From positions 124,001 to 188,000 of the forward strand of contig JABJKS010000051.1 of NCBI GenBank assembly GCA_018660265.1: DNA of 64,000 nt. Direction: 5' to 3'. Each line of letters starts with the position of its first letter. Position 1 is the first letter of the stretch. Shown here piece after piece: positions 1 to 64,000 of this stretch. A program made the position numbers and the translations under genes. The notes beneath the pieces were generated by a model, which saw only the letters and a program-made list of their open reading frames with translations, was not told the origin of the DNA and searched no databases. This DNA is from Rhodospirillaceae bacterium. GTDB lineage: Bacteria > Pseudomonadota > Alphaproteobacteria > GCA-2731375.

Positions 1-382
1 AACTGGCGACCAACTGACAGCCCGCGGCAGAGGCGACACCGTGAACCTTGGCAATGACGGGTTTGGGAGAATGCACGACGGACAGCATAAGTTGGCTGCA
101 TTGCGCCATCAGCGCGCGCCGTGCCTCGACCGTTTCAAACGAGGTTACTTCGCGCAGGTCATGGCCGGCGCAAAATCCCCGTCCGGCACCTTCGATGATC
201 ACCACGCGTACGGCTTCATCTTTTGCGATGGTATCGAGTTCGTCCTGCAGAGCGGTCATCAAATGGCTGGAAAGCGCGTTGAAGGCCTTTGGTCGGTTCA
301 AGGTCAGATGTGCGATGCCGTTGCCGCGGTCTTGCCGCAGCAATAGGGCATCATCTTGTTCATCCACCGACATTTCAGTCAT
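1..382 (-). CDS. Enoyl-CoA hydratase/isomerase family protein, C-terminus off the left edge
   Basis: This is the N-terminal 127 residues of a crotonase-fold enzyme read on the minus strand; the rest lies beyond the window. It starts MTEMSVDEQDD and carries the family marks HLTLNRPKAFNALS near residues 26-39, GAGRGFCAGHDL near 65-76 (first oxyanion-hole segment) and KVHGVASAAGCQLVAS at the cut end (second oxyanion-hole region). These enzymes hydrate or isomerise acyl-CoA thioesters in fatty-acid or aromatic-acid degradation; the exact substrate cannot be read here. A second ATG three codons further in (MSVDEQ) is an alternative start. The next gene on the same strand, a luciferase-like monooxygenase, ends 56 bases upstream, so the two may be cotranscribed. 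Confidence 0.9.
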   Translation of the reverse strand, partial: MTEMSVDEQDDALLLRQDRGNGIAHLTLNRPKAFNALSSHLMTALQDELDTIAKDEAVRVVIIEGAGRGFCAGHDLREVTSFETVEARRALMAQCSQLMLSVVHSPKPVIAKVHGVASAAGCQLVAS

Positions 383-438
383 CTTAACCAGGTTCCTTAA
401 ACGATATCTCGGCTTTTATAGCCGACTTGCCGAGAATT

Positions 439-1422
439 TCAGATCAAATTTCCAATACGCTCGATATTGGCCAATGCCTCGCCCTGGTCAAGGCCGGGCC
501 ATTGCATGCGCATCAGAAAATGATCGCTGCCCGTAGCTTCGGCGCATTGCTGCAATTGATCGCGGACTTGGTAGATATCGCCGATCAGAAAATGTGCTGC
601 GATAAATTCATCAAAGGCGGTTTCGAAGTCGCCAGCGCTTGCGCCTTCTTGGCCCCAGGCGGCATAGGTCGAATATTTTGCCAATAGCGGCCCACGGGAA
701 ACTTCCCGGGCGTGGGCTGCATCGCGGCCAATGAAACATTCCCGCACGATGGGACATTTTGCGTCGTCGGCCAAGCCGTGGGCCCGGCGTTCGTTGCGGA
801 ATATCTCGACGTATTCGGCCAGCTGGTCAAACGGCATGGTGGGTGCCGCCAGCCAGGCATCGGCCAGACGCGCTGCGCGCCGGACAGCTGCCTCCACATC
901 GCCGCCCAGCCAGATCGGCGGGCGGGGTTGTTGTTTCGGGCGCACCCCGGGGCGGGCATTGTCCAACTGAAAATAGCGCCCTTGGTGATTGACGACCTCT
1001 TCGGTCCACAGGCGTTTGATGATCTCCAGGCCCTCGTTCATGCGCCCGACCCGGTTCTTGATGGAAACTCCCATGGCCTGAAACTCTTCTTCCCGATAAC
1101 CCAGGCCCGCAGCCAAAACGTAATTGCCGTTGGACAGCCAATCTATCGTGGCACCTTCTTCCGCCGCCAGGACCGGGTTCATCATGGACAACAACAACAC
1201 GCCCGGACCAATTTGCATCCCCGCAGCATCTTCCACCAATTGCCCCATAAGCGGCATGGTCTGAAACATACCCATGGGCCCGCTTAACAAATGCTGTCCC
1301 AACAACAAAGAGCAAAAGCCATTGTCGCGCGCCGTCCGAACCTGTTGGCGTAGATCAGCCAGGACCTGGCCCGGATCATCCTGGGCGCTCCACTGCGATG
1401 CGGTAAACATGCCAATGCGCAT
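439..1422 (-). CDS. LLM-class (luciferase-like) flavin-dependent monooxygenase, 327 aa
   Basis: The protein has the bacterial-luciferase TIM-barrel signature: an N-terminal strand MRIGMFTASQW, a middle segment LAAGLGYREEEFQAMG typical of the family (about residues 104-119), and PPIWLGGDVEAAVRRAARLADAW (about 168-190, quoted in parts: PPIWLGGD, RAARLADAW). LLM enzymes use reduced FMN or F420 to oxidise varied organic compounds; the substrate is not predictable from sequence alone. It lies upstream of the enoyl-CoA hydratase on the same strand and is divergent from the carboxymuconolactone-decarboxylase-like gene, with a 118-base shared control region. A related enzyme occurs at 21294-22352. 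Confidence 0.88.
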   Translation of the reverse strand: MRIGMFTASQWSAQDDPGQVLADLRQQVRTARDNGFCSLLLGQHLLSGPMGMFQTMPLMGQLVEDAAGMQIGPGVLLLSMMNPVLAAEEGATIDWLSNGNYVLAAGLGYREEEFQAMGVSIKNRVGRMNEGLEIIKRLWTEEVVNHQGRYFQLDNARPGVRPKQQPRPPIWLGGDVEAAVRRAARLADAWLAAPTMPFDQLAEYVEIFRNERRAHGLADDAKCPIVRECFIGRDAAHAREVSRGPLLAKYSTYAAWGQEGASAGDFETAFDEFIAAHFLIGDIYQVRDQLQQCAEATGSDHFLMRMQWPGLDQGEALANIERIGNLI

Positions 1423-1540
1423 TTCGCTCTTCCTCCAATTTCGAACATTACGATGATTATTGTTGCAACCTTAAAGCAGTCGGCGATTATGTGGCCAATC
1501 TTTAAAAATTTACCCACAATTTAGAATCTGGAGGAAGCCC

Positions 1541-2101
1541 ATGCCCCGCATACCCTATGCCAACCCGACCGACGCCAGCCTCGAACCCGATGCTGCGGCC
1601 CTGTTGCCCAAGATGCAGCCTTTAAACGTATTTAAAATCCTGGCCCACAGTGGCAAGGCCTTTGGTGCCTATACCCGTCTTGCCTCGGCGTTGCTGTATA
1701 AAAGCAAGATCGATCCGATATTGCGGGAAATGGCAATTGTGCGGGCCGGCATTATTTGCGGCTCCGGCTATGAAGTGTTTCAGCACGAACATATCAGCCG
1801 TGCGGTTGGCATGTCGGAGGAAAAAGTTCAGGCCCTGAAGGTCGGTGCCGACGACCCGGTATTCAATGAGACAGAGAAAGTTGTCCTGCGTTTAACGGAC
1901 GAAGTGGTCAAAAATACCAAGGCTTCTGACGAGACGTTTAACGCCGCCGCGGCGATTTTCGATCACCAGGAATTGGTGGAATTGATCATGTGCATCGGCT
2001 TTTATGTGATGACGTCTGCATTGTTGGAGAATTTCGAGGTTGAGATCGAGCCGGCGGAGTTGCATAAGAGCATCAATATGGGCATCAAAGGCGGCGGTTA
2101 G
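1541..2101 (+). CDS. Carboxymuconolactone decarboxylase / AhpD-like family protein, 186 aa
   Basis: The all-helical CMD core is recognisable from LREMAIVRAGIICGSGYE at about residues 60-77 followed by QHEHI. A lone Cys precedes a YEVFQHE block, so it matches the carboxymuconolactone-decarboxylase subfamily (YE-x-x-x-H) rather than AhpD with its CxxC pair. The start is well supported by a strong ribosome site (ctggaggaagcccATG). Family members act in protocatechuate-type ring-cleavage pathways or as peroxidase-related proteins; the substrate is unknown. The gene is monocistronic between a divergent LLM monooxygenase and tRNA-Leu. Confidence 0.85.
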   Translation: MPRIPYANPTDASLEPDAAALLPKMQPLNVFKILAHSGKAFGAYTRLASALLYKSKIDPILREMAIVRAGIICGSGYEVFQHEHISRAVGMSEEKVQALKVGADDPVFNETEKVVLRLTDEVVKNTKASDETFNAAAAIFDHQELVELIMCIGFYVMTSALLENFEVEIEPAELHKSINMGIKGGG

Positions 2102-2141
2102 CCCCTGAAAACCGAAGCTCAAAAAAGCCCCGAATGCGGCC

Positions 2142-2170
2142 TTCGCAGGAAGATTCTTCTGTGCTATAGA
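2142..2170 (+). promoter_or_regulatory. Probable sigma-70 promoter of tRNA-Leu
   Basis: TTCGCA (2142-2147), a 17-base spacer and TATAGA (2165-2170) resemble a sigma-70 promoter and would start transcription about 35 bases before the mature tRNA. The -35 matches consensus at four of six positions. This is pattern matching only. Confidence 0.45.
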
Positions 2171-2211
2171 GTGCCGCCCCCGCAGTGCAGGGGTGGTGTT
2201 TTTCGTCGATT

Positions 2212-2298
2212 GCGGGCGTGGCGGAACTGGTAGACGCGCCAGGTTTAGGTCCTGGTGACTTAACAGTCGTGGGGGTTCGAGTCCCTTCGCCCGCACCA
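2212..2298 (+). tRNA. tRNA-Leu, anticodon UAG, CCA encoded
   Basis: The acceptor arms gcgggcg (2212-2218) and cgcccgc (2288-2294) pair perfectly and are followed by A and an encoded CCA (2296-2298). The anticodon stem ccagg/cctgg closes the loop tttaggt with anticodon TAG at 2246-2248, which reads CUN leucine codons. A T-arm ggttcgagtcc and a long variable arm (tgacttaacagtcgt), as in class II tRNAs, are present. It lies just before tig. Confidence 0.97.
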
Positions 2299-2431
2299 AA
2301 TTTCGTCCAGCCGGTGGCCTGTTGTGGGCTAACTGGCTGGACTTTGACTTAGATTTTTAGACTGGCCAATAAGGTCGATATCGTCAAACAGGGCCATACC
2401 AGGCCACTGACAGAATGAAGCGGAAAAATTG

Positions 2432-3841
2432 ATGCAGGTTAGCGAAACCCTGTCCGAGGGCCTGAAGCGCGGATATAAAGTAGTGGTGGAAGCCGCTGAT
2501 ATGGAGGCCAAGGTCACTGACCGGCTGACGGAGATGGCGAAAGAAGCGCAAATGCCGGGTTTTCGCCCGGGCAAGGTGCCTTTGACAATTCTGCGCCGCA
2601 CCTATGGCCGTCAACTTTTGGGTGAAGTTTTGGAACAGGCGGTCAACGAGGCCACCACTGAGACTTTGGAAAAGAACGAGCTGAAACCGGCGATGCAGCC
2701 GAAGATTGAGGTTGTTTCTTTCGACGAAGGTAAGGATCTGGAATACACCATCGAGGTCGAGGTGATGCCCGAATTCGAACCCATGGATTTCTCGACATTG
2801 TCGTTGGAACGGGTTGTCGCGGAAATCTCGGACGAGGAAGTGGACAAGCAGGTCGAGAGCTTCGCCCAGCAGTTCAAGGAGTTCGAGGACGCTGAAGAGG
2901 GCCATGTGGCCGAGAACGGCGATACGGTGGTGATCGATTTCAAGGGCAGCGTCGATGGCGAACTGTTCGATGGCGGTACGGCTGAGGGGCATAGCCTGGA
3001 ACTTGGTTCCAACAGCTTTATTCCCGGCTTTGAAGAACAATTGGTGGGTGCCAAAAAAGGTGAAGAAAAAACCGTCACCGTAAATTTCCCCGACGAATAC
3101 CAGGCCGAACATCTGGCGGGCAAGGCGGCGGAATTTGCCTGCACCGTAAATGAGGTAAAGACCGCATTACCGGTTGTCATCGATGATGCCATGGCGGAAA
3201 AACTTGGTTTGGAAAATCTTGCCGCCCTGAAAGATGCCATGCGGGAGCAGAGCAGCAAGGAATTTTCGGATATTTCTCGCACCAAGATGAAACGGCAATT
3301 GCTGGATGCCTTGGCGGACAATCATGATTTCGAAGTGCCCGAGGGTTTGGTCGAGGGTGAGTTCGAACAGATTTGGAATCAGGTGGAAGAAGACCTGAAG
3401 AAGCAGGAAAAAACCATCGCGGATCTGGATAAACCCGAAGACGAGGCAAGGGCCGAATATCGCGGCATTGCCGAACGTCGTGTTCGCCTGGGTCTGTTGC
3501 TGTCGGAAGTTGGCAATCGCAACAACCTCGCGGTCAACCAGGATGAAGTAAACCGCGCCATGGCGGAGCAGGCCCAACGCTTCCCCGGCCAGGAACAACA
3601 AATATTTGAGTTCTATCAATCGAACCCGGAGATGCGGGCCCAGTTGGAAGCCCCGATCATGGAAGACAAGGTGGTCGATTTCATAGTGGAGATGGCCCAG
3701 GTCAGCGAAAGCAAGGTCAGCATTGAAGAGCTTATGGCCTCGCTCCAGGAAGATGACGATGATGAGGCAGGCGCCAATGACGCCGATGCTGACGCAGGTG
3801 CTGAAGCGGGCATGGATAGCGGCAAGGCAGACGATAAGTAG
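2432..3841 (+). CDS. tig: Trigger factor, ribosome-associated chaperone and prolyl isomerase, 469 aa
   Basis: Trigger factor binds the ribosome exit tunnel and helps nascent chains fold. The ribosome-binding signature GFRPGKVP is at residues 43-50. An FKBP-like prolyl-isomerase domain spans about 155-245 (NGDTVVIDFKGSVDG, FIPGFEEQLVGAKKGE). The helical C-terminal arms follow, and the protein ends in a very acidic, Asp/Ala-rich tail of about 40 residues. I chose the ATG at 2432 over the TTG directly before it. The length is somewhat above the usual 430-450, because of the acidic tail. It is the first gene of the tig-clpP-clpX-lon block, with clpP 75 bases downstream. Confidence 0.97.
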   Translation: MQVSETLSEGLKRGYKVVVEAADMEAKVTDRLTEMAKEAQMPGFRPGKVPLTILRRTYGRQLLGEVLEQAVNEATTETLEKNELKPAMQPKIEVVSFDEGKDLEYTIEVEVMPEFEPMDFSTLSLERVVAEISDEEVDKQVESFAQQFKEFEDAEEGHVAENGDTVVIDFKGSVDGELFDGGTAEGHSLELGSNSFIPGFEEQLVGAKKGEEKTVTVNFPDEYQAEHLAGKAAEFACTVNEVKTALPVVIDDAMAEKLGLENLAALKDAMREQSSKEFSDISRTKMKRQLLDALADNHDFEVPEGLVEGEFEQIWNQVEEDLKKQEKTIADLDKPEDEARAEYRGIAERRVRLGLLLSEVGNRNNLAVNQDEVNRAMAEQAQRFPGQEQQIFEFYQSNPEMRAQLEAPIMEDKVVDFIVEMAQVSESKVSIEELMASLQEDDDDEAGANDADADAGAEAGMDSGKADDK

Positions 3842-3916
3842 CCAATGCCCCAATATTCGTTAATCTTTTTCGGTCATACCTTTAGGCAAATTCGGCAAGT
3901 AAGGCGGTAGAAACCA

Positions 3917-4588
3917 ATGAGCGATGAAAACGACATCTATATGAATACCCTGGTGCCCATGGTGGTTGAACAGACCAACCGGGGCGAACGCTCCTATGAC
4001 ATTTATTCCCGTTTGCTGAAGGAGCGGATTATTTTTGTGGTCGGTCCGGTGCATGACACCATGGCCAGTCTAATCACAGCGCAATTGCTGTTTTTGGAGG
4101 CGGAGAACCCCAAAAAAGACATCTTCATGTACATCAATTCTCCTGGTGGCGTGGTGACGTCGGGTTTGGCGATTTATGACACCATGGGTTACATCCGCCC
4201 CGATGTCTCAACCCTGTGCACAGGGCAGGCGGCATCAATGGGGTCGTTGCTGTTGACTGCGGGTGCCGAAGGCAAGCGCTACAGCCTGCCGAATTCCCGC
4301 ATAATGGTGCATCAACCCTCGGGCGGATTTCAGGGCCAGGCCACGGATATTGAAATTCAAGCGCGCGAGATCATTGAACTTCGCGCCCGGTTAAACCAAA
4401 TCTATGTGGAACATACGGGCCAAAAACTGGACGTGATCGAAAAGGCTATGGATCGCGATACGTTTTTGACCGCTGAAAAGGCCAAGGATTTTGGTCTGAT
4501 CGACGAAGTGGTGCAAAAACGAATTGTTAGCGAAGATGAGAGCGACGGCGGTGGAGAGAAAAGCGATACGGGCGATAAAAAGGACTAG
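3917..4588 (+). CDS. clpP: ATP-dependent Clp protease proteolytic subunit, 223 aa
   Basis: ClpP forms the double-heptamer peptidase chamber that degrades substrates fed by ClpX or ClpA. The serine-protease triad is visible: Ser107 in GQAASMGS, His132 in MVHQPSGG and Asp181 in DRDTFLTA. The oxyanion-loop segment YINSPGG lies at 72-78. A hydrophilic tail of about 20 residues ([17 protein letters not shown]) extends past the core. It follows tig and precedes clpX, the usual alphaproteobacterial order. Confidence 0.98.
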
Positions 4589-4877
4589 GCGGGCTTGTGC
4601 CAATATTTAGCGCGGATCGGTCCTGCTTTAACGAATTATTGATCGCCAGAACGTTATATATGGTCCTATATGGTGATATGTCTTGAATCGATTAGGCATA
4701 TGAGTGGCGTCCAGGGTTGTGATCGCAACCTGTATAAGGTTCCATTGACCCATTCCCGGGTCTCTGATACTGCGTTATTGGGTAGATTCACTGACTACCT
4801 TGGATGAAACCAGATTTTAACGCCGCCGGGTTGGCATAATTCTCCGGTCCGTTCGGCAAAGTTGAGCAGGGGTTAAG

Positions 4878-6143
4878 ATGACGAAGCTTAGCGGCGGCGA
4901 TTCAAAAAACACGCTGTATTGTTCCTTCTGCGGCAAGAGCCAGCACGAAGTACGTAAGCTCATTGCTGGCCCCACCGTATTCATCTGCGATGAATGCGTT
5001 GAACTATGCATGGATATTATTCGTGAAGAGAATAAATCCACCTTGGTTAAGGCCGACGATGGGGTGCCGACACCGCAGGAAATCTGCGATGTCCTTGATG
5101 ATTATGTAATTGGGCAGGGGCACGCGAAAAAGGTCCTCTCCGTCGCGGTGCATAACCATTACAAGCGCCTTAATCACGGTACCAAAAGTACCGATGTCGA
5201 AATTGCAAAATCCAATATTCTGCTGGCCGGCCCGACCGGTTGCGGCAAAACACTGTTGGCCCAGACATTGGCGCGGATCATTGATGTCCCCTTCACCATG
5301 GCGGATGCCACCACCTTGACCGAGGCCGGTTATGTGGGTGAAGACGTTGAGAACATTATTTTGAAATTGCTGCAGGCAGCCGATTACAATGTGGAACGGG
5401 CCCAACGCGGCATCGTCTATATTGATGAGGTCGATAAGATCAGCCGCAAATCCGATAATCCCTCGATTACCCGTGATGTCTCGGGCGAAGGTGTGCAGCA
5501 GGCCCTGTTGAAGATCATGGAAGGCACGGTCGCCTCCGTCCCGCCGCAAGGGGGGCGCAAACATCCGCAACAGGAATTCCTGCAAGTCGATACGACCAAT
5601 ATCCTGTTCATCTGTGGCGGTGCCTTTGCAGGCCTTGAGAAGCTGATTGCCAATCGTGGTATGGGTACTTCAATTGGGTTTGGTGCCGATGTGCGTGACC
5701 CCGATGACCGGATGACCGGCGAGATCCTGCGTGGGGTGGAGCCGGAGGATCTGTTGAAATTCGGCTTGATCCCTGAATTCGTCGGTCGCCTGCCGGTGGT
5801 TGCGACCCTGGAAGACCTCGATGAAGAAGCCTTGGTGCGCATCCTGACAGAGCCGAAGAACGCTTTGGTCAAGCAATACCAGCGTCTGTTCGATATGGAA
5901 GATACCAAGCTGGCATTTTCCGAGGATGCACTACATGCCATTGCCCGCAAGGCCATTGCCCGGAAAACCGGTGCCCGTGGCCTGCGTTCTATAATGGAGA
6001 TGATTTTGCTCGATACCATGTACGAGCTGCCATCTGAAGAGGGGGCGGAAGAAGTGGTCATCAATGGCGAAGTGGTCGAAGGCCGGGCGCAACCCCTCTA
6101 TATTTATGCCGAGCGTCAAGAGGACGTCGGGACAGGGGCTTAG
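4878..6143 (+). CDS. clpX: Clp protease ATP-binding specificity subunit, 421 aa
   Basis: ClpX is the AAA+ unfoldase that recognises substrates and threads them into ClpP. The N-terminal C4 zinc finger is intact (Cys15, Cys18, Cys37, Cys40). Walker A GPTGCGKT is at 118-125, the pore loop GYVG at 151-154, and Walker B ends in Asp183-Glu184 (VYIDEVDK). The [20 protein letters not shown] block typical of ClpX follows. The gene is 289 bases after clpP. That gap holds a doubled TATATGGT (4657-4664 and 4667-4674) and probably clpX's own promoter, but I could not place one with confidence. Confidence 0.98.
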
Positions 6144-6152
6144 AGTAATTGC

Positions 6153-6180
6153 AGGGCCCGTTAATTCAGTACCGGGCCTT
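6153..6180 (+). terminator. Weak hairpin after clpX, possible terminator
   Basis: GGCCCG (6155-6160) pairs with CGGGCC (6173-6178), with two further weaker pairs and a 12-base loop. Only a short T-run (gatcttt) follows, so termination would be weak or partial. Confidence 0.4.
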
Positions 6181-6371
6181 GATCTTTAGGTAACCAACCG
6201 CCATCTCTAGTTCAGCCGGAATTAACTATGATACGACCATTGCTGCAAAGGCACTATTTGGCCCCCTAAGGATAGGTCCTCAGGGGATGGCCATTTAGGT
6301 ACGTGTCAGGGAATGCCGGCTTTCACAAGACAGCCCAATTATGGACGGGCGTACAAGTACAAGGTTTAGGC

Positions 6372-8777
6372 ATGAACGATTTTTCCAAGATTTCCACCTA
6401 CCCGGTTTTACCGCTGCGCGACATTGTGGTTTTCCCGCACATGATTGTGCCGCTGTTCGTCGGTCGGGAAAAATCCGTCCGGGCCCTCGAAGATGTCATG
6501 CGTGATGACAAGCAAATTCTTTTGGTGACACAGAAGAATGCCGCCCAGGACGACCCTTCGGCAGAGGATATCTATCAAGTCGGGACGGTTGCATCCGTTC
6601 TGCAGCTGTTGAAATTGCCCGATGGTACAGTGAAAGTCCTGGTCGAGGGCGGTGCGCGGGCAAAGATCGCGGCCTATACCCAGAACGAGGATTTCTTCGA
6701 AGCTCACGGCGAATTGCTGGATGAAAGCGGTGACGATGGTGAGGATGTCGAGGCATTGGCGCGGACGGTGACGTCGCAATTCGAACAATACGTCAAATTG
6801 AACCGGAAAATCCCGCCGGAAGTTTTGGTCTCGGTCAATCAGATCGACGAATCATCAAAGCTTGCGGATACGGTCGCCTCCCACCTCGCCCTGAAAATTC
6901 CTGAAAAGCAGGATCTGCTGGAAATCTCGTCCGTGCAGGAGCGGTTGGAGCGGGTCTATTCCCTGATGGAAGCCGAAATCGGCGTCATGCAGGTGGAACG
7001 TAAAATCCGCAGCCGGGTCAAACGGCAAATGGAAAAGACCCAGCGAGAATATTATCTCAACGAACAGATGAAGGCGATCCAGAAGGAACTGGGTGAGACC
7101 GAGGACGGCAAGGACGAGCTGCAGGAACTTGAAGATAAAATCAAGGAAACCAAGCTCTCCAAGGAGGCCCGGGAAAAGGCCACGGCGGAGATGAAAAAGC
7201 TGCGCAACATGTCGCCTATGTCGGCGGAAGCCACCGTGGTGCGGAATTATCTTGATTGGATGTTGTCGATCCCATGGAAGAAGCGCTCCAGGATTTCCAA
7301 GGACCTGGACCGGGCGCAGGCCATTCTGGACGAAGACCATTATGGTCTGGAAAAGGTCAAAGAACGTATTCTGGAATATCTCGCTGTTCAACAACGGACG
7401 AATAAGGTTCGTGGTGCCATCCTGTGCCTCGTTGGCCCACCCGGCGTCGGTAAGACATCTTTGGGTAAATCCATCGGTCGGGCGACGGGTCGTGAATTTG
7501 TGCGTATGTCGCTGGGCGGGGTTCGTGACGAGGCTGAAATTCGCGGCCATCGTAGAACCTATATTGGTTCCATGCCGGGCAAGATCATCCAGGGCATGAA
7601 AAAGGCCAAGCGCAGCAATCCGCTCTATCTTTTGGACGAGATCGATAAAATGGGCGCGGATTTCCGTGGCGATCCGGCATCCGCGCTGTTGGAAGTCTTG
7701 GATCCGGAACAGAATAATTCATTCAATGACCACTATTTGGAGGTCGACTACGATCTTTCCGATGTGATGTTCGTGACCACGGCCAACACCCTGCGCCTGC
7801 CGCAGCCTTTGCTGGACCGCATGGAAGTGATCCGTATTTCGGGCTACACGGAAGATGAAAAGGTCGAAATCGCTCGTCGTCACCTGATCGACAAGGTTGT
7901 GAAGGAAGCGGGCCTTAAAAAGGACGAATGGTCTCTTTCCGATGGTGCCCTGCGTGATCTGATCCGCTACTACACGCGCGAAGCCGGTGTCCGTAATTTG
8001 GAGCGGGAGCTATCGAGTCTGGCCCGTAAGGCGGTCCGCGATATCGTTCAGAAAAAATCCGTAAACGTGAAGCTTGATGTGCGCAATCTCGGCAAATATG
8101 CCGGCATTCGCCGCTTCCGTTACGGTGAGATTGAGGCTGAGGATATGATCGGTGTTGTCACCGGTCTGGCTTGGACTGAAGTTGGTGGCGAATTGTTGAC
8201 CATTGAAAGCCTGGTTCTGCCGGGCAAGGGCAACATGAAGTACACTGGTAAGCTGGGCGATGTGATGCAGGAATCAATTCAGGCTGCGGCCTCGTACGTG
8301 CGCGCCAGGGCTTTGGATTTTGGCATCAAACCGACGGTATTTGAAAAACGCGACATTCATGTTCATGTACCCGAAGGTGCTACACCAAAAGACGGCCCCT
8401 CTGCCGGTGTCGCCATGTGTGTTTCCATTATCTCCACGCTGACGCGGATCCCTATCCGCCGCGATATTGCCATGACAGGCGAGATCACCTTGCGCGGTCG
8501 CGTATTGCCGATTGGCGGCCTGAAGGAAAAGCTCCTCGCGGCCTCACGCGGCGGTATCAAGACAGTTCTAATCCCCAAGGATAATGAAAAAGACCTCGCT
8601 GACATTCCGGAGAATGTGAAAAAGGAACTGGAAGTTATCCCCGTCACCAGTATTGATCAGGTAATCGAACATGCGCTGGTAACCCGCCCCACGTCTATCG
8701 AATGGCCGGCGGATGAGGACGAGGATGAAATCAAGGTTTCGGAAAGCAAAGACAGCAAAAGCGTCGTGACCCATTAG
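6372..8777 (+). CDS. lon: ATP-dependent protease Lon (LonA), 801 aa
   Basis: Lon degrades misfolded and regulatory proteins. The N-terminal substrate domain begins [16 protein letters not shown] coiled-coil region lies around 190-290. Walker A GPPGVGKT is at 355-362 and Walker B is YLLDEIDK (419-426). The protease dyad is Ser677 (PKDGPSAGV) and Lys720 (GGLKEK), two less than the E. coli numbering. I start at ATG 6372 ([17 protein letters not shown]); an upstream in-frame GTG at 6303 would add 23 residues with no family similarity. It follows clpX in the quality-control block. Confidence 0.97.
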
Positions 8778-8780
8778 AAC

Positions 8781-8813
8781 ATTTTCCTCTCGCGTAGACG
8801 CGGGGCGGAAAAT
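8781..8813 (+). other. Hairpin directly after lon
   Basis: ATTTTCC (8781-8787) pairs with GGAAAAT (8807-8813), with an inner CGCG/CGCG stem (8791-8794 and 8799-8802) around the loop TAGA. There is no T-run, so it looks more like an mRNA 3'-end stabiliser than an intrinsic terminator. Confidence 0.4.
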
Positions 8814-8815
8814 AT

Positions 8816-8998
8816 CTACCGAGGCGACGGTTTAAATTGACTTAGCGGGCTCTGTGATTTTCTACGAATCATAGAGTCCGCATACTTTTTAGCTGATTTG
8901 GCTGTCAGATCGGCAGGGATGGGACCAAGGTGCTGCTGCAACCAATGCGCATTGGCTGTCGTCGTAACACTATTTCCACGGTATTGCCTGATAATCAC
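8816..8998 (-). pseudogene. Possible remnant of a site-specific integrase in the lon-hupB gap
   Basis: A 60-codon minus-strand frame contains HWLQQHLGPIPADLT followed by KSAKKYADSMIRR. This resembles the core-binding part of tyrosine recombinases, where a helix with a HLG/LG..P..LT pattern precedes a Y..RR helix. There is no catalytic domain, no clear ribosome site, and the frame overlaps the 8845-8890 hairpin. It may be a scrap of an old integrated element, or chance similarity. I could not confirm it. Confidence 0.25.
8845..8890 (+). terminator. Long stem-loop with T-run downstream of lon
   Basis: A 15-bp stem (8845-8859 with 8867-8881, two G-U pairs, 7-base loop) is followed after three bases by cttttt. 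It could terminate lon transcription or be the end of a small RNA. The stem is unusually long and regular for this window. Confidence 0.5.
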
Positions 8999-9077
8999 CT
9001 GATAATTGGCTCAATTCCTCAAACTCCAAGTCAGCTATAGGTGATGGGGGTCACAAAAATTGCGAAAATCCGTATTT

Positions 9078-9105
9078 AAACCGACCCAAATCGGTTTTTC
9101 CTTTT
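9078..9105 (+). terminator. Intrinsic terminator upstream of hupB
   Basis: AAACCGA (9078-9084), loop cccaaa and TCGGTTT (9091-9097) are followed by ttccttttg. It lies just before the hupB -35 box, so it would isolate hupB from upstream transcription. Confidence 0.55.
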
Positions 9106-9132
9106 GACCACCGGTTCCTGCGCGCTTACACT
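9104..9132 (+). promoter_or_regulatory. Probable sigma-70 promoter of hupB
   Basis: TTGACC (9104-9109), an exact 17-base spacer and TACACT (9127-9132) form a good sigma-70-type promoter about 75 bases before the hupB start. The -35 matches consensus at five of six positions. Confidence 0.6.
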
Positions 9133-9206
9133 TCTTGGACCTTAACAGGTCAATCAACGCAACAACGAAGAATATCCCAGATATAAACGGATAATAGGGG
9201 GCGCAC

Positions 9207-9479
9207 GTGAATAAGAATGATCTAATCGCCGCCGTCGCAGCATCCGCCGGCCTTTCAAAAGCCGACGCAACGCAAGCGGTGGAAGGCGTCTTTGATACAA
9301 TCAGCGGCACACTAAGCGGTGGTGGTGAAGTTCGCCTTGTTGGTTTCGGCACGTTCAGTGTGTCGACACGCAAGGCCAGCACTGGTCGCAACCCACGGAC
9401 CGGTGAATCAATTCAAATCCCAGAGACGAAGCAGCCGAAATTTAAGGCTGGTAAAGGTCTTAAGGATGCCGTCAACTAA
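9207..9479 (+). CDS. hupB: DNA-binding protein HU, 90 aa
   Basis: HU is a small histone-like dimer that bends and compacts DNA. The whole HU/IHF fold is present: helices MNKNDLIAAVAASAGLSKAD, the core VRLVGFGTFSV, the DNA-binding arm GRNPRTGESIQIPE, and the tail KFKAGKGLKDAVN. The start is GTG at 9207, preceded by a strong ribosome site (aggggg). The arm lacks IHF-specific features, so HU is preferred. It sits downstream of lon, a common order in proteobacteria, with its own promoter and terminators on both sides. Confidence 0.97.
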   Translation: MNKNDLIAAVAASAGLSKADATQAVEGVFDTISGTLSGGGEVRLVGFGTFSVSTRKASTGRNPRTGESIQIPETKQPKFKAGKGLKDAVN

Positions 9480-9549
9480 TCGCCGATAACGCGTTCTTGG
9501 TCGACGAACTGCAGGTTTGCAGTAAGAAAATTGAAGTTCTAAAAGAAAT

Positions 9550-9580
9550 GCCGGTCGTTTTGCGATCGGTATTTTTTTGT
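9550..9580 (+). terminator. Intrinsic terminator of hupB, probably bidirectional
   Basis: ccggtcg (9551-9557) pairs with cgatcgg (9563-9569, one G-U), followed by tattttttt. On the opposite strand the same hairpin is followed by atttctttt, so it can also serve the convergent acetyltransferase gene that stops at 9582. Confidence 0.8.
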
Positions 9581-9581
9581 C

Positions 9582-10115
9582 TCACAGGCCGGCATCGAAC
9601 GTTTGTGCGTGCTGGGCCAGCTTTGCAATGGCATCCCGTTCCATTCGGTAAGAACGCCATTCGTCCATTTCATGCATCTCCTGACGCTCGTAAAAAGCCC
9701 GGGCCGGGTTCCAGTGCAGGACCGATAGATCGATGCGGGGACAGTTCCGCGCCACGGCAATGGCTGCCATAGCCGCCATCAGATCCCGGCCCAGGCCGGA
9801 GCCGCGAAGCTGTTCTGACACGAACAATTCCTCAATATACAGTCCCGCCCGGCCTTCCCATGTGGAATAGTTGTGGAAAAATAGACATAGGCCCACGGGG
9901 TCGCCGTCTTTCTCACCGATAAGACATTCGAAACGAACCGGCGACCCGCTTGGCATCCCAAAGCCATCCCGCAGAATATCTGCTTCCGTCATCTTGACGG
10001 AGCTTTCCGGCTCCTTCTCAAAGGCGGCTAGGTCCTTTATCAGGCGGACAATATGGGCCGCGTCATCGGGGCGCGCCCAGCGAATTTCGTAGTTGATTTT
10101 ATGTGCTTGGTTCAT
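9582..10115 (-). CDS. GNAT acetyltransferase, SSAT-like (spermidine/thialysine type), 177 aa
   Basis: A GNAT-fold N-acetyltransferase. The block FFHNYSTWEGRAGLYIEEL (about residues 85-103) and the acetyl-CoA loop RGSGLGRDL match the spermidine/spermine N1-acetyltransferase group, as does WNPARAFYERQ near the C-terminus. The length is close to that of animal SSAT (about 171). Members acetylate polyamines, thialysine or related small amines; the actual substrate is inferred only to this level. I use the ATG at 10115 (MNQAHKINYEIRWARPDD); a longer in-frame start at 10250 adds a region without similarity. Confidence 0.82.
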   Translation of the reverse strand: MNQAHKINYEIRWARPDDAAHIVRLIKDLAAFEKEPESSVKMTEADILRDGFGMPSGSPVRFECLIGEKDGDPVGLCLFFHNYSTWEGRAGLYIEELFVSEQLRGSGLGRDLMAAMAAIAVARNCPRIDLSVLHWNPARAFYERQEMHEMDEWRSYRMERDAIAKLAQHAQTFDAGL

Positions 10116-10253
10116 GCCGCCAATATAGGCCAGATGTCTGGGATATATAATCATTTGAGCGCGATGCACCTCACGACTTGGCGTGGGGACATCTTGCAGT
10201 GTATGATAGGGTGAGTGATCGGGCGTAGGGTGCCCCTTGCGACTTGCCATGAC

Positions 10254-10281
10254 GCATAGACATGATTAAGCATGTTGATGC
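10254..10281. promoter_or_regulatory. Imperfect palindrome upstream of the molybdenum hydroxylase operon
   Basis: GCAT-AG-ACATG-attaag-CATGT-TG-ATGC forms a 28-base near-palindrome (arms 10254-10264 and 10271-10281). It lies 125 bases before the first gene of the plus-strand operon and 139 bases before the divergent acetyltransferase start, so it could be an operator. No T-run follows. Confidence 0.35.
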
Positions 10282-10405
10282 GTATGGTGGCGTATAGGTT
10301 GTTACTGTGCGTTTCGATTGGTGGATTTAACAAAATGAAATGGCGTCGGTTGCCCGATCCTGGGCGAAAATTCCGGCGTATTCAATAGGGAGCGATAGGA
10401 CCGGG

Positions 10406-11263
10406 ATGCGATACGAAGCCCCTGGCTCGGTCGATGAAGCGGTAAAGCTTTTGGCCGATGCAAACGGAGCCGCGCGTATATTAGCGGGCGGCACGGATCT
10501 ATTAGTGCAATTACGTGCCGGGATGATTAGCCCGGAAGTAGTTGTGGATATCAAGAACATTGCCGAGACCGAGGGAATTACCGCTGATGGCGGTGGTTTC
10601 TGCATAGGCTCTACAGTGTCGGGTGCTGCCATGGGCGAGCATGCTGACTTATGCGCAGCTTGGCCAGGCGTAGTTGAAGGGGTGGAACTGATCGGTTCGA
10701 CCCAGGTGCAGGGGCGGGCCACCATGGTCGGCAATCTCTGTAACGCTTCACCGGCAGCTGATGGCGTGCCGGCGTTGATCGCGGCAGGTGCGACATGCAC
10801 CATCGTCGGTCCCAAAGGTCAGCGTGAAGTTCCCGTGGCGGACATTCCCACGGGGCCGGGTAAGAATTCTTTGGCGAATGGCGAATTTGTCATCAATGTC
10901 AAGCTGCCTGCCCGTCCGGCGAATGCTTCAGATGCCTATCTGCGGATGATCCCACGCACGGAGATGGATATTGCCATCGTTGGTGCCGGGGTTAACCTGG
11001 TTCTTGATGGCAGCGGCACCTGCACCGAGGCCTGCGTGGTCCTGGGCGCGGTGGGTCCGAAAACCATTACGGTGGCTGATGCTGCGGCTGCTCTTGTGGG
11101 CAGCAAGGTTGATGATGCTGCATTGGCGGCTGTCGCGGCAGCGGCAAGTGCGGCTGCCACCCCAATCGATGACAAGCGTGGCACGGTTGCATATCGCACC
11201 AAAGTCGCGGGCGTATTGGCGTCTCGGGCCGCGACTATCGCGGCAGAGCGCGCAAGGAGCTAA
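10406..11263 (+). CDS. Molybdenum hydroxylase FAD-binding (medium) subunit, CoxM/CutM-like, 285 aa
   Basis: This is the flavin subunit that passes electrons from the iron-sulfur subunit to the acceptor. FAD-binding marks are ILAGGTDLLVQLRAG (about 29-43) and ATMVGNLCNASPAADGVPAL (about 101-120), and the length is that of CoxM. The start at 10406 (MRYEAPGSVDEA) follows gatagga. An in-frame ATG at 10340 would add 22 unrelated residues. It leads an operon FAD - [2Fe-2S] - Mo subunit with 5 and 3 bases between genes, the coxMSL order, then a MoaD-like gene. There are no CODH accessory genes (coxD, E, F, G). Confidence 0.92.
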   Translation: MRYEAPGSVDEAVKLLADANGAARILAGGTDLLVQLRAGMISPEVVVDIKNIAETEGITADGGGFCIGSTVSGAAMGEHADLCAAWPGVVEGVELIGSTQVQGRATMVGNLCNASPAADGVPALIAAGATCTIVGPKGQREVPVADIPTGPGKNSLANGEFVINVKLPARPANASDAYLRMIPRTEMDIAIVGAGVNLVLDGSGTCTEACVVLGAVGPKTITVADAAAALVGSKVDDAALAAVAAAASAAATPIDDKRGTVAYRTKVAGVLASRAATIAAERARS

Positions 11264-11268
11264 AAATA

Positions 11269-11745
11269 ATGGCGAAACATCATATTACGACGACAATCAA
11301 TGGCGAGGAGGCGGAGTATCTGTGCGAGCCGCAGGAAACTCTGTTGGATGTCCTCCGCGATCAGGTCGGCCTGACGGGGACCAAAGAAGGTTGCTCTTCA
11401 GGTGACTGTGGTGCCTGTAGTGTCATGCTGGATGGACGCTTGGTCTGTTCCTGCCTGGTGCTTGGTGTTGAGGCGGGGGGTAAATCCGTTGAAACCATCG
11501 AAGGCATGGCGGACGGTGAAGACCTCCACCCCTTGCAGCAGAAATTCCTGGAAGAGGCGGCATTGCAATGCGGCTTCTGTACCCCGGGTGTTTTGATCGC
11601 TGCCAAGGCGCTATTGGATACCAATAACAATCCGACGGAGACGGAGGTGCGTTATTGGCTTGCGGGGAACCTGTGCCGTTGCACGGGCTATGACAAGATC
11701 ATTCGCGCCGTTATGGACACGGCTGCCGATATGCGGGGAGCTTAA
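11269..11745 (+). CDS. Molybdenum hydroxylase [2Fe-2S] (small) subunit, 158 aa
   Basis: The protein carries both iron-sulfur clusters of the xanthine-oxidase family. The plant-ferredoxin-type cluster is bound by Cys42, Cys47, Cys50 and Cys62; the second, alpha-helical cluster by Cys101, Cys104, Cys136 and Cys138 (QCGFCTPG, CRCTGY). All eight ligands are present. It is the middle gene of the three-subunit operon and must assemble with the proteins encoded at 10406 and 11749. Confidence 0.96.
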   Translation: MAKHHITTTINGEEAEYLCEPQETLLDVLRDQVGLTGTKEGCSSGDCGACSVMLDGRLVCSCLVLGVEAGGKSVETIEGMADGEDLHPLQQKFLEEAALQCGFCTPGVLIAAKALLDTNNNPTETEVRYWLAGNLCRCTGYDKIIRAVMDTAADMRGA

Positions 11746-11748
11746 GGC

Positions 11749-14016
11749 ATGAACGAACAACCAAAACAGTTTAAATGGGTGGGCACACGCGCCATCCGTC
11801 CTGATGGGGTTGATAAGGTAACGGGCCGCGCCATGTACGGTGCCGATCTGTCCTTGCCCGGTATGGTCGAAGGCAAAGTCGTTCGCAGCCCGCATGCCCA
11901 TGCCCGGATCATTTCTATTGATACCTCCAAGGCTGAGGCCCTGAATGGTGTCACGGCAGTGATTACGGCTGCGGATATGCCGGTGGCGGATTCAAAGCCG
12001 GTCGCATCCGGTGAAGCCATGATCAACTTCAAAGATTTGGCCAACAACGTGCTGGCGCGAGAAAAGGCTCTTTACGAGGGGCAGGCCGTAGCAGCCGTAG
12101 CGGCGAAAACCGCCGATATTGCGGAACAAGCGGCGGCTTTGATCGTGGTCAACTATGAAGTCCTGCCTCATGTCATCGATGTCATGGAAGCCATCAAAGA
12201 AGATGCGCCCGTGTTGCATGACGATATGTTCACGGGCGGTGTTAAGCCGAAACCGGAAAAAGCCTCGAACGTGGCAAACCGTGTTGAATTCGCTTTGGGC
12301 GATGCCGATGCCGGTTTTGCGGCGGCGGACCTTGTCATTGAACGTCAGTTCACCACTGAACCAGTGCATCAGGGCTATATTGAGCCCCACGCTGTTGTGG
12401 CCGACATGAACCCGGACGGCAAAGTAGATGTGTTCTGCTCCAGCCAGGGTCATTTCATGGTACGGGCGTTTTGTTCGCAACTGCTGCACATCGAGATGTC
12501 AAAGATCAAAGTCACCGCGGCTGAGATCGGCGGCGGCTTCGGCGGCAAGACAACCGTGTACCTGGAGCCTTTGGCAATTATGCTGTCACGTAAATCGGGA
12601 CGTCCGGTGCGCATGACCATGAGCCGTGAAGAAGTGTTCCGCGGTTCCGGTGCCACATCAGGTGCGGCCATGACCATCAAAATGGGCGCGACCAAAGACG
12701 GCAAGATCACCGGTGCCTATGCCGAGCTGTATCTGCAAGCCGGCGCTTTCCCTGGCTCCCCCGTGGGGCCGGCGGCGATGACGGCTTTCGCGCCTTATGA
12801 TCTGGCGAATGTGAAAGTTGTCGGTTTCGACGTGGTTTCGAACCGACAAAAGGTTGTTGCCTATCGGGCACCTGGTGCACCGATTTCGGAATATGGCGTG
12901 GAATCCGTGGTTGATGAATTGGCCTCGGAATTGGGGATCGATCCCATCGAAATCCGTTCCATGAATGGTGCCAAAGAAGGTACCCAGGCAGCTTATGGCG
13001 TTAAATTCGGCACCATCGGCTTCCAGGAAACCTTGGATGCGGCGAAAGCGACGGAGCATTTCAAAACACCGCTTGGTCCTAATCAGGGCCGGGGCGTTGC
13101 CTCTGGCTTCTGGTTCAATATTGGCGGTGAATCCTGCGCCGGTATTCGGATTAACGAAGACGGCTCCATCTCCCTGACCGAGGGTAGCCCCGATATTGGC
13201 GGCTCACGGGCATCCATGGCCCTCATGGCGGCTGAAACCCTTGGTGTGGATTACAACAAGATCAAGCCATCGGTCGTCGACACTGATGCGACGGGCTATC
13301 ACTTCGTCACGGGCGGCTCCCGTGTCACCTTTGCCACCGGCATGGCCGTGGTCGAGGCGTCCAAAGCCGCAATTGATGAGCTGCGCGCCCGTGCGGCCCA
13401 AATTTGGGATGTGGATGTTGAAGGCGTGGTCTGGGAAGACGGCCATGCCAAGCCGGCATCGACCAACGTAGGTGATTTTGAGCCTATGTCCCTGGCAGAG
13501 CTCGCCAAAGTGGCGAACAAAACCGGTGGTCCGATTTCAGGCCATGCAGACATCAACGCCAAGGGTGCGGGGCCGGCGTTCGGCACCCATATCTGCGATG
13601 TTGAGGTTGATCCCGACACGGGTCATGTGACGGTGCTCCGTTACACGGCGGTGCAGGATGCCGGCCGGGCCATTCATCCCGGCTACGTTGAAGGCCAAAT
13701 TCAGGGCGGTGCCGTACAAGGCATCGGCTGGGCCTTGAACGAAGAATATATCTATGACGAGAACGGCTGTTTGGAAAATGCGGGCTTCCTGGATTACCGG
13801 GTGCCTGTGGCTTCTGATCTGCCCATGATCGACGCGATCATCGTGGAAGTGCCAAACCCAACCCATCCCTTTGGGGTCCGGGGCGTGGGCGAAGTGCCGA
13901 TCATTCCGCCCCTGGCGGCCGTCTCAAACGCAGTTGCGGCCGCAACCGGCGTTCGTTTTAACCGGCTGCCCTTGTCGCCACCGACCATTCTGGCCGGTAT
14001 CGCGGCTAAGAAGTAG
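11749..14016 (+). CDS. Molybdenum hydroxylase catalytic (large) subunit, xanthine-oxidase family, 755 aa
   Basis: The Mo-cofactor subunit hydroxylates its substrate with water-derived oxygen. It has GGGFGGKTTVYLEP, the substrate-loop region VVAYRAPGAPISEYGVE and the C-terminal GVRGVGEVPIIPPLAA, where Glu is the expected catalytic base. The active-site loop is AYRAPGAP. It is not the AYRCSFR of form I CO dehydrogenase or the AYRGAGR of form II, so this is not an aerobic CO dehydrogenase by that criterion. An aldehyde, purine or N-heterocycle substrate is possible but unresolved. It is followed 38 bases later by a MoaD-like gene. Confidence 0.93.
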   Translation: MNEQPKQFKWVGTRAIRPDGVDKVTGRAMYGADLSLPGMVEGKVVRSPHAHARIISIDTSKAEALNGVTAVITAADMPVADSKPVASGEAMINFKDLANNVLAREKALYEGQAVAAVAAKTADIAEQAAALIVVNYEVLPHVIDVMEAIKEDAPVLHDDMFTGGVKPKPEKASNVANRVEFALGDADAGFAAADLVIERQFTTEPVHQGYIEPHAVVADMNPDGKVDVFCSSQGHFMVRAFCSQLLHIEMSKIKVTAAEIGGGFGGKTTVYLEPLAIMLSRKSGRPVRMTMSREEVFRGSGATSGAAMTIKMGATKDGKITGAYAELYLQAGAFPGSPVGPAAMTAFAPYDLANVKVVGFDVVSNRQKVVAYRAPGAPISEYGVESVVDELASELGIDPIEIRSMNGAKEGTQAAYGVKFGTIGFQETLDAAKATEHFKTPLGPNQGRGVASGFWFNIGGESCAGIRINEDGSISLTEGSPDIGGSRASMALMAAETLGVDYNKIKPSVVDTDATGYHFVTGGSRVTFATGMAVVEASKAAIDELRARAAQIWDVDVEGVVWEDGHAKPASTNVGDFEPMSLAELAKVANKTGGPISGHADINAKGAGPAFGTHICDVEVDPDTGHVTVLRYTAVQDAGRAIHPGYVEGQIQGGAVQGIGWALNEEYIYDENGCLENAGFLDYRVPVASDLPMIDAIIVEVPNPTHPFGVRGVGEVPIIPPLAAVSNAVAAATGVRFNRLPLSPPTILAGIAAKK

Positions 14017-14054
14017 CGAATATAGGAAACGGATCAGGATCGGAAGCAGCGGCA

Positions 14055-14303
14055 ATGGTTAAGGTCACACTTTCAAGCGGGACTGCACAGCAGTTCACCA
14101 ATGGTGTGACGGAGGTCAATGTCGAAGCCAAAAACGTCCGGCAAATGTTCAAGGCGTTGGAGGCTAATTTTCCGGGCTTGGGTGAAGAGATCCAGACCAG
14201 CATGTCCGTCGCGATAGACGGCGTGATTTTGCCGGATCCGTTCCTGGAAGAAGTGACCGAAGCTAGCGAGATTTTCGTCCTGCCAAAGATTGGCGGCGGT
14301 TAA
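14055..14303 (+). CDS. MoaD/ThiS-family ubiquitin-like sulfur carrier, 82 aa
   Basis: A beta-grasp protein starting MVKVTLSSGTAQQF and ending FVLPKIGGG. The C-terminal double glycine is the site where MoaD/ThiS proteins are adenylated and thiocarboxylated. A region NVRQMFKALEANFPGLGEEI matches the MoaD helix. MoaD donates sulfur to make the molybdopterin dithiolene. Its place as the last gene of a molybdenum hydroxylase operon suggests a dedicated carrier for this enzyme's cofactor (inference). No partner MoeB or MoaE is visible. A strong terminator follows. Confidence 0.8.
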   Translation: MVKVTLSSGTAQQFTNGVTEVNVEAKNVRQMFKALEANFPGLGEEIQTSMSVAIDGVILPDPFLEEVTEASEIFVLPKIGGG

Positions 14304-14328
14304 GGTTTAGGTCACGAGACAAAAACGA

Positions 14329-14360
14329 GGGGCGGCACTGCATGTGCCGCCCCTTTTTTG
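14329..14360 (+). terminator. Strong intrinsic terminator, probably bidirectional
   Basis: A perfect 10-bp GC-rich stem, ggggcggcac/gtgccgcccc, closes the loop tgcat and is followed by tttttt. The other strand has cgtttttgtc after the stem. It lies between the convergent molybdenum-hydroxylase and acyl-CoA-dehydrogenase operons and can serve both. Confidence 0.93.
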
Positions 14361-14381
14361 TCGTCTGTGCCTTTGACTGCG

Positions 14382-15626
14382 CTATTTGTCCCCGGTGGGC
14401 AGATCCCGGAACGAGCCGACTTTATCAAGGCGTACATCTTGCGGCAGACCCAGAACACGCTCGGCGATGATATTACGCAAAATCTCGTCCGTGCCGCCGG
14501 CGATACGATAGCCGGGTGAGGACAAGGCACCGGATTGGAACAGACCATCAAGGGCGACGGTATCAGGGTCCGTGACAATGCCCAGCATTTCCTGCAACTC
14601 CATACCAAAGAATGAGACTTCCTGATATTTGGTAGCGCTGACCAGTTTGTTGATAGAGCTTTCCGGGCCCGGCGTTTCACCCCGGGACATGGCCGTCATG
14701 GTTCGGAAATGAGAATTTTTCAGGCCCTGTTTACGCACATACCAATCCGCCAGTCGGTCACGCACCATGGCGTTATCCAATGCGGGGCCGTCTTCCAATT
14801 CGGTTTCCCTGGCCAGGTCAAAGACCTCCTCAAAGTCAGGCGGTGGTGCGACACCAACCGCAAACCGTTCATTCATCAAAGTCGTCAAGGACACCTTCCA
14901 ACCTTCACCAATCGCACCCAGTCTCTGGCTGTCGGGAATACGAACATCGGTGAAATAAACCTCGTTGAAGTTTGCCGGGCCCGAGGCTTGCCGGATGGGG
15001 CGAACTTCAATACCCGGTGACTTCATGGATAGGAAAAAGAACGTCAGGCCTTTATGTTTTGGGGCATCAAAATCACTACGCGTGACCAGGATGCCGTAAT
15101 CGGAAAACTGCGCGCCGGAGGTCCAGATTTTCTGCCCGTTGATAATCCAATCGGCGTCGTCACCATCACCATCGCGATCCGCCCGTGTCCGCAGGCCGGC
15201 CAGATCGGAACCGCCGGCAGGTTCGGAAAACAGCTGACACCAAATCTCCTCGCCGCGAAGCGCAGGTCCGGCATAGCGTTGCTTTTGCTCTTCCGTGGCA
15301 TAGGCCAGCATGGTGGGAATGCACATGCCCAGACCAATTTCATAGACCCCGCGGGGGGCAATAAACTCCGCCTCTTCCTGTCTATAAATCACTTCCATGA
15401 TGGGTGAGAGGCCCTGGCCGCCATATTCTTTTGCCATGGTAATACCGGCGAAACCGGCAGCGGCCTTTTTTGCCTGCCAGGGACGGGAGGCTGCCAACAT
15501 CCCGGACTTGTCCGCGCCCGTGGCCAGGTTGCGGTCGCCGCCGGCTTTAGGTTGGGCGTTTTCTGCCAGGAAACTGCGGGCCTTGACGCGAAATGCAGCT
15601 TCTTCGGGGGTATCTGTAAAATCCAT
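14382..15626 (-). CDS. Acyl-CoA dehydrogenase, larger member of a pair, 414 aa
   Basis: An FAD-dependent enzyme oxidising acyl-CoA to enoyl-CoA. Marks include CQLFSEPAGGSDLAGL (FAD/substrate segment, about 132-147), GQKIWTSGAQFSDYGIL and the C-terminal RIAGGTDEILRNIIAERVLG. It is the second gene of a two-gene minus-strand operon, 12 bases after the other acyl-CoA dehydrogenase. Adjacent unequal pairs like this often form alpha2-beta2 heterotetramers acting on steroid or other bulky acyl-CoAs (known for actinobacterial FadE28-FadE29 and ChsE4-ChsE5; inferred here). Its gene ends at the shared terminator at 14329. Confidence 0.92.
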   Translation of the reverse strand: MDFTDTPEEAAFRVKARSFLAENAQPKAGGDRNLATGADKSGMLAASRPWQAKKAAAGFAGITMAKEYGGQGLSPIMEVIYRQEEAEFIAPRGVYEIGLGMCIPTMLAYATEEQKQRYAGPALRGEEIWCQLFSEPAGGSDLAGLRTRADRDGDGDDADWIINGQKIWTSGAQFSDYGILVTRSDFDAPKHKGLTFFFLSMKSPGIEVRPIRQASGPANFNEVYFTDVRIPDSQRLGAIGEGWKVSLTTLMNERFAVGVAPPPDFEEVFDLARETELEDGPALDNAMVRDRLADWYVRKQGLKNSHFRTMTAMSRGETPGPESSINKLVSATKYQEVSFFGMELQEMLGIVTDPDTVALDGLFQSGALSSPGYRIAGGTDEILRNIIAERVLGLPQDVRLDKVGSFRDLPTGDK

Positions 15627-15638
15627 TGTTCTTATTCC

Positions 15639-16745
15639 TTACGCTGCATTGCGTTGGCTAAGGGCATTGATAAGACGGTCTTTCCAGCGCCGCAGGCTAC
15701 CCAAAACCAAGGCCGTTTGCCGGGCCCGACGATAGTAAAGGTGGCAATTGAACTCCCACGTGAAGCCCATGCCGCCATGGACCTGGATGTTCTCTTTCGA
15801 GGCGTAATTGAATGCCTCAACCGCACTGATGCGTGCCGTCGCGGCCGCTACGGGTAGCTCGGCTGCATCTGTCGATAGGGCCCAGGCCCCGAAATAGGCA
15901 TTTGATCGGGCCAGCTCGATCTGAACATACATATCCGCCAGACGATGTTTGATGGCCTGATAACCCGCTATGGGTCGGCCAAAGGCGTAGCGGCCCATGG
16001 CATAATCCTTAGCCATTTCCAGGCAAGCCTGTGCCCCACCAACCTGTTCAAAGGCCAACAATACAGCGGCCCGGTCTTGAATATCTTCCAACAAAGGCCA
16101 GCCATCGCCACCCAACCGTTCCGCAGGTGCGTTCGTGAAGCTCAATTTTGCCTGTGACCGTGTTGGGTCCAGGGTCTCGACCGCGCTGCGTTCAACGCCC
16201 GTGCCCGTCAGATCAACAATAAAAAGGCCCGTGCCGCTGCCGTCTTTGGCAATCACAATGGCCTTATGGGCAATATCACCGTCTGCCACGGGGACCTTCT
16301 CGCCGTTCAATTTACCGTCAGAGACGGTTGCGGTGGTGTTGGTAGCGGTGGCAGGGCGGGCTCCTTCGGACAGGGCCAGGCACCAGATCGCTTCGCCAGT
16401 GGCGATATCGGGCAGATAGCTCTGCTTCTGCTCTTCCGTGCCCGCCACCATCAGTGCCTCGGAACCAAGATAAATGGAAGATGCGAAGGGTGTCGGTGCA
16501 AGAGAACGGCCTAGTTCTTCAGCCAGAACACACAGTTCCAGATGGCCCATGCCAGAGCCGCCATATTCTTCGGGAATGGCAGCGCCCAGCCAACCCATTT
16601 CAGCGAATTGACGCCACAGATCCTGATCAAAGGGTTGTTCCCCTTCCAAAGTTTGGCGGACAACGTCGGCGGGGCATTTGTCCAGCAGAAAGCGCCGGGC
16701 CTGATCGCGCAACATGCGTTGGTCGTCATCGAACTCAAAATTCAT
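15639..16745 (-). CDS. Acyl-CoA dehydrogenase, smaller member of a pair, 368 aa
   Basis: N-terminal MNFEFDDDQRMLRDQARRFL and C-terminal ENIQVHGGMGFTWEFN mark an acyl-CoA dehydrogenase. GRPIAGYQAIKHRLADMYV (about 249-267) is the usual core helix. The central FAD region is poorer than in the partner, as seen in the second subunit of heteromeric enzymes. It is the first gene of the pair; the divergent OGT-like gene begins 129 bases upstream. Together with the enoyl-CoA hydratase, SDR and thiolase-like genes elsewhere in the window it points to beta-oxidation of a non-standard acyl chain. Confidence 0.9.
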   Translation of the reverse strand: MNFEFDDDQRMLRDQARRFLLDKCPADVVRQTLEGEQPFDQDLWRQFAEMGWLGAAIPEEYGGSGMGHLELCVLAEELGRSLAPTPFASSIYLGSEALMVAGTEEQKQSYLPDIATGEAIWCLALSEGARPATATNTTATVSDGKLNGEKVPVADGDIAHKAIVIAKDGSGTGLFIVDLTGTGVERSAVETLDPTRSQAKLSFTNAPAERLGGDGWPLLEDIQDRAAVLLAFEQVGGAQACLEMAKDYAMGRYAFGRPIAGYQAIKHRLADMYVQIELARSNAYFGAWALSTDAAELPVAAATARISAVEAFNYASKENIQVHGGMGFTWEFNCHLYYRRARQTALVLGSLRRWKDRLINALSQRNAA

Positions 16746-16874
16746 ATTGCTCGTCCGCTCCTGTCAGATGGCGTTTATTTTCCACTATCAAATGGGAGTT
16801 GACCGCAGCCGTCAAGCGGCTTTGCGAAGAATTGCTTTCAGGTATGATTAACCATAGGCATCTATAAGGAAATC

Positions 16875-18893
16875 ATGACAGACATTGACCCACGTGCGGA
16901 GTTTGAGGGCGGCAATGCAGCCCTGGCCGAAGGCCGGGCCGGGGATGCGGTAAGCCATTACCGCAAGGCCCTGGTTGCGGCGCCGGACGTGGTTGAGGTG
17001 CATCACAATCTTACGGCAGCCCTGGCCCAGCTGGGCCGCAATGACGAGGCCATGGCGGTAGCCCGTCAGGGTCTGGCCCAACGGGCCGACTACGCGCCCC
17101 TGCATGTTGCCTTGGCAAATTTGTTGAGCCAGCAAGGCGCAGCGACAAAGGCCCGCGAACATTACGCTGAAGCCCTGGGACTGGATCAAGGTTTGGCCGG
17201 TGCCTGGTCCGGTATGGCTGGTCTTCATATGGCAGATGGTTCTTATGATATTGCTTCGGATAAATACCGTAAGGCATTGTTATTAAATAAAAAAGACGTC
17301 GTATCAATGAATAATTTGGCGATCTGTCAGATGAGCCTGGGGCAACACCACGATGCCCTGGCCCTCTATCGGGACCTCGTCGCCTTGAACCCCGATGTGG
17401 GCAGTTTGCAGAATAATCTGGCGCAGGTATTGCAAGCTTTAGGGCGGCATGATGAGGCGGTGGTGGCCTTCCGCAGGGCCCTGGATTTGGATCAGGACAT
17501 CGACAATCTGGCGCCATTTTTTATGCAATCCCTGATGTATCAATGCGCCTGGGAAGATCTGAGCGTGATCAAGCAAAGGGTGCTGGATGAAACCCGCCGC
17601 CGCTTGGCCGACGGCCTGCCCATTACGGTACAGCCGTTTTCCCTGGCCGGTACGGACGCGCCCGCGGACCTTCGCCTGGCCGCATCCCGATCCTATGCCG
17701 CCCACTGTGCCGCCAGTATCACGGACCTGCGGGATCGTTTGGCCTTTAAACACCTGCCCGCCCGCGTGGGGCCGCTGCGCATTGGTTATATATCTCCTGA
17801 TTTTCGTCAACACAGCGTCGCCACGGCGTTCAAGGATCTGATCGCGCATCATGACCGGGAATATTTCGAATGGTTCGGTTATGCCATCGGTCAGGAAAAG
17901 CGCGATCACATGACGGACTATTTCCGGGCACAGTTCAATCATTTCACTGATTTTGCCGACAAAGACCTGGAAGAAACCGCCCGGCATATCCACCAGGACC
18001 GCCTGGATCTTTTGGTCGATCTATCAGGATTTACCCGCCATTCCGCCTTGGAGTTGTTGGCGCTGCGCCCAGCCCCCGTGCAGGCCCATTATTTGGGCTA
18101 CGGTGCCACCCTGGGGACAGATTGCGTGCAATACCTGGTCACTGATGCGGTCAATACACCCCCCCAACTGGCCGCCCATTGCGCCGAGGCCGTGGTCTAT
18201 TTGCCCGACAGTTTTATGGCAACCTCACGGCCCGAAATTGCGGCAGAAACCCCCGATAGAGCCAGCCAGGGCCTGCCGGAGGGGACTATGGTTTTTGCCA
18301 ATTTCAACGCTCATTATAAATTTGATCCAGAGACCTTTGATCTATGGCTTGATCTGCTGGCGGCATTGCCTGGCAGTGTCATATGGCTATTGCAGGGGGG
18401 CGACGGTGCCATGGTCAACCTGCGCGCCACCGCCCAGGCCAAAGGGATCGACCCTGAACGCCTGGTCTTTGCCCCCCGTGCGCCCCACCCCGAACACCTG
18501 GCCCGGCAGTCTTTGGCGGATTTAAGCCTGGATTGCCGCCATCATACGGGGGGTGTCTCGACCATGGATGCCCTGTGGTCCGGATTGCCCGTTTTGACCA
18601 TTGCAGGCGACAATCAGTCCGCCCGGACAGGTGCTTCGATCCTGCATGCCGCCGGTCTGGAGGATATGGTTGTTGCATCCCCGGAGGAATATCGTGCCAA
18701 GGCATTGGAATTGGCTGCTGATCCCGTAGCGTTGGCGGAATTAAAAGGGCGGGTGAAGGCTGCCACGAAAACAGCGCCCTTATTTGATACCCGGCGTCTG
18801 GCAAGGCACTTGGAGGCGGCTTATCGGGAAATGGTACGCCGCCACAGATCGGGAGCGGGTGTAGGTTCCTTTGCTGCGGCAGAGGTTCTATGA
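16875..18893 (+). CDS. TPR-repeat O-linked GlcNAc transferase-like glycosyltransferase (GT41), 672 aa
   Basis: About six tetratricopeptide repeats fill residues 1-215 and the GT41 catalytic domain fills roughly 300-655. The N-lobe has LRIGYISPDFRQHSVATAF. The C-lobe has FNAHYKFDPETFDLW, with the Lys that binds UDP in OGT, and LSLDCRHHTGGVSTMDALW plus GLPVLTI, which align with the OGT LDT...G.TT..DVLWAGTP block. Bacterial members glycosylate proteins such as flagellins or adhesins, or use other sugar nucleotides; the target here is unknown. The ribosome site is ataaggaaatcATG. Two TPR copies are more AT-rich than the rest. Confidence 0.9.
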   Translation: MTDIDPRAEFEGGNAALAEGRAGDAVSHYRKALVAAPDVVEVHHNLTAALAQLGRNDEAMAVARQGLAQRADYAPLHVALANLLSQQGAATKAREHYAEALGLDQGLAGAWSGMAGLHMADGSYDIASDKYRKALLLNKKDVVSMNNLAICQMSLGQHHDALALYRDLVALNPDVGSLQNNLAQVLQALGRHDEAVVAFRRALDLDQDIDNLAPFFMQSLMYQCAWEDLSVIKQRVLDETRRRLADGLPITVQPFSLAGTDAPADLRLAASRSYAAHCAASITDLRDRLAFKHLPARVGPLRIGYISPDFRQHSVATAFKDLIAHHDREYFEWFGYAIGQEKRDHMTDYFRAQFNHFTDFADKDLEETARHIHQDRLDLLVDLSGFTRHSALELLALRPAPVQAHYLGYGATLGTDCVQYLVTDAVNTPPQLAAHCAEAVVYLPDSFMATSRPEIAAETPDRASQGLPEGTMVFANFNAHYKFDPETFDLWLDLLAALPGSVIWLLQGGDGAMVNLRATAQAKGIDPERLVFAPRAPHPEHLARQSLADLSLDCRHHTGGVSTMDALWSGLPVLTIAGDNQSARTGASILHAAGLEDMVVASPEEYRAKALELAADPVALAELKGRVKAATKTAPLFDTRRLARHLEAAYREMVRRHRSGAGVGSFAAAEVL

Positions 18894-18936
18894 TGCGGGC
18901 AAAACCAACAAGCCCAATGGATAAGGAAACCGGACC

Positions 18937-19581
18937 ATGGATTTAACAGAGCGTTTGGAAAAACTGTACGCCAGTGCGGTGTACGATGTGTTGAACAGCA
19001 TGGGCCATGCCAATTGCGTTCTGCCCCACGGCATCAATGCCCTTGATCCCAGCCATCGTTTAGCCGGTCAGGTGGAAACGCTGAACGGCGATTATTCGGA
19101 GGACAAGGACGCAGGCGAGACCTTGCTGGCCTGGGCCACGGTGTTGTCCAAGGCACCTTCGGGCAAGGTCTTGATCTGTCAGCCTAATACCTATGAAGTC
19201 GCACTGATGGGCGAATTATCGGCGGAAACCCTGAATTATCGTGGCGTGCGCGGCTATATCGTCGATGGCGGCTGCCGGGACGTGCCGTTTTTGTTGAAGA
19301 ATGACTTTCCGGTATTCTGCCGCTTCAACACACCGAAAGACATCTGTAAGCGTTGGGTGGCCGAAAGCATGGGAGAGCCGATCGATATTGGCGGCGTGAC
19401 CATAAACAGCGGCGACTATGTGCTGGCGGACATCGACGGCGTGGTGATCATACCCCAGGATATAGCGGAAGCCGTGGTGGCAGAGACAGAGGCCGTGGCC
19501 TCCACCGAAACCGCCATGCGTGATGCCATATTGGGCGGCATGGATCCGGTCGATGCCTACAAGAAATTTGATACATTTTGA
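18937..19581 (+). CDS. RraA / HMG aldolase-like family protein, 214 aa
   Basis: The fold shared by RraA and class II 4-hydroxy-4-methyl-2-oxoglutarate aldolases is seen in GELSAETLNYRGVRGYIVDG followed by CRDV. The G...RD pattern (Arg-Asp) is the metal and substrate motif of the aldolases. The C-terminal VTINSGDYVLADIDGVVIIP is also typical. True aldolases act in protocatechuate meta-cleavage; RraA itself inhibits RNase E. Which applies is not decidable here. The catabolic setting favours an enzyme. The ribosome site is ataaggaaaccgg. It is followed 16 bases later by the ABC permease. Confidence 0.8.
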   Translation: MDLTERLEKLYASAVYDVLNSMGHANCVLPHGINALDPSHRLAGQVETLNGDYSEDKDAGETLLAWATVLSKAPSGKVLICQPNTYEVALMGELSAETLNYRGVRGYIVDGGCRDVPFLLKNDFPVFCRFNTPKDICKRWVAESMGEPIDIGGVTINSGDYVLADIDGVVIIPQDIAEAVVAETEAVASTETAMRDAILGGMDPVDAYKKFDTF

Positions 19582-19597
19582 ACGTAACCCGTAGAAC

Positions 19598-20428
19598 ATG
19601 AATAGGCCCCTTCTTCATAATCACGCAGACATGGCCGCGCGATTGGAACCACGAGATGTTGGTGCCATTAACTGGCTTGGTGTATGGACCCTGTATGCAA
19701 AGGAAGTGCATCGCTTCCTGAAAATCACCTTGCAATCCATTATCGCACCCGTGGTGACGACATTGCTGTTCCTGGCCGTCTTCACGCTGGCCTTTGGCGA
19801 TCGCGCCGTGCTGGGGGGCGAGGTGTCCTTTCCCCGCTTTCTGGCTCCCGGTTTGATCATGATGGCGATTGTGCAGAACAGTTTTGCCAACAGCGCCTCG
19901 TCCATATTGATCTCTAAAATTCAGGGCAACATTGTTGATCTGATGATGCCGCCCCTGGGTCCTGGCGAATTGAGCTTTTGCTTTGCCGCTTCCGGGGCCA
20001 CGCGGGGATTGCTATGTGGCGCCGCCGTTGCCGTCGGCATGGCCTTTTTCGTGGACAATTCCGTGACCCATATCTGGCCTATTCTGTTTTATGGCATTAC
20101 GGCTGGATTGTTTTTGTCACAGATCGGTCTGTTGGTCGGGATCTGGGCCGATAAGTTCGATCATATGGCCACGATCACCAATTTCATCATCACGCCGCTG
20201 GCCTTTCTGTCGGGCACATTTTATTCCATCGATCGTCTGCCTGAACCCTGGTATGGCTTAAGCCAGATAAATCCGTTTTTTTATATGATCGACGGCTTCC
20301 GCTATGCCTTCATCGACCGGGCCGATGGCTCCCTTGCCATAGGCGTTGGCATCATGATCGCACTGAACGCCATCATCTGGACGATCAACTATCTGGTTCT
20401 GCGTAACGGCTGGAAATTAAAGAGCTGA
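19598..20428 (+). CDS. ABC-2 type transporter permease, 276 aa, no ATPase beside it
   Basis: Six hydrophobic segments are visible (about residues 45-68, 80-105, 125-155, 160-185, 195-215, 245-270), with the ABC-2 marks FLAPGLIMMAIVQNSFAN and GTFYSIDRLPEPWYGLSQI followed by NPFFYMIDGFRY. This is the YadH/NodJ-like group that exports polysaccharide or small lipophilic molecules. The ATPase that normally pairs with such a permease (YadG type) is not in the neighbouring genes, so it must come from elsewhere or the permease is a stray. It overlaps no gene and is followed 8 bases later by the DehI-like gene. Confidence 0.85.
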   Translation: MNRPLLHNHADMAARLEPRDVGAINWLGVWTLYAKEVHRFLKITLQSIIAPVVTTLLFLAVFTLAFGDRAVLGGEVSFPRFLAPGLIMMAIVQNSFANSASSILISKIQGNIVDLMMPPLGPGELSFCFAASGATRGLLCGAAVAVGMAFFVDNSVTHIWPILFYGITAGLFLSQIGLLVGIWADKFDHMATITNFIITPLAFLSGTFYSIDRLPEPWYGLSQINPFFYMIDGFRYAFIDRADGSLAIGVGIMIALNAIIWTINYLVLRNGWKLKS

Positions 20429-20436
20429 GGGACCAT

Positions 20437-21294
20437 ATGCTGACGGAACTGTCAGAAGACGCCGCGACAGGGTCTATCGCGGAAATCTATGATGAAATCC
20501 GCCGCCTATGGGCGGTGCCCTATGTCTCCTCATTGCAACGTCATTTGGCCAGCCGGCCCGCCCAGCCCAACTGGTTGGAATGGTGTTGGTCCGCCCTGGC
20601 ACCGGCCTTCAGCTCCGGTCAGGCCCAGACCGCTGGGTGGCGGGTTGCCGGTGAACTGGCGTTGCCGGCCTTGAAATCCATAGATACGGACCAATTGCAA
20701 ACCCTTGGCGTCTCGGAAGCTGACCAGGATGTGATCGTAACGGTCTGTGCCGGTTTTGTCCGCGTGGCACCGGTCAATTTGATGTTTGCGGGTTTGCTGC
20801 GGCATTTACTGGCGGGACGTCGACCCCAAGGTGAGGGTTGGGCGGAGCATACCCATACTTGGCAGCCGCCCCGTGCCCTACCTGCGTTGCCGCCGATGGT
20901 GGATGTGATGGGGGCGGAGGGTGACCTGCGCGCCGTCCTTTTGCGCCTTGGCACGGAAGTGGATGGCACGCCGTTTGTGCCGGGGCTATACCGAATACTG
21001 GCGGGCTGGCCGGACTATCTAAACCATCTGGGCGAGGTCTTAATACCGCTTTTCGAAAGCCCTGAAACGGACGCCGCCCGTGCTGAATTATTATCCGGCA
21101 TAGACGGGGCGGTGGAAGAACTATTCGTCCAGCTGCCGCCACTCGCGAAACAGGAAACGCCGGCGGCCGAAGATTTCCCTGCTATCCTGGCGGCACTGGA
21201 TACCTACCGGCGGACCAGCCCGGAGATGGTGACCTTCGGGCGCATGATTGCTGGCGCCCTGCCACAAGAGCCAACATCACTGAGGGATACGTAA
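20437..21294 (+). CDS. DehI-like (group I 2-haloacid dehalogenase family) protein, 285 aa
   Basis: The protein shows the two-fold pseudo-repeat of the DehI family: an N-terminal copy starting GSIAEIYDEIRRLWAVPYVS and LQRHLASRPAQPNWLEWCW, and a second copy around residues 165-210 with LRAVLLRLGTEVDGTPFVPG and LYRILAGWPDYLNHL. DehI hydrolyses D- and L-2-haloalkanoates in one step. Many family members have no tested activity, so dehalogenation is only a possibility. It is coupled to the next gene by a TAATG stop/start overlap, so the LLM oxidoreductase may act in the same pathway. Confidence 0.65.
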   Translation: MLTELSEDAATGSIAEIYDEIRRLWAVPYVSSLQRHLASRPAQPNWLEWCWSALAPAFSSGQAQTAGWRVAGELALPALKSIDTDQLQTLGVSEADQDVIVTVCAGFVRVAPVNLMFAGLLRHLLAGRRPQGEGWAEHTHTWQPPRALPALPPMVDVMGAEGDLRAVLLRLGTEVDGTPFVPGLYRILAGWPDYLNHLGEVLIPLFESPETDAARAELLSGIDGAVEELFVQLPPLAKQETPAAEDFPAILAALDTYRRTSPEMVTFGRMIAGALPQEPTSLRDT

Positions 21295-22352
21295 TGCGTG
21301 TTGTCTATCATCTGCCCAACGATGACCTGCGGGAGGCACAAAGGGAGGCTGTGGCGGCGGAGGCCGCGGGGTTCGATGGTGTCGTTGCTTTGGAAAACGC
21401 CCACGGGCCGTTTCCACCCTTGGCGGTTGCGGCATTGGCCACGGAACGGGTACAGATCGGCACGGCGGTGGCCATCGCCTTTCCCCGCAGCCCGACCATT
21501 ACGGCGCATGCCGCCTGGGATTTGAACAAAGCCTCCAACGGGCGATTTTATCTTGGCCTCGGATCTCAGGTAAAGGGGCATAACGAACGCCGATACGGCA
21601 TTCCCTGGACCCCGCCCGCGCCCCGCATGCGGGACTATATCGGTGCTGTCCGGGCTGTGTGGCGGGCCTGGGAAACCGGCGAGAAGCTGGATTATCACAG
21701 TGATAATTATGAACTGACCCTAACGACGCCGAATTTTGCGCCAAAGCCGCTTGGCCTGCCACGTATTCCCATTGCCATGTCGGCGGTGGGCCCGGCCATG
21801 CTGCGGGTAGGGGGAGAGGTCGCGGATGGTGTCCGGCTGCACCCATTTTCCACCCAGCGCTACTTGCAGGAAGTTTCCCTGGCCCGTATCGGCGAGGGTC
21901 TGGAACGCAGCCATCAGGCGGGCGGGCGAGCCCGGGAAAATATCGAGGTCGTCTCCGGTGCTTTCATTGCCACCGGCGCAGATGAAGAAGCGGTGGCCAG
22001 GATGAAGGAATATATCCGCTTCCGGATTTCCTTTTATTGTTCGACGCGCGCCTATTGGCATGTCCTGCGTCTGCATAATATGGAAGACCTTGGCCTGAAA
22101 CTGCACCCCCTTCCAGGTGCCGGACGCTGGGATGAAATGGCCAGCCTGATCCCCGACGACGTGGTCGACCTGTTCGCCATCGTTGGCACCCACGACGAAA
22201 TCGGGGCCAAGATTGCCGAACGTTACCAGGGCCTGGCCGATACCTTGTCGCTGTTCATCCCCACGGACACCGACCCCGGCCCCTTGGCCGAGGTCGTGCA
22301 GGATATCCAACGCATACCCACACCATTCAAGGGCTATGGGACAGGTTGGTAG
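21294..22352 (+). CDS. LLM-class (F420/FMN) oxidoreductase, 352 aa
   Basis: A luciferase-like TIM barrel: MRVVYHLPNDDLREAQREA, a GTAVAIAFPRSP segment near residues 62-73, FYLGLGSQVKGHNERRYG near 85-102, and IPIAMSAVGPAMLRVGGEVA near 159-178. The pattern matches the F420-dependent LLM subgroup, but whether the organism makes F420 is unknown. It overlaps the DehI-like gene by one base (TAATG), which implies translational coupling. The gene is the last plus-strand member before the convergent peroxiredoxin-like selenoprotein gene, six bases away. Confidence 0.87.
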   Translation: MRVVYHLPNDDLREAQREAVAAEAAGFDGVVALENAHGPFPPLAVAALATERVQIGTAVAIAFPRSPTITAHAAWDLNKASNGRFYLGLGSQVKGHNERRYGIPWTPPAPRMRDYIGAVRAVWRAWETGEKLDYHSDNYELTLTTPNFAPKPLGLPRIPIAMSAVGPAMLRVGGEVADGVRLHPFSTQRYLQEVSLARIGEGLERSHQAGGRARENIEVVSGAFIATGADEEAVARMKEYIRFRISFYCSTRAYWHVLRLHNMEDLGLKLHPLPGAGRWDEMASLIPDDVVDLFAIVGTHDEIGAKIAERYQGLADTLSLFIPTDTDPGPLAEVVQDIQRIPTPFKGYGTGW

Positions 22353-22358
22353 GCTTCC

Positions 22359-23006
22359 CTAGGCGAGGGCGCGAAGGTCTTCCAACGTCTTGGTCGCTTC
22401 CGGCCTGTAGGTATAATCCGCATCAATATCCGTGGCCCGGATAATGCCGCCGCCATCGATCACAAAGCGCGCCGGAATTGGCAGGGTCCAGCTTTCATCG
22501 CCGTTGTATTTCGGTAATTCAAGACCGAAGCCGCTATAGACTGCCTTTAGATCGTCCGGCACTTCAAAACGAAGCCCAAGCTGGGCCGCATAGGCGTTGC
22601 CCGGATCGGTCAACAGATGGAAATTAAGGTCACCTTTGTTGGTGGAGGCCCGGTTATGTTCCGGCATTTGTGGCGTCAATGCCACCAGGTTTGCACCGAG
22701 GCTTTCCAGTTCCTTTAACACTGCTTGCAAAGCATACAGCTCTGCATTGCAGTAGGGTCACCAAACGCCGCGAAAAACCGTCAGCACCATGGGTCCTTGG
22801 GCCAACAGGTCGGACGAACGCACAATATCACCCTTGGCATTTTCCAGGGCGAATTCAGGCAGGCTGTCGCCGACCTTGAGGGCGCGATCAACCGCACCGT
22901 TATCGCGCAGGGCTTGAGTGCCCGCGGCCATAACCGCGCGCTCCTCCGGCGTGCGCTTTGCCAGCCCGCCGGCACGTATCTTGTCGAGTTGTTCCGCTAA
23001 ATTCAT
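22359..23006 (-). CDS. Peroxiredoxin-like protein with in-frame UGA, probable selenoprotein, 215 aa
   Basis: The reading frame is interrupted once, by TGA at 22758-22760 (codon 83), and is otherwise intact to a normal TAA-type end. Upstream it reads GPMVLTVFRGVW and downstream PYCNAELYALQAVLKEL. The AhpC/TSA peroxiredoxin-like family has GxWCPYCNxEL here, so the UGA sits exactly at the first Cys of the CPYC redox motif (Sec83-x-x-Cys86). Later family marks LPIPARFVIDGGGIIRATD and a DYTYRPE end are present. The simplest reading is selenocysteine, giving a thiol peroxidase or oxidoreductase of the thioredoxin fold. A SECIS-like hairpin follows the UGA (22726-22751). The start has a ggggag ribosome site. 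Gene callers would split it in two. A plain nonsense mutation is the alternative. No selA, selB or tRNA-Sec lies in the window. Confidence 0.85.
22726..22751 (-). promoter_or_regulatory. Candidate bacterial SECIS element after the UGA codon
   Basis: On the minus strand, six bases after the UGA, TGCAATGCA pairs with TGCTTTGCA (9 positions, one T-T mismatch) around the loop GAGCTGTA. The loop begins 16 bases after UGA and contains G and U, as expected for SelB binding. The distance fits the known range for bacterial SECIS elements. Folding energy was not computed. Confidence 0.6.
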
Positions 23007-23028
23007 GATAGCATGCTCCCCATTTATG

Positions 23029-23047
23029 GATATCGATCAACGATATC
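23029..23047. promoter_or_regulatory. Perfect 7-bp inverted repeat before the selenoprotein gene
   Basis: GATATCG (23029-23035), spacer atcaa and CGATATC (23041-23047) lie in the 65-base gap between the HAD hydrolase stop and the peroxiredoxin-like start, 23 bases before its ATG. There is no T-run, so an operator is more likely than a terminator. Confidence 0.45.
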
Positions 23048-23071
23048 ACTGAGTTTCAGGTCCAGCAAATG

Positions 23072-23749
23072 CTAGTCGAAAATCGACGCCAATTCGGCAA
23101 TGCCAGGAATGGTGATATCCGCGACGTCAATGTCATCCCGTGGCTGCTGGCCTGTGTAATAGCCCTGAAGGACACGGATCGTCGATAGGCCAAACTTCCT
23201 GGCTGGGCGAATGTCATTGTCCAGACGGTCGCCGATCATGACCGCCTCGCCGCCTGTGCAGCCTGCCTGGTTTAACGCCATCTGAAATATTGCCGGGTCA
23301 GGTTTCGCCAGACCCACATCGGCGGAGCCAAGGATGAATTCAAAATACCGTGCGATGCCCCAATCTTCACAGCGCTTGATGGTGCCGGGACTCTGGTTTG
23401 CTACGATGCCAAGGGAATAGCGCTGGGAAAGGGTTGCCAATAGATCTTCAACATCTGGGAAAAGTACAAGAAGATCAGTCGGCATTGAGGTGTCCCGGCG
23501 GATGATTTCCGCATTCAATAGACCACCCGACAGCGCCATCACCCCAGTCAGCATCGCCTTGGGATCGAAATCCGTCGCCGCGTTCCGAATGGCCTGATCC
23601 AAATCTTCCGCTGTCGCGCTGACGCCAATACCGTCCAACAATGTTACGCAACTCTTTGTCCATTCAAATAAGGCAGGCCGTTCGTCAACCAAGGTCTCGC
23701 CAAGATCAAAGAACAACCACTTGGCATTTCGGATTCGTGGATGGTCCAT
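23072..23749 (-). CDS. HAD-superfamily hydrolase, 225 aa
   Basis: Haloacid-dehalogenase fold with motif I FFDLGETLVDE (nucleophile Asp in DLGET; the usual second Asp is Gly, which is seen in some HAD groups and may weaken phosphatase activity), the Lys motif GLAKPDPAIFQ, and the acidic motif MIGDRLDNDIRPARKFG. The substrate is unknown. The start I use is ATG at 23749 (MDHPRIRNAKWLFFDL), four bases after the upstream gene's stop; a longer frame overlapping that gene is less likely. It appears to be cotranscribed with the enolase-superfamily enzyme. Confidence 0.85.
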   Translation of the reverse strand: MDHPRIRNAKWLFFDLGETLVDERPALFEWTKSCVTLLDGIGVSATAEDLDQAIRNAATDFDPKAMLTGVMALSGGLLNAEIIRRDTSMPTDLLVLFPDVEDLLATLSQRYSLGIVANQSPGTIKRCEDWGIARYFEFILGSADVGLAKPDPAIFQMALNQAGCTGGEAVMIGDRLDNDIRPARKFGLSTIRVLQGYYTGQQPRDDIDVADITIPGIAELASIFD

Positions 23750-23753
23750 GTCC

Positions 23754-24842
23754 CTAGGCCAGATAGACGCCCAATCCGTCCCAATCGAACGCAACACCAT
23801 GACCCGGGCGTTCAGGCGCGACGGCGTGGCCTGTTTTGTTCAGGACCATGGGGTTGGCAATGAAACGTTCCAGGCCAAAGCCGTGGACTTCGAGATATGA
23901 TTTGTTGGGTACGGCGGCCAACAGATGAACATGCAGGTCATGCACACCGTGGGAGGTTACGGGTAGATTGTTGGCCTCTGCCAGGTGGGCCACCTTCATC
24001 CAGACCGTAATGCCGCCGCAGTTAGAGACATCCGGTTCGGGGAAGTCCACACCGCCCGCATTTATCAGATTGCGGAATTCATAAAGGGTATGCAGGTTTT
24101 CGCCCGCCGCGATGGGCACGCCGCCTTCGCGGGCAATCCGTACGTGACCTTGCGGATCATCGGGGATTGTCGGCTCCTCCAGCCAGACGAGGCGGTATTC
24201 CGTCAGGGCCTGTGCGGCACGGATCGCCTGATCCACCCGCCAGCGCATATTGGCATCTACCATCAAGGGAAAATCCGCGCCCAGGAAGTCCCGCATGGCG
24301 GCGACGCGGGCGAGATCCTCGCTTAAATTATCCCGGCCCACTTTCATCTTTATGGCGTGAAAACCTTTATCCAGATTGTCCTGCGTTTGCGCCAATAGCT
24401 TTTCGAGGGGGAAGAACAAATCGATGCCGCCGGCATAGGCGGTGACCTCTGCGTTATGCCCTCCCAGGAAGCGCCAAAGCGGCTGCGCGGCACGCTTGGC
24501 CTTCAGGTCCCATAGGGCGATATCTATGGCGGATATGGCAAAGGAAGTCGGCCCACCGCGCCCGGCATAGTGCAGATGCCACCACATGCGCTGCCACAGA
24601 TCCTCTACCCGGTCAGCGTCCGCGCCCAGCAATAATGGCGTCATATCATCGCGCACCAGACTGACGATGGCATTGGCCGCCGTACCCACGGTGTAGGTAT
24701 AGCCCAGGCCCTCGACCCCATCGGCATCGGTGATGCGTACGGTGACCAATTCAAAATGGGACATCTCACCATGGGTGGAATCTGACAGGGTTTCGGGCAG
24801 GGGAATGGAAAAGCGGTCAGCCTGAACGGATTGGATGGTCAT
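23754..24842 (-). CDS. Mandelate racemase / muconate-lactonizing enzyme family protein, 362 aa
   Basis: Enolase-superfamily enzyme that abstracts a proton alpha to a carboxylate. Catalytic Lys pair in AIKMKVG (KxK, about 166-168), metal ligands in MVDANMRW (Asp), WLEEPTIPDD (Glu) and AAGENLHTLYEF (Glu), and a C-terminal SHGVHDLHVHL where the general-acid/base His is expected. This pattern fits mandelate-racemase subgroup members acting on sugar acids or similar. The gene overlaps pgeF by four bases (ATGA) and is followed by the HAD gene, so this region is a minus-strand operon. Confidence 0.87.
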   Translation of the reverse strand: MTIQSVQADRFSIPLPETLSDSTHGEMSHFELVTVRITDADGVEGLGYTYTVGTAANAIVSLVRDDMTPLLLGADADRVEDLWQRMWWHLHYAGRGGPTSFAISAIDIALWDLKAKRAAQPLWRFLGGHNAEVTAYAGGIDLFFPLEKLLAQTQDNLDKGFHAIKMKVGRDNLSEDLARVAAMRDFLGADFPLMVDANMRWRVDQAIRAAQALTEYRLVWLEEPTIPDDPQGHVRIAREGGVPIAAGENLHTLYEFRNLINAGGVDFPEPDVSNCGGITVWMKVAHLAEANNLPVTSHGVHDLHVHLLAAVPNKSYLEVHGFGLERFIANPMVLNKTGHAVAPERPGHGVAFDWDGLGVYLA

Positions 24843-25624
24843 GATTTCATCTCCCCAAGGGCGATTGCTGCAATTTGGCGACCATAATAAGGCTCATCCC
24901 GATGGCAGGTCCGCCGATAGCTGTAGAACAAATCGTCGTCGGCATAGGTGTCCAAAGCCAGATCATGGCTTTGTCCTAAACCGAGGCTGCTTAAGCGGTT
25001 CATCACAAAGCCTGCGAGGTCAAATTGGAAATGTCCGGCCTTTGGCGATGCTGTGAAAAAATTTGCGTATCCGGCATCCTCGGCCACGAAAGTGGCATGG
25101 AATTCCGCCCCGACTTCGTATGACACCTGGGCGATGCAGGGGCCGACCACAGCAGAAATACCATCCCGCCGGGCCCCGAGATCTACCATGGCCTGAACCG
25201 TTGCCTCCAGCACACCTGACAAGGCACCACGCCAGCCCGCGTGCGCGGCCCCAATGACGCCTGCCTTTGCATCGGCAAACAGTACCGGTGCACAATCTGC
25301 GGTCAGAATACCCAGGGCCAGACCCGGCGTTGCGGTGACCATGGCATCGCCCTTTGGGGCCACCGTGGGATGCCAGGTATGCTTGGTGGCGACGACGTCG
25401 GCGCTGTGATGTTGATGCACGGTGATAAGGGCGTCTGATGCAACGCGCAACGTGTTGGCAACCTGTGTGCGGTTCGCCATAACGACGGCGGCTTCATCGT
25501 TGGAACCGTAGCCGCAATTCAGGCCACCATAAATACCTTCCGAACCCCCACCCTGCCGGGTGAAAAAGCCGTGGCTGATGGTGTCGTTGGATAAGGCGTC
25601 ATGTACGATAGGTGCGGGTTTCAT
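24839..25624 (-). CDS. pgeF: Peptidoglycan editing factor PgeF / multicopper-oxidase-like (DUF152), 261 aa
   Basis: This family (YfiH/LACC1-like) has been linked to removal of misincorporated amino acids from the peptidoglycan precursor and to purine nucleoside cleavage. The diagnostic segments are FFTRQGGGSEGIYGGLNCG near residue 20, TADCAPVLFAD, GAAHAGWRGALSGVLE (His) and VGPCIAQVSYEVG (Cys). The zinc-binding His and Cys are all in place. It overlaps both neighbours by four bases (ATGA-type), so it is translated with the methyltransferase upstream. Gene order lgt - methyltransferase - pgeF is common in alphaproteobacteria. Confidence 0.9.
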   Translation of the reverse strand: MKPAPIVHDALSNDTISHGFFTRQGGGSEGIYGGLNCGYGSNDEAAVVMANRTQVANTLRVASDALITVHQHHSADVVATKHTWHPTVAPKGDAMVTATPGLALGILTADCAPVLFADAKAGVIGAAHAGWRGALSGVLEATVQAMVDLGARRDGISAVVGPCIAQVSYEVGAEFHATFVAEDAGYANFFTASPKAGHFQFDLAGFVMNRLSSLGLGQSHDLALDTYADDDLFYSYRRTCHRDEPYYGRQIAAIALGEMKS

Positions 25625-26724
25625 TCTGACTCCAAAAATCCGGGCGGGGTTTGACCCTCGTTCGTTGTCTCTGTCGTGACGGCCATGACCTTAAACAATT
25701 GCCCCATTTGATCCTGGTCCGTCAGACGAAGCAAGGCCGATGCGATGGCTGCGGCCTGCTCAACCGTGGCGGTTTGTTGCAGCATCTGGGCCCGCTGGTT
25801 AATGCCAAGTTGCGTTAGAAAGGCACCTTGGCCGACGGGGCCATAGGCGCGTGCGCCGGCGCTCCCTGCGGCTTCTGCCAGGGCCTGAAAGTCAACATGG
25901 CTGGTCAAATCGGCCTGGCCCGGATCGTCCAGAACAGCAACAAACTTATGCCCCCGCATGGCTTGTAAAGTATCACCAACTGCGCTGCGTCCATGGCCGT
26001 AGTCAATGACCAGGGCACCGCCGCTATTCTGGACTATATGCTGTGCCAATTCCGTCATGGCACCCGTACGGGCGGATGAAACTTCAACGATGTCACCAAG
26101 TTCGGCGTCTTGCGCCATAAGCTCGGTGGGCACGGCGGGGACGACGGCGGGATCCAGGACAAGGCACAGGGCATCGTCCTGCAGGCCAACCATACGTTCG
26201 TGCCAGCCGTCTTCGGCGCGCTGAAACTGGCGGATCGGTAAAGCGTCGAAGAATTCATTGGCAATGGTCAGGCCGGGCAGGGCCGGCAGATCGGCGATAT
26301 TGTCGTGCCAGGTGATCTCGCACGAGGTGACGTCTTGGGGTAGTGCGGCGCGCTGGCTGGCCCGCAACACGGGGCTGGTTTCCACCAAATGAACCTGGGC
26401 GGCTTGGACAAAACCCGGCACAGAAGCCCCGGCGCGCAATGCATCGGCCATGAGCGTGCCCCGGCCCGGACCCAGCTCCGCCAAGATGAATGGGTCCGGT
26501 GCGCCCATGGCCTGCCAGCGGTCGGCGCACCACAGACCGATCAACTCGCCAAACATCTGGCTGACCTCCGGTGCGGTGATGAAATCGCCGGCGCGGCCCA
26601 GTGGGTCGCGACTGATGTAGTAGCCCCATTCAGGGTGGCCCAGTGCCTCAGCCATATAGCGGCTGATGGGCATGGGCCCTTCCAGCCTGATACAATCCTG
26701 CAGATGGGTCGCCAGACTATTCAT
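25621..26724 (-). CDS. Class I SAM-dependent methyltransferase, MidA/NDUFAF7 family, 367 aa
   Basis: The family includes mitochondrial NDUFAF7, which methylates an arginine of complex I subunit NDUFS2. Start MNSLATHLQDCIRLEGPMPI, then GYYISRDPLGRAGDFITAPE (about 35-54), the SAM-binding motif ILAELGPGRGTLMADALR (about 79-96) and NEFFDALPIRQF, the usual catalytic-region motif. A complex I assembly role is therefore plausible (inference). It lies between lgt (five bases upstream) and pgeF (four-base overlap) on the minus strand. Confidence 0.88.
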   Translation of the reverse strand: MNSLATHLQDCIRLEGPMPISRYMAEALGHPEWGYYISRDPLGRAGDFITAPEVSQMFGELIGLWCADRWQAMGAPDPFILAELGPGRGTLMADALRAGASVPGFVQAAQVHLVETSPVLRASQRAALPQDVTSCEITWHDNIADLPALPGLTIANEFFDALPIRQFQRAEDGWHERMVGLQDDALCLVLDPAVVPAVPTELMAQDAELGDIVEVSSARTGAMTELAQHIVQNSGGALVIDYGHGRSAVGDTLQAMRGHKFVAVLDDPGQADLTSHVDFQALAEAAGSAGARAYGPVGQGAFLTQLGINQRAQMLQQTATVEQAAAIASALLRLTDQDQMGQLFKVMAVTTETTNEGQTPPGFLESE

Positions 26725-26729
26725 GGTGC

Positions 26730-27581
26730 CTACTCACGGGCGGGCGACGTTCTGGCGCGCCAGATCAAGTACAGGCCGCCCAGCAACATGGGCAAGGACA
26801 GCCATTGCCCCATGGTCGTGCCAAATGGCAGCAACCCGATTTGGGCATCAGGCTGGCGCACCAGTTCGACCAGGGCGCGGGCCAGGGCATAGCCGGACAG
26901 ATAGACGCCTGTTAGCAGGCCTGGCCGCTGTGTGGCGTTCCGACGCCAGGCCAGCCAGGCCAGAACCGCAAACAGCACCGCGCCTTCCAATAGCGCTTCG
27001 TAAAGCTGGCTGGGATGACGGGGCAGGGGGCCTGCGTGGGGAAACAACACGGCCCAGGGCAGGTCAGTGGCCCGGCCATAGAGCTCCCCATTGATAAAGT
27101 TTGCGATCCGGCCAAAAAACAAACCCAAGGGCACGGCGCAGGATACCAGATCGCTCAGGCGCAGCAGTTCAAGGTTGTGCCGCCGGGCGAACCAGAACAT
27201 CGCCACGGTGACCCCCAACAGGCCACCATGAAAAGACATTCCGCCTTCCCAAACCGCCAGGGCCTGCATGGGATTATCCATATAGTAGGGCAGGTTGTAG
27301 AACAGCACATAGCCAAAGCGTCCACCAAGGATGATACCCACAATGGCCCAGACCAGCAGGTCGTCGATAACCTCGGCCTTGGTCATGTGGGCGCGATTGG
27401 CGTTAAGGCGCAGCATATAGCGCCAACCCAGCAACAGGCCGGCGATATAGGCCAGGGCATACCAGCGAATGGCAAAGGGCCCTAACTGCAACAGTACCGG
27501 GTCGATTTGGGGAAAGGCCAGTGCCGCTAATGGGGCGGCTAATGGCGCGACTAAGGGGGCGGTTTCTATCATCGTTATCAT
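26730..27581 (-). CDS. lgt: Prolipoprotein diacylglyceryl transferase, 283 aa
   Basis: Lgt attaches diacylglycerol from phosphatidylglycerol to the lipobox Cys of prolipoproteins at the inner membrane. The family signature GRIANFINGELYGR is present, as is MSFHGGLLGV with the essential His region. At least seven hydrophobic segments are visible. Two ATGs at 27581 and 27572 are possible starts; neither has a clear ribosome site, and a longer frame to 27731 adds 50 unrelated residues. The later lspA (32613) and a lipoprotein (33130) show that the complete maturation route is nearby. UbiK-like is divergent. Confidence 0.95.
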   Translation of the reverse strand: MITMIETAPLVAPLAAPLAALAFPQIDPVLLQLGPFAIRWYALAYIAGLLLGWRYMLRLNANRAHMTKAEVIDDLLVWAIVGIILGGRFGYVLFYNLPYYMDNPMQALAVWEGGMSFHGGLLGVTVAMFWFARRHNLELLRLSDLVSCAVPLGLFFGRIANFINGELYGRATDLPWAVLFPHAGPLPRHPSQLYEALLEGAVLFAVLAWLAWRRNATQRPGLLTGVYLSGYALARALVELVRQPDAQIGLLPFGTTMGQWLSLPMLLGGLYLIWRARTSPARE

Positions 27582-27670
27582 ATAGCTGTGCTGTTTCGCC
27601 GCTGCAAGTTGGCTTGCCACAATCGCCCGCGACGGCCATATTGCCGCAGCAATTGAAAAGAGGCTCACCG

Positions 27671-28045
27671 ATGTCAAAACACAGTTCCGGGAACCGCCGT
27701 ATTTTGGACGATGTCTCCCGCCTTGCCACATCCGCTGCCGGGCTGGTGCAGGGGGCCGGGCGAGAGGCGGAGACTTTGTTGCGCCAACGGTTGGAGCGGC
27801 TGCTGGACCGGATGGATCTGGTCACCCGGGAAGAGTTTGATGTGGTCAAGGCAATGGCCGCCGCCGCGCGCCTGGAGAACGAGGCGTTGGCGAAGCGCAT
27901 GGCGGCGTTGGAGAAGGTGATTCAGGCCGGTAATGCTAAGCCTAAGGTTAAGGCAGCCCCTGCCGCGAAGGCGAAGCCTGTGGCAAAAGCCAAGACAAAG
28001 CCCGCCGCGAAAGCCAAAAAAGCGCCCAAAACAGCAAAAAAATAG
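27671..28045 (+). CDS. UbiK/BMFP family accessory protein, 124 aa
   Basis: A small coiled-coil protein: RILDDVSRLATSAAGLVQG, EAETLLRQRLERLLDRMDLV and TREEFDVVKAMAAAARLENE match the UbiK (YqiC) family, which assists ubiquinone synthesis and can fuse membranes in vitro. The last 40 residues are an Ala/Lys/Pro repeat (AKAKPVAKAKTKPAAKAKKA), longer and more basic than in E. coli UbiK. The start MSKHSSGNRR at 27671 follows gaggc; an upstream frame from 27521 overlaps the lgt start and is rejected. Confidence 0.8.
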   Translation: MSKHSSGNRRILDDVSRLATSAAGLVQGAGREAETLLRQRLERLLDRMDLVTREEFDVVKAMAAAARLENEALAKRMAALEKVIQAGNAKPKVKAAPAAKAKPVAKAKTKPAAKAKKAPKTAKK

Positions 28046-28178
28046 TCATTAATCGGATTTTTTCCAAACCCGCCGCAGGCCTCAATAGTCTCTCCTTGCA
28101 CCCCTAGGGGCCATCTGTAACATTACCGCACATGGTGTTTTGCCATTTTGGCACCACAATATGTGGGACTTTTCAGTT

Positions 28179-28682
28179 ATGAGCATAAGTGCGGAAGATT
28201 TCGTCGCGACAGTGGATAATCCGCTGGACCTGGTCGAGGATATCGTCGCTGCCCATCAATGGCCGTTTGAACGAAATTGTGACGAGGAACTTTCCGTCAC
28301 AGTGGCGGGAACCTGGTGCGATTACCATCTAGGCTTTTCTTTCAATTCCTATCAGGGCGGATTGCAACTGGCCTGCGCCTACGACATGCGCGTGCCGGGC
28401 AAACGTCAGGTCGATGTGCACAGCCTTCTGGCCATGGTCAATGAACGCATGTGGCTGGGCCATTTTGATTTGTGGATCGAAGATGGGGTGCCAATGTTCC
28501 GCCACGCGGTTCTCACCCGTGGCGGCGGTGGTTTGCATGCCAGCCAGATGGAAGAAATGATTGAAATCGCCATTACCGAATGTGAACGCTTTTATCCTGC
28601 CTTCCAGTTTGTAATATGGGGGGGTAAGGCACCGGCGGAAGCCATCGCCGCCGCCATGTTGGAAACCGTGGGAGAGGCTTAG
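28179..28682 (+). CDS. YbjN domain-containing protein, 167 aa
   Basis: The YbjN fold resembles type III secretion chaperones. Recognised blocks are NPLDLVEDIVAAHQWPFER, TWCDYHLGF, NERMWLGHFDLWIEDGVPMF and CERFYPAFQFVIWGGKAP. In alphaproteobacteria it regularly precedes proC, as here (6 bases apart). The function is not established. Possible starts are ATG at 28179 (MSISAEDF), which I prefer because homologs begin there, or 28140/28161 further up. Confidence 0.85.
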   Translation: MSISAEDFVATVDNPLDLVEDIVAAHQWPFERNCDEELSVTVAGTWCDYHLGFSFNSYQGGLQLACAYDMRVPGKRQVDVHSLLAMVNERMWLGHFDLWIEDGVPMFRHAVLTRGGGGLHASQMEEMIEIAITECERFYPAFQFVIWGGKAPAEAIAAAMLETVGEA

Positions 28683-28688
28683 AAAAAA

Positions 28689-29510
28689 ATGTCAGATTTG
28701 ACGGGCGCCCTGTTGCTGGTCGGTTGCGGCAAGATGGGCGGCGCCCTGCTGGGCGGCTGGCTCGATCAGGGGATTTCAGCCGATCAGGTGGTTGTTGTTG
28801 AACCGGCTTTGGACAGCGATCGCAGTGCTGTGCCCGCCGGCGTCACTGTGCTGTCCGATGGCGGTGACATAGCCGCTGATTTCAGCCCCGCCGTTGTGAT
28901 ATTTGCCGTGAAGCCGCAGGTGATGGGAGATGTCGTCCCCGCCTATAGCCGCTTTGCCGCTGCCGGCGCGGTTTTCCTTTCAATCGCGGCCGGTACGCCG
29001 ATCCGCTTTTTTGAAGATAATCTGGGTTCTGCTGCGGCTGTCGTACGGGTTATGCCCAACACCCCTGCCGCAGTACGCCAGGGTATGTCGGTGCTATGCG
29101 CCAACAGCCATGCCAGCCAGGCGCAACGGGATTTGTGCGGTGGGCTGATGGCCGCCGTCGGTGATACCGCCTGGCTGGATGATGAAGCTTTGATGGATGC
29201 GGTGACCGCTGTCAGCGGCAGCGGTCCGGCCTATGTCTTTCATCTGATCGAATGCCTGGCACAGGCTGCGGTCGACGTCGGCCTGGAACCTGACCTGGCC
29301 GCCCGCCTGGCCCTGCAGACCGTGGCCGGTTCCGGCGAATTGGCGCGGCAATCAGACGACGACGCGGCTCAATTGCGGGTCAATGTCACGTCGCCCGGTG
29401 GGACAACCCAGGCCGCGTTGGAGGTTTTAATGGGGTCAGGCGGGTTGCAACCCCTGATGACGGCAGCCGTGCAAGCGGCGGAAAAACGCGGCAGGGAGCT
29501 CGGGGCATAA
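28689..29510 (+). CDS. proC: Pyrroline-5-carboxylate reductase, 273 aa
   Basis: ProC makes proline from 1-pyrroline-5-carboxylate with NAD(P)H. The Rossmann motif VGCGKMGGALLGGW is at residues 11-24. The C-terminal dimer domain has DAVTAVSGSGPAYVFHLIE and RVNVTSPGGTTQAAL, the family signature. The length equals the usual 270. It follows the YbjN gene by six bases, and the ileS leader follows. Confidence 0.96.
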   Translation: MSDLTGALLLVGCGKMGGALLGGWLDQGISADQVVVVEPALDSDRSAVPAGVTVLSDGGDIAADFSPAVVIFAVKPQVMGDVVPAYSRFAAAGAVFLSIAAGTPIRFFEDNLGSAAAVVRVMPNTPAAVRQGMSVLCANSHASQAQRDLCGGLMAAVGDTAWLDDEALMDAVTAVSGSGPAYVFHLIECLAQAAVDVGLEPDLAARLALQTVAGSGELARQSDDDAAQLRVNVTSPGGTTQAALEVLMGSGGLQPLMTAAVQAAEKRGRELGA

Positions 29511-29613
29511 TTCGTACCTCTATGGACACTTAGCCTGCCCCCTGCTACATAGCCGCCATGTTTAAAAACGCTCCACAATGCCTTGGCACAGGCCGAATAA
29601 CGCGAATTATTGG

Positions 29614-29636
29614 CCCGGACCCTATTTAGGGCCGGG
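29614..29636. other. Short hairpin in the proC-ileS gap
   Basis: CCCGG-a-CCCT pairs with AGGG-CCGGG around loop attt, nine pairs with one bulged A. No T-run follows on the plus strand, so it is a possible proC end structure or leader element, not a proven terminator. Confidence 0.3.
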
Positions 29637-29752
29637 AGCGCTGTTCATTGTCTTGTTGGCGCGCGATAACGCTGCGATTTACAACAAGTAGCTTTTTGAA
29701 ATTCTGTATTTGATATTTGGGGTTCGACGCCCCGGACCCCAGGGCGAATGAT

Positions 29753-32587
29753 ATGACCACCGACAACACCGACACCACTGAAAAAACCGACTACAAAGCC
29801 ACCTTGTTTCTGCCGCAGACGGACTTTCCCATGCGCGGCGGCCTGCCGAAGCTGGAACCCAAGCTTTTGCAGCATTGGGACAATATCGATCTGTTTGAAC
29901 GCCAGCGCGAGGATGCCAAGGGACGGGAGAAATTCATTCTCCATGACGGCCCGCCCTATGCCAACGGCAATATTCATATCGGCCATGCCCTGAACAAGAT
30001 CCTCAAGGACATCATCAATCGTTCCCAGCAAATGCAGGGCAAGGATGCCAATTATGTACCTGGCTGGGATTGCCACGGCCTGCCCATTGAATGGCAGATT
30101 GAGGAACGCTACCGCAAGGCCGGGAAGAACAAGGACGATATTCCCATCGATGAATTCCGCAAGGAATGCCGGGCCTCGGCCGAAAAATGGATCGGTGTGC
30201 AGACCGAGGAATTCAAACGCCTCGGTGTGATCGGCAATTGGAAAGATCCGTACACCACCATGGCCTATCCGGCGGAGGCGCAGATCGTTGCCGAATGCCT
30301 GAAGTTCCTCATGAACGGTGCCCTCTATCGCGGCTCGAAACCTGTCATGTGGTCCGTGGTCGAGAAAACCGCCTTGGCCGAGGCGGAAGTGGAATATCAC
30401 GACCATACCTCGACCACCATTCATGTGCGGTTTCCAATCATCTCCACACCTGATGAGCGTCTTAGTGATGCATCCGTGGTGATCTGGACCACGACCGCCT
30501 GGACCATTCCCGGCAACCGGGCGATATGTTATGGTCCCCGGCTGGCCTACCGGTTGATCGAGGTTGAAGGCGTGGGCGAGGGCTCATTGGCGCGTGTGGG
30601 CGAGAGAATGGTTGTCGCAGACAGCCTGATAGAAGAGATCTGCTCCGAAGCTGGGATCACGGCCCATAAAGTCCTGGGCGATGTGGAGCATGACGCCCTG
30701 GCCGCAACTGTCTGTGCCCATCCTTGGCGGGGCCAGGGCTATGAATTCGATGTGCCACTGTTCCCCGGCGACCATGTCACCGATGACACCGGCACCGGCT
30801 TTGTCCATACGGCACCCGGCCACGGGGCGGAGGATTTTGAAGTCGGCATGGCGCATGGTTTGGAAGTGCCGCAAACCGTCAATGGCGATGGCTTGTATTT
30901 TGATCACGTGCCCATGTTCGCGGGTCAGCATGTCTTTAAGGCCGACACAAAGGTGGTTGAAGAACTGACAGGGATTAACGCTCTGCTGGCCCATGGCAAG
31001 CTGGTCCACAGCTATCCCCATTCCTGGCGCTCAAAAGCGCCGTTGATTTTCCGCAATACGCCGCAATGGTTCATCTCCATGACCAAGACGGGCCTGCGTG
31101 AAACCGCCCTGGAAGGCATTGATAACGTGCGTTGGGTGCCACGCTCGGGGCGCAACCGAATTCATGCCATGATCGCCGACCGGCCTGATTGGGTGCTGTC
31201 CCGCCAGCGGGCTTGGGGGGTTCCCATCACGTTATTCGTGGATAAGCGTACGGGTGAGCCGTTGCGGGATGAGGCCGTGAACGAGCGGATTATCGCAGCC
31301 GTGAAAGAAGCCGGTGCCGATGCCTGGTTCAATTCGGATGTGGCGGAATTTCTCGGGTCCGATTATGACCCTGCGAACTACGAGAAAATCGAAGATATTC
31401 TTGATGTCTGGTTCGATAGCGGTTCCACCCATTCTTATGTCCTGGAACAACGGCCCGATCTGCAATGGCCGGCATCACTGTATCTGGAAGGTTCCGATCA
31501 GCATCGCGGCTGGTTCCATTCTTCGTTACTGGAAGCCTGTGGCACCCGTGGCCGCCCGCCTTATGAAGCGGTCCTGACCCATGGTTTCACCCAGGATGAC
31601 AAGGGCCGGAAAATGTCCAAATCCCTGGGCAATGTGACCGCGCCGCAAAAGATCTGCGACCAGTTTGGGGCGGATATTCTGCGCCTGTGGGTGGTTAGTT
31701 CCGACTATGCCGTTGATCAACGCATCGGTAACGAGATCATCAAGGCACAGGTGGATGCCTACCGCCGCCTGCGCAATACGTTGCGGTTTTTGTTGGGCAA
31801 TCTGGCTGGCTTTGACGACAGCGAGCGGCTGGCGGTAAACGAGATGCCGGAACTGGACCAATGGGCCCTGCACCGTTTGTCGGAATTGGATGTGCTGGTG
31901 CGCCAATGTTGCGCGGATTATGACTTCCATCGCCTGTATGTGGCCTTGGGTAATTTCTGCACCAATGATCTATCCGCCTTCTATCTCGATATCCGCAAGG
32001 ATGCCTTGTATTGCGACGACGCGTCTTCGATCCGCCGCCGGGCCGCGCGGACGGTTCTGGATCAGGTCTTTTCTACCTTGACCGCCTGGCTGGCACCCAT
32101 TCTGTGCTTTACGGCGGAGGAAGCCTGGCAGGCGCGGTTCCCTGAGGATGACAGCGTGCATCTACGTCAATTTCCAGCGATACCGGCTGATTGGCGCAAT
32201 GATGCCCTGGCCGATCGCTGGTCCAAGGTACGCACCCTGCGCCGCGTGGTCACCGGTGCCTTGGAAGTCGAAAGGCGGGAAAAACGCATCGGGGCGTCTC
32301 TGCAAGGGCATCCGACTGTTTATGCCCCTGGCGAATATCTGGCCGCCATGGAAGGTTTGGATGCCGCCGAAATCTGCATCACCTCTTCCATTGATCTACG
32401 GGAGGGCGCGGTGCCTGGCGGCGCCTTTACGGTAGAGGATATTGCGGACATCGGTGTAGTGATCGCAATGGCTGAGGGCGGGAAATGCGCCCGCTGCTGG
32501 CAGGTGCTGGATGAAGTCGCTGCTGATGACGAAAATGCCATCTGCCACCGTTGCGAGACGGCTGTCGCTGCCCATGCAGCGGCCTGA
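29753..32587 (+). CDS. ileS: Isoleucyl-tRNA synthetase, 944 aa
   Basis: IleRS charges tRNA-Ile. Class Ia signatures are both present: PPYANGNIHIGHALNK (HIGH-type) near residue 67 and GRKMSKSLGNV (KMSKS) near 620. The editing domain is indicated by VIWTTTAWTIPGNRA. The C-terminal zinc site CARCWQVLDE...CHRC has both CxxC pairs. I start at ATG 29753 (MTTDNTDTT) rather than 29717. lspA follows directly, as in most proteobacteria. Confidence 0.97.
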   Translation: MTTDNTDTTEKTDYKATLFLPQTDFPMRGGLPKLEPKLLQHWDNIDLFERQREDAKGREKFILHDGPPYANGNIHIGHALNKILKDIINRSQQMQGKDANYVPGWDCHGLPIEWQIEERYRKAGKNKDDIPIDEFRKECRASAEKWIGVQTEEFKRLGVIGNWKDPYTTMAYPAEAQIVAECLKFLMNGALYRGSKPVMWSVVEKTALAEAEVEYHDHTSTTIHVRFPIISTPDERLSDASVVIWTTTAWTIPGNRAICYGPRLAYRLIEVEGVGEGSLARVGERMVVADSLIEEICSEAGITAHKVLGDVEHDALAATVCAHPWRGQGYEFDVPLFPGDHVTDDTGTGFVHTAPGHGAEDFEVGMAHGLEVPQTVNGDGLYFDHVPMFAGQHVFKADTKVVEELTGINALLAHGKLVHSYPHSWRSKAPLIFRNTPQWFISMTKTGLRETALEGIDNVRWVPRSGRNRIHAMIADRPDWVLSRQRAWGVPITLFVDKRTGEPLRDEAVNERIIAAVKEAGADAWFNSDVAEFLGSDYDPANYEKIEDILDVWFDSGSTHSYVLEQRPDLQWPASLYLEGSDQHRGWFHSSLLEACGTRGRPPYEAVLTHGFTQDDKGRKMSKSLGNVTAPQKICDQFGADILRLWVVSSDYAVDQRIGNEIIKAQVDAYRRLRNTLRFLLGNLAGFDDSERLAVNEMPELDQWALHRLSELDVLVRQCCADYDFHRLYVALGNFCTNDLSAFYLDIRKDALYCDDASSIRRRAARTVLDQVFSTLTAWLAPILCFTAEEAWQARFPEDDSVHLRQFPAIPADWRNDALADRWSKVRTLRRVVTGALEVERREKRIGASLQGHPTVYAPGEYLAAMEGLDAAEICITSSIDLREGAVPGGAFTVEDIADIGVVIAMAEGGKCARCWQVLDEVAADDENAICHRCETAVAAHAAA

Positions 32588-32612
32588 TCAAGCCTTGATC
32601 GCTAAGACCCAT

Positions 32613-33125
32613 ATGGGGAAGGCCTATTTGGGACGGGCCCTGGCACTGGCCGCGGCAATCATGGTCATTGATCAGTTGAGCAAGTTTTGGCTGATCGCCT
32701 GGGTCGAGGCTCAGGGGGGCTGGGTCCAGGTCACGGGGTTCTTTAACCTTGTCATGGTCTGGAACCGTGGCATCAGTTTCGGGATGTTGCAGTCCGGCGA
32801 AACCGGGCGCTGGTTGCTGGTGGGGTTCACGACCCTGGTTTGCCTGGGCTTATGTTTCTGGCTGTCTCGTCAGAGAGATATTTGGCCAAGTCTGGCCTTG
32901 GGTGCCGTCATCGGCGGGGCGGTTGGGAACATTGTTGACCGTATCTGGCGTGGCGCGGTCGCGGATTTTTTTGACTTCCATGTAATGGGCTATCATTGGC
33001 CGGCCTTTAATGTGGCCGATAGTGCCATTACTATTGGCGTTGCCATGCTATTGTACGATAGTTTTCGTAAACCCGCTGACGGGGCTGCGGGGTTGACGAA
33101 AGATGATGATGTGAAGGGTGGTTAA
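32613..33125 (+). CDS. lspA: Lipoprotein signal peptidase (signal peptidase II), 170 aa
   Basis: LspA removes the signal peptide of lipid-modified prolipoproteins. Four hydrophobic segments are present. The aspartates of the active site are in GGAVGNIVDRIWRGAVADFF and NVADSAITIGVA, both intact. The start may be ATG 32613 (MGKAYLGRALALAAA; family-like length) or an earlier ATG at 32574 overlapping ileS. The gene lies directly after ileS and before a DUF3035 lipoprotein. Confidence 0.93.
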   Translation: MGKAYLGRALALAAAIMVIDQLSKFWLIAWVEAQGGWVQVTGFFNLVMVWNRGISFGMLQSGETGRWLLVGFTTLVCLGLCFWLSRQRDIWPSLALGAVIGGAVGNIVDRIWRGAVADFFDFHVMGYHWPAFNVADSAITIGVAMLLYDSFRKPADGAAGLTKDDDVKGG

Positions 33126-33129
33126 TACG

Positions 33130-33753
33130 ATGCGGCGTTTTGGGTTAGAGTTCCGGTTGCGATCGGGTGTATTGCTGGCGTCTGTCATGCTGCTGGGTCT
33201 TTCGGCCTGTGATACCTTGAAGGAACAGGCAGGGTTGACCAAAAAAGCCCCTGATGAATTCACGATTATTACCAAGGCGCCGCTGGTCATGCCGCCCGAT
33301 TTCTCCCTGCGCCCGCCACGCCCCGGTGCCAAAGGTCCCCAGGAAATTCAGCCGAAGGAACGCGCCCGGACGGCACTGCTGGGTAGCCGCGCTACGGCCG
33401 CTCGGGCGCGCCAGGCGGGTGAAAAGACCCTTGCCGGTGCCGCGGGTACAAGTAGCGGTAAAAAGGCAATGGGGGCGGAGCTGGCAATTTTGCAAAAGGC
33501 CGGCGCGACTGGTACCAATTCTTCCATTCGCCAGATTGTTAACCGCGAAACAACGGTTCTGGCGGAAAAGGACAAATCTTTTACGGATCGTCTGATTTTC
33601 TGGCAAAAGAAACCGCCCCAAGGCGCGACAGTGGATGCCGGCAAGGAGGCCAAGCGTCTGCGCGAGGCTGCGGCATCGGGCGGGGCAACGGATGCAGTTG
33701 CAACACCCGTTATCAAGCGACGCAAACGCGGTTGGTTGGAAGGTGTTTTTTAA
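33130..33753 (+). CDS. DUF3035 lipoprotein, 207 aa
   Basis: A signal peptide with lipobox LSAC gives a mature N-terminal Cys27 from the chosen start. The next block, APDEFTIITKAPLVMPPDFS, and LRPPRPG are diagnostic of DUF3035, a family of alphaproteobacterial beta-barrel-associated lipoproteins of unknown function. The rest is Ala/Lys-rich and low complexity, ending RRKRGWLEGVF. The alternative GTG at 33118 overlaps lspA. The gene follows lspA by four bases, so the processing enzyme and substrate are made together. Confidence 0.83.
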   Translation: MRRFGLEFRLRSGVLLASVMLLGLSACDTLKEQAGLTKKAPDEFTIITKAPLVMPPDFSLRPPRPGAKGPQEIQPKERARTALLGSRATAARARQAGEKTLAGAAGTSSGKKAMGAELAILQKAGATGTNSSIRQIVNRETTVLAEKDKSFTDRLIFWQKKPPQGATVDAGKEAKRLREAAASGGATDAVATPVIKRRKRGWLEGVF

Positions 33754-33779
33754 GACCTCGCAGGTACATTGCATCAACA

Positions 33780-33865
33780 TTGATCAAACTGAGTTCACGA
33801 GAGCTTGAGAGAAAAATTTGATTGCACACTTGCGTTGCGGCCAATGCAGATCATATCTGTGATCA
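33780..33865. promoter_or_regulatory. Gap before the M16 operon with repeated TGATCA palindromes
   Basis: TTGATCAA at 33780-33787 and, about 70 bases on, GATCA (33849-33853) and TGATC (33860-33864) with a 6-base spacer, then the palindrome TGATCA (33860-33865). These may be sites for a dimeric regulator controlling the M16 pair. No regulator is identified. Confidence 0.25.
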
Positions 33866-33910
33866 GTCGCGTGGTACCTTGCGACGCAATGGAAAGGGCG
33901 CGCTAGGATT

Positions 33911-35269
33911 ATGTCACGAAATTTTTCTGCTTTTGCCATTATTTGTTTTGTTTTTGCCGGCTTCACCGCCGGTCTGATACGGCCAGCGGATGCCGCACTG
34001 TTCCATCCAAAAACCCACGACCTGGCGAACGGGATGCAGGTGGTGGTGATCGAGGATCATCGTGCGCCGGTTATCGCCCATATGGTCTGGTATAAGGTTG
34101 GTGCCGCCGACGAACCACCTGGGAAATCGGGCATCGCGCATTTCCTTGAACATCTGATGTTCAAAGGCACGCCAACGGTACCTTCGGGCGAGTTCTCCAA
34201 AATCGTGGCCCGCAACGGTGGCCGCGACAACGCCTTCACCTCCTATGATTACACCGGTTACTTCCAGAATGTGGCGCAAGACAAGTTGGAGCTTGTCATG
34301 CGGATGGAAGCCGACCGCATGGTCAATCTGGAATTAACCGAAAAAGATATAAAGACCGAGCGTGATGTGGTTCTGGAGGAGCGCCGCTCCCGCACCGACA
34401 ATGACCCGGCGGCTCAAATGCGCGAGGCCATGAATGCAGCCCTGTATCTGGGGCATCCCTATGGCATTCCCGTGATTGGCTGGAACCATGAGATTGAGGC
34501 GTTAAACCATCGTGACGCCCTGGCCTTTTATCGCCGCTATTACGCTCCCAACAATGCCATATTGGTGGTCGCGGGGGATGTAAAGGCGGAAGCCGTCTTC
34601 ACGCTGGCCGAGAAGTATTTTGGACCCTTGCAGCGGGCGGATACCCCGCCCAGGGTCAGACCGCAGGAACCACCCCATCGCGCCGCCCGCAGGATCGCCT
34701 TTAACGACGCCCGTGTTTCGCAGGCCAGTTGGCAGCGCAAATACCTGGCCCCGACGCGGACCGCCGGAGACAGCAAACACGCCATTCCTCTAAGTCTGTT
34801 TGCCGATATGTTGGGTGGCGGGACGACATCGCGGCTCTATCGGGAACTGGTGGTAAAGCAGAAACTGGCGGCAGGTGCCGGTGCTTATTATAACTCAACC
34901 GGGTTGGATTTAGGGGGCTTCATGCTTTACGCCACGCCGTCACCGGGCGTGAAATTGGCAGACTTGGAAGAGGCAATGGACAAGGTGGTGGCAGAGGTCT
35001 TGAAAGATGGTTTCGCGGAAAAGGATTTGGAACGCTCCCGCACCGGCCTTTTGGCGGCGGCAATTTATGCCCGGGACAATATGTTCACCTCACCGCGCAT
35101 TTTTGGCGATGCCTTAACCTCCGGTCTGACCGTTGAAGAAGTGGAAACCTGGACCGATCGCGTAAGAGAGGTAACCATGGCGCACGTCATGGCGGCGGGC
35201 CGCTCGGTCGTGAATATCCGCAGCTCCGTTACGGGCCTGTTGTTACCGGAAGGGGAGGCAGGGAAATGA
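33911..35269 (+). CDS. M16 family zinc peptidase, catalytic subunit, 452 aa
   Basis: A periplasmic metallopeptidase. An N-terminal hydrophobic signal ends near RPADAA. The inverted zinc motif HxxEH is HFLEH (His77, Glu80, His81), in SGIAHFLEHLMFKGTP. The third ligand is in the TERDVVLEERRSR segment. The C-terminal half is the second M16 domain. It overlaps the next gene by four bases (ATGA), which encodes a partner without the zinc motif. The pair is a typical heterodimeric peptidase of alphaproteobacteria. The ribosome site is ctaggatt. Confidence 0.92.
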   Translation: MSRNFSAFAIICFVFAGFTAGLIRPADAALFHPKTHDLANGMQVVVIEDHRAPVIAHMVWYKVGAADEPPGKSGIAHFLEHLMFKGTPTVPSGEFSKIVARNGGRDNAFTSYDYTGYFQNVAQDKLELVMRMEADRMVNLELTEKDIKTERDVVLEERRSRTDNDPAAQMREAMNAALYLGHPYGIPVIGWNHEIEALNHRDALAFYRRYYAPNNAILVVAGDVKAEAVFTLAEKYFGPLQRADTPPRVRPQEPPHRAARRIAFNDARVSQASWQRKYLAPTRTAGDSKHAIPLSLFADMLGGGTTSRLYRELVVKQKLAAGAGAYYNSTGLDLGGFMLYATPSPGVKLADLEEAMDKVVAEVLKDGFAEKDLERSRTGLLAAAIYARDNMFTSPRIFGDALTSGLTVEEVETWTDRVREVTMAHVMAAGRSVVNIRSSVTGLLLPEGEAGK

Positions 35270-36603
35270 TACGCATCCCTTATCTGAAAATTTTATGCCT
35301 GACGTTTGCATTCATGCTGCCCCTCTCTGCTCAAGCAACGAAGGTTCAGGAAGTCCGTAGTCCCGGCGGGATCACGGCCTGGTTGGTCTCGGAACCGAAA
35401 ATCCCACTTTTGAGCGTCAGTTTTTCTTTTCTGGGCGGTGGCAGTCTGGACCTACCCGAGCGCAAGGGTACCGGCAATATGGTCTCGGGCCTGCTGGATG
35501 AAGGGGCCGGACCATACAATTCCCTGGCCTTTCAGACCAAGCTGGAAGAGCTGGCGGTGCGGATGAGTTTCAGTGCGGGCCGGGATAGTTTTTCGGGCAG
35601 CCTGCGGACTTTAACCACAAATCGGGATGCCGCTTTCGAATTGTTGCGCCTGGCCCTGAATGAACCGCATTTTGAGGCTGAGGCGGTGGAACGTATCCGG
35701 CGGCAAATTCTGACAGGTTTAATCGCCGCGCGGGAGAACCCCAATGCCATCGCCGGGCGTCTATGGTTCAAGACCGCCTTTGCCGATCATCCCTATGGTC
35801 TGCCAAACAAAGGCAGCACCGAAACCGTCAAGGCAATCACGGCGGACGATATGCGGGGTTTCCTTGGCAAGGCCTTGGCCCGTGACCGCCTGACCATCGG
35901 TGTGGTCGGCGATATCACCGCTGCCGAACTGGGCCCCCTGCTGGACCGCACGTTTGGCGCGCTTCCGGCCTCGACGGATATTGAAACGCCGGCACAGGTT
36001 TCCATGCAGGGCGGCGGCACTCTGAAAGTGGTCGAAAAACCCATCCCGCAAAGCCAGGTCATATTTGGCAGTATGGGCCTGGCGCGCAGCGATCCTGATT
36101 GGTATGCCGCCTATGTCTTGAACTATGTTCTGGGCGGCGGTGGGTTCACCTCCCGCCTGACAGAGGAAGTGCGGGAAAAACGCGGCCTGGCCTATTCCGT
36201 CTATAGTTATCTTTACCCCATGGATTATACCGCCATCTATATGGGCGGGGTCGGAACCCAGAACACACGGGTGGCGGAGGCGCTGGCCGTTATCAAGGCG
36301 GAGATTGCACGGACCCGCGACAACGGCCTCACGGCGGAGGAGTTGGCGAATGCCAAGACCTATCTGAATGGATCGTTCCCTCTACGGCTGACCGCGTCGG
36401 GACGAATCGCCCGGTTATTGTTAGCCATTCAGCGGGAAAACCTTGGTATCGACTACATGGACCGGCGCGCAGGCCTTATTAATGCGGTGACATTGGAAGA
36501 CATCGCCAGGGTCGCGAAGCGGCTGTTACAGCCGGATAATCTGTTGGTCGTTGTGGTGGGTAAGCCTGACGGATTGATGGGCGATAAGGCGGATAAAAAA
36601 TAG
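35266..36603 (+). CDS. M16 family peptidase-like, non-catalytic partner, 445 aa
   Basis: Signal peptide MIRIPYLKILCLTFAFMLPL ending near SAQA. At the position of HxxEH it has GTGNMVSGLLDEGAGPYN, so the zinc ligands are absent and it should not hydrolyse by itself. The R/Y motif region ARSDPDWYAAYVLNYVLGGG and FTSRLTEEVREKRGLAYSVY is well conserved, as in the R/Y-containing subunit of M16B heterodimers. It overlaps the catalytic gene by four bases and is the last gene of the pair; pgi starts 49 bases on. Confidence 0.9.
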   Translation: MIRIPYLKILCLTFAFMLPLSAQATKVQEVRSPGGITAWLVSEPKIPLLSVSFSFLGGGSLDLPERKGTGNMVSGLLDEGAGPYNSLAFQTKLEELAVRMSFSAGRDSFSGSLRTLTTNRDAAFELLRLALNEPHFEAEAVERIRRQILTGLIAARENPNAIAGRLWFKTAFADHPYGLPNKGSTETVKAITADDMRGFLGKALARDRLTIGVVGDITAAELGPLLDRTFGALPASTDIETPAQVSMQGGGTLKVVEKPIPQSQVIFGSMGLARSDPDWYAAYVLNYVLGGGGFTSRLTEEVREKRGLAYSVYSYLYPMDYTAIYMGGVGTQNTRVAEALAVIKAEIARTRDNGLTAEELANAKTYLNGSFPLRLTASGRIARLLLAIQRENLGIDYMDRRAGLINAVTLEDIARVAKRLLQPDNLLVVVVGKPDGLMGDKADKK

Positions 36604-36652
36604 CGCCGACGGCTCACTTTCTCCCGTTACCGGGCTCTGATAGCTTGGTGCC

Positions 36653-37930
36653 ATGGAACGTAAAGTAATAGAGCAAGATATAGCAGGTTGTATGCAACCG
36701 ACGATGCTGCAGCAAGCCGATTTGGACCCATTGTTGCGGCAATGTGAGGTCGCGCGGGCGCGTTTGGCCGGGGACTTGTCAAACGGAGGCTTGTCGGCAT
36801 TCGCCCTGGCCCGGCAAAGCGATGATCTGGGGGAACTGCGGGCGGTGGCTGCGGATTGGCGAAAACGGTTCAAGCGGGTGGTCCTGTTTGGAACGGGCGG
36901 TTCTTCCCTCGGTGCCCGTGCCCTGGCAGCACTGGCAACGGGCCCCAATCACGGCGGGCCGGAGCTTTGCGTACCCGATAATCTGGATCCGGATTTAATG
37001 GCGCAGGTCCTCGCGCCCGATCAATTGGCCCATACGGGGTTCCTGGTTGTTTCCAAATCAGGCGGCACGGGTGAAACCCTGGCCCAGGCCCTGACGGCTG
37101 TTTCCGCCGTACGTGCTGCCTTGGGCCCGGATGCCCCGGCAGAGCATTTTCTGGGTATCAGCGAACCGGGCAACGGCGCCCTGCGACAGCTATGCGCCAC
37201 GATCAATGCCCCGGTGCTGGATCATGACCCTGATGTCGGCGGGCGCTTTGCCGTGCTGTCCCTGGTCGGTTTGCTGCCGGCTATGATTGTGGGATTGGAC
37301 GCCGAGGCTGTGCGTGCCGGTGCCAGGACGGTTCTGGATGCTGCCATGAACAATGCCGATAGCGCCCCTGCTATGGGTGCGGCTATGCAGGTCGCCCTCC
37401 AGCGCCAGGGCCTTGGCCAATCCGTGCTGTTGGCCTACGGCGAGGCGTTTAAGCCGTTTGTTTTGTGGTACCGACAGCTTTGGGCGGAAAGCCTGGGCAA
37501 GAACGGCCAGGGAACCACGCCCATCGATGCCCTGGGCCCGGTGGATCAACATAGTCAGCTGCAGCTGTACCTGGATGGCCCCCGGGACAAACAATTTACC
37601 GTTCTGACCGTAAAGCAGGCGGGCCGAGGCCCGGTGGTCGACCCTGAAGTGGCAACGGCCCTGGGTCAGGATTATCTGGCCGGACGAACCATTGGCGATC
37701 TGGTGGGGGCCATGCAGACGGCAACGGCCGAGACCTTGGTAGCCAATGACCGCCCCGTGCGTCATTTACGGGCCGAAAGACTTGACGAAACCAGCTTGGG
37801 TGCGTTGTTCATGCATTTTATGCTGGAGACGTTGTTCGCCGCCGATTTGATGGGCGTGGACCCGTTCGGTCAGCCGGCGGTTGAGGAAAGCAAGATCCTA
37901 GCCCGCAAATACTTGGCCGAGAGTGCTTGA
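36653..37930 (+). CDS. pgi: Glucose-6-phosphate isomerase, short form, 425 aa
   Basis: Pgi interconverts glucose-6-phosphate and fructose-6-phosphate. Two sugar-phosphate binding motifs are clear: [13 protein letters not shown] (about 82-94) and [15 protein letters not shown] (about 133-147). The region [20 protein letters not shown] and [13 protein letters not shown] with VDQHSQLQL carries the catalytic Glu/His segment. It is about 120 residues shorter than E. coli Pgi. Its stop codon overlaps the mutL ATG (TGATG), so the two are translationally coupled. Confidence 0.9.
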
Positions 37931-39732
37931 TGTCTGCCCCCGCGAGCAAATTACGCCGTTTACCGGAAGTCACGGTTAATCGTATTGCCGCCGGTGAAGT
38001 CGTCGAACGTCCTGCCTCCGCCCTGAAAGAATTGGTCGAGAACGCCATCGATGCCGGCGCAAGCCAGATCGATATCGTCCTGCTTGATGGCGGGCGGGAG
38101 CTGATATCCGTCACCGACAATGGCACCGGCATGGGTCCAGACGATCTGGCGTTGGCGGTAGAGCGTCATGCCACATCGAAATTGCCCGATGAAGATCTGT
38201 TGCATATCCAATGGCTGGGCTTTCGCGGGGAGGCGCTGCCCTCCATCGGGGCCGTGGCGCGCCTGTCTATCACGTCGCGCGCCAAGGATATTGACGGGGC
38301 CTGGCGTATTGTTGTGGACGGCGGCAAGGTTGGGGTCGTGGAACCGGCGGCCCAGGCCATGGGCACGCGGGTAGAGGTGCGGGATTTGTTCTTCGCCACC
38401 CCGGCGCGGCTGAAGTTCCTGAAGACCCCGCGGACGGAATTCCAACACGCCGTGGATACGGTAAAACGCCTGGCCATGGTGCGCCCGGATGTTGGCTTTA
38501 GCCTTTCTGATGGGGATCGGCGCAGCCTTGATGTGGCGCCCAGCAGCGGCGATCTGTTCGATGCCCGTCTGGCGCGCCTGGGTGCCATTATGGGGCGGGA
38601 ATTTGCCGACAACGCCCTGGCCATTGATGCGGAGCGCGAGGGCATCCGCCTGACCGGCTATGCCGGCCTGCCGACCCTGAACAGGGCCAACAACCGCATG
38701 CAATATCTGTTCGTCAACGGACGTCCCGTGCGCGATAGGGTTTTGGCCGGTGCCCTGCGCGCCGGTTATATGGATGTGCTGGCCCATGATCGTCATGCCT
38801 TGGCCGCCTTGTTCCTGGATGTACCGCCTGAGTTGGTGGATGTGAATGTCCATCCCATGAAGGCGGAGGTGCGTTTTCGCGATGCGGGCGTCGTGCGCGG
38901 CCTGATCGTCTCCGCCCTGCGCCATGCCATGGCGGGTGCCGGGCATCGCAGCTCCTCCACGGTCTCCATGGCCGCCCTGGGCCGGGCCAGGAGCGGGCAT
39001 GAGCAGAACTTTAACCTGCCGTATCGGCAAAGCCAGCCCAATTATGGTTCCGGCCTGATGGAAGCCGCCGCCTCTTTTCAGGCACCGTTCGCGGCTGCAG
39101 CCGAACCTTCGGCCTATGTCGCGGCAGACGACAATGTCATTCCCGCCAACGACTATCCCCTGGGCGTGGCGCGCGGGCAGTTGCATGAAACCTATATTGT
39201 GGCGCAAACCGCCAACGGTATTGTTATCGTCGATCAACATGCGGCCCACGAGCGTTTGGTGATGGAACGGATGCAGGCGCAGCTGGCCGCTAAGGATGTG
39301 GCCCGGCAAATGCTGTTGCTGCCCGAAGTGGTTGAGCTTGATGACGATGGAGCCTATCGCATTGCCACCCGCGCGGACGAGCTGGCGGAACTGGGTCTGG
39401 TTATAGAAGCCTTTGGCACCGGGGCAATTGTCGTGCGGGAGGTGCCTGCCTTATTGGGTGAGAGCGACGTACAGGGCCTGATCCGGGATCTGGCGGACGA
39501 GCTGGCCGAGATGGATCAGGCATTGGCGCTGCGGGAACGCCTCGATGCGGTCTGCGCCTCCATGGCCTGCCATGGTAGCGTGCGGGCCGGGCGACGGCTA
39601 AGTGTTGAAGAAATGAACGCGTTGCTGCGTGAAATGGAACGCACGCCCAGGTCTGGCCAATGCAGCCATGGCCGTCCTACCTATGTGGAATTGCAGCTGG
39701 GCGATATCGAAAGCCTGTTCGGGCGGCGCTAG
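37930..39732 (+). CDS. mutL: DNA mismatch repair protein MutL, 600 aa
   Basis: MutL couples mismatch recognition by MutS to strand removal. GHL-ATPase motifs are all present: [34 protein letters not shown] and [10 protein letters not shown]. The C-terminal part has the endonuclease motif [12 protein letters not shown] and [11 protein letters not shown], so this is the self-nicking type used by bacteria without MutH. The start is ATG 37930 sharing a base with the pgi stop; a TTG just before is less likely. It overlaps the convergent rsmD by four bases at the 3' end. Confidence 0.96.
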
Positions 39733-40301
39733 GTTTTTCCGTTCCAACGCAGGATGACGATGCGGGCGGCCCCATAGGTGCGTTCGTCCAGCACTTCGAA
39801 ATCTTCGCCTGCTGCGAAATCTTCACCCTTGGCCAATTCAACGCAACAGATGCTGCCCGCGCGCAACCAGCCGAAGCCTGCCAGGGCGGCCAGGCTGGGT
39901 TCCGATTGGCCCATACGATAGGGGGCATCCATCAAGACCAGATCGAAATTTTCCCGGGCCGGGCCCGGTTTGGTCGCGTCACGGGTGATGACGTTGACTG
40001 CGTCGGCCTCGCCCATATCCTTGGCCATGACCATGATTTGGCGCGCCGCTGTGCGGTTCTGTTCGATGAAGCAGACGGATGCGGCACCTCGCGACAGCGC
40101 CTCCAAGCCCATGGCACCGGTACCAGCGAATACGTCCAATACGGATTGACCCAGGGGTGCAGCACCGTCCTCGCCCGCATATTTACCGTGGGAGAGGATG
40201 TTGAATAAAGCCTCTCGCGCCCGGTCGGATGTGGGACGAATATCCATGCCGGCTGGACTTTCCAGCCGTCGGCCCCGGTGTTTGCCGCCAACAATACGCA
40301 T
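39729..40301 (-). CDS. rsmD: 16S rRNA (guanine966-N2)-methyltransferase, 190 aa
   Basis: RsmD methylates G966 of 16S rRNA. It begins [16 protein letters not shown] and has [18 protein letters not shown], the SAM motif [19 protein letters not shown] and the catalytic motif, here MDAPYRMG, where the family usually has DPPY; the Pro-to-Ala change is conservative at the second position. I use the ATG at 40301 rather than a much longer frame continuing through the divergent dehydrogenase gene. The 3' end overlaps mutL by four bases. Confidence 0.93.
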
Positions 40302-40379
40302 GGTAGTCGTCTTTCTTTTCCGTGTACGCTGTTGCAGCATCCTAACTGGCATTGAGTTAAGCGTAAGGGGGAAATCATC

Positions 40380-41204
40380 ATGACAGGGTTGAAAATCGGG
40401 TTTATCGGCCTGGGTGAAATGGGCAAGCCCATGGCGGGGCGCATTCTTGACGGTGGGCATACCGTCATCAGTTGCGCCAACCGGCGGCGGGCGGCGATTG
40501 AGGAATTGGCGACCAAGGGCCTGATCGAAGTTGAAAATCCGGGCGAAGTGGGTGCCCAGGCGGATGTCGTTATCTCTATTGTCACCGATGACACTCAGAC
40601 GGATGCGGTCCTGCGCGGCGCCGAAGGTGCCATGGCCGCCATGAGCGCAGACGATATATTGATCGTGATGAGCACCCATACGCCGGGTTATATCCGGGAA
40701 CTCGGCAAGGAGGCGGCCGATCTTGGCATCGTTTTGCTGGACTGTCCTGTTAGTGGCGGTGCCATGGGGGCAGAGCAGGGAACACTGGCGCTGTTAACGG
40801 GCGGGTCGAAAGATGCGGTGGAAAAATGCCGCGCGGCGCTGGAATGCATGGGGCATATCATTTACCTGGGCGATGTGGGGATGGCACAGGTGGCGAAGCT
40901 GGCAAACAACGCCATCGCCTTCACCCATAGCGCCCTGATCATGGAAATGCAGGACTTCGTGAAATCCCAAGGCATGGATGCGGAGGCATTTATGGAAGTC
41001 CTCAATACCTCGACGGGCAAAAGCTTTGTCTCAGAGAATTGGGGCGTTTTTCATCAGCCCGATATATGGCCGCACATGGTGGATTTGATCGTGAAAGATT
41101 TAGCCCAGGCTGTGGTTGCTGCGGATGAAATCAGTGCGCCTATGCCATTGCTGCGCCTTACCGAGGCCATGGACTGGGATACAATCAAACGGGAGTTTGA
41201 TTAG
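40380..41204 (+). CDS. NAD(P)-dependent beta-hydroxyacid dehydrogenase family protein, 274 aa
   Basis: 3-hydroxyisobutyrate dehydrogenase family. The Rossmann motif is IGFIGLGEMGKPMAGRIL, and the signature segment is DCPVSGGAMGAEQGTLALL (about 121-139). The catalytic Lys is in VAKLANNAIAF (KLxNN, about 175-180). Substrates are hydroxyisobutyrate-like or tartronate semialdehyde; no further choice can be made. It is divergent from rsmD. Its stop overlaps the end of convergent rluB by four bases. Confidence 0.9.
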   Translation: MTGLKIGFIGLGEMGKPMAGRILDGGHTVISCANRRRAAIEELATKGLIEVENPGEVGAQADVVISIVTDDTQTDAVLRGAEGAMAAMSADDILIVMSTHTPGYIRELGKEAADLGIVLLDCPVSGGAMGAEQGTLALLTGGSKDAVEKCRAALECMGHIIYLGDVGMAQVAKLANNAIAFTHSALIMEMQDFVKSQGMDAEAFMEVLNTSTGKSFVSENWGVFHQPDIWPHMVDLIVKDLAQAVVAADEISAPMPLLRLTEAMDWDTIKREFD

Positions 41205-42058
41205 CGGCGGGATTGTTTCCGGGCTTGGGGCCTCTTTGATTTTTGACCCTTAGCATCGCCTTCGGTCTCGGTCAGGCCGAAGCGGGCGGCGTGACTGCCT
41301 AATTGGTCTTTCAGGATACGTTTCGGTACGGCGGCGACATCGCCACGGGCCAGCTCGCCTAGCTGAAAAGGACCATATGAAAGGCGGATCAGGCGGGTCA
41401 CCTGCAAATTCAGATGCTCCATGACCCGGCGGATTTCGCGGTTCTTGCCCTCTTTCAACGACAGGCTCAGCCAGGAATTGCCCCGCTGTGTGGTATCCAG
41501 CGTGGCCTCTATCGCGCCATAGGAAATACCTTCGATCTTCACACCGTCGGCTAAACGCGCCAGGGCCTTTTCATCCACGCTGCCATGTACCCGCACACGA
41601 TAGCGCCGCCGCCAGCCGGTTGAGGGTAGTTCCAGATGGCGGGCCAGATCACCATCGTTGGTCAACAGCAGCAACCCCTCCGTATTCAAATCCAGCCGCC
41701 CTACGGACAGCACACGGGGCAGGGTATCGGGCAGGCGTTCATAAATCGTTGTCCGCCCTTCGGGGTCGCTATTCGTGGTCAGCAAACCCTTGGGCTTGTG
41801 ATAGCGCCACAGCTTGGTCGGTTCCGCCCGCCCCAACGGCTTGCCGTCAACCTCGATCTTGCTTTTCGCGGTGACGACACAGGCGGGGGTCTCAAGGATT
41901 TTGTCATCGACCTTTACCCGGCCCGCGGTAATCCAACGCTCCGCCTCCCGCCGGGAACACAGGCCGGCCCGCGCCAGGCGTTTGGCGATGCGCTCACCCT
42001 CTTTTGCTGCCGCTTCAGGTGCTGCTTTGGGCTTGACGATTTTCTGCTTGCTGCTCAT
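41201..42058 (-). CDS. rluB: 23S rRNA pseudouridine synthase, RluB family, 285 aa
   Basis: RluB makes pseudouridine at 2605 of 23S rRNA. The N-terminal S4 RNA-binding domain is GERIAKRLARAGLCSRREAE and WITAGRVKV. The catalytic motif GRLDLNTEGLLLLTNDG contains the Asp. A Lys/Ala-rich leader and a basic tail (KSKRPQARKQSRR) flank it. The start MSSKQKIVKPKAA at 42058 is chosen; a longer frame into the divergent tadA is not supported. RluE/RsuA-like paralogs are an alternative. Confidence 0.88.
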   Translation of the reverse strand: MSSKQKIVKPKAAPEAAAKEGERIAKRLARAGLCSRREAERWITAGRVKVDDKILETPACVVTAKSKIEVDGKPLGRAEPTKLWRYHKPKGLLTTNSDPEGRTTIYERLPDTLPRVLSVGRLDLNTEGLLLLTNDGDLARHLELPSTGWRRRYRVRVHGSVDEKALARLADGVKIEGISYGAIEATLDTTQRGNSWLSLSLKEGKNREIRRVMEHLNLQVTRLIRLSYGPFQLGELARGDVAAVPKRILKDQLGSHAARFGLTETEGDAKGQKSKRPQARKQSRR

Positions 42059-42068
42059 GTTTGCCAAC

Positions 42069-42530
42069 ATGCCTATTGCGAAGACGAAATCAACCTTCAT
42101 GTCCCTGGCCCTCGAAGAAGCCAGGGCAGCCGCCGTGCGCGAAGAGGTCCCCATCGGTGCCATTATCCTTGACGGGAGCGGCCAAATCATCGCCCGCGCC
42201 GGCAATCGGACAGAGGAACTGGCTGATCCTACAGCCCATGCAGAAATGGAAGTGATCCGCCAGGCCTGCGCCATCCGTGGTGAACCACGCCTGCCCGATT
42301 GCAGCCTCTACGTGACGTTGGAGCCGTGCCCCATGTGCGCCACCGCCATATCATTCGCCAGGATACAACGGCTGTATTACGCAGCCCCCGACCCCAAAGG
42401 CGGCGGTGTCGAACACGGCCCTCGCATCTTCCATCAACCTACCTGCCACCATAAACCGGAATTGTATCCCGGCATCGGTGAAGACGAAGCGGCAGAATTG
42501 TTGCGCACGTTTTTTCAGGCCCGGCGCTAA
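42069..42530 (+). CDS. tadA: tRNA-specific adenosine deaminase, 153 aa
   Basis: TadA converts A34 to inosine in tRNA-Arg(ACG). The zinc deaminase motifs are PTAHAEMEVIRQA (HAE) and LEPCPMCATAISFAR (PCxxC), all ligands present. The start of the family, MSLALEEARAAAVREEVPIG, follows about 10 residues after the ATG I chose; the later ATG at 42099 is equally possible. It is divergent from rluB with only 10 bases between the chosen starts, so transcription must begin within one or the other gene. Confidence 0.93.
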   Translation: MPIAKTKSTFMSLALEEARAAAVREEVPIGAIILDGSGQIIARAGNRTEELADPTAHAEMEVIRQACAIRGEPRLPDCSLYVTLEPCPMCATAISFARIQRLYYAAPDPKGGGVEHGPRIFHQPTCHHKPELYPGIGEDEAAELLRTFFQARR

Positions 42531-42564
42531 ATCATGGTGTTAAGCCGGCCGTCACCGTAACTCG

Positions 42565-43314
42565 TCAGACCGTCGGGGTGTTCGTTGCCAGAAAACCGCG
42601 AATGTGGTTCAGGGCGAGGGCGATCTTTCGATCGTTTTCTTTCCAGGGATAAAGGCTGACCTGGGCATTTGGTGCCAGTAGCGCCGTCTCCATCGCCGTG
42701 GCGTAGGGGTGGGCCGGGATATCATCGGGCAAGACCAATATTGGTGTCTGACAACTCCGCACAAAGTCGCGGTCGACGGTGAAGACGAAATCCGCCTTCT
42801 TTGTATACATGTTATTGAGGAAGTCCGAGGCCATATCCAGGGTGATGTCGGGCCGCTGCTTAATCAATTCGGGGGCCCAGCCGTTGATGTTGTTGTTGTA
42901 GTAGATATCGGGGTGGCTGGAGGTATAGCCGCTTGGGTGTACCAGCGTGGCGGCGACCACCCGATCACCGGCACGTTTCAGCAAGTTCCAGATCATGGGA
43001 CCGGCGATGCAAAAACCCATCACCAGGAACCGATCAACGCCAAGATGGTCCATCAGGCTTAACTGGTCGTCGGTGAAGCCGTCCCAGGTCCGCTCAATCT
43101 CCAACGGGCCTTCTGTCTGACCGGTATTGGCGTTGCGCGAATCCAGCGCGATGACACGATAGGTATCGCTGAATTCCTCTAACGGATTAAAGGCATGATT
43201 GTCGAGCCCGGCAATGGTTGCATTCAAACCGCCGCCCGGTATGACCAACAGCGGAAAGCCGGAGCCGGCCTCCTCATAATGAATTTTCACGGGTCCGTTT
43301 TCGTATATGGGCAT
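42565..43314 (-). CDS. Alpha/beta hydrolase with a Cys nucleophile elbow, 249 aa
   Basis: The fold is clear: LLVIPGGGLNATIAGLDNHA (oxyanion region, 23-42), a core strand RFLVMGFCIAGPMIW and a last-strand ILVLPDDIPAHP. At the nucleophile elbow the usual G-x-Ser-x-G is G-Phe-Cys-Ile-Ala, so Cys replaces Ser, as in dienelactone-hydrolase-like enzymes. The substrate is unknown. It has a gaggg ribosome site and starts at ATG 43314. Confidence 0.87.
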   Translation of the reverse strand: MPIYENGPVKIHYEEAGSGFPLLVIPGGGLNATIAGLDNHAFNPLEEFSDTYRVIALDSRNANTGQTEGPLEIERTWDGFTDDQLSLMDHLGVDRFLVMGFCIAGPMIWNLLKRAGDRVVAATLVHPSGYTSSHPDIYYNNNINGWAPELIKQRPDITLDMASDFLNNMYTKKADFVFTVDRDFVRSCQTPILVLPDDIPAHPYATAMETALLAPNAQVSLYPWKENDRKIALALNHIRGFLATNTPTV

Positions 43315-43689
43315 AATCGGCACTCCCTCAAATTTTTGCGTCTTTGCACGAGACACCAACTGACGTCGTCGCATCATTGCCTACATCGTCGCAAACTTGA
43401 TCCCGGACGACAAGACATCTGGACCGGTCAATTGTGCGGCCACCGACATCGACCGTTGACTGGAACGACCATTGCATATTACTACGCGCCGGACAGGCTG
43501 TATGATCCTGCGTCAAACTGCTGTCTGCTTCACCCTTCAGGGCGTTCTAGTATCAGCCAACAGAAGTCGAAAAATTAGGATTCATTGTCCCGATGTTTTT
43601 TTTCGGCTTATGCATATATTAGTCATTCGATATTATTCTGCATGGTGAAATAATTGGAGATGGTCGCGCGATGCGAGGTTCAGAGGTAA
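43315..43689. other. 375-base gap with no recognised gene
   Basis: The region separates the minus-strand hydrolase from the plus-strand small protein and kinase. It contains a TTGACT (43456) without a convincing -10, and an AT-rich part before 43690 with a run of eight T (about 43595). I saw no protein-like frame, tRNA or hairpin that I could support. Confidence 0.4.
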
Positions 43690-44037
43690 ATGACTCCAAT
43701 TGAAGGTCGTACGCTCTATAATATGCCCAACCGACAACAAAATTTGGCCAATCGGCGGTCTTGTTTGCCCCGAACGACCAATTCATATTCTGCAAAGAGT
43801 GCGTGCAAGTGCATAGGCAAGGACATCGGCAACGAGCTTTTCTCGGGCGCGCAATTTTGGGACTTCTTCGAAATCGCGAAAAAGAAACAGAGCATTTCTA
43901 TAATAGTCGGCGAAGAGTGTGTGGAGCTGTTGAACGATATCCCAATTCTCACTGACCGGATTGATGCTGTCGTTAAATATTCGTCTGATCCGAGAACCAA
44001 TGTAACAATCTCAATTCCCTATAAAGAGGCTCTTTGA
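43690..44037 (+). CDS. Small protein of unknown function coupled to a hybrid histidine kinase, 115 aa
   Basis: I do not recognise this protein. It has a real ribosome site (agaggtaaATG) and its stop shares bases with the kinase start (TGATG), which implies translational coupling. The N-terminal third is basic and has CLPRTTNSYSAKSACKCIG with two close Cys; the C-terminal half KKKQSISIIVGEECVELLND predicts mixed helix/strand. It is lower in GC than most of the window. It could be a partner or regulator of the kinase (inference only). Confidence 0.55.
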   Translation: MTPIEGRTLYNMPNRQQNLANRRSCLPRTTNSYSAKSACKCIGKDIGNELFSGAQFWDFFEIAKKKQSISIIVGEECVELLNDIPILTDRIDAVVKYSSDPRTNVTISIPYKEAL

Positions 44038-46745
44038 TGCCTGACAATCAGGTCCGAATTCTTATTGCCGAGCACGATGCATTGGTCGCAGCGAAAATTG
44101 AGGATTGCCTCATCAAGCTTGGGTACGAAGTTTGTGGTCGGGTAGGGCGCGGTGAAAATGTGGCCGCATTCATTGCCGAGGAACAGCCCGATCTAGTTCT
44201 GATCGACATACAATTGCCCGGGGATTTGGGCGGCATCAATGTCGCGAACCAACTGAAGGAACGTTACGACGTTCCGATCATACTTCTTTCCGCCGATCCC
44301 GATGAAGAACTCATTCATCAAGCGTTGGACGCTGAGTCATACAGTTGTCTGGTTGAACCATTTGCAGGATGCGAGCTTCACGACACCATTCAGGATGCCC
44401 TGGAAAAACACTCCCTGCATCACGCCATGGGCGAGGCAAATGAGCTGCTTTGGGAGCGATCCATCGTTGCTATTGTGCGAGCAGAACCAAATGGTCGCTA
44501 CCTCGCGGCAAACCCGGCGGCCGTGCGCTTATACGGATTTGAGAGCGAGCGGGATATGCTTGAGGCAGTGCCAGACCCCACTAACGATATTTATGTCCGA
44601 CCGGAAGAACGCGATCACTTGGTCTCTATGATTAGAGAAGGTGCTGAGGCCATCGGTGTCGATACTGAAATCTACAGTCATGGTAAACGCGATACCATCT
44701 GGATACGCCAAAACATATGGCCCGCGCATGATGGCGATGGACGGCTTCTTTTTCTTGAAGGGTACATGGAGGACATTACCGAAAAGAAGAAAGCTGAGCT
44801 GGCGTTGGCGACGCTGAACGCAACATTAGAACGCAAAGTCGAAGAGCGAACAGCGGCATTGGCTGGCAGTGAGCGTCAATATCGTGCGATCCTCGACAAC
44901 ATGCTGGACACCTACTACCGCGCTGACGCGGAGGGTCGGATCATCATGATTTCGCCGTCTGTACAAACGTTGACGGGTTATTCGCAGGACGAAGTCATAG
45001 GCAAATTCCTGGCTAAATTTTATGCAGACCCAGCTGAGCGGGCAAAGTTCCTCCAGCAGCTGGAACAAAACAATGGTGTGGTCGAAGCCTATGAAGCGCT
45101 TATGCGACATAAGAATGGCGAGCCGATTTGGGTCTCGACAAGCGCGCGCTATGTCCTGGATGACAAAGGGCGTGTGGTCGGCATTGAGGGAACATCGCGT
45201 GATATTTCCGAACGCAAGAAGGCCGATGATGCTCTCGGGAAGAGTGAGGGGCAACTTCGCCTGATCATCGATAACCTGCCGATATTGATCACCTACGTCG
45301 ATACGAACGAGAAGTTCCTTTACGTCAACCAGACCTGCGCTGATTGGTATAATCAAAGGCAAGAGGAAATTGCCGGTAAATCCGTCGCCGATATCCATGG
45401 CGATAATTACCCTTTATTCAAGCCTCGCATCGATGCGGTCCTGTCCGGGGAAAGCTTCACTTTTGAGGACCGGAACCTCTATCCCGATGGGGTGTGGCGC
45501 GATATTCGGTCACAGCATGTGCCTCAATTCGATGCAGCAGGTGTCGTGCAAGGGTATTTTTCTTTTACCGAGGATATTACAGAGCGCAAGAATAGGGACG
45601 AGCAATTACGTCAAGCGCAGAAGATGGAGGCCGTGGGACAGCTAACAGGCGGCATCGCGCATGATTTCAATAACATCCTTGCAGTGATGATGGGCAACCT
45701 TTCGCTTTTGGACCAAGAACTGGGCGCGGGTCACGAATATTCGACAATGCTGGAGCCGACAATGCGCGCAGGGGAGCGCGCTTCAGAGTTGACCCACCGG
45801 ATGCTTGCTTACGCGCGGGTGCAACCACTCAGCGTGAAGGCGGTCGATGCGAACGCGGTGTTAGAGGGCGCCGAACATCTATTGCGCCGCAGTCTCACCG
45901 AAGAGATAGAAATTGAATTCAACATGGCATCGGATCTCATTACCTGTCTTGCAGATCCCGGACAGCTTGAACAGGCGGTTCTGAATTTGGCGATAAATGC
46001 CAGAGACGCTATGCCTGAGGGTGGTCGGCTACGGATTGAAACGGCGAATGCGTCGCTCCCTCAAGCGGGCACCAACGGAGACTTAGACGTGATGCCCGGC
46101 GAATACGTGATGATAGCGGTGACTGATACTGGCACGGGCATTCCAGCTGAGAATCTTGCACAGATATTCGAGCCCTTTTTCACCACCAAGGACGTTGGCA
46201 AGGGCACCGGGCTGGGCTTAAGCATGGTGTATGGCTTCGTCAAGCAGTCGCGCGGTGACATCATAGTTGAATCCGGGGAAAATACGGGCACGACCTTCAA
46301 AATTTTTCTACCCTGCGCAACTGAGACAGCAGTAGAAGCAGAACAGCCCAGAGAGGCACAGGCGGTGTCAGCAAGAGCTGGTGAGACCATTGTGCTTGTG
46401 GAAGACGACCCAGATGTCCAGGCCATGGCGGCGAGAGCACTGAAGCGAAATGGTTACCGGGTATTGGTAGCAAGTACTGGTCCAGAGGGGCTGGATATAT
46501 TATCCAATCAACCGCACGTCGACCTGCTGTTGACCGACGTGACATTACCTGGCGGGCTCAACGGTCGGCAAATCGCTGAAAAGGCGAGGATATTGGATGG
46601 CTCGCTCAAGGTGCTCTTTATGTCTGGTTACAGCAAGGAAACCATTGTCGAAGGACGGCGCTTGCTGCCGGATATAGAGTTATTGGCGAAACCATTCCTG
46701 CCATCTGAGTTGATGCGCCGCATACGGGAAATTCTGGACGACTGA
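44037..46745 (+). CDS. Hybrid histidine kinase with receivers at both ends and PAS sensors, 902 aa
   Basis: Order: N-terminal receiver (about 5-120), PAS (about 140-255), PAS (280-400), PAS (410-520), HisKA with H-box GGIAHDFNNILAVMMGNLSL, HATPase_c (N box, DTGTGIP, GKGTGLGLSMVYGF) and a C-terminal receiver ending AKPFLP. There are no membrane segments, so it is a cytoplasmic sensor. The N-terminal receiver has its phosphoacceptor Asp57 but the usual switch Lys is Glu (LVEPFAG, position 107), so it may be a non-signalling or altered receiver. A small protein is translated just before it. Confidence 0.93.
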   Translation: MPDNQVRILIAEHDALVAAKIEDCLIKLGYEVCGRVGRGENVAAFIAEEQPDLVLIDIQLPGDLGGINVANQLKERYDVPIILLSADPDEELIHQALDAESYSCLVEPFAGCELHDTIQDALEKHSLHHAMGEANELLWERSIVAIVRAEPNGRYLAANPAAVRLYGFESERDMLEAVPDPTNDIYVRPEERDHLVSMIREGAEAIGVDTEIYSHGKRDTIWIRQNIWPAHDGDGRLLFLEGYMEDITEKKKAELALATLNATLERKVEERTAALAGSERQYRAILDNMLDTYYRADAEGRIIMISPSVQTLTGYSQDEVIGKFLAKFYADPAERAKFLQQLEQNNGVVEAYEALMRHKNGEPIWVSTSARYVLDDKGRVVGIEGTSRDISERKKADDALGKSEGQLRLIIDNLPILITYVDTNEKFLYVNQTCADWYNQRQEEIAGKSVADIHGDNYPLFKPRIDAVLSGESFTFEDRNLYPDGVWRDIRSQHVPQFDAAGVVQGYFSFTEDITERKNRDEQLRQAQKMEAVGQLTGGIAHDFNNILAVMMGNLSLLDQELGAGHEYSTMLEPTMRAGERASELTHRMLAYARVQPLSVKAVDANAVLEGAEHLLRRSLTEEIEIEFNMASDLITCLADPGQLEQAVLNLAINARDAMPEGGRLRIETANASLPQAGTNGDLDVMPGEYVMIAVTDTGTGIPAENLAQIFEPFFTTKDVGKGTGLGLSMVYGFVKQSRGDIIVESGENTGTTFKIFLPCATETAVEAEQPREAQAVSARAGETIVLVEDDPDVQAMAARALKRNGYRVLVASTGPEGLDILSNQPHVDLLLTDVTLPGGLNGRQIAEKARILDGSLKVLFMSGYSKETIVEGRRLLPDIELLAKPFLPSELMRRIREILDD

Positions 46746-46934
46746 GCTGCTCTCTTTGGTTGGATCACCTTGCCGGAGAATTTCCGGGGGTGATAGCTCA
46801 TGGCACTCTTCAATCGACAGGCGGCGTCAGGCGGCGTCGGATTGATGTCCGTTACGGCTCAGGCTTTGAGCTTTATATTGGACAGGCGAAACATAACGCT
46901 TTTAACCCACAACCGACTTCGGGATGCCAGCATT

Positions 46935-49853
46935 TCAAGCTTGTTGTGCGGCCAAAACATTCCGCAATAGGGTCTTCAAATCTTCAATCTGGAATGGCTT
47001 GGTCAATTCCCCGACGATGGCTATCCCCTTGGCCGAAGCGATATGGGAGGCAGGCTTGATGTATTTTTCGCCGTACCCGCTCATCAGAATAATGGGCGCA
47101 ACGCAATTTTTATCCGTGAGCCAACCCAACAATTCTATGCCGTCCATGTCCGGGATAACGACGTCCATGACGATGATCGACGGTTCGTTTTTGTCGTAGA
47201 GTTCCATGAACACCCGGGCGTTGGTCGCGATGCGGACATCTATACCCAAAGATTGAGCCGTAAAGCTGATGAGGTTGGCCATATCAGGGTCGTCGTCAAT
47301 GACAATCATGGATGGATTAACCGGCTGTATATGGACATCATCCAACGTGCGGCGAACTGCGAAGGCAAGTTCTTCGCTGTTGTAGGGCTTGCTCAGAAGC
47401 TTGCTGGCGAGACTGTTGAGATAGCGGCCCTCGCCATTGGCGTATTCCTCGCGCTTCTTCGTGAAGCCGCTGGCCAGCAGAATTTTGAGAGCAGGGCGGA
47501 TTTTGTGTGCAGCCAGGGCCACGCGGTAACCATCCAGCTGACCGGGCATAATGACATCGCAAAACAGCAGGGCGATGTCCTGGTGACCGTTTAGAAATTC
47601 AAGGGCCTGCTGGCCGTTGTTCGCCCTCAGGGTATTGTAGCCGAGCTTTTCCAGGTACAAAATCGCCACGTCTAACAATGCTTCCTCATCATCAACGACA
47701 AGGATCGTTTCGTTGCCTCTAGGCAGTTCAATTTGACGATCCGGTGCCGTCTCATCATCCACCGCCGCTTCGTGGGAACGGGGCAGGTAGATGCGAAAGG
47801 TCGTGCCCGCGCCGAGTTCGGAATAGACTTTGATGTGACCACCTGACCGTTCCACGAAGCCATAAACCATGCTCAGGCCAAGCCCAGTCCCCTGGCCAAC
47901 ATCTTTGGTGGTGAAGAATGGTTCGAACAGCTTCTCCTTGACCTCGTCCGTCATGCCGGTCCCGGTATCACTGACCGCGATCATCACGTAGTTGCCGACC
48001 GTGGCCAATGGATTGCTCTTGACGTAATTCTCATCCAGGAACTTGTTGGCGGTCTCGACGACCAGCGTGCCCCCCTCGGGCATGGCATCGCGGGCATTAA
48101 GGGAGAGATTGAGGATAGCGTTTTCGAAATCGCCGGGGTTGATCTCAGCCGGCCACAAGTCATTTGCCAAATGCGTTTCCACGTTGATCGACGGCGTCAG
48201 CGACTTGGATATCAGCTCCCTCATGCCCGCTATGAAATCATTTACAGCCGTTATTTTGGTGTCGCTTGGTTCCAGGCGCGAGAAGCTAAGCAGCTTTTTA
48301 GTAATCTCCGCGCCGCGCCTTGTTCCGTCAAGCGCGATTTCCAGGTATTTAACAAGACCGGGATCGTCCTTCACCCGATCTTGCACGATCTCTACGAAGC
48401 CCATGATGATGCCGAGTATGTTGTTGAAGTCATGGGCTATGCCACCCGTCAATTGGCCGACGGCATCCATTTTTTGGGAATACCTCAGTTGATCTTCCAT
48501 GGCCTTGCGAGTCGTTACATCGCGGGAATTTACGATGATGCCTTGAACGGCTGGATTTTCCAGTAGATTTCGTCCAATTGATCCCAGTAGACGCCAGGAA
48601 CCGTCTTTATGCCGGAAACGAAATTCCAATGCCTCGATATTGGAGGGGTCCTGCAGCAACCGCCTAACGGCCCCTTGTACGACAAACGCATCATCAGGGT
48701 GGACAAGAGAAAAGGCGTTTTGGCCGACCAGTTCGTCTGGTTTGTAACCAAGAATCGCCTGGATCGACGGGCTCTCGAAAGTAATCGTCCCTTCGCTGTC
48801 AATGACCGTGATGATATCAAGAGCATTTTCGATGAGCGATCGAAAGCGTAACTCGCTTTCACGCAGCGCCTGTTGGGTTCGCTCCAATTCCAGGACAGTT
48901 TCGGTCAGGTCATTCTTCGTCCGGGCGATACGGAAAGTGTACGGCACCAATATAATCAGGATGCCAAGAGCCAGAGACAGAGTGACCGCTATTGCGACGA
49001 TCACTGTTAGTTCCTTCTGCGTATAGCCTGGGGTTGCGATGCGCCCGAACCATCGATCGTAAATTTTATCGTACTGGCCGTTCGCCTTGGTGATGGCAAT
49101 GCCTTCATTGAGCAGATCCAGCATCTCCCGGTCGCCCTTGCGCACCGTCATGTGCCACGTCAACTCCCGTATTGGGTCGCCGACGGCCTTGATGCGGTCA
49201 ATGATATTGAGTTGCTGCGCGATATGCAGCAAAATCTGGCGCGGGAATATGAAGGCGTCGACATCGCCGTTAAGCAAGGCGAAAAGGCCATCGACCGGGG
49301 TCGGTACGATTTGGCATTCGATGCCCGGCAGCGTCATTAGATAAAGATGTGTGGTGTGCTTGTTGACGCAGGCGACTTTGGCGTTTTTCAAACTTTTCAA
49401 GCTGTTGATGTTAAAACGGTCTACCCGAACGAAGATTTCCTCCGGCATCGTCAGGATCGGTTCAGAATATTCCAGGAACGCCGTGCGTTCTTCATTGTAT
49501 CCGGTGTCATGGATGAAATCGGCCCGGCCTTCCGCAAGCCATTTCAATACGTCCGTCCATATTCCGGAATGGATATGGGTCTGCGTGCCGCCGATGGCCT
49601 TGATGACCGCAGCGGCGATGTCTCGTCCAAATCCAACTAATTCGCCGTCGTCATCGAGTTGGTTGACGGGTGGGAAATTATTGGACGATGCAACGACATA
49701 GTGTCGATTGGCCCGATCGGTCTTGGCGGCCACCGATTGCGCGGCACAAATGGTAGAGAACACAATGGCCAGTACAAGGGTCACCCGGCTAGGGCGCTTT
49801 TTCAATAACTCAGGAATTTTCGCATGCATATTGAATTCGATGGCCATCGCCAT
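46935..49853 (-). CDS. BvgS-like hybrid histidine kinase with periplasmic solute-binding domain and two receivers, about 972 aa
   Basis: Domains in order: signal/anchor (LVLAIVFSTICAAQSVAA), family-3 solute-binding domain in the periplasm (RHYVVASSNNFPPVNQLDDD, FGRDIAAAVIKAIGG, and others, to about 285), membrane segment VIVAIAVTLSLALGILIILV, PAS, HisKA with AHDFNNILGIIMGFVEIVQD, HATPase_c (SDTGTGM, GQGTGLGLSMVYGF), then two receivers in tandem (FCDVIMPGQLDGYR and VMDVVIPDMDGIELLG). It should sense an amino-acid-like ligand. Start is uncertain among ATGs at 49871, 49853, 49847 and 49829; the last gives the neatest signal peptide. Confidence 0.92.
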   Translation of the reverse strand: MAMAIEFNMHAKIPELLKKRPSRVTLVLAIVFSTICAAQSVAAKTDRANRHYVVASSNNFPPVNQLDDDGELVGFGRDIAAAVIKAIGGTQTHIHSGIWTDVLKWLAEGRADFIHDTGYNEERTAFLEYSEPILTMPEEIFVRVDRFNINSLKSLKNAKVACVNKHTTHLYLMTLPGIECQIVPTPVDGLFALLNGDVDAFIFPRQILLHIAQQLNIIDRIKAVGDPIRELTWHMTVRKGDREMLDLLNEGIAITKANGQYDKIYDRWFGRIATPGYTQKELTVIVAIAVTLSLALGILIILVPYTFRIARTKNDLTETVLELERTQQALRESELRFRSLIENALDIITVIDSEGTITFESPSIQAILGYKPDELVGQNAFSLVHPDDAFVVQGAVRRLLQDPSNIEALEFRFRHKDGSWRLLGSIGRNLLENPAVQGIIVNSRDVTTRKAMEDQLRYSQKMDAVGQLTGGIAHDFNNILGIIMGFVEIVQDRVKDDPGLVKYLEIALDGTRRGAEITKKLLSFSRLEPSDTKITAVNDFIAGMRELISKSLTPSINVETHLANDLWPAEINPGDFENAILNLSLNARDAMPEGGTLVVETANKFLDENYVKSNPLATVGNYVMIAVSDTGTGMTDEVKEKLFEPFFTTKDVGQGTGLGLSMVYGFVERSGGHIKVYSELGAGTTFRIYLPRSHEAAVDDETAPDRQIELPRGNETILVVDDEEALLDVAILYLEKLGYNTLRANNGQQALEFLNGHQDIALLFCDVIMPGQLDGYRVALAAHKIRPALKILLASGFTKKREEYANGEGRYLNSLASKLLSKPYNSEELAFAVRRTLDDVHIQPVNPSMIVIDDDPDMANLISFTAQSLGIDVRIATNARVFMELYDKNEPSIIVMDVVIPDMDGIELLGWLTDKNCVAPIILMSGYGEKYIKPASHIASAKGIAIVGELTKPFQIEDLKTLLRNVLAAQQA

Positions 49854-50041
49854 GACCCAACCCGCCGTCATGTGACGTGCCAACCGAATGTTGGCACCAA
49901 TCGCAAGGCCATGGCAACAGCTGCCACTTGAAGCAATATGGATACGCCTAAAACAGATAGCAGGATCAATGCGTGCTTCTCCTCTATCAGGGCTAAATCA
50001 CAATCCGGCAACCCTCGTCGCCTCCAAGGGACTGTGTCAGT

Positions 50042-50308
50042 TCAACTCATGGCGGACAAATTTGCGACCAGGGCCTTGTTGGCGCTACGGATTTCTTCGG
50101 AGACCCTGTCGGCCATACCGCGATCCGCTGCACAGACTTCCATAGCTGCTTCCGTCGAGCGTTCCACCCCCTTTTTTAGGGCCTGGGCGATCACTTGCTC
50201 AATGGCCTGGGCAACCTTGTCGCCTTGTGGGCCACTGGGACGCACGCCGAGAATGTTGAAGATTTCCTCAGTCGCTTGTTGGGCGCGGGTGTTTAGGTTC
50301 TTGCTCAT
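50042..50308 (-). CDS. Conserved small hypothetical protein, 88 aa
   Basis: A single small protein with a strong ribosome site (gggaggcccgcatATG). The sequence MSKNLNTRAQQATEEIFNIL, then KVAQAIEQVIAQALKKGVER and MADRVSEEIRSANKALVANL predicts an all-helical protein with a Cys in the middle. I recall similar small proteins near chemoreceptors in Rhodospirillales, but no function is known to me. It lies between the kinase and the MCP, all on the minus strand. Confidence 0.7.
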   Translation of the reverse strand: MSKNLNTRAQQATEEIFNILGVRPSGPQGDKVAQAIEQVIAQALKKGVERSTEAAMEVCAADRGMADRVSEEIRSANKALVANLSAMS

Positions 50309-50337
50309 ATGCGGGCCTCCCGCGTTGGGGCGTCTTC

Positions 50338-50619
50338 TTAGGTGACGCGGAACATGATGCTAAAACAATTTCGTGCGAACATATCAAAGGTCATTGAATG
50401 TTCTTCAAGATAATCATCTTCGATTGTCCACCGGGTGTCCATAACGAAACTCTGATCGGGCAATCTAAAATTTTTATCCCTGTTGACGAAGGTGAACAAC
50501 AGGTCCTGCCAGAAAGCCGAGCCAGAAAGCCGAGCCGGGAAGCCGAGCCAGAAAGCCGAGCCGGTACGCGAGACGGTGATAGAACATCTGGCTGGCACGA
50601 GAGTTCTTGAGCGGCCCAT
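50338..50619 (-). CDS. Possible small protein, N-terminal part made of tandem repeats
   Basis: The C-terminal 40 residues (LPDQSFVMDTRWTIEDDYLE then EHSMTFDMFARNCFSIMF) look protein-like. The N-terminal part is encoded by the 13-bp tandem repeats at 50511-50562 and is probably not coding. A shorter start at the internal Met in SFVMDTRW is possible. No family is recognised, and it may be a degraded gene. It would precede the 88-aa gene by 29 bases. Confidence 0.3.
   Translation of the reverse strand: MGRSRTLVPARCSITVSRTGSAFWLGFPARLSGSAFWQDLLFTFVNRDKNFRLPDQSFVMDTRWTIEDDYLEEHSMTFDMFARNCFSIMFRVT
50511..50562. repeat. Four tandem copies of a 13-bp unit
   Basis: agaaagccgagcc occurs at 50511-50523, 50524-50536 and 50550-50562; the third copy (50537-50549) is gggaagccgagcc. 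It is a perfect-to-near-perfect direct array with no spacers, so not a CRISPR. Being a multiple of 13 it would shift a reading frame when copy number changes. Confidence 0.9.
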
Positions 50620-50636
50620 TACTCATCTACCTATAG

Positions 50637-50667
50637 AAAAGGGCCCGGTGTTACCCGGGCCCTTTTG
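50637..50667 (-). terminator. Intrinsic terminator after the chemoreceptor, bidirectional in form
   Basis: aaaagggcccgg (50637-50648) and ccgggccctttt (50655-50666) form a 12-bp stem with a 6-base loop and A/T runs on both sides. It is 25 bases past the chemoreceptor stop on the minus strand. Confidence 0.88.
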
Positions 50668-50691
50668 TCGGCATGATTGTGGGACAGCCGG

Positions 50692-52752
50692 TCAGGCGGC
50701 GCGCACCTGGTTGAGGAATTTTTCAACCTCCTGCTTCAGGGTGCCGGATTGTTGTGACATTTCCTGCGCCGCCGACAATACCTCTCCAGCTGCCGCTCCG
50801 GTCTGCTCGGCACCCTGGCTGACCTGTGTAATATTGGCGTCCACCTGCTGGGTACCCCTTGCAGCCTCTTGCACGTTCTGACTGATTTCGCTGGTTGAAG
50901 CACCTTGCTCCTCCACCGCCGCTGAGATCGCCGACGCTATTTCGCTGATCTTGCGGATCGTAACCGCCACACCCTCAATCGCCTTCACGGCGTTACCGGT
51001 CGCTTCTTGGATGGAACCGATCTGCCCGGCAATCTCGCCCGTGGCGCTGGCCGTCTGATTGGCCAGGTTCTTGACCTCGGAGGCGACGACCGCGAAGCCC
51101 TTGCCGGCATCACCGGCGCGGGCCGCCTCTATGGTTGCGTTCAACGCTAACAGATTGGTCTGCCCGGCGATGTCGTTGATAAGATCAACCACTTCACCGA
51201 TGCGCTGGGAGGCATCCGCCAGTTCCTGCATCTGATGGCCAACCTGGTCGGCCTCCGTCACCGCTTCGTCGGAAATACGCGAGGAATCGATGACCTGGCG
51301 AGAGATTTCCTGGACCGAGGCGGCTAGTTCCTCGGCCGCTGCCGCGACCGTCTGGACGTTGGCTGCTGCCTGTTGCGAGGCCGTCGCTACATTGGCCGAT
51401 TGTTCCGAGGCCTGCTGGGCCGTACCCGTCATGTTCTGGGCCGAACCTTCCATCTGGCTGGCGGATGAGGAAACGCTTTCCACCACGCCCATAACGCTGG
51501 CCTCGAACCCGTTCGCCAGTTCCAGCATATCCTTCTTGCGTTGTTCCTCGGCACGGACTTTCTGTTGCGCCTGCTCGGCCTCCATCCGCTCCATCTCCAC
51601 GGCGTTCTGCTTGAAAACCTCGACCGCCTTTGCCATGGCACCAATCTCGTCACCGCGTTCGATGCCGAACACCTCGACCGTCTTATCACCTTCGGACAAC
51701 TTGCCCATGACGCCGGTCAGCGCATCAATGGGACCGGTGATCGAACGCACGATGGCAAAGACCAAAAGCGCCGTGACCACCAGCAAGGCCAAGGTGACCA
51801 CCGCATAGAGCATGAAGGTCTTCCAGGCCGCGTCCGATTTGTGAAGGGCAATCTCATCCAGGTCGTGGGCGACATGATCCTCGACCGTTTTCATCAAGTC
51901 GATTTTGGCGGTAATCTGTTCGAACCAATAGCGCCCGGTCACGCCGGCCATGTCGTTGGATTGCGGCGAAGCGATGGCGATCTTGCGCATGCGGTCGACT
52001 TCATCGACCGCCTTAGCGGTCATGGTATTCTGGTAGAAATCCCATTCCGCCGCCGTGCCGTATAGGTGGAAATTTTTGAAGAACAGATCTTGCGCCGCGA
52101 TCAACTGCACGAAATTATTGTAGATGGCCGGCTGGAATTTGCCCGAACCGAAGCCGCCGGCGCCCATGGCGCGTTCACGTCCGGCCCGTTCCTTGCCTTG
52201 CAGGAAGGAAATATAGGCGCCGATTTCCTTGCTCACGTCGTCATCGGTGCTGGCGAGCAGCATTTGATCGACAATGCCAAGCAGCGATACAATGGTGCCC
52301 GTATAATATTTCGCCATTTGCGGCACGGTTACACCGAGATTGCCGACCTGGCCCCGCATTTGGTCCAGCTTGCCGACGTTGGCAAGGGCCTGTTTCGTCG
52401 CGCTATCAAGCGAGGGGGCATAGGCGGCGAAATCGAATGCTTCCACGGCCTCAAGCAACTTGGCCCGGCTGCCATCTGTATCCTTGCGCTGGGTTGGCAG
52501 AGTGTCGGCGAATGTCTTGCCCTTGGAGCTGACAAAGCCGGCTGACATGCCGCGTTCTTTCTGCATCTCGTGCACCAGGGCACTAACCGTTGGCGCGAAT
52601 TTTGCCAACGCGCCGACCTGCATCAACTCCCGTGAATCTCCGAATTTTTCTACCATGGACACACTGGCATAGAACGCCAAGCCCAGGACAGGTACAAGCA
52701 TGCCGATCAAAACCCGCACGCCGACTTTCATATTACTGAACCAAGTGAGCAT
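50692..52752 (-). CDS. Methyl-accepting chemotaxis protein with NIT sensor domain, 686 aa
   Basis: A transmembrane chemoreceptor. First membrane segment [20 protein letters not shown], then a periplasmic NIT domain (nitrate/nitrite sensing family; hallmark [19 protein letters not shown] followed by the QR..TD pattern), second membrane segment [24 protein letters not shown] ([20 protein letters not shown]) and an MCP signalling domain whose hairpin is [16 protein letters not shown]-like. Other ligands than nitrate are possible for NIT. The chosen start ATG 52752 has a clear ggagg site. A terminator follows at 50637. Confidence 0.93.
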
Positions 52753-53165
52753 TGCTTCCTCCGAAGATACATTTATTATTTTCCTGCTGGAAATCCGGTT
52801 TCCAGCTTGTGGTGACATTTTCATTGCAATTAATTACAAAATGATTAATATTAGTAATATGTGATGTTGCTGGAATATATGACCGTGGTGCCATAAAATC
52901 TTCCGGCAAGGTTGTCTGGCGGACGAACGGCTTGGCGTGCTTTGTAAACGGCCCTTGGCATTCCCAATCATGAATTCTGGATCGCTGCCTGCCTATATTC
53001 CAGCGAGGGTCATCGCGAACTTCTTGCGCCTTATCAGCAATACGTCGAAGTTTCCCCGGTGTCGCCAGATGCCGCCCGCTACCCCATCAAGGTTCTGGGC
53101 AAGCACATAATTGAATATGTAGATTATCCCAGGCAAAAATTGGCTCTTAGCAAAATTTTCAATTT
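52753..53165. other. 413-base gap between chemoreceptor and hcrB
   Basis: The part next to the chemoreceptor is AT-rich (ttaattacaaaatgattaat region, 52830-52860) and probably holds its promoter. From 52948 a plus-strand frame runs to a stop at 53221-53223 across the hcrB 3' end, with protein-like sequence EFWIAACLYSSEGHRELLAP and RYPIKVLGKHIIEYVDYPRQ but no start codon or ribosome site. It could be the tail of a decayed gene; I do not recognise it. Confidence 0.3.
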
Positions 53166-54152
53166 TCAGAAAATCGAAGCTGCCAGCTTCTGCGCCAACG
53201 CACCTGCGACCCGGCGGCGATAATGGGGCGGGGTTGTGGTGGTTTTCATGGCTTTGGCCTGTGTGCGGATCTTGTCCCGAATTTCTTCCAGGCAGGTTTC
53301 ATCACCCTCCCGGCCAATGAAGTCGTCCATGCCCTTGGCCAAAAAGGGCAGGGGGGAGACGCCTGTGAGGGCGATGCGCAGGTCGGTGATCTTGCCGCCC
53401 GCGACGGCCATGGCAACGGCGACGCCTGCCAGGGGGAAATCGATGGAGCCGCGGATGCGGGATTTGGCATAGGCCGAAGCAATGGGGGCGGAAGATATAG
53501 ATGTCGTCAGTTTGGCGACGTGGATGGCGACCAGCAATTCGCCTGGTCTCAGGGTTAGGTGATCCATGCCGTCGTTGCGGTATAGATCCGCCAGCGGCAT
53601 CCTGCGGCGGCCATCGGGGCCGGCAATTTCCACTTCCGCATCGAACAGCAACAGGGCCGGGGCCACGTCGCCGGAGAAGGCGGCGAAACATTTTTTGCCG
53701 CCCGGTGCCACGTGGCAGATCTCGCCCCGGTATTTCAAGCAATAGTTATTGGCGGCCCGCCACCATTCACTCTGATTATAAAATACACAGCGGGTATCGA
53801 GGCACAGGTTGCCACCCACCGTGCCGTATTCCCGATGGCTGGGGCCTGCGACTTCACCGGCGGCCTGGGCGACGGCGGCGAAATGTTCCGCCACGGCGCT
53901 GTTCCCGGATAGTTCACGCAAGGTAACCGCACCACCGATTGTGATTTGATCAGAGGTTTCCGTGATCGCCCGCATTTCGGGGATGTTGTTCACATAGACA
54001 AGGCTGTCGGGCTGTTCGATGCCGCGGCGGATATTGACCAAAAGGTCACTGCCGCCCGCCAGATAACGCCCATCAGGTGCTGCGCCATGCAGGGAAACTG
54101 CGTCTTCGACCGATGTTGGTTGATGCATCTGCATCTGGGGCATGAATTCCAT
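53166..54152 (-). CDS. hcrB: 4-hydroxybenzoyl-CoA reductase beta (FAD, [4Fe-4S]) subunit, 328 aa
   Basis: The FAD-binding subunit of the molybdenum hydroxylase family, with YLAGGSDLLVNIRRG (30-44) and TVGGNLCLDTRCVFYNQ. It carries an insertion with Cys122, Cys138, Cys146 and Cys155 (RCVFYNQSEWWR, NNYCLKYRGEICHVA, KKCFAAF). This loop holds the extra [4Fe-4S] cluster found only in 4-hydroxybenzoyl-CoA reductases, and as I recall the positions equal those of Thauera HcrB. The cluster lets the enzyme run the low-potential dearomatising dehydroxylation to benzoyl-CoA. The ATG of this gene shares a base with the hcrA stop. Confidence 0.88.
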   Translation of the reverse strand: MEFMPQMQMHQPTSVEDAVSLHGAAPDGRYLAGGSDLLVNIRRGIEQPDSLVYVNNIPEMRAITETSDQITIGGAVTLRELSGNSAVAEHFAAVAQAAGEVAGPSHREYGTVGGNLCLDTRCVFYNQSEWWRAANNYCLKYRGEICHVAPGGKKCFAAFSGDVAPALLLFDAEVEIAGPDGRRRMPLADLYRNDGMDHLTLRPGELLVAIHVAKLTTSISSAPIASAYAKSRIRGSIDFPLAGVAVAMAVAGGKITDLRIALTGVSPLPFLAKGMDDFIGREGDETCLEEIRDKIRTQAKAMKTTTTPPHYRRRVAGALAQKLAASIF

Positions 54153-56485
54153 TACGCGGCCCTCCCACTTGCTTTTATATCGCGGGCTTTCTTCTCCAAT
54201 AGCTCCAACAATTTATCGGGCGTCAGGGGCAGGTCGGTGGCGCGCACGCCCATGGCATCGGCCACGGCGTTGGTCAGGGCGGGCAGGAAGCTGCTGAGCG
54301 AGCCTTCACCCGCTTCCTTGGCCCCAAAGGGTCCATGGGGGTCGTTGGCTTCGATGATGCCGACTTCTATGGGGGGGCTTTCAATAATTGTCGGCACCCG
54401 GTAATCCAGCATGTTGGCGTGCAGCAACAGCCCCTCGTGATATTGGGTTTCTTCCGACATTGCCTGACCCATACCCATCCAGACGGAGCCTTGAACCTGG
54501 CCTTCCACCGCCAAAGGATTGAGTGCCCTGCCGCAATCATGGGCCACCCAAACTTTGTCCACGGTAATCTCGGCGGTATAGGGATCCACAGTAACCTCAA
54601 CCACTTGGGCGGCATAACTGAACGCCATGGTACCGCCGATGGCCGCACCGCGATATTTCTTGCCGCCCCAGGATTCAGGGATGGTGTCGTAGGTACCTTT
54701 GACGGTGATGGTGCCTTCGCCCTTCAGTGCCTCCATCACCACTTCGTCAAAACTAAGGCCCTGGTCCTGCTGGCCACCGCGAAAAACCTCGCCCAGGCAT
54801 TCCACGTCTTCAGGCGCGATTTCCAACTTGCGCGCTGCGGCCGCAACCAAAGTCGCCTTCAGGTTTTGCGCCGCATCGATGGAGGCATTGCCGACCATGA
54901 AGGTGACGCGGGAGGAATAGGAGCCATTGTCCTTTGGCGTCACCGCGCTGTCGGAGGCAATAACGCGAATGCGGCTCATATCGACGCCCAGGGTTTCCGC
55001 CACGCATTGGGCCATCACCGTGGAAGATCCCTGGCCGATTTCCGCAGCCCCCGTCAGCAACGTAATCGAGGCATCCCAATCGACCCGCAAATGGATCGTC
55101 GCGTGCGGCTCCCCAGTCCAATGTTTGGGCTTTGAAGCGCCGGAAATATAGTGCGAACAGGCCATGCCCAGGCCCTTGTTGGGGCCCATCTTGCCCTTGC
55201 GCACCTTCCAGGCAGAGGCCGCCTCAGCCCAGTCCAGGCATTGATCCAGGCCATAGCTGTTCACCAGTAAATCATTCTCGGTCATGGTCGGGGCCACCAA
55301 AAGATTGGCCCGACGCACGGCGAAGGGATCAAGGCCAAGCTCGGTGGCCATATCATCAATCAGGCCCTCGAAAGCGAAGCGTGTCTTGACCGTACCATGG
55401 CCGCGAAAGGCGCCACAGGGCGGCGTATTGGTCAAAACCCGAAAGCCCTTGAAGCGGACGGAGGAAATGTCGTAAAGGCCGAAAATCATGGAACCGGCAT
55501 ATAGAATGGTAACGATGCCATAGCCGCTATAGGCACCACCGCGTTGTACAACGGAAAAATCGGTGGCGGTGATGGTGCCGTCCGCCTTCATGCCGACTTT
55601 CATCTTGATATGTGATTCCGGGCGGCCACGGTGGGTAATAAAGGTCTCCTCCCGGCTCAATACGACGCGCACCGTGCCCCGTGCCTTGCGCGCCAACAGA
55701 CCCGCGATCAAATCACTTTGCAGGGTTTCCGTGCGAGAGCCGAAGCCGCCGCCGATGTGGGGCTTGATCACCCTAATATGGCTGTCCGCCATGCCCATGG
55801 TCCGCGACAGCATCTTATGTACATAGAAAGGCACCTGGGTTGAGGGGCGAATGGTCAGGCGTTCGCGGCCCGGATCATATTCCGCATATGCCGCGTGCGG
55901 TTCCATCTGTACCTGGCAGACTTCCGCGCAACGGACGTCAACCTCCCGGATCAAGTCGGCCGCCGCCATTCCCTGATCCACATCGCCCAGATCAAAATCC
56001 ACCTCGCGTTCGATATTGCCGGGTTTTTCTTGGTGCAGATCCAAGGCGTCGTCGGCGCGGGCATCTGCAGCTGTGAAGTAGGCTGGAAGTTCTTCGTACG
56101 TCACCTCGATCAGATCCAGGGCCGCCTGGGCCGTGGCAACATTTATTGCGGCAACAGCTGCAACCGGTTCGCCCCGATAGCGGACCCGGCCACGGGCCAG
56201 GGCCCATTCGTTCATGGCAATTGGCAGGACGCCATAGCTGTCGGAACAATCAGCCTCCGTCACCACCGCCTTGACGCCCGGCAGGGCCTCTGCCTTCGAG
56301 GTATCTATCCTGATGATATTGGCGTGTGCATGGGGACTGCGCAGGATACGCCCCACCAGAGCCTCAATGGACTGGAAATCTGCGGCGAACATCGCCTTGC
56401 CGGTGGTTTTTTCCGGGCCGTCGACCAGGGGTTTCGGCACGCCAATGGACTGTACGGGTATGATGTCTTGCTCAGAGGTGCTCAT
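54152..56485 (-). CDS. hcrA: 4-hydroxybenzoyl-CoA reductase alpha (Mo) subunit, 777 aa
   Basis: The molybdopterin subunit. N-terminal GVPKPLVDGPEKTTGKAMFA, HIGGGFGSRTETLQSDLIAG, the substrate loop PPCGAFRGHGTVKTRFAFEG and the C-terminal FGAKEAGEGSLSSFLPALTN, where Glu is the expected catalytic base. Length is near the 769 of the Thauera enzyme. It overlaps hcrC by four bases and hcrB by one, in the order hcrC-hcrA-hcrB along the minus strand. The identity as 4-HBCR rests mainly on the hcrB cluster loop; other XO-type substrates are the alternative. Confidence 0.88.
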   Translation of the reverse strand: MSTSEQDIIPVQSIGVPKPLVDGPEKTTGKAMFAADFQSIEALVGRILRSPHAHANIIRIDTSKAEALPGVKAVVTEADCSDSYGVLPIAMNEWALARGRVRYRGEPVAAVAAINVATAQAALDLIEVTYEELPAYFTAADARADDALDLHQEKPGNIEREVDFDLGDVDQGMAAADLIREVDVRCAEVCQVQMEPHAAYAEYDPGRERLTIRPSTQVPFYVHKMLSRTMGMADSHIRVIKPHIGGGFGSRTETLQSDLIAGLLARKARGTVRVVLSREETFITHRGRPESHIKMKVGMKADGTITATDFSVVQRGGAYSGYGIVTILYAGSMIFGLYDISSVRFKGFRVLTNTPPCGAFRGHGTVKTRFAFEGLIDDMATELGLDPFAVRRANLLVAPTMTENDLLVNSYGLDQCLDWAEAASAWKVRKGKMGPNKGLGMACSHYISGASKPKHWTGEPHATIHLRVDWDASITLLTGAAEIGQGSSTVMAQCVAETLGVDMSRIRVIASDSAVTPKDNGSYSSRVTFMVGNASIDAAQNLKATLVAAAARKLEIAPEDVECLGEVFRGGQQDQGLSFDEVVMEALKGEGTITVKGTYDTIPESWGGKKYRGAAIGGTMAFSYAAQVVEVTVDPYTAEITVDKVWVAHDCGRALNPLAVEGQVQGSVWMGMGQAMSEETQYHEGLLLHANMLDYRVPTIIESPPIEVGIIEANDPHGPFGAKEAGEGSLSSFLPALTNAVADAMGVRATDLPLTPDKLLELLEKKARDIKASGRAA

Positions 56486-56976
56486 GATGCCAACGCCTCA
56501 TCAGCAATTTCGTTGGCAATTTCAGCGGCGAACTGCACCGCCTCGATGATTTTCACATAACCGGTGCAGCGGCAGATATTTGCCGCCAGAGCATTGCGAA
56601 TGGCGGCTTCATCCGGTTTGGGGTTGGCGCGCAATAATGCTTCCGATGCCATGATCATGCCCGGTGTGCAAAATCCGCATTGGGCACCAAGCTTTTCATC
56701 AAAGCCCCGTTGCAGGGCGGACAACCGGTTGTCCCGGGACAGGCCGTCAACTGTTTCGATCCTGGCACCCTGACAGGTAACCGCCAGGGTCAGGCAGCTA
56801 TGGCGCGGCCGGTCATTGATCAGAACCGTACAGGCACCACATTCTCCGCCGTCGCACCCAACCTTGGTGCCGGTCAGGCCGATATTTTCGCGCAGGTAAT
56901 CCACCAACAACATGTTATCGGGGATGACATCATCGCGGGTGGTGCCATTCACGCTCAGGGATAAAACGGTTTTCAT
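56482..56976 (-). CDS. hcrC: 4-hydroxybenzoyl-CoA reductase gamma ([2Fe-2S]) subunit, 164 aa
   Basis: Both [2Fe-2S] sites are intact: Cys41, Cys46, Cys49, Cys61 (GCDGGECGACTVLIND) and Cys100, Cys103, Cys135, Cys137 (QCGFCTPGMIMAS, NICRCTGYVKII). The start ATG 56976 (MKTVLSLSVNG) has a gcaggag ribosome site; an extended frame to 57042 runs into the operator region and is rejected. It is the first gene of the hcr operon, 46 bases downstream of the palindrome at 57023. Confidence 0.93.
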   Translation of the reverse strand: MKTVLSLSVNGTTRDDVIPDNMLLVDYLRENIGLTGTKVGCDGGECGACTVLINDRPRHSCLTLAVTCQGARIETVDGLSRDNRLSALQRGFDEKLGAQCGFCTPGMIMASEALLRANPKPDEAAIRNALAANICRCTGYVKIIEAVQFAAEIANEIADEALAS

Positions 56977-57022
56977 CACGGGTCTCCTGCATCGCTGCTT
57001 TGTGGGCAGGGTGACTATAGCC

Positions 57023-57054
57023 CTATAATGTTTGGTACCCAAACAATATTATAG
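57023..57054. promoter_or_regulatory. Palindromic operator and -10 box in front of the hcr operon
   Basis: GTTTGG (57030-57035), TAC and CCAAAC (57039-57044) form a perfect 6-bp inverted repeat. Outer CTATAAT (57023-57029) and ATTATAG (57048-57054) extend it, with a 3-base offset. On the minus strand TATAAT at 57048-57053 is a consensus -10, so the palindrome would cover the transcription start, as expected for a repressor site. The opposite strand also reads TATAAT at 57024-57029. No good -35 was found for either. Confidence 0.6.
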
Positions 57055-57060
57055 TAGCGT

Positions 57061-57453
57061 TTAATCCGGGATCACGGCAGTCGCCTCAATTTCAAGCTTG
57101 GCCCCGTTTTCAATAAAGCCTTCGACGCCAATAACCGCCATGACTGGGTAATGGTTGCCAAAGAATTCGCGGTAGGCAGCGCCCAGGGCTTTGCCGGCGG
57201 CAAGGTATTCCGCGCGATCGCTGACGTACTAGGTCAGGCGTACAAGGTGCTCCGGCCTGGCCCCGGCTGCATGCAGCAGGTCAGTAATATTGGCAAAGAT
57301 CTGCCGTGCCTGACCGGCAAAATCGTCTGTCTCAAATTCTTCCTGCGCATTCCATCCGACAATACCGGCCAGAAACACCATTTCGCCACGGGTGGCGATG
57401 CCATTGCTATAGCCTTTTGCGCGCGGCCAGTCGGGGGGTTGTAGGAATTTCAT
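57061..57453 (-). pseudogene. Rid-family (YjgF-like) protein interrupted by an amber codon
   Basis: Residues 1-74 (MKFLQPPDWPRAKGYSNGIA to PEHLVRLT) are followed by TAG at 57229-57231, then the frame goes on YVSDRAEYLAAGKALGAAYR to ENGAKLEIEATAVIPD and a normal TAA at 57061. Family members read RLTWYVTD here, so a TGG-to-TAG change is the likely cause (mutation or sequencing error). The ribosome site is strong (caggaggacgatcATG). Rid proteins remove reactive enamine/imine by-products. The catalytic Arg of RidA is absent, so it belongs to another Rid subgroup. It sits just upstream of hcrC on the same strand. Confidence 0.8.
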
Positions 57454-57496
57454 GATCGTCCTCCTGTATCAATTCAGAGGACGATGAGAACACGGC

Positions 57497-60184
57497 TTAG
57501 GACGGGCTGTCCAATGCTTGTAGACGCTCGGCCGGGAACCAAATACGCGCCGTAGTTCCCATATCAACTTTACTATCCAATTCCAGGCCACCACCATGCA
57601 GTTCGACCAATGTTGTCGCAAGTGGCAGACCCAGCCCGGTGCCTTGGTGGGAGCGGTTCATGGCGCTGTCGACCTGGCCAAATGTCGTCAAAACTTTGGG
57701 CAGGTCATGCGCGGCGATGCCGATGCCATCATCGATCACTTCGATCCATAACCGTCCGTCCTCACCCAAGTGTGCTTTGATGTTAATCTGCCCGCCCGGT
57801 GCGGTGAACTTCACGGCGTTGGATAATAAATTCAAAAGGATTTGTTTAAAGACGCGCACATCGGCATGCAAGGTTGGTAGGTCGGCCTCAATCACGTTTG
57901 TGATTTCCAAGTTATTTTCGTCGGCCTTGGACTTGATCATATTGACGCAGGCCGTGACCACCTGATCAATCCGGATGGCCTCTTCATACAATTCAGCACG
58001 CCCTGCCTCAATCTTGGAAATGTCCAAGATATCACTGATCAAATCCAGCAAATGCTCGCCGGACTTAACGACATAGCCGATCTGTTCGCTTTGTTTTTCA
58101 TTCAGGTCGCCATGCAGTCCCATGCCCAGCATTTGTGAAAAACCGATGATGGCATTCAAGGGTGTGCGTAGTTCATGGCTCATATTCGCCAGGAATTCAG
58201 ATTTTGCCCGATCGGCGAATTCCGCCTCTTCCTTGGCTTGGCGCAGACTACGTTCTGCTTCCTGGCGGTCTGTTGTATCGACCAAAATAATCAACGTGCT
58301 GCCGTCACCGGTCTTGTGCTCGTTCAGATCAAATGTCGCATCCGTGTGGACAATTTCTATGGGTCCACGTGGATTTCTATGCTGTTCCAGCCGGTTTTGA
58401 ATCCAAGCCTCTGGGTCTGCACCAAGACCCTTGTAGGCGCCAGCGTTGACTTGGGTGCGCAATAGATCTTCGAATGTGACGCCGGTTTGGCTGGGATCCG
58501 TCTCAAATTTGTTGAGGTTGCGATATCGTTCATTGCAATGAACCAATCTATCTTCCTCGTCGAAAAGAGCGAACGCAACCGGCATATGCTCAACAGCGGT
58601 AATGAAACGCTGCTGCAAATCTGCGGCCCTGCGTTGGGCTTCGATCTCCGCCGTGATGTCGGTCCCGGTTCCACGATAGCCCTGAAAAATGCCGTCACTG
58701 TCAAAAACCGGCTTGCCGCTCACTGACCAATGGAGAAAACGGCCATCGTCGTGGGGATAGATATAGCGATAGTCCCGGAACGGGCGGTGGGCTTTAAGAT
58801 CTTCCTCGTGGCGCAGCCAGCCCTCGTAATTCGGGTCGGCCTTGACGACCTGTTGTCGGGTTTTGCCAAGGGCGCTGTCGGGTAAAACACCTGTTATCTG
58901 GCCCGCGCGTTCGGAAAAATAGGTATAGCGCAAATCCGCATCCATTTCCCACAACCAGTCCGTCCCGATCTCGGCAAAATCCTGGAACCGTGCCTCGCTC
59001 AACCGCAAAGCCTCTTCCAGGCGTCGATGTTCCGAGATGTCCTGTAATCCAACTAAATTCGCCTTGCGGCCCTGATAGGTGGTCCTAACGACACTTAGGG
59101 AAGCCCAGAAGATACCGCCGTCCAGGCGTTTGAATGGCGCTTCGTATTGGTCGATCCTGCCATCACGATTCAAAATTTCGGTAATATGGTCGAAATCCGC
59201 CATATCGACATAGGACATGGTCGTCGGCTGGCCTATCAGCTGTTCCTGTGTCCGGCCAAGTATATCGCAGGCCAGATTGTTGGCATATTGATGTATACCG
59301 TCGGCCGTAATGACCAGGGGCACTGGGGCGACCTCCAGCAACAGGCGAAATCTCTCCTCGCTTTCAATCAAGGCCTGTTTAGCAAGAACTTCATCGGTGA
59401 CTTTACGCCCGACGGTTAGAAAGGCTTTAACGCCGCCTAATTCGATGTGCTCACTGGAAAATTCGAAATGCTCCATAGTTCCGTCGGGCGTGGACATGGA
59501 AACCGGGAAATTGCGGACCCGGCGGTTTTTTTGCATTTCGTCAATGAATGGCGGCCGCACATATTGGCCGCGCCAAAGATCGAGGTCCTGGGTCGTTTTG
59601 CCGATGATCTCATCTTTTCGCAGACTGTAATAATCCGCGAATTGTTGGTTGGCGTTGATAAAGCGGCCATCATCGGCGCGCGTCAAAGCGACCATTTCCG
59701 GGTTTGCATCAAAGGCCGTGGCAAGTGTCCGCTCTAACTCCGCCCTTTTGGTGATGTTCGTGATCGTTGAATACAGCCGCTCTTCACCCTCGAATATTAT
59801 ATGATCCGCAGAAATCAGGACTGTTATTACCTGGCCATCTTTCGTCCGCATCTGGGTTTCGAAATTTCGAACTTTCCCATCCTGCTGCAATAATTTCAGG
59901 TAACCGTTCCGTTGGTCATCCGTCGCGTCCCAAATACCCAGTTCGACCGAGCTTTCGCCAAGGACTTCATCCTCGGCGTAACCATAGGTTTGGCACCAGG
60001 CATCGTTGACCCGAAAAAATTGGCCGTTTTCGATACTGGTAATCGTCAGACAAATGGGGCTTTGTTGAAAAATGCGGGTAAATTGCGCCTCTGAACGGCG
60101 TAGTCGCTGCACCTCGCGCAGCAGGTCTTCGTCGCCCGGCGATGGCAAGGAAGACAGTGTCGCATCTGTGTCTAAATTCGTCAT
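57497..60184 (-). CDS. Soluble multi-PAS histidine kinase, 895 aa
   Basis: Five PAS-type sensor regions in succession (about 30-150, 155-275, 285-395, 405-520, 530-640; marks such as FTRIFQQSPICLTITSIENG and YRYIYPHDDGRFLHWSVSG), then HisKA with EFLANMSHELRTPLNAIIGF (His phosphorylation site), and HATPase_c ending HQGTGLGLPLATTLVELHGG. There is no receiver and no membrane segment. It likely senses cytoplasmic redox, light or metabolite cues. No response regulator is adjacent; the upstream gene is a MAPEG protein transcribed from a separate unit. Confidence 0.94.
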   Translation of the reverse strand: MTNLDTDATLSSLPSPGDEDLLREVQRLRRSEAQFTRIFQQSPICLTITSIENGQFFRVNDAWCQTYGYAEDEVLGESSVELGIWDATDDQRNGYLKLLQQDGKVRNFETQMRTKDGQVITVLISADHIIFEGEERLYSTITNITKRAELERTLATAFDANPEMVALTRADDGRFINANQQFADYYSLRKDEIIGKTTQDLDLWRGQYVRPPFIDEMQKNRRVRNFPVSMSTPDGTMEHFEFSSEHIELGGVKAFLTVGRKVTDEVLAKQALIESEERFRLLLEVAPVPLVITADGIHQYANNLACDILGRTQEQLIGQPTTMSYVDMADFDHITEILNRDGRIDQYEAPFKRLDGGIFWASLSVVRTTYQGRKANLVGLQDISEHRRLEEALRLSEARFQDFAEIGTDWLWEMDADLRYTYFSERAGQITGVLPDSALGKTRQQVVKADPNYEGWLRHEEDLKAHRPFRDYRYIYPHDDGRFLHWSVSGKPVFDSDGIFQGYRGTGTDITAEIEAQRRAADLQQRFITAVEHMPVAFALFDEEDRLVHCNERYRNLNKFETDPSQTGVTFEDLLRTQVNAGAYKGLGADPEAWIQNRLEQHRNPRGPIEIVHTDATFDLNEHKTGDGSTLIILVDTTDRQEAERSLRQAKEEAEFADRAKSEFLANMSHELRTPLNAIIGFSQMLGMGLHGDLNEKQSEQIGYVVKSGEHLLDLISDILDISKIEAGRAELYEEAIRIDQVVTACVNMIKSKADENNLEITNVIEADLPTLHADVRVFKQILLNLLSNAVKFTAPGGQINIKAHLGEDGRLWIEVIDDGIGIAAHDLPKVLTTFGQVDSAMNRSHQGTGLGLPLATTLVELHGGGLELDSKVDMGTTARIWFPAERLQALDSPS

Positions 60185-60332
60185 CGAACCGATTTCAACA
60201 GAATTATCATTGTTGGTGCGAAGTCCATTGCAACCATGATTTCCCGCCCAGAATAAACCAATTTCTTATTGCGCCGCCAAGAATAGAATATCCAGGTTAA
60301 CACAAAGGCAAATTTTTTCGAAAGTCTGCAAA

Positions 60333-60363
60333 GAAAAAACGGCGGCGGGGATGCCCCGCCGCC
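60333..60363 (-). terminator. Intrinsic terminator of the MAPEG gene
   Basis: A 10-bp stem, ggcggcgggg (60341-60350) with ccccgccgcc (60354-60363), loop atg. On the minus strand the stem is followed by gttttttc. It is 35 bases after the MAPEG stop. Rich in GC and without mismatches. Confidence 0.85.
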
Positions 60364-60397
60364 TTGATTGGTTTGTCCGAATAGTATGTTGCCTTTG

Positions 60398-60790
60398 TCA
60401 TGCCATAAGAATTGGCCAAGCCATCATAACCAGGCCGATGATCGAGACGGCCCAAACACCGGTGCGCAACCACGGTACCCCCACCAGATACACGATGGCA
60501 TGAACCAAGCGTGCCCCGACAAATATCTGCGCACCCAATGCGGTCTGATCGTTGTTTAGGCCGGCAATTTGTATGATCAGTACCAAAATGGCGAATAGCA
60601 CCAAACTTTCCAGCATATTGGCGTGGGCCCGAACCGCCCGGCCGGCCATATCACTTGGCGCAGGCAGACCGTCCCGATTGCCTGCAAGTTCTGACAAGCT
60701 GACTTGCCCCAAGGTCAATAAAACCGCAACCACGACTTGGGCAAGGGTCAATACGCCGGCCCAGAACAACATCGTCAATTCAATTGTCAT
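60398..60790 (-). CDS. MAPEG family membrane protein, 130 aa
   Basis: MAPEG proteins are four-helix membrane proteins related to leukotriene C4 synthase and microsomal glutathione transferase. Four hydrophobic segments are visible, with RAHANMLESLVLFAILVLII and VGARLVHAIVYLVGVPWLRT diagnostic. Bacterial members are mostly of unknown substrate. It is a monocistronic unit with its own terminator. Confidence 0.85.
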   Translation of the reverse strand: MTIELTMLFWAGVLTLAQVVVAVLLTLGQVSLSELAGNRDGLPAPSDMAGRAVRAHANMLESLVLFAILVLIIQIAGLNNDQTALGAQIFVGARLVHAIVYLVGVPWLRTGVWAVSIIGLVMMAWPILMA

Positions 60791-60912
60791 ATCCGATTTC
60801 CCCTCAAATTATGAATTCGTTAACCATGTATATTGTGTTCAATTTTCAATCATATACCAGATAGACGGTTGTCACAAATCACAGATTTGAAAAGTATGGG
60901 CGCGTTTCAGGT

Positions 60913-61686
60913 TTAGGTTCGCAACGTGGGCAGGCCAATGCCCGTAGCATCAAAGCCGCCATCGACGGCCAAAATCTGGCCGGTGATATATTTAGCGTTG
61001 TCGCCACAAAGGAAAAATACCGCATCGGCGATTTCCTGCTCCAGCCCATAGCGGTTCAGGGGAATGGCGTCGTGATAGTCCGCGCGAATTTCGGCGCTAT
61101 GCACAGCCTTGGCCATTGCCGTATCCACGGGCCCGGGTGACACTGCGTTAACCCGAATGCCGACCTCGCCCAATTCGGCGGCCTGCTGTTTAGTCAGGTG
61201 CATCAGGCCGGCTTTGGACGTACCGTAGGCTACCCGCAAGGTGCTTGCCCGCAAACCTGATATGGAAGTGATGTTGACGATGGCACCGCCACCGTTCCGG
61301 ATCATTACCCGTGCGCTGGCCTGACTACACAAAAACGGCCCACTCAGATTGACGTCCAGCACCCGTTGCCATTCCCGATAGGTGGTTTCCAGCAATGGTT
61401 TGAAGACAGCGGTGCCCGCATTATTGACCAGAGCGTCGATGCGGCCAAAACGTTCGTCGACTTGATCGATGGCACCTTGAACCTGTTCAGGCTCGGCCAC
61501 ATCGCAGGGGAGGGCTATGATTTCGCCCGCATTGCCGAATGCTGTCGCGGTTCGGCCCAGATTATCGCCGTCAATATCAAGCAACGCCACACGCCAGCCC
61601 GCATCCAGGAAACAGCGCGCCGTGGTGCGCCCGATACCACGGGCGGCACCGGTCACCACGGCGACTTTGTCAATTGCCTCCGTCAT
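60913..61686 (-). CDS. Short-chain dehydrogenase/reductase, 257 aa
   Basis: NAD(P)-dependent SDR. TGxxxGxG is VTGAARGIGRTTARC (11-25), NNAG is VNNAGTAVFKPLLE, and the active site is YGTSK (AYGTSKAGLMHL) after the S in INITSISGLR. The C-terminal tail GQILAVDGGFDATGIG is usual. It is 16 bases after the DUF35 gene and probably in one operon with the thiolase-like gene, which points to a keto or hydroxyacyl-CoA step. Confidence 0.9.
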   Translation of the reverse strand: MTEAIDKVAVVTGAARGIGRTTARCFLDAGWRVALLDIDGDNLGRTATAFGNAGEIIALPCDVAEPEQVQGAIDQVDERFGRIDALVNNAGTAVFKPLLETTYREWQRVLDVNLSGPFLCSQASARVMIRNGGGAIVNITSISGLRASTLRVAYGTSKAGLMHLTKQQAAELGEVGIRVNAVSPGPVDTAMAKAVHSAEIRADYHDAIPLNRYGLEQEIADAVFFLCGDNAKYITGQILAVDGGFDATGIGLPTLRT

Positions 61687-61701
61687 TGGCGGCAGGTTCC
61701 G

Positions 61702-62115
61702 TTAAGCCGGATAGAAAACGGGCAAGGTTACATCTGCCGTTGCGTCCTCGTATCCCAACTTTACAGGCATATCGATGCTTAACCCGTCGGGTTTCACATC
61801 CCGCATCTGGGCGCAAATACGAACGCCTTCCTCCAGATCCACAGTGACCAGGGTCAGGGGTAGGTCTGCCAGAAAGGCCGGATGGAAGGCGTGGTGGGAG
61901 ACGGTCCAGCTGTGCACCGTACCCTTGCCCGAAGCACGAACCCATTCAGAATTCATAGACAGGCAGCTATCGCATACGGGGCGGGGATAGTGGCGGATCT
62001 TGCCGCAATCGGCACACCGTTGCAGGCGCATGTTGTGTTCCTTCATGCTGTCCCAGAACGGTTTTGTTTCCCTGTTCAGGGGCGGCATGGGTTTGTCTTC
62101 AACGGGATTTGTCAT
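61702..62115 (-). CDS. DUF35 / OB-fold zinc-ribbon protein, 137 aa
   Basis: A Zn-ribbon with Cys pairs CADCGKIRHYPRPVCDSC followed by an OB-fold (GKGTVHSWTVSHHAF, ALVTVDLEEGVR-type, final PVFYPA). In SCPx-like and Ltp2-like systems such a protein is the obligate partner of a thiolase-like enzyme and binds acyl-CoA. Here it lies 16 bases after the thiolase-like gene. The start at 62115 (MTNPVEDKPMPPLN) is preferred over an extended frame. Confidence 0.87.
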   Translation of the reverse strand: MTNPVEDKPMPPLNRETKPFWDSMKEHNMRLQRCADCGKIRHYPRPVCDSCLSMNSEWVRASGKGTVHSWTVSHHAFHPAFLADLPLTLVTVDLEEGVRICAQMRDVKPDGLSIDMPVKLGYEDATADVTLPVFYPA

Positions 62116-62131
62116 AAATTTCTGCTCTTTA

Positions 62132-63286
62132 CTAGTTGCGCATGATGGCAACGGCACCATCACCCATATCGCCGTAACCGGTGACCAAACCAATTTCGGC
62201 ATTGGCCACCTGGGCCTTGCCGCCGGTGCCGCGCAACTGTTTCACCAGTTCGCAGACATGGTTCATGCCCACCATGTGGGCTTGGGAAAGCAGGCCGCCA
62301 TGGGTGTTGATGGGCAATTCACCGCCCAGGGCAATACGCCCGTTGGAAATGAAATCGCCGCCTTCGCCTTTTTTGCAGAAGCCAAGGTCTTCCAGCTGGC
62401 ACATCACAATATATGTGAAGCAGTCATAGATCTCGGCCACATCAATATCGTTGCGGTCGATGCCTGCCATGTTGAAGGCCCGTGGCGCGGCCTTGGCCGT
62501 GCCGAGGGTCATCATGTCTGGGCGTTGGGTGATGGCGGAGGGTGAATCGGGATGTCCTTCGCCCACGCCCATGATGTAGATGGGCTTTTGCGACAGATCT
62601 TTCGCCCGCTCCGTGCTGGAGACAATAATGGCTGTGGCGCCGTCGCTTTCCAGGCAGCAATCAAACAGGCGCAGGGGATCTGAAATCATGCGGGAGTTTT
62701 GATGATCCTCAATCGTCATGGGCGACGTCATAATGGCATTGCCGTTCAGAATGGCATTGGCCCGGGTGCTGACGGCAATTTCGGCCAGTTGCTCCGATTT
62801 GGTGCCATACAACTCCATATGCCGGCGCGCCATGTGGGCATACAGCTGTGCCGGTGCAATGTTGCCGGACGGCATTTCGAATTCACCGATAATACGGAAT
62901 TGCGGCATTTCCCCGGCGCGGGCCCCAATGCAGGTACCGGACGAACCGTTGCGCCCGACAATCAGCAGGACATGATTGCAAACGCCCGCCGCAATGGCCG
63001 TCACCGCAGCCTGGATCGCCGCGACGGAACTGGCTCCGCCCAAAGGTGTGATCGCGGAATAGCGTAGATCCTCAATGCCAAGGTTGGTAATGAATTCTTC
63101 TGCCACCACTTCCATATTGCCGTAGGGAATGATCCCATCAATGTCATTCGGCGTCAGCCCGGCATCATTGATTGCCTTAAGGGCAGCTTCCATTTCCATG
63201 GAAACCACTGATCTGCCAGAATTCCTCGAATATTCAGTTTCACCAATCCCAGTGACAGCACATTTGTCTTTCAGGCCTGACATCAT
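62132..63286 (-). CDS. Thiolase-like (SCPx/Ltp2 type) protein, probable retro-aldolase, 384 aa
   Basis: Thiolase fold, with PLGGASSVAAIQAAVTAIAA where classical thiolases have the nucleophilic Cys (usual CxSG); here it is Ala-Ser, so the nucleophile is missing. C-terminal INTHGGLLSQAHMVGMNHVC keeps a His. This combination and the DUF35 partner resemble Ltp2-type aldolases that remove a steroid side chain by retro-aldol cleavage (inference by family). The ribosome site tttggagaaat fits the ATG at 63286. It heads the minus-strand operon thiolase-like / DUF35 / SDR. Confidence 0.85.
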   Translation of the reverse strand: MMSGLKDKCAVTGIGETEYSRNSGRSVVSMEMEAALKAINDAGLTPNDIDGIIPYGNMEVVAEEFITNLGIEDLRYSAITPLGGASSVAAIQAAVTAIAAGVCNHVLLIVGRNGSSGTCIGARAGEMPQFRIIGEFEMPSGNIAPAQLYAHMARRHMELYGTKSEQLAEIAVSTRANAILNGNAIMTSPMTIEDHQNSRMISDPLRLFDCCLESDGATAIIVSSTERAKDLSQKPIYIMGVGEGHPDSPSAITQRPDMMTLGTAKAAPRAFNMAGIDRNDIDVAEIYDCFTYIVMCQLEDLGFCKKGEGGDFISNGRIALGGELPINTHGGLLSQAHMVGMNHVCELVKQLRGTGGKAQVANAEIGLVTGYGDMGDGAVAIMRN

Positions 63287-63633
63287 ATTTCTCCAAATTC
63301 AGTTCCACGATCACTTTGTCCCCATTATCCCGCACATTTTGTAGCTTCGCCAGCAAATTACGATGTGCGGCGCTGGACTTCCCCTATGACCCGGCGTTAT
63401 AAGGACGCCGTCGTCATGATGGCGATGAAAAGGGAAGCTTGTCGTGATCCAGTCTGTGGATATCTATCTGCGAATTATCACCTTGCCGGGGTTATGTACC
63501 GGTGAGCGGTGTGCCGGCGTTGCCTGCACAGCTCGATGTTGCGCCTGACCTAAGGCCGCTTCGCGCCAACTTAGCGAAAAATGGCGCACTATTAGAACAG
63601 CATCTGAAATTTATTCCGGCGGGGCCAATCCCG
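63287..63633. other. 347-base gap before cysS
   Basis: Divergent control region between the thiolase-like gene and cysS. It contains a small GGCGT/ACGCC inverted repeat (about 63393-63409) and no protein-like frame that I can support. The promoters of both units are presumably here but could not be placed. Confidence 0.4.
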
Positions 63634-64000
63634 ATGTCCAAATTATTGCAACTTCATAATACCGCGACCCGAAGCAAACAGACCTTCACGCCCATGCGCG
63701 AGGATGCGGTCGGTCTGTACGTCTGCGGCCCCACTGTCTATGACCTGGCCCACGTGGGCAATGCCCGTCCCGTGGTGGTATTCGACAGCTTCGTCCGCCT
63801 GCTGCGCCGCCTGTACGGCACGGTAACTTACGTTCGCAATATCACGGATATTGAGGACAAGATTATCGACAGGGCGCATGAATTGGGTGTCACCATTGCC
63901 GAGCTGACGGCGGACACAACGCAGGCCTTTCATGACGATATGGCCGCCCTTGGCGCACTGCCACCTGATCATGAACCGCGCGCGACGGAACATGTGGACG
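63634..64000 (+). CDS. cysS: Cysteinyl-tRNA synthetase, N-terminal part, cut by the right edge
   Basis: CysRS charges tRNA-Cys. The first 122 residues are here: [20 protein letters not shown], the zinc/HIGH region [20 protein letters not shown] and [20 protein letters not shown], all diagnostic. The Cys in YVCGPT is one of the zinc ligands. The KMSKS and C-terminal parts lie outside the window. It is divergent from the thiolase-like gene. Confidence 0.95.

Follow-up and report, generated by a model that had tools for sequence, protein, structure and literature searches.

We asked whether a TGA codon that interrupts a peroxiredoxin-like gene on the minus strand of the window (the whole stretch of 64,000 nucleotides analyzed) represents a lesion, a genuine stop codon or a site of selenocysteine (Sec) insertion. 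Comparison with homologues indicated that the gene almost certainly encodes a true selenoprotein, in which UGA is predicted to be decoded as Sec at codon 83. This assignment was based on the conserved UGA, the existence of Cys counterparts, a hairpin found only in Sec forms, the presence of the Sec machinery and purifying selection on the sequence after the UGA.

The preliminary description of this locus had proposed one in-frame TGA in a frame open on both sides over 215 codons. Translation from 23006 to 22359 bore this out on the minus strand, a strand that the preliminary description had not named; codon 83 was the single in-frame TGA, with 82 open codons before it and 132 after it, and the frame (M...FRGVW-U-PYCNAEL...RALA, then the stop) was otherwise intact. 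It had also been expected that standard gene calling would split the gene. The standard ORF list indeed contained the post-TGA part alone (22359-22730, starting from an internal TTG); the ORF caller split this well-supported selenoprotein at its active site. The translated protein matched Pfam AhpC-TSA (PF00578) over the gathering score with an E value of 2.2e-23, and the Redoxin model matched as well. None of the NCBIfam models matched the protein above its cut-off. The features of the locus are listed in Table 1.

Table 1. Positions of the gene, its key codons and the predicted RNA elements in the window.
Feature	Position	Strand	Remarks
Predicted Sec-containing peroxiredoxin-like gene, 215 codons	22359..23006	minus	ATG 23006-23004, stop TAG 22361-22359
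UGA codon 83, predicted Sec, first position of UxxC	22758..22760	minus	TGA in 24 Sec-form copies, TGC/TGT in 19 Cys homologues
TGC codon 86, partner Cys of UxxC	22749..22751	minus	Invariant in 43/43; aligns with peroxidatic Cys of peroxiredoxins (solved structures)
Predicted bacterial SECIS hairpin, 8-bp upper stem UGCAGAGC/GCUUUGCA, loop UGUAU 22738-22734	22726..22746	minus	19 nt after UGA
Predicted SECIS hairpin with predicted lower stem	22719..22754	minus	Lower stem not shared by all orthologues
Likely ribosome-binding site GGGGAG, 9 nt before ATG	23016..23021	minus	Read by eye from sequence

Conservation of the in-frame UGA

Among the 15 genomes searched in the order, nine had the gene (the window's own genome is one of them), at 53-100% identity, and every copy carried one TGA. 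A wider search, through 385 genomes of the class plus genome contigs in public collections, turned up both Sec and Cys forms. We aligned 24 TGA copies and 19 Cys homologues (43 sequences); the TGA copies came from the order itself, from elsewhere in the Alphaproteobacteria and from public contigs. Sec-form copies down to 35% identity had TGA at exactly codon 83, and the aligned column contained TGA in 24/24 Sec forms and TGC or TGT in 19/19 Cys forms. The flanking W82, P84 and C86 were invariant, and UxxC was observed in all 24 Sec forms. The Sec/Cys pairs that the preliminary description had suggested looking for at codon 83 were thereby obtained, and the same column agreed with its claims that TGA occupies the first Cys position of a CxxC motif and that random nonsense mutations would rarely hit this codon.

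Alternatively, this could be a Cys-type peroxiredoxin-like gene whose TGC or TGT has become TGA by nonsense mutation, making it a pseudogene, or reads as TGA because of a sequencing error. The genome containing the window is a draft of 121 contigs, and broken copies of the family do exist; a Cys homologue (L073, plus strand, frame 0, match residues 501-718) had an in-frame TAG five codons before the Cys and is either a broken copy or an error, in contrast with the conserved TGA. However, the 24 copies, from many independent assemblies, shared one TGA codon. Downstream of the UGA, dN/dS was 0.04-0.15 between the window gene and seven relatives and for four further pairs, in most pairs as low as before the UGA or lower, and these substitution patterns indicate that the post-TGA part is under purifying selection. 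Decay and sequencing error had both been named at the outset as possible grounds for abandoning the selenoprotein reading; no decay was observed (low dN/dS past the UGA and no other lesions), and sequencing error was excluded by the same TGA in independent genomes. We therefore give this explanation almost no credence.

A tree built without the Sec column required at least two changes of the Sec/Cys label, which was strongly clustered. A Sec paralogue (L099) grouped with Cys forms, with weak support and on a long branch. In one genome (locus L090), two tandem Sec-form copies were found at 4727-5368 and 5640-6281, both with TGA at codon 83.

Hairpin and decoding machinery

A SECIS-like hairpin had been claimed to follow the UGA. 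Folding of the window sequence past the UGA supported this claim and gave a minimum free energy (MFE) of -19.5 kcal/mol (z of -3.5 against dinucleotide shuffles), with a core 8-bp stem specific to the Sec form. Bacterial SECIS elements are described as having a loop of 3-9 nt, a stem of 4-16 bp, a spacing of 16-37 nt, a G at loop position 1 or 2 and an MFE of at most -7.5 (PMC13188914). The hairpin in the window lay within all of these limits: its stem has 8 bp, its loop has 5 nt, of which the second is G, the spacing is 19 nt and the MFE is below -7.5. Across the alignment, Sec forms formed a mean of 7.0 of the 8 pairs, 6.4 of them contiguous from the loop, compared with 4.2 and 1.5 in Cys forms. 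The mean MFE was -11.7 kcal/mol for Sec forms versus -5.4 for Cys forms (Mann-Whitney p of 8e-6, in which independence is overstated because the sequences are related). By these predictions, the SECIS hairpin is specific to Sec forms and absent from Cys homologues.

Codon choice within the stem was nearly fixed in the Sec genes: Glu89 was GAG in 24/24, Leu90 was CTG in 24/24 and Ala92 was GCT in 23/24. GCT was used for Ala92 in 0/19 Cys homologues and accounted for 7.7% of Ala codons elsewhere in the Sec genes; p-values for codon choice overstate independence, as the sequences share ancestry. This fixed choice suggests that the RNA itself was selected. A search for covariation in the hairpin found no two-sided compensatory changes and nothing beyond what shuffles gave, so the structural case was built on conservation, on codon choice and on how Sec forms differ from Cys forms. 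Compensatory changes would have little scope in so conserved a protein sequence.

The preliminary description had also proposed searching the genome for selA, selB, selD and selC, and all four were present. selB was located on the window's own contig (G000:C1:238797-240704) and scored above the NCBIfam cut-off, as did selD on contig 31. selA was assigned, by sequence and place rather than by model search, to the 487-aa ORF directly upstream of selB, and tRNA-Sec with anticodon UCA was found on contig 101. The selD gene (L102, G000:C31:57158-58084) contained an in-frame TGA too and probably also encodes a selenoprotein. A second selD domain (L103, G000:C97:58106-59017) was part of a 787-aa frame that has no TGA and may encode an Ndh-SelD fusion of the type known from marine data. 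We also asked whether a Sec-containing formate dehydrogenase accounts for the Sec system and rejected the idea, as no match above the cut-off was obtained in this genome.

Within the order, selB was present in 15/15 genomes and tRNA-Sec in 13/15; in one genome (G005) with the Sec-form gene and selB, tRNA-Sec was not found in the draft assembly. The presence of selB thus provided no contrast within the order, and the gene marks a lineage with selB in all 15 genomes searched. Outside the order, selB was present in 12/12 genomes with the Sec form compared with 2/14 with the Cys form (Fisher exact test, approximately 1e-5, calculated by hand). Outside the order, selB thus tracked the Sec form, and this association ties the codon to the decoding machinery. 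In one genome tRNA-Sec adjoined selB (G011:C171:27302-29429); in the window's genome the two lie on different contigs. In another, selB adjoined the Sec-form gene itself (G104:C73:133878-136659; L093, approximately 11.9 kb, reversed strand), and a further diverged Sec-form relative with GHW-U-PYC was found approximately 5.7 kb away.

Another possibility is that translation ends at this UGA, or that another residue is inserted there (Trp, through near-cognate reading or a changed code), to give a truncated or low-level product. UGA would terminate translation without the SECIS machinery, and several orthologues end in TGA. Sec-form genes terminated with TAA, TAG or TGA, indicating that TGA is also an ordinary stop within the family; the same fact excludes global UGA recoding there. 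However, the codon-83 column of the homologues contained Cys and never Trp, tRNA-Sec and selAB were present, and the Sec-form-specific hairpin was at the right distance. Termination at this codon, or its reading as another residue, is accordingly very improbable. For decoding as Sec, the established bacterial pathway suggests that SelA and SelD would make Sec on tRNA-Sec(UCA) and that SelB would bind the hairpin 19 nt past the UGA and deliver Sec-tRNA at codon 83.

Fold, active site and putative mechanism

AlphaFold2, run on the alignment, produced a model with a pLDDT of 95 and a pTM of 0.91. Its nearest PDB match was AhpE (Z of 22.1, rmsd of 1.4 A over 151 residues), and peroxiredoxins were the best solved relatives in Foldseek as well. 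The peroxiredoxin fold covered residues 41-215, and the UxxC motif began just before a helix at 84-95. In alignment with BcpB and other peroxiredoxins, Sec83 corresponded to the Thr of TxxC and Cys86 to the peroxidatic Cys; in alignment with ResA, Sec83 corresponded to the first Cys of CxxC. The first CxxC residue is the nucleophile position of thioredoxins. The PxxxTxxC motif of classical peroxiredoxins was replaced by RGVWUPYC, in which Sec or Cys at position 83 stands for Thr, Arg79 replaces Pro (43/43) and only Cys86 is kept. Together, the model and the alignments indicate that the protein combines a peroxiredoxin fold with an active site of the thioredoxin type.

The product would be a peroxiredoxin-fold protein whose thioredoxin-like site, Sec83-Pro-Tyr-Cys86, lies where a helix begins. 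Sec83 would most likely be the selenol that attacks a disulfide or peroxide substrate; Cys86 would then close a selenenylsulfide, which a cellular thiol reductant would reopen. We infer these roles of Sec83 and Cys86 from the motif. Its most likely activity is that of a Prx-like UxxC protein, either a thiol-disulfide oxidoreductase or a peroxidase. A conventional peroxiredoxin mechanism, in which Cys86 attacks peroxide and Sec83 only resolves, or a mechanism of the PrxU type, would agree with the AhpC-TSA match, the peroxiredoxin fold and the position of Cys86 at the peroxidatic Cys. However, the residue that Sec matched was the Thr of TxxC, not the peroxidatic Cys, so the protein is not of the PrxU type; the Pro of the classical motif was Arg79 throughout, and NCBIfam peroxiredoxin models were matched far below their cut-offs. 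We consider such a mechanism unlikely and prefer Sec83 as the attacking residue. When neighbors within four genes were clustered at 24 loci, no family recurred beyond close relatives; therefore, gene context gave no substrate.

Relation to known families and other candidates

The family of predicted UxxC Prx-like selenoproteins is a known one and has appeared in catalogues since 2005 or earlier. Sargasso Sea data contained 22 genes of a UxxC Prx-like selenoprotein family (PMC1088965), and the GOS set contained 225 genes of Prx-like 1 (pfam00578, UxxC) (PMC2398784). A 2026 review lists a Prx-like thiol:disulfide oxidoreductase with UxxC and UxxU and, separately, a peroxiredoxin-like family protein (AhpC/TSA family protein, cd02970) with UxxS (PMC13188914). 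The window gene has both the PF00578 domain and UxxC (U83-P-Y-C86), and shares with the published UxxC proteins an AhpC-TSA assignment far from true peroxiredoxins, UxxC rather than TxxU and a bacterial SECIS straight after the UGA. Since the published entries are defined by Pfam/COG and motif, this likeness is one of description, not of alignment. RefSeq names Cys homologues of the window protein "peroxiredoxin-like family protein", the name of the cd02970 family, for which a Sec form is catalogued. However, the listed Sec form is UxxS, whereas all 24 Sec forms aligned here have UxxC.

The window protein was also compared with related families. PrxU (NF040737, Sec-containing thioredoxin-dependent peroxiredoxin) likewise has a peroxiredoxin fold and an active-site Sec, but its Sec is at the peroxidatic position (TxxU), whereas the window protein has Sec at the Thr position and Cys86 at the peroxidatic position (43/43); its model scored 14.8 bits against a cut-off of 270. 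SelL-related redox proteins (NF040769) are Prx-like too and matched weakly in 35/43 family members, with 27.7 bits for the window protein against a curated cut-off of 120. The 1-Cys peroxiredoxins AhpE and BcpB share the fold over residues 41-215; unlike the window protein with its UxxC, they have TxxC, at approximately 22-25% identity, and the window protein has an extra helical N-terminus of approximately 40 residues.

Tentatively, the gene may represent an unlisted UxxC form of a cd02970-type family in Alphaproteobacteria, gained or lost at least twice, and a hybrid in which a selenenylsulfide oxidoreductase with Sec at the Thr position retains Cys86 at the peroxidatic site; we regard this as a possibility that we do not yet favor. 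The gene belongs to a selenoprotein type that other bacteria are known to have and opens no new kind of biology. Selenoprotein-finding programs could usefully be tested on it, given its naturally occurring Sec/Cys pairs and the marked difference in hairpins, and the same features suit it to studying the advantage of Sec over Cys in a thioredoxin-like site on a peroxiredoxin fold.

A crude scan of the window for UGA selenoprotein candidates, using motif and hairpin, gave six sites, and the five besides codon 83 are most likely due to chance. Elsewhere in the same genome, a second UxxC selenoprotein candidate was observed on contig 48 (L020:1303-1782, minus strand; G000:C48). It is a 159-aa redoxin with GHW-U-PYC, and a hairpin (GCCGAC-AGUUG-GUCGGC) was found 16 nt past its UGA. 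Among its matches in the order, its own included, 10/11 carried one TGA.
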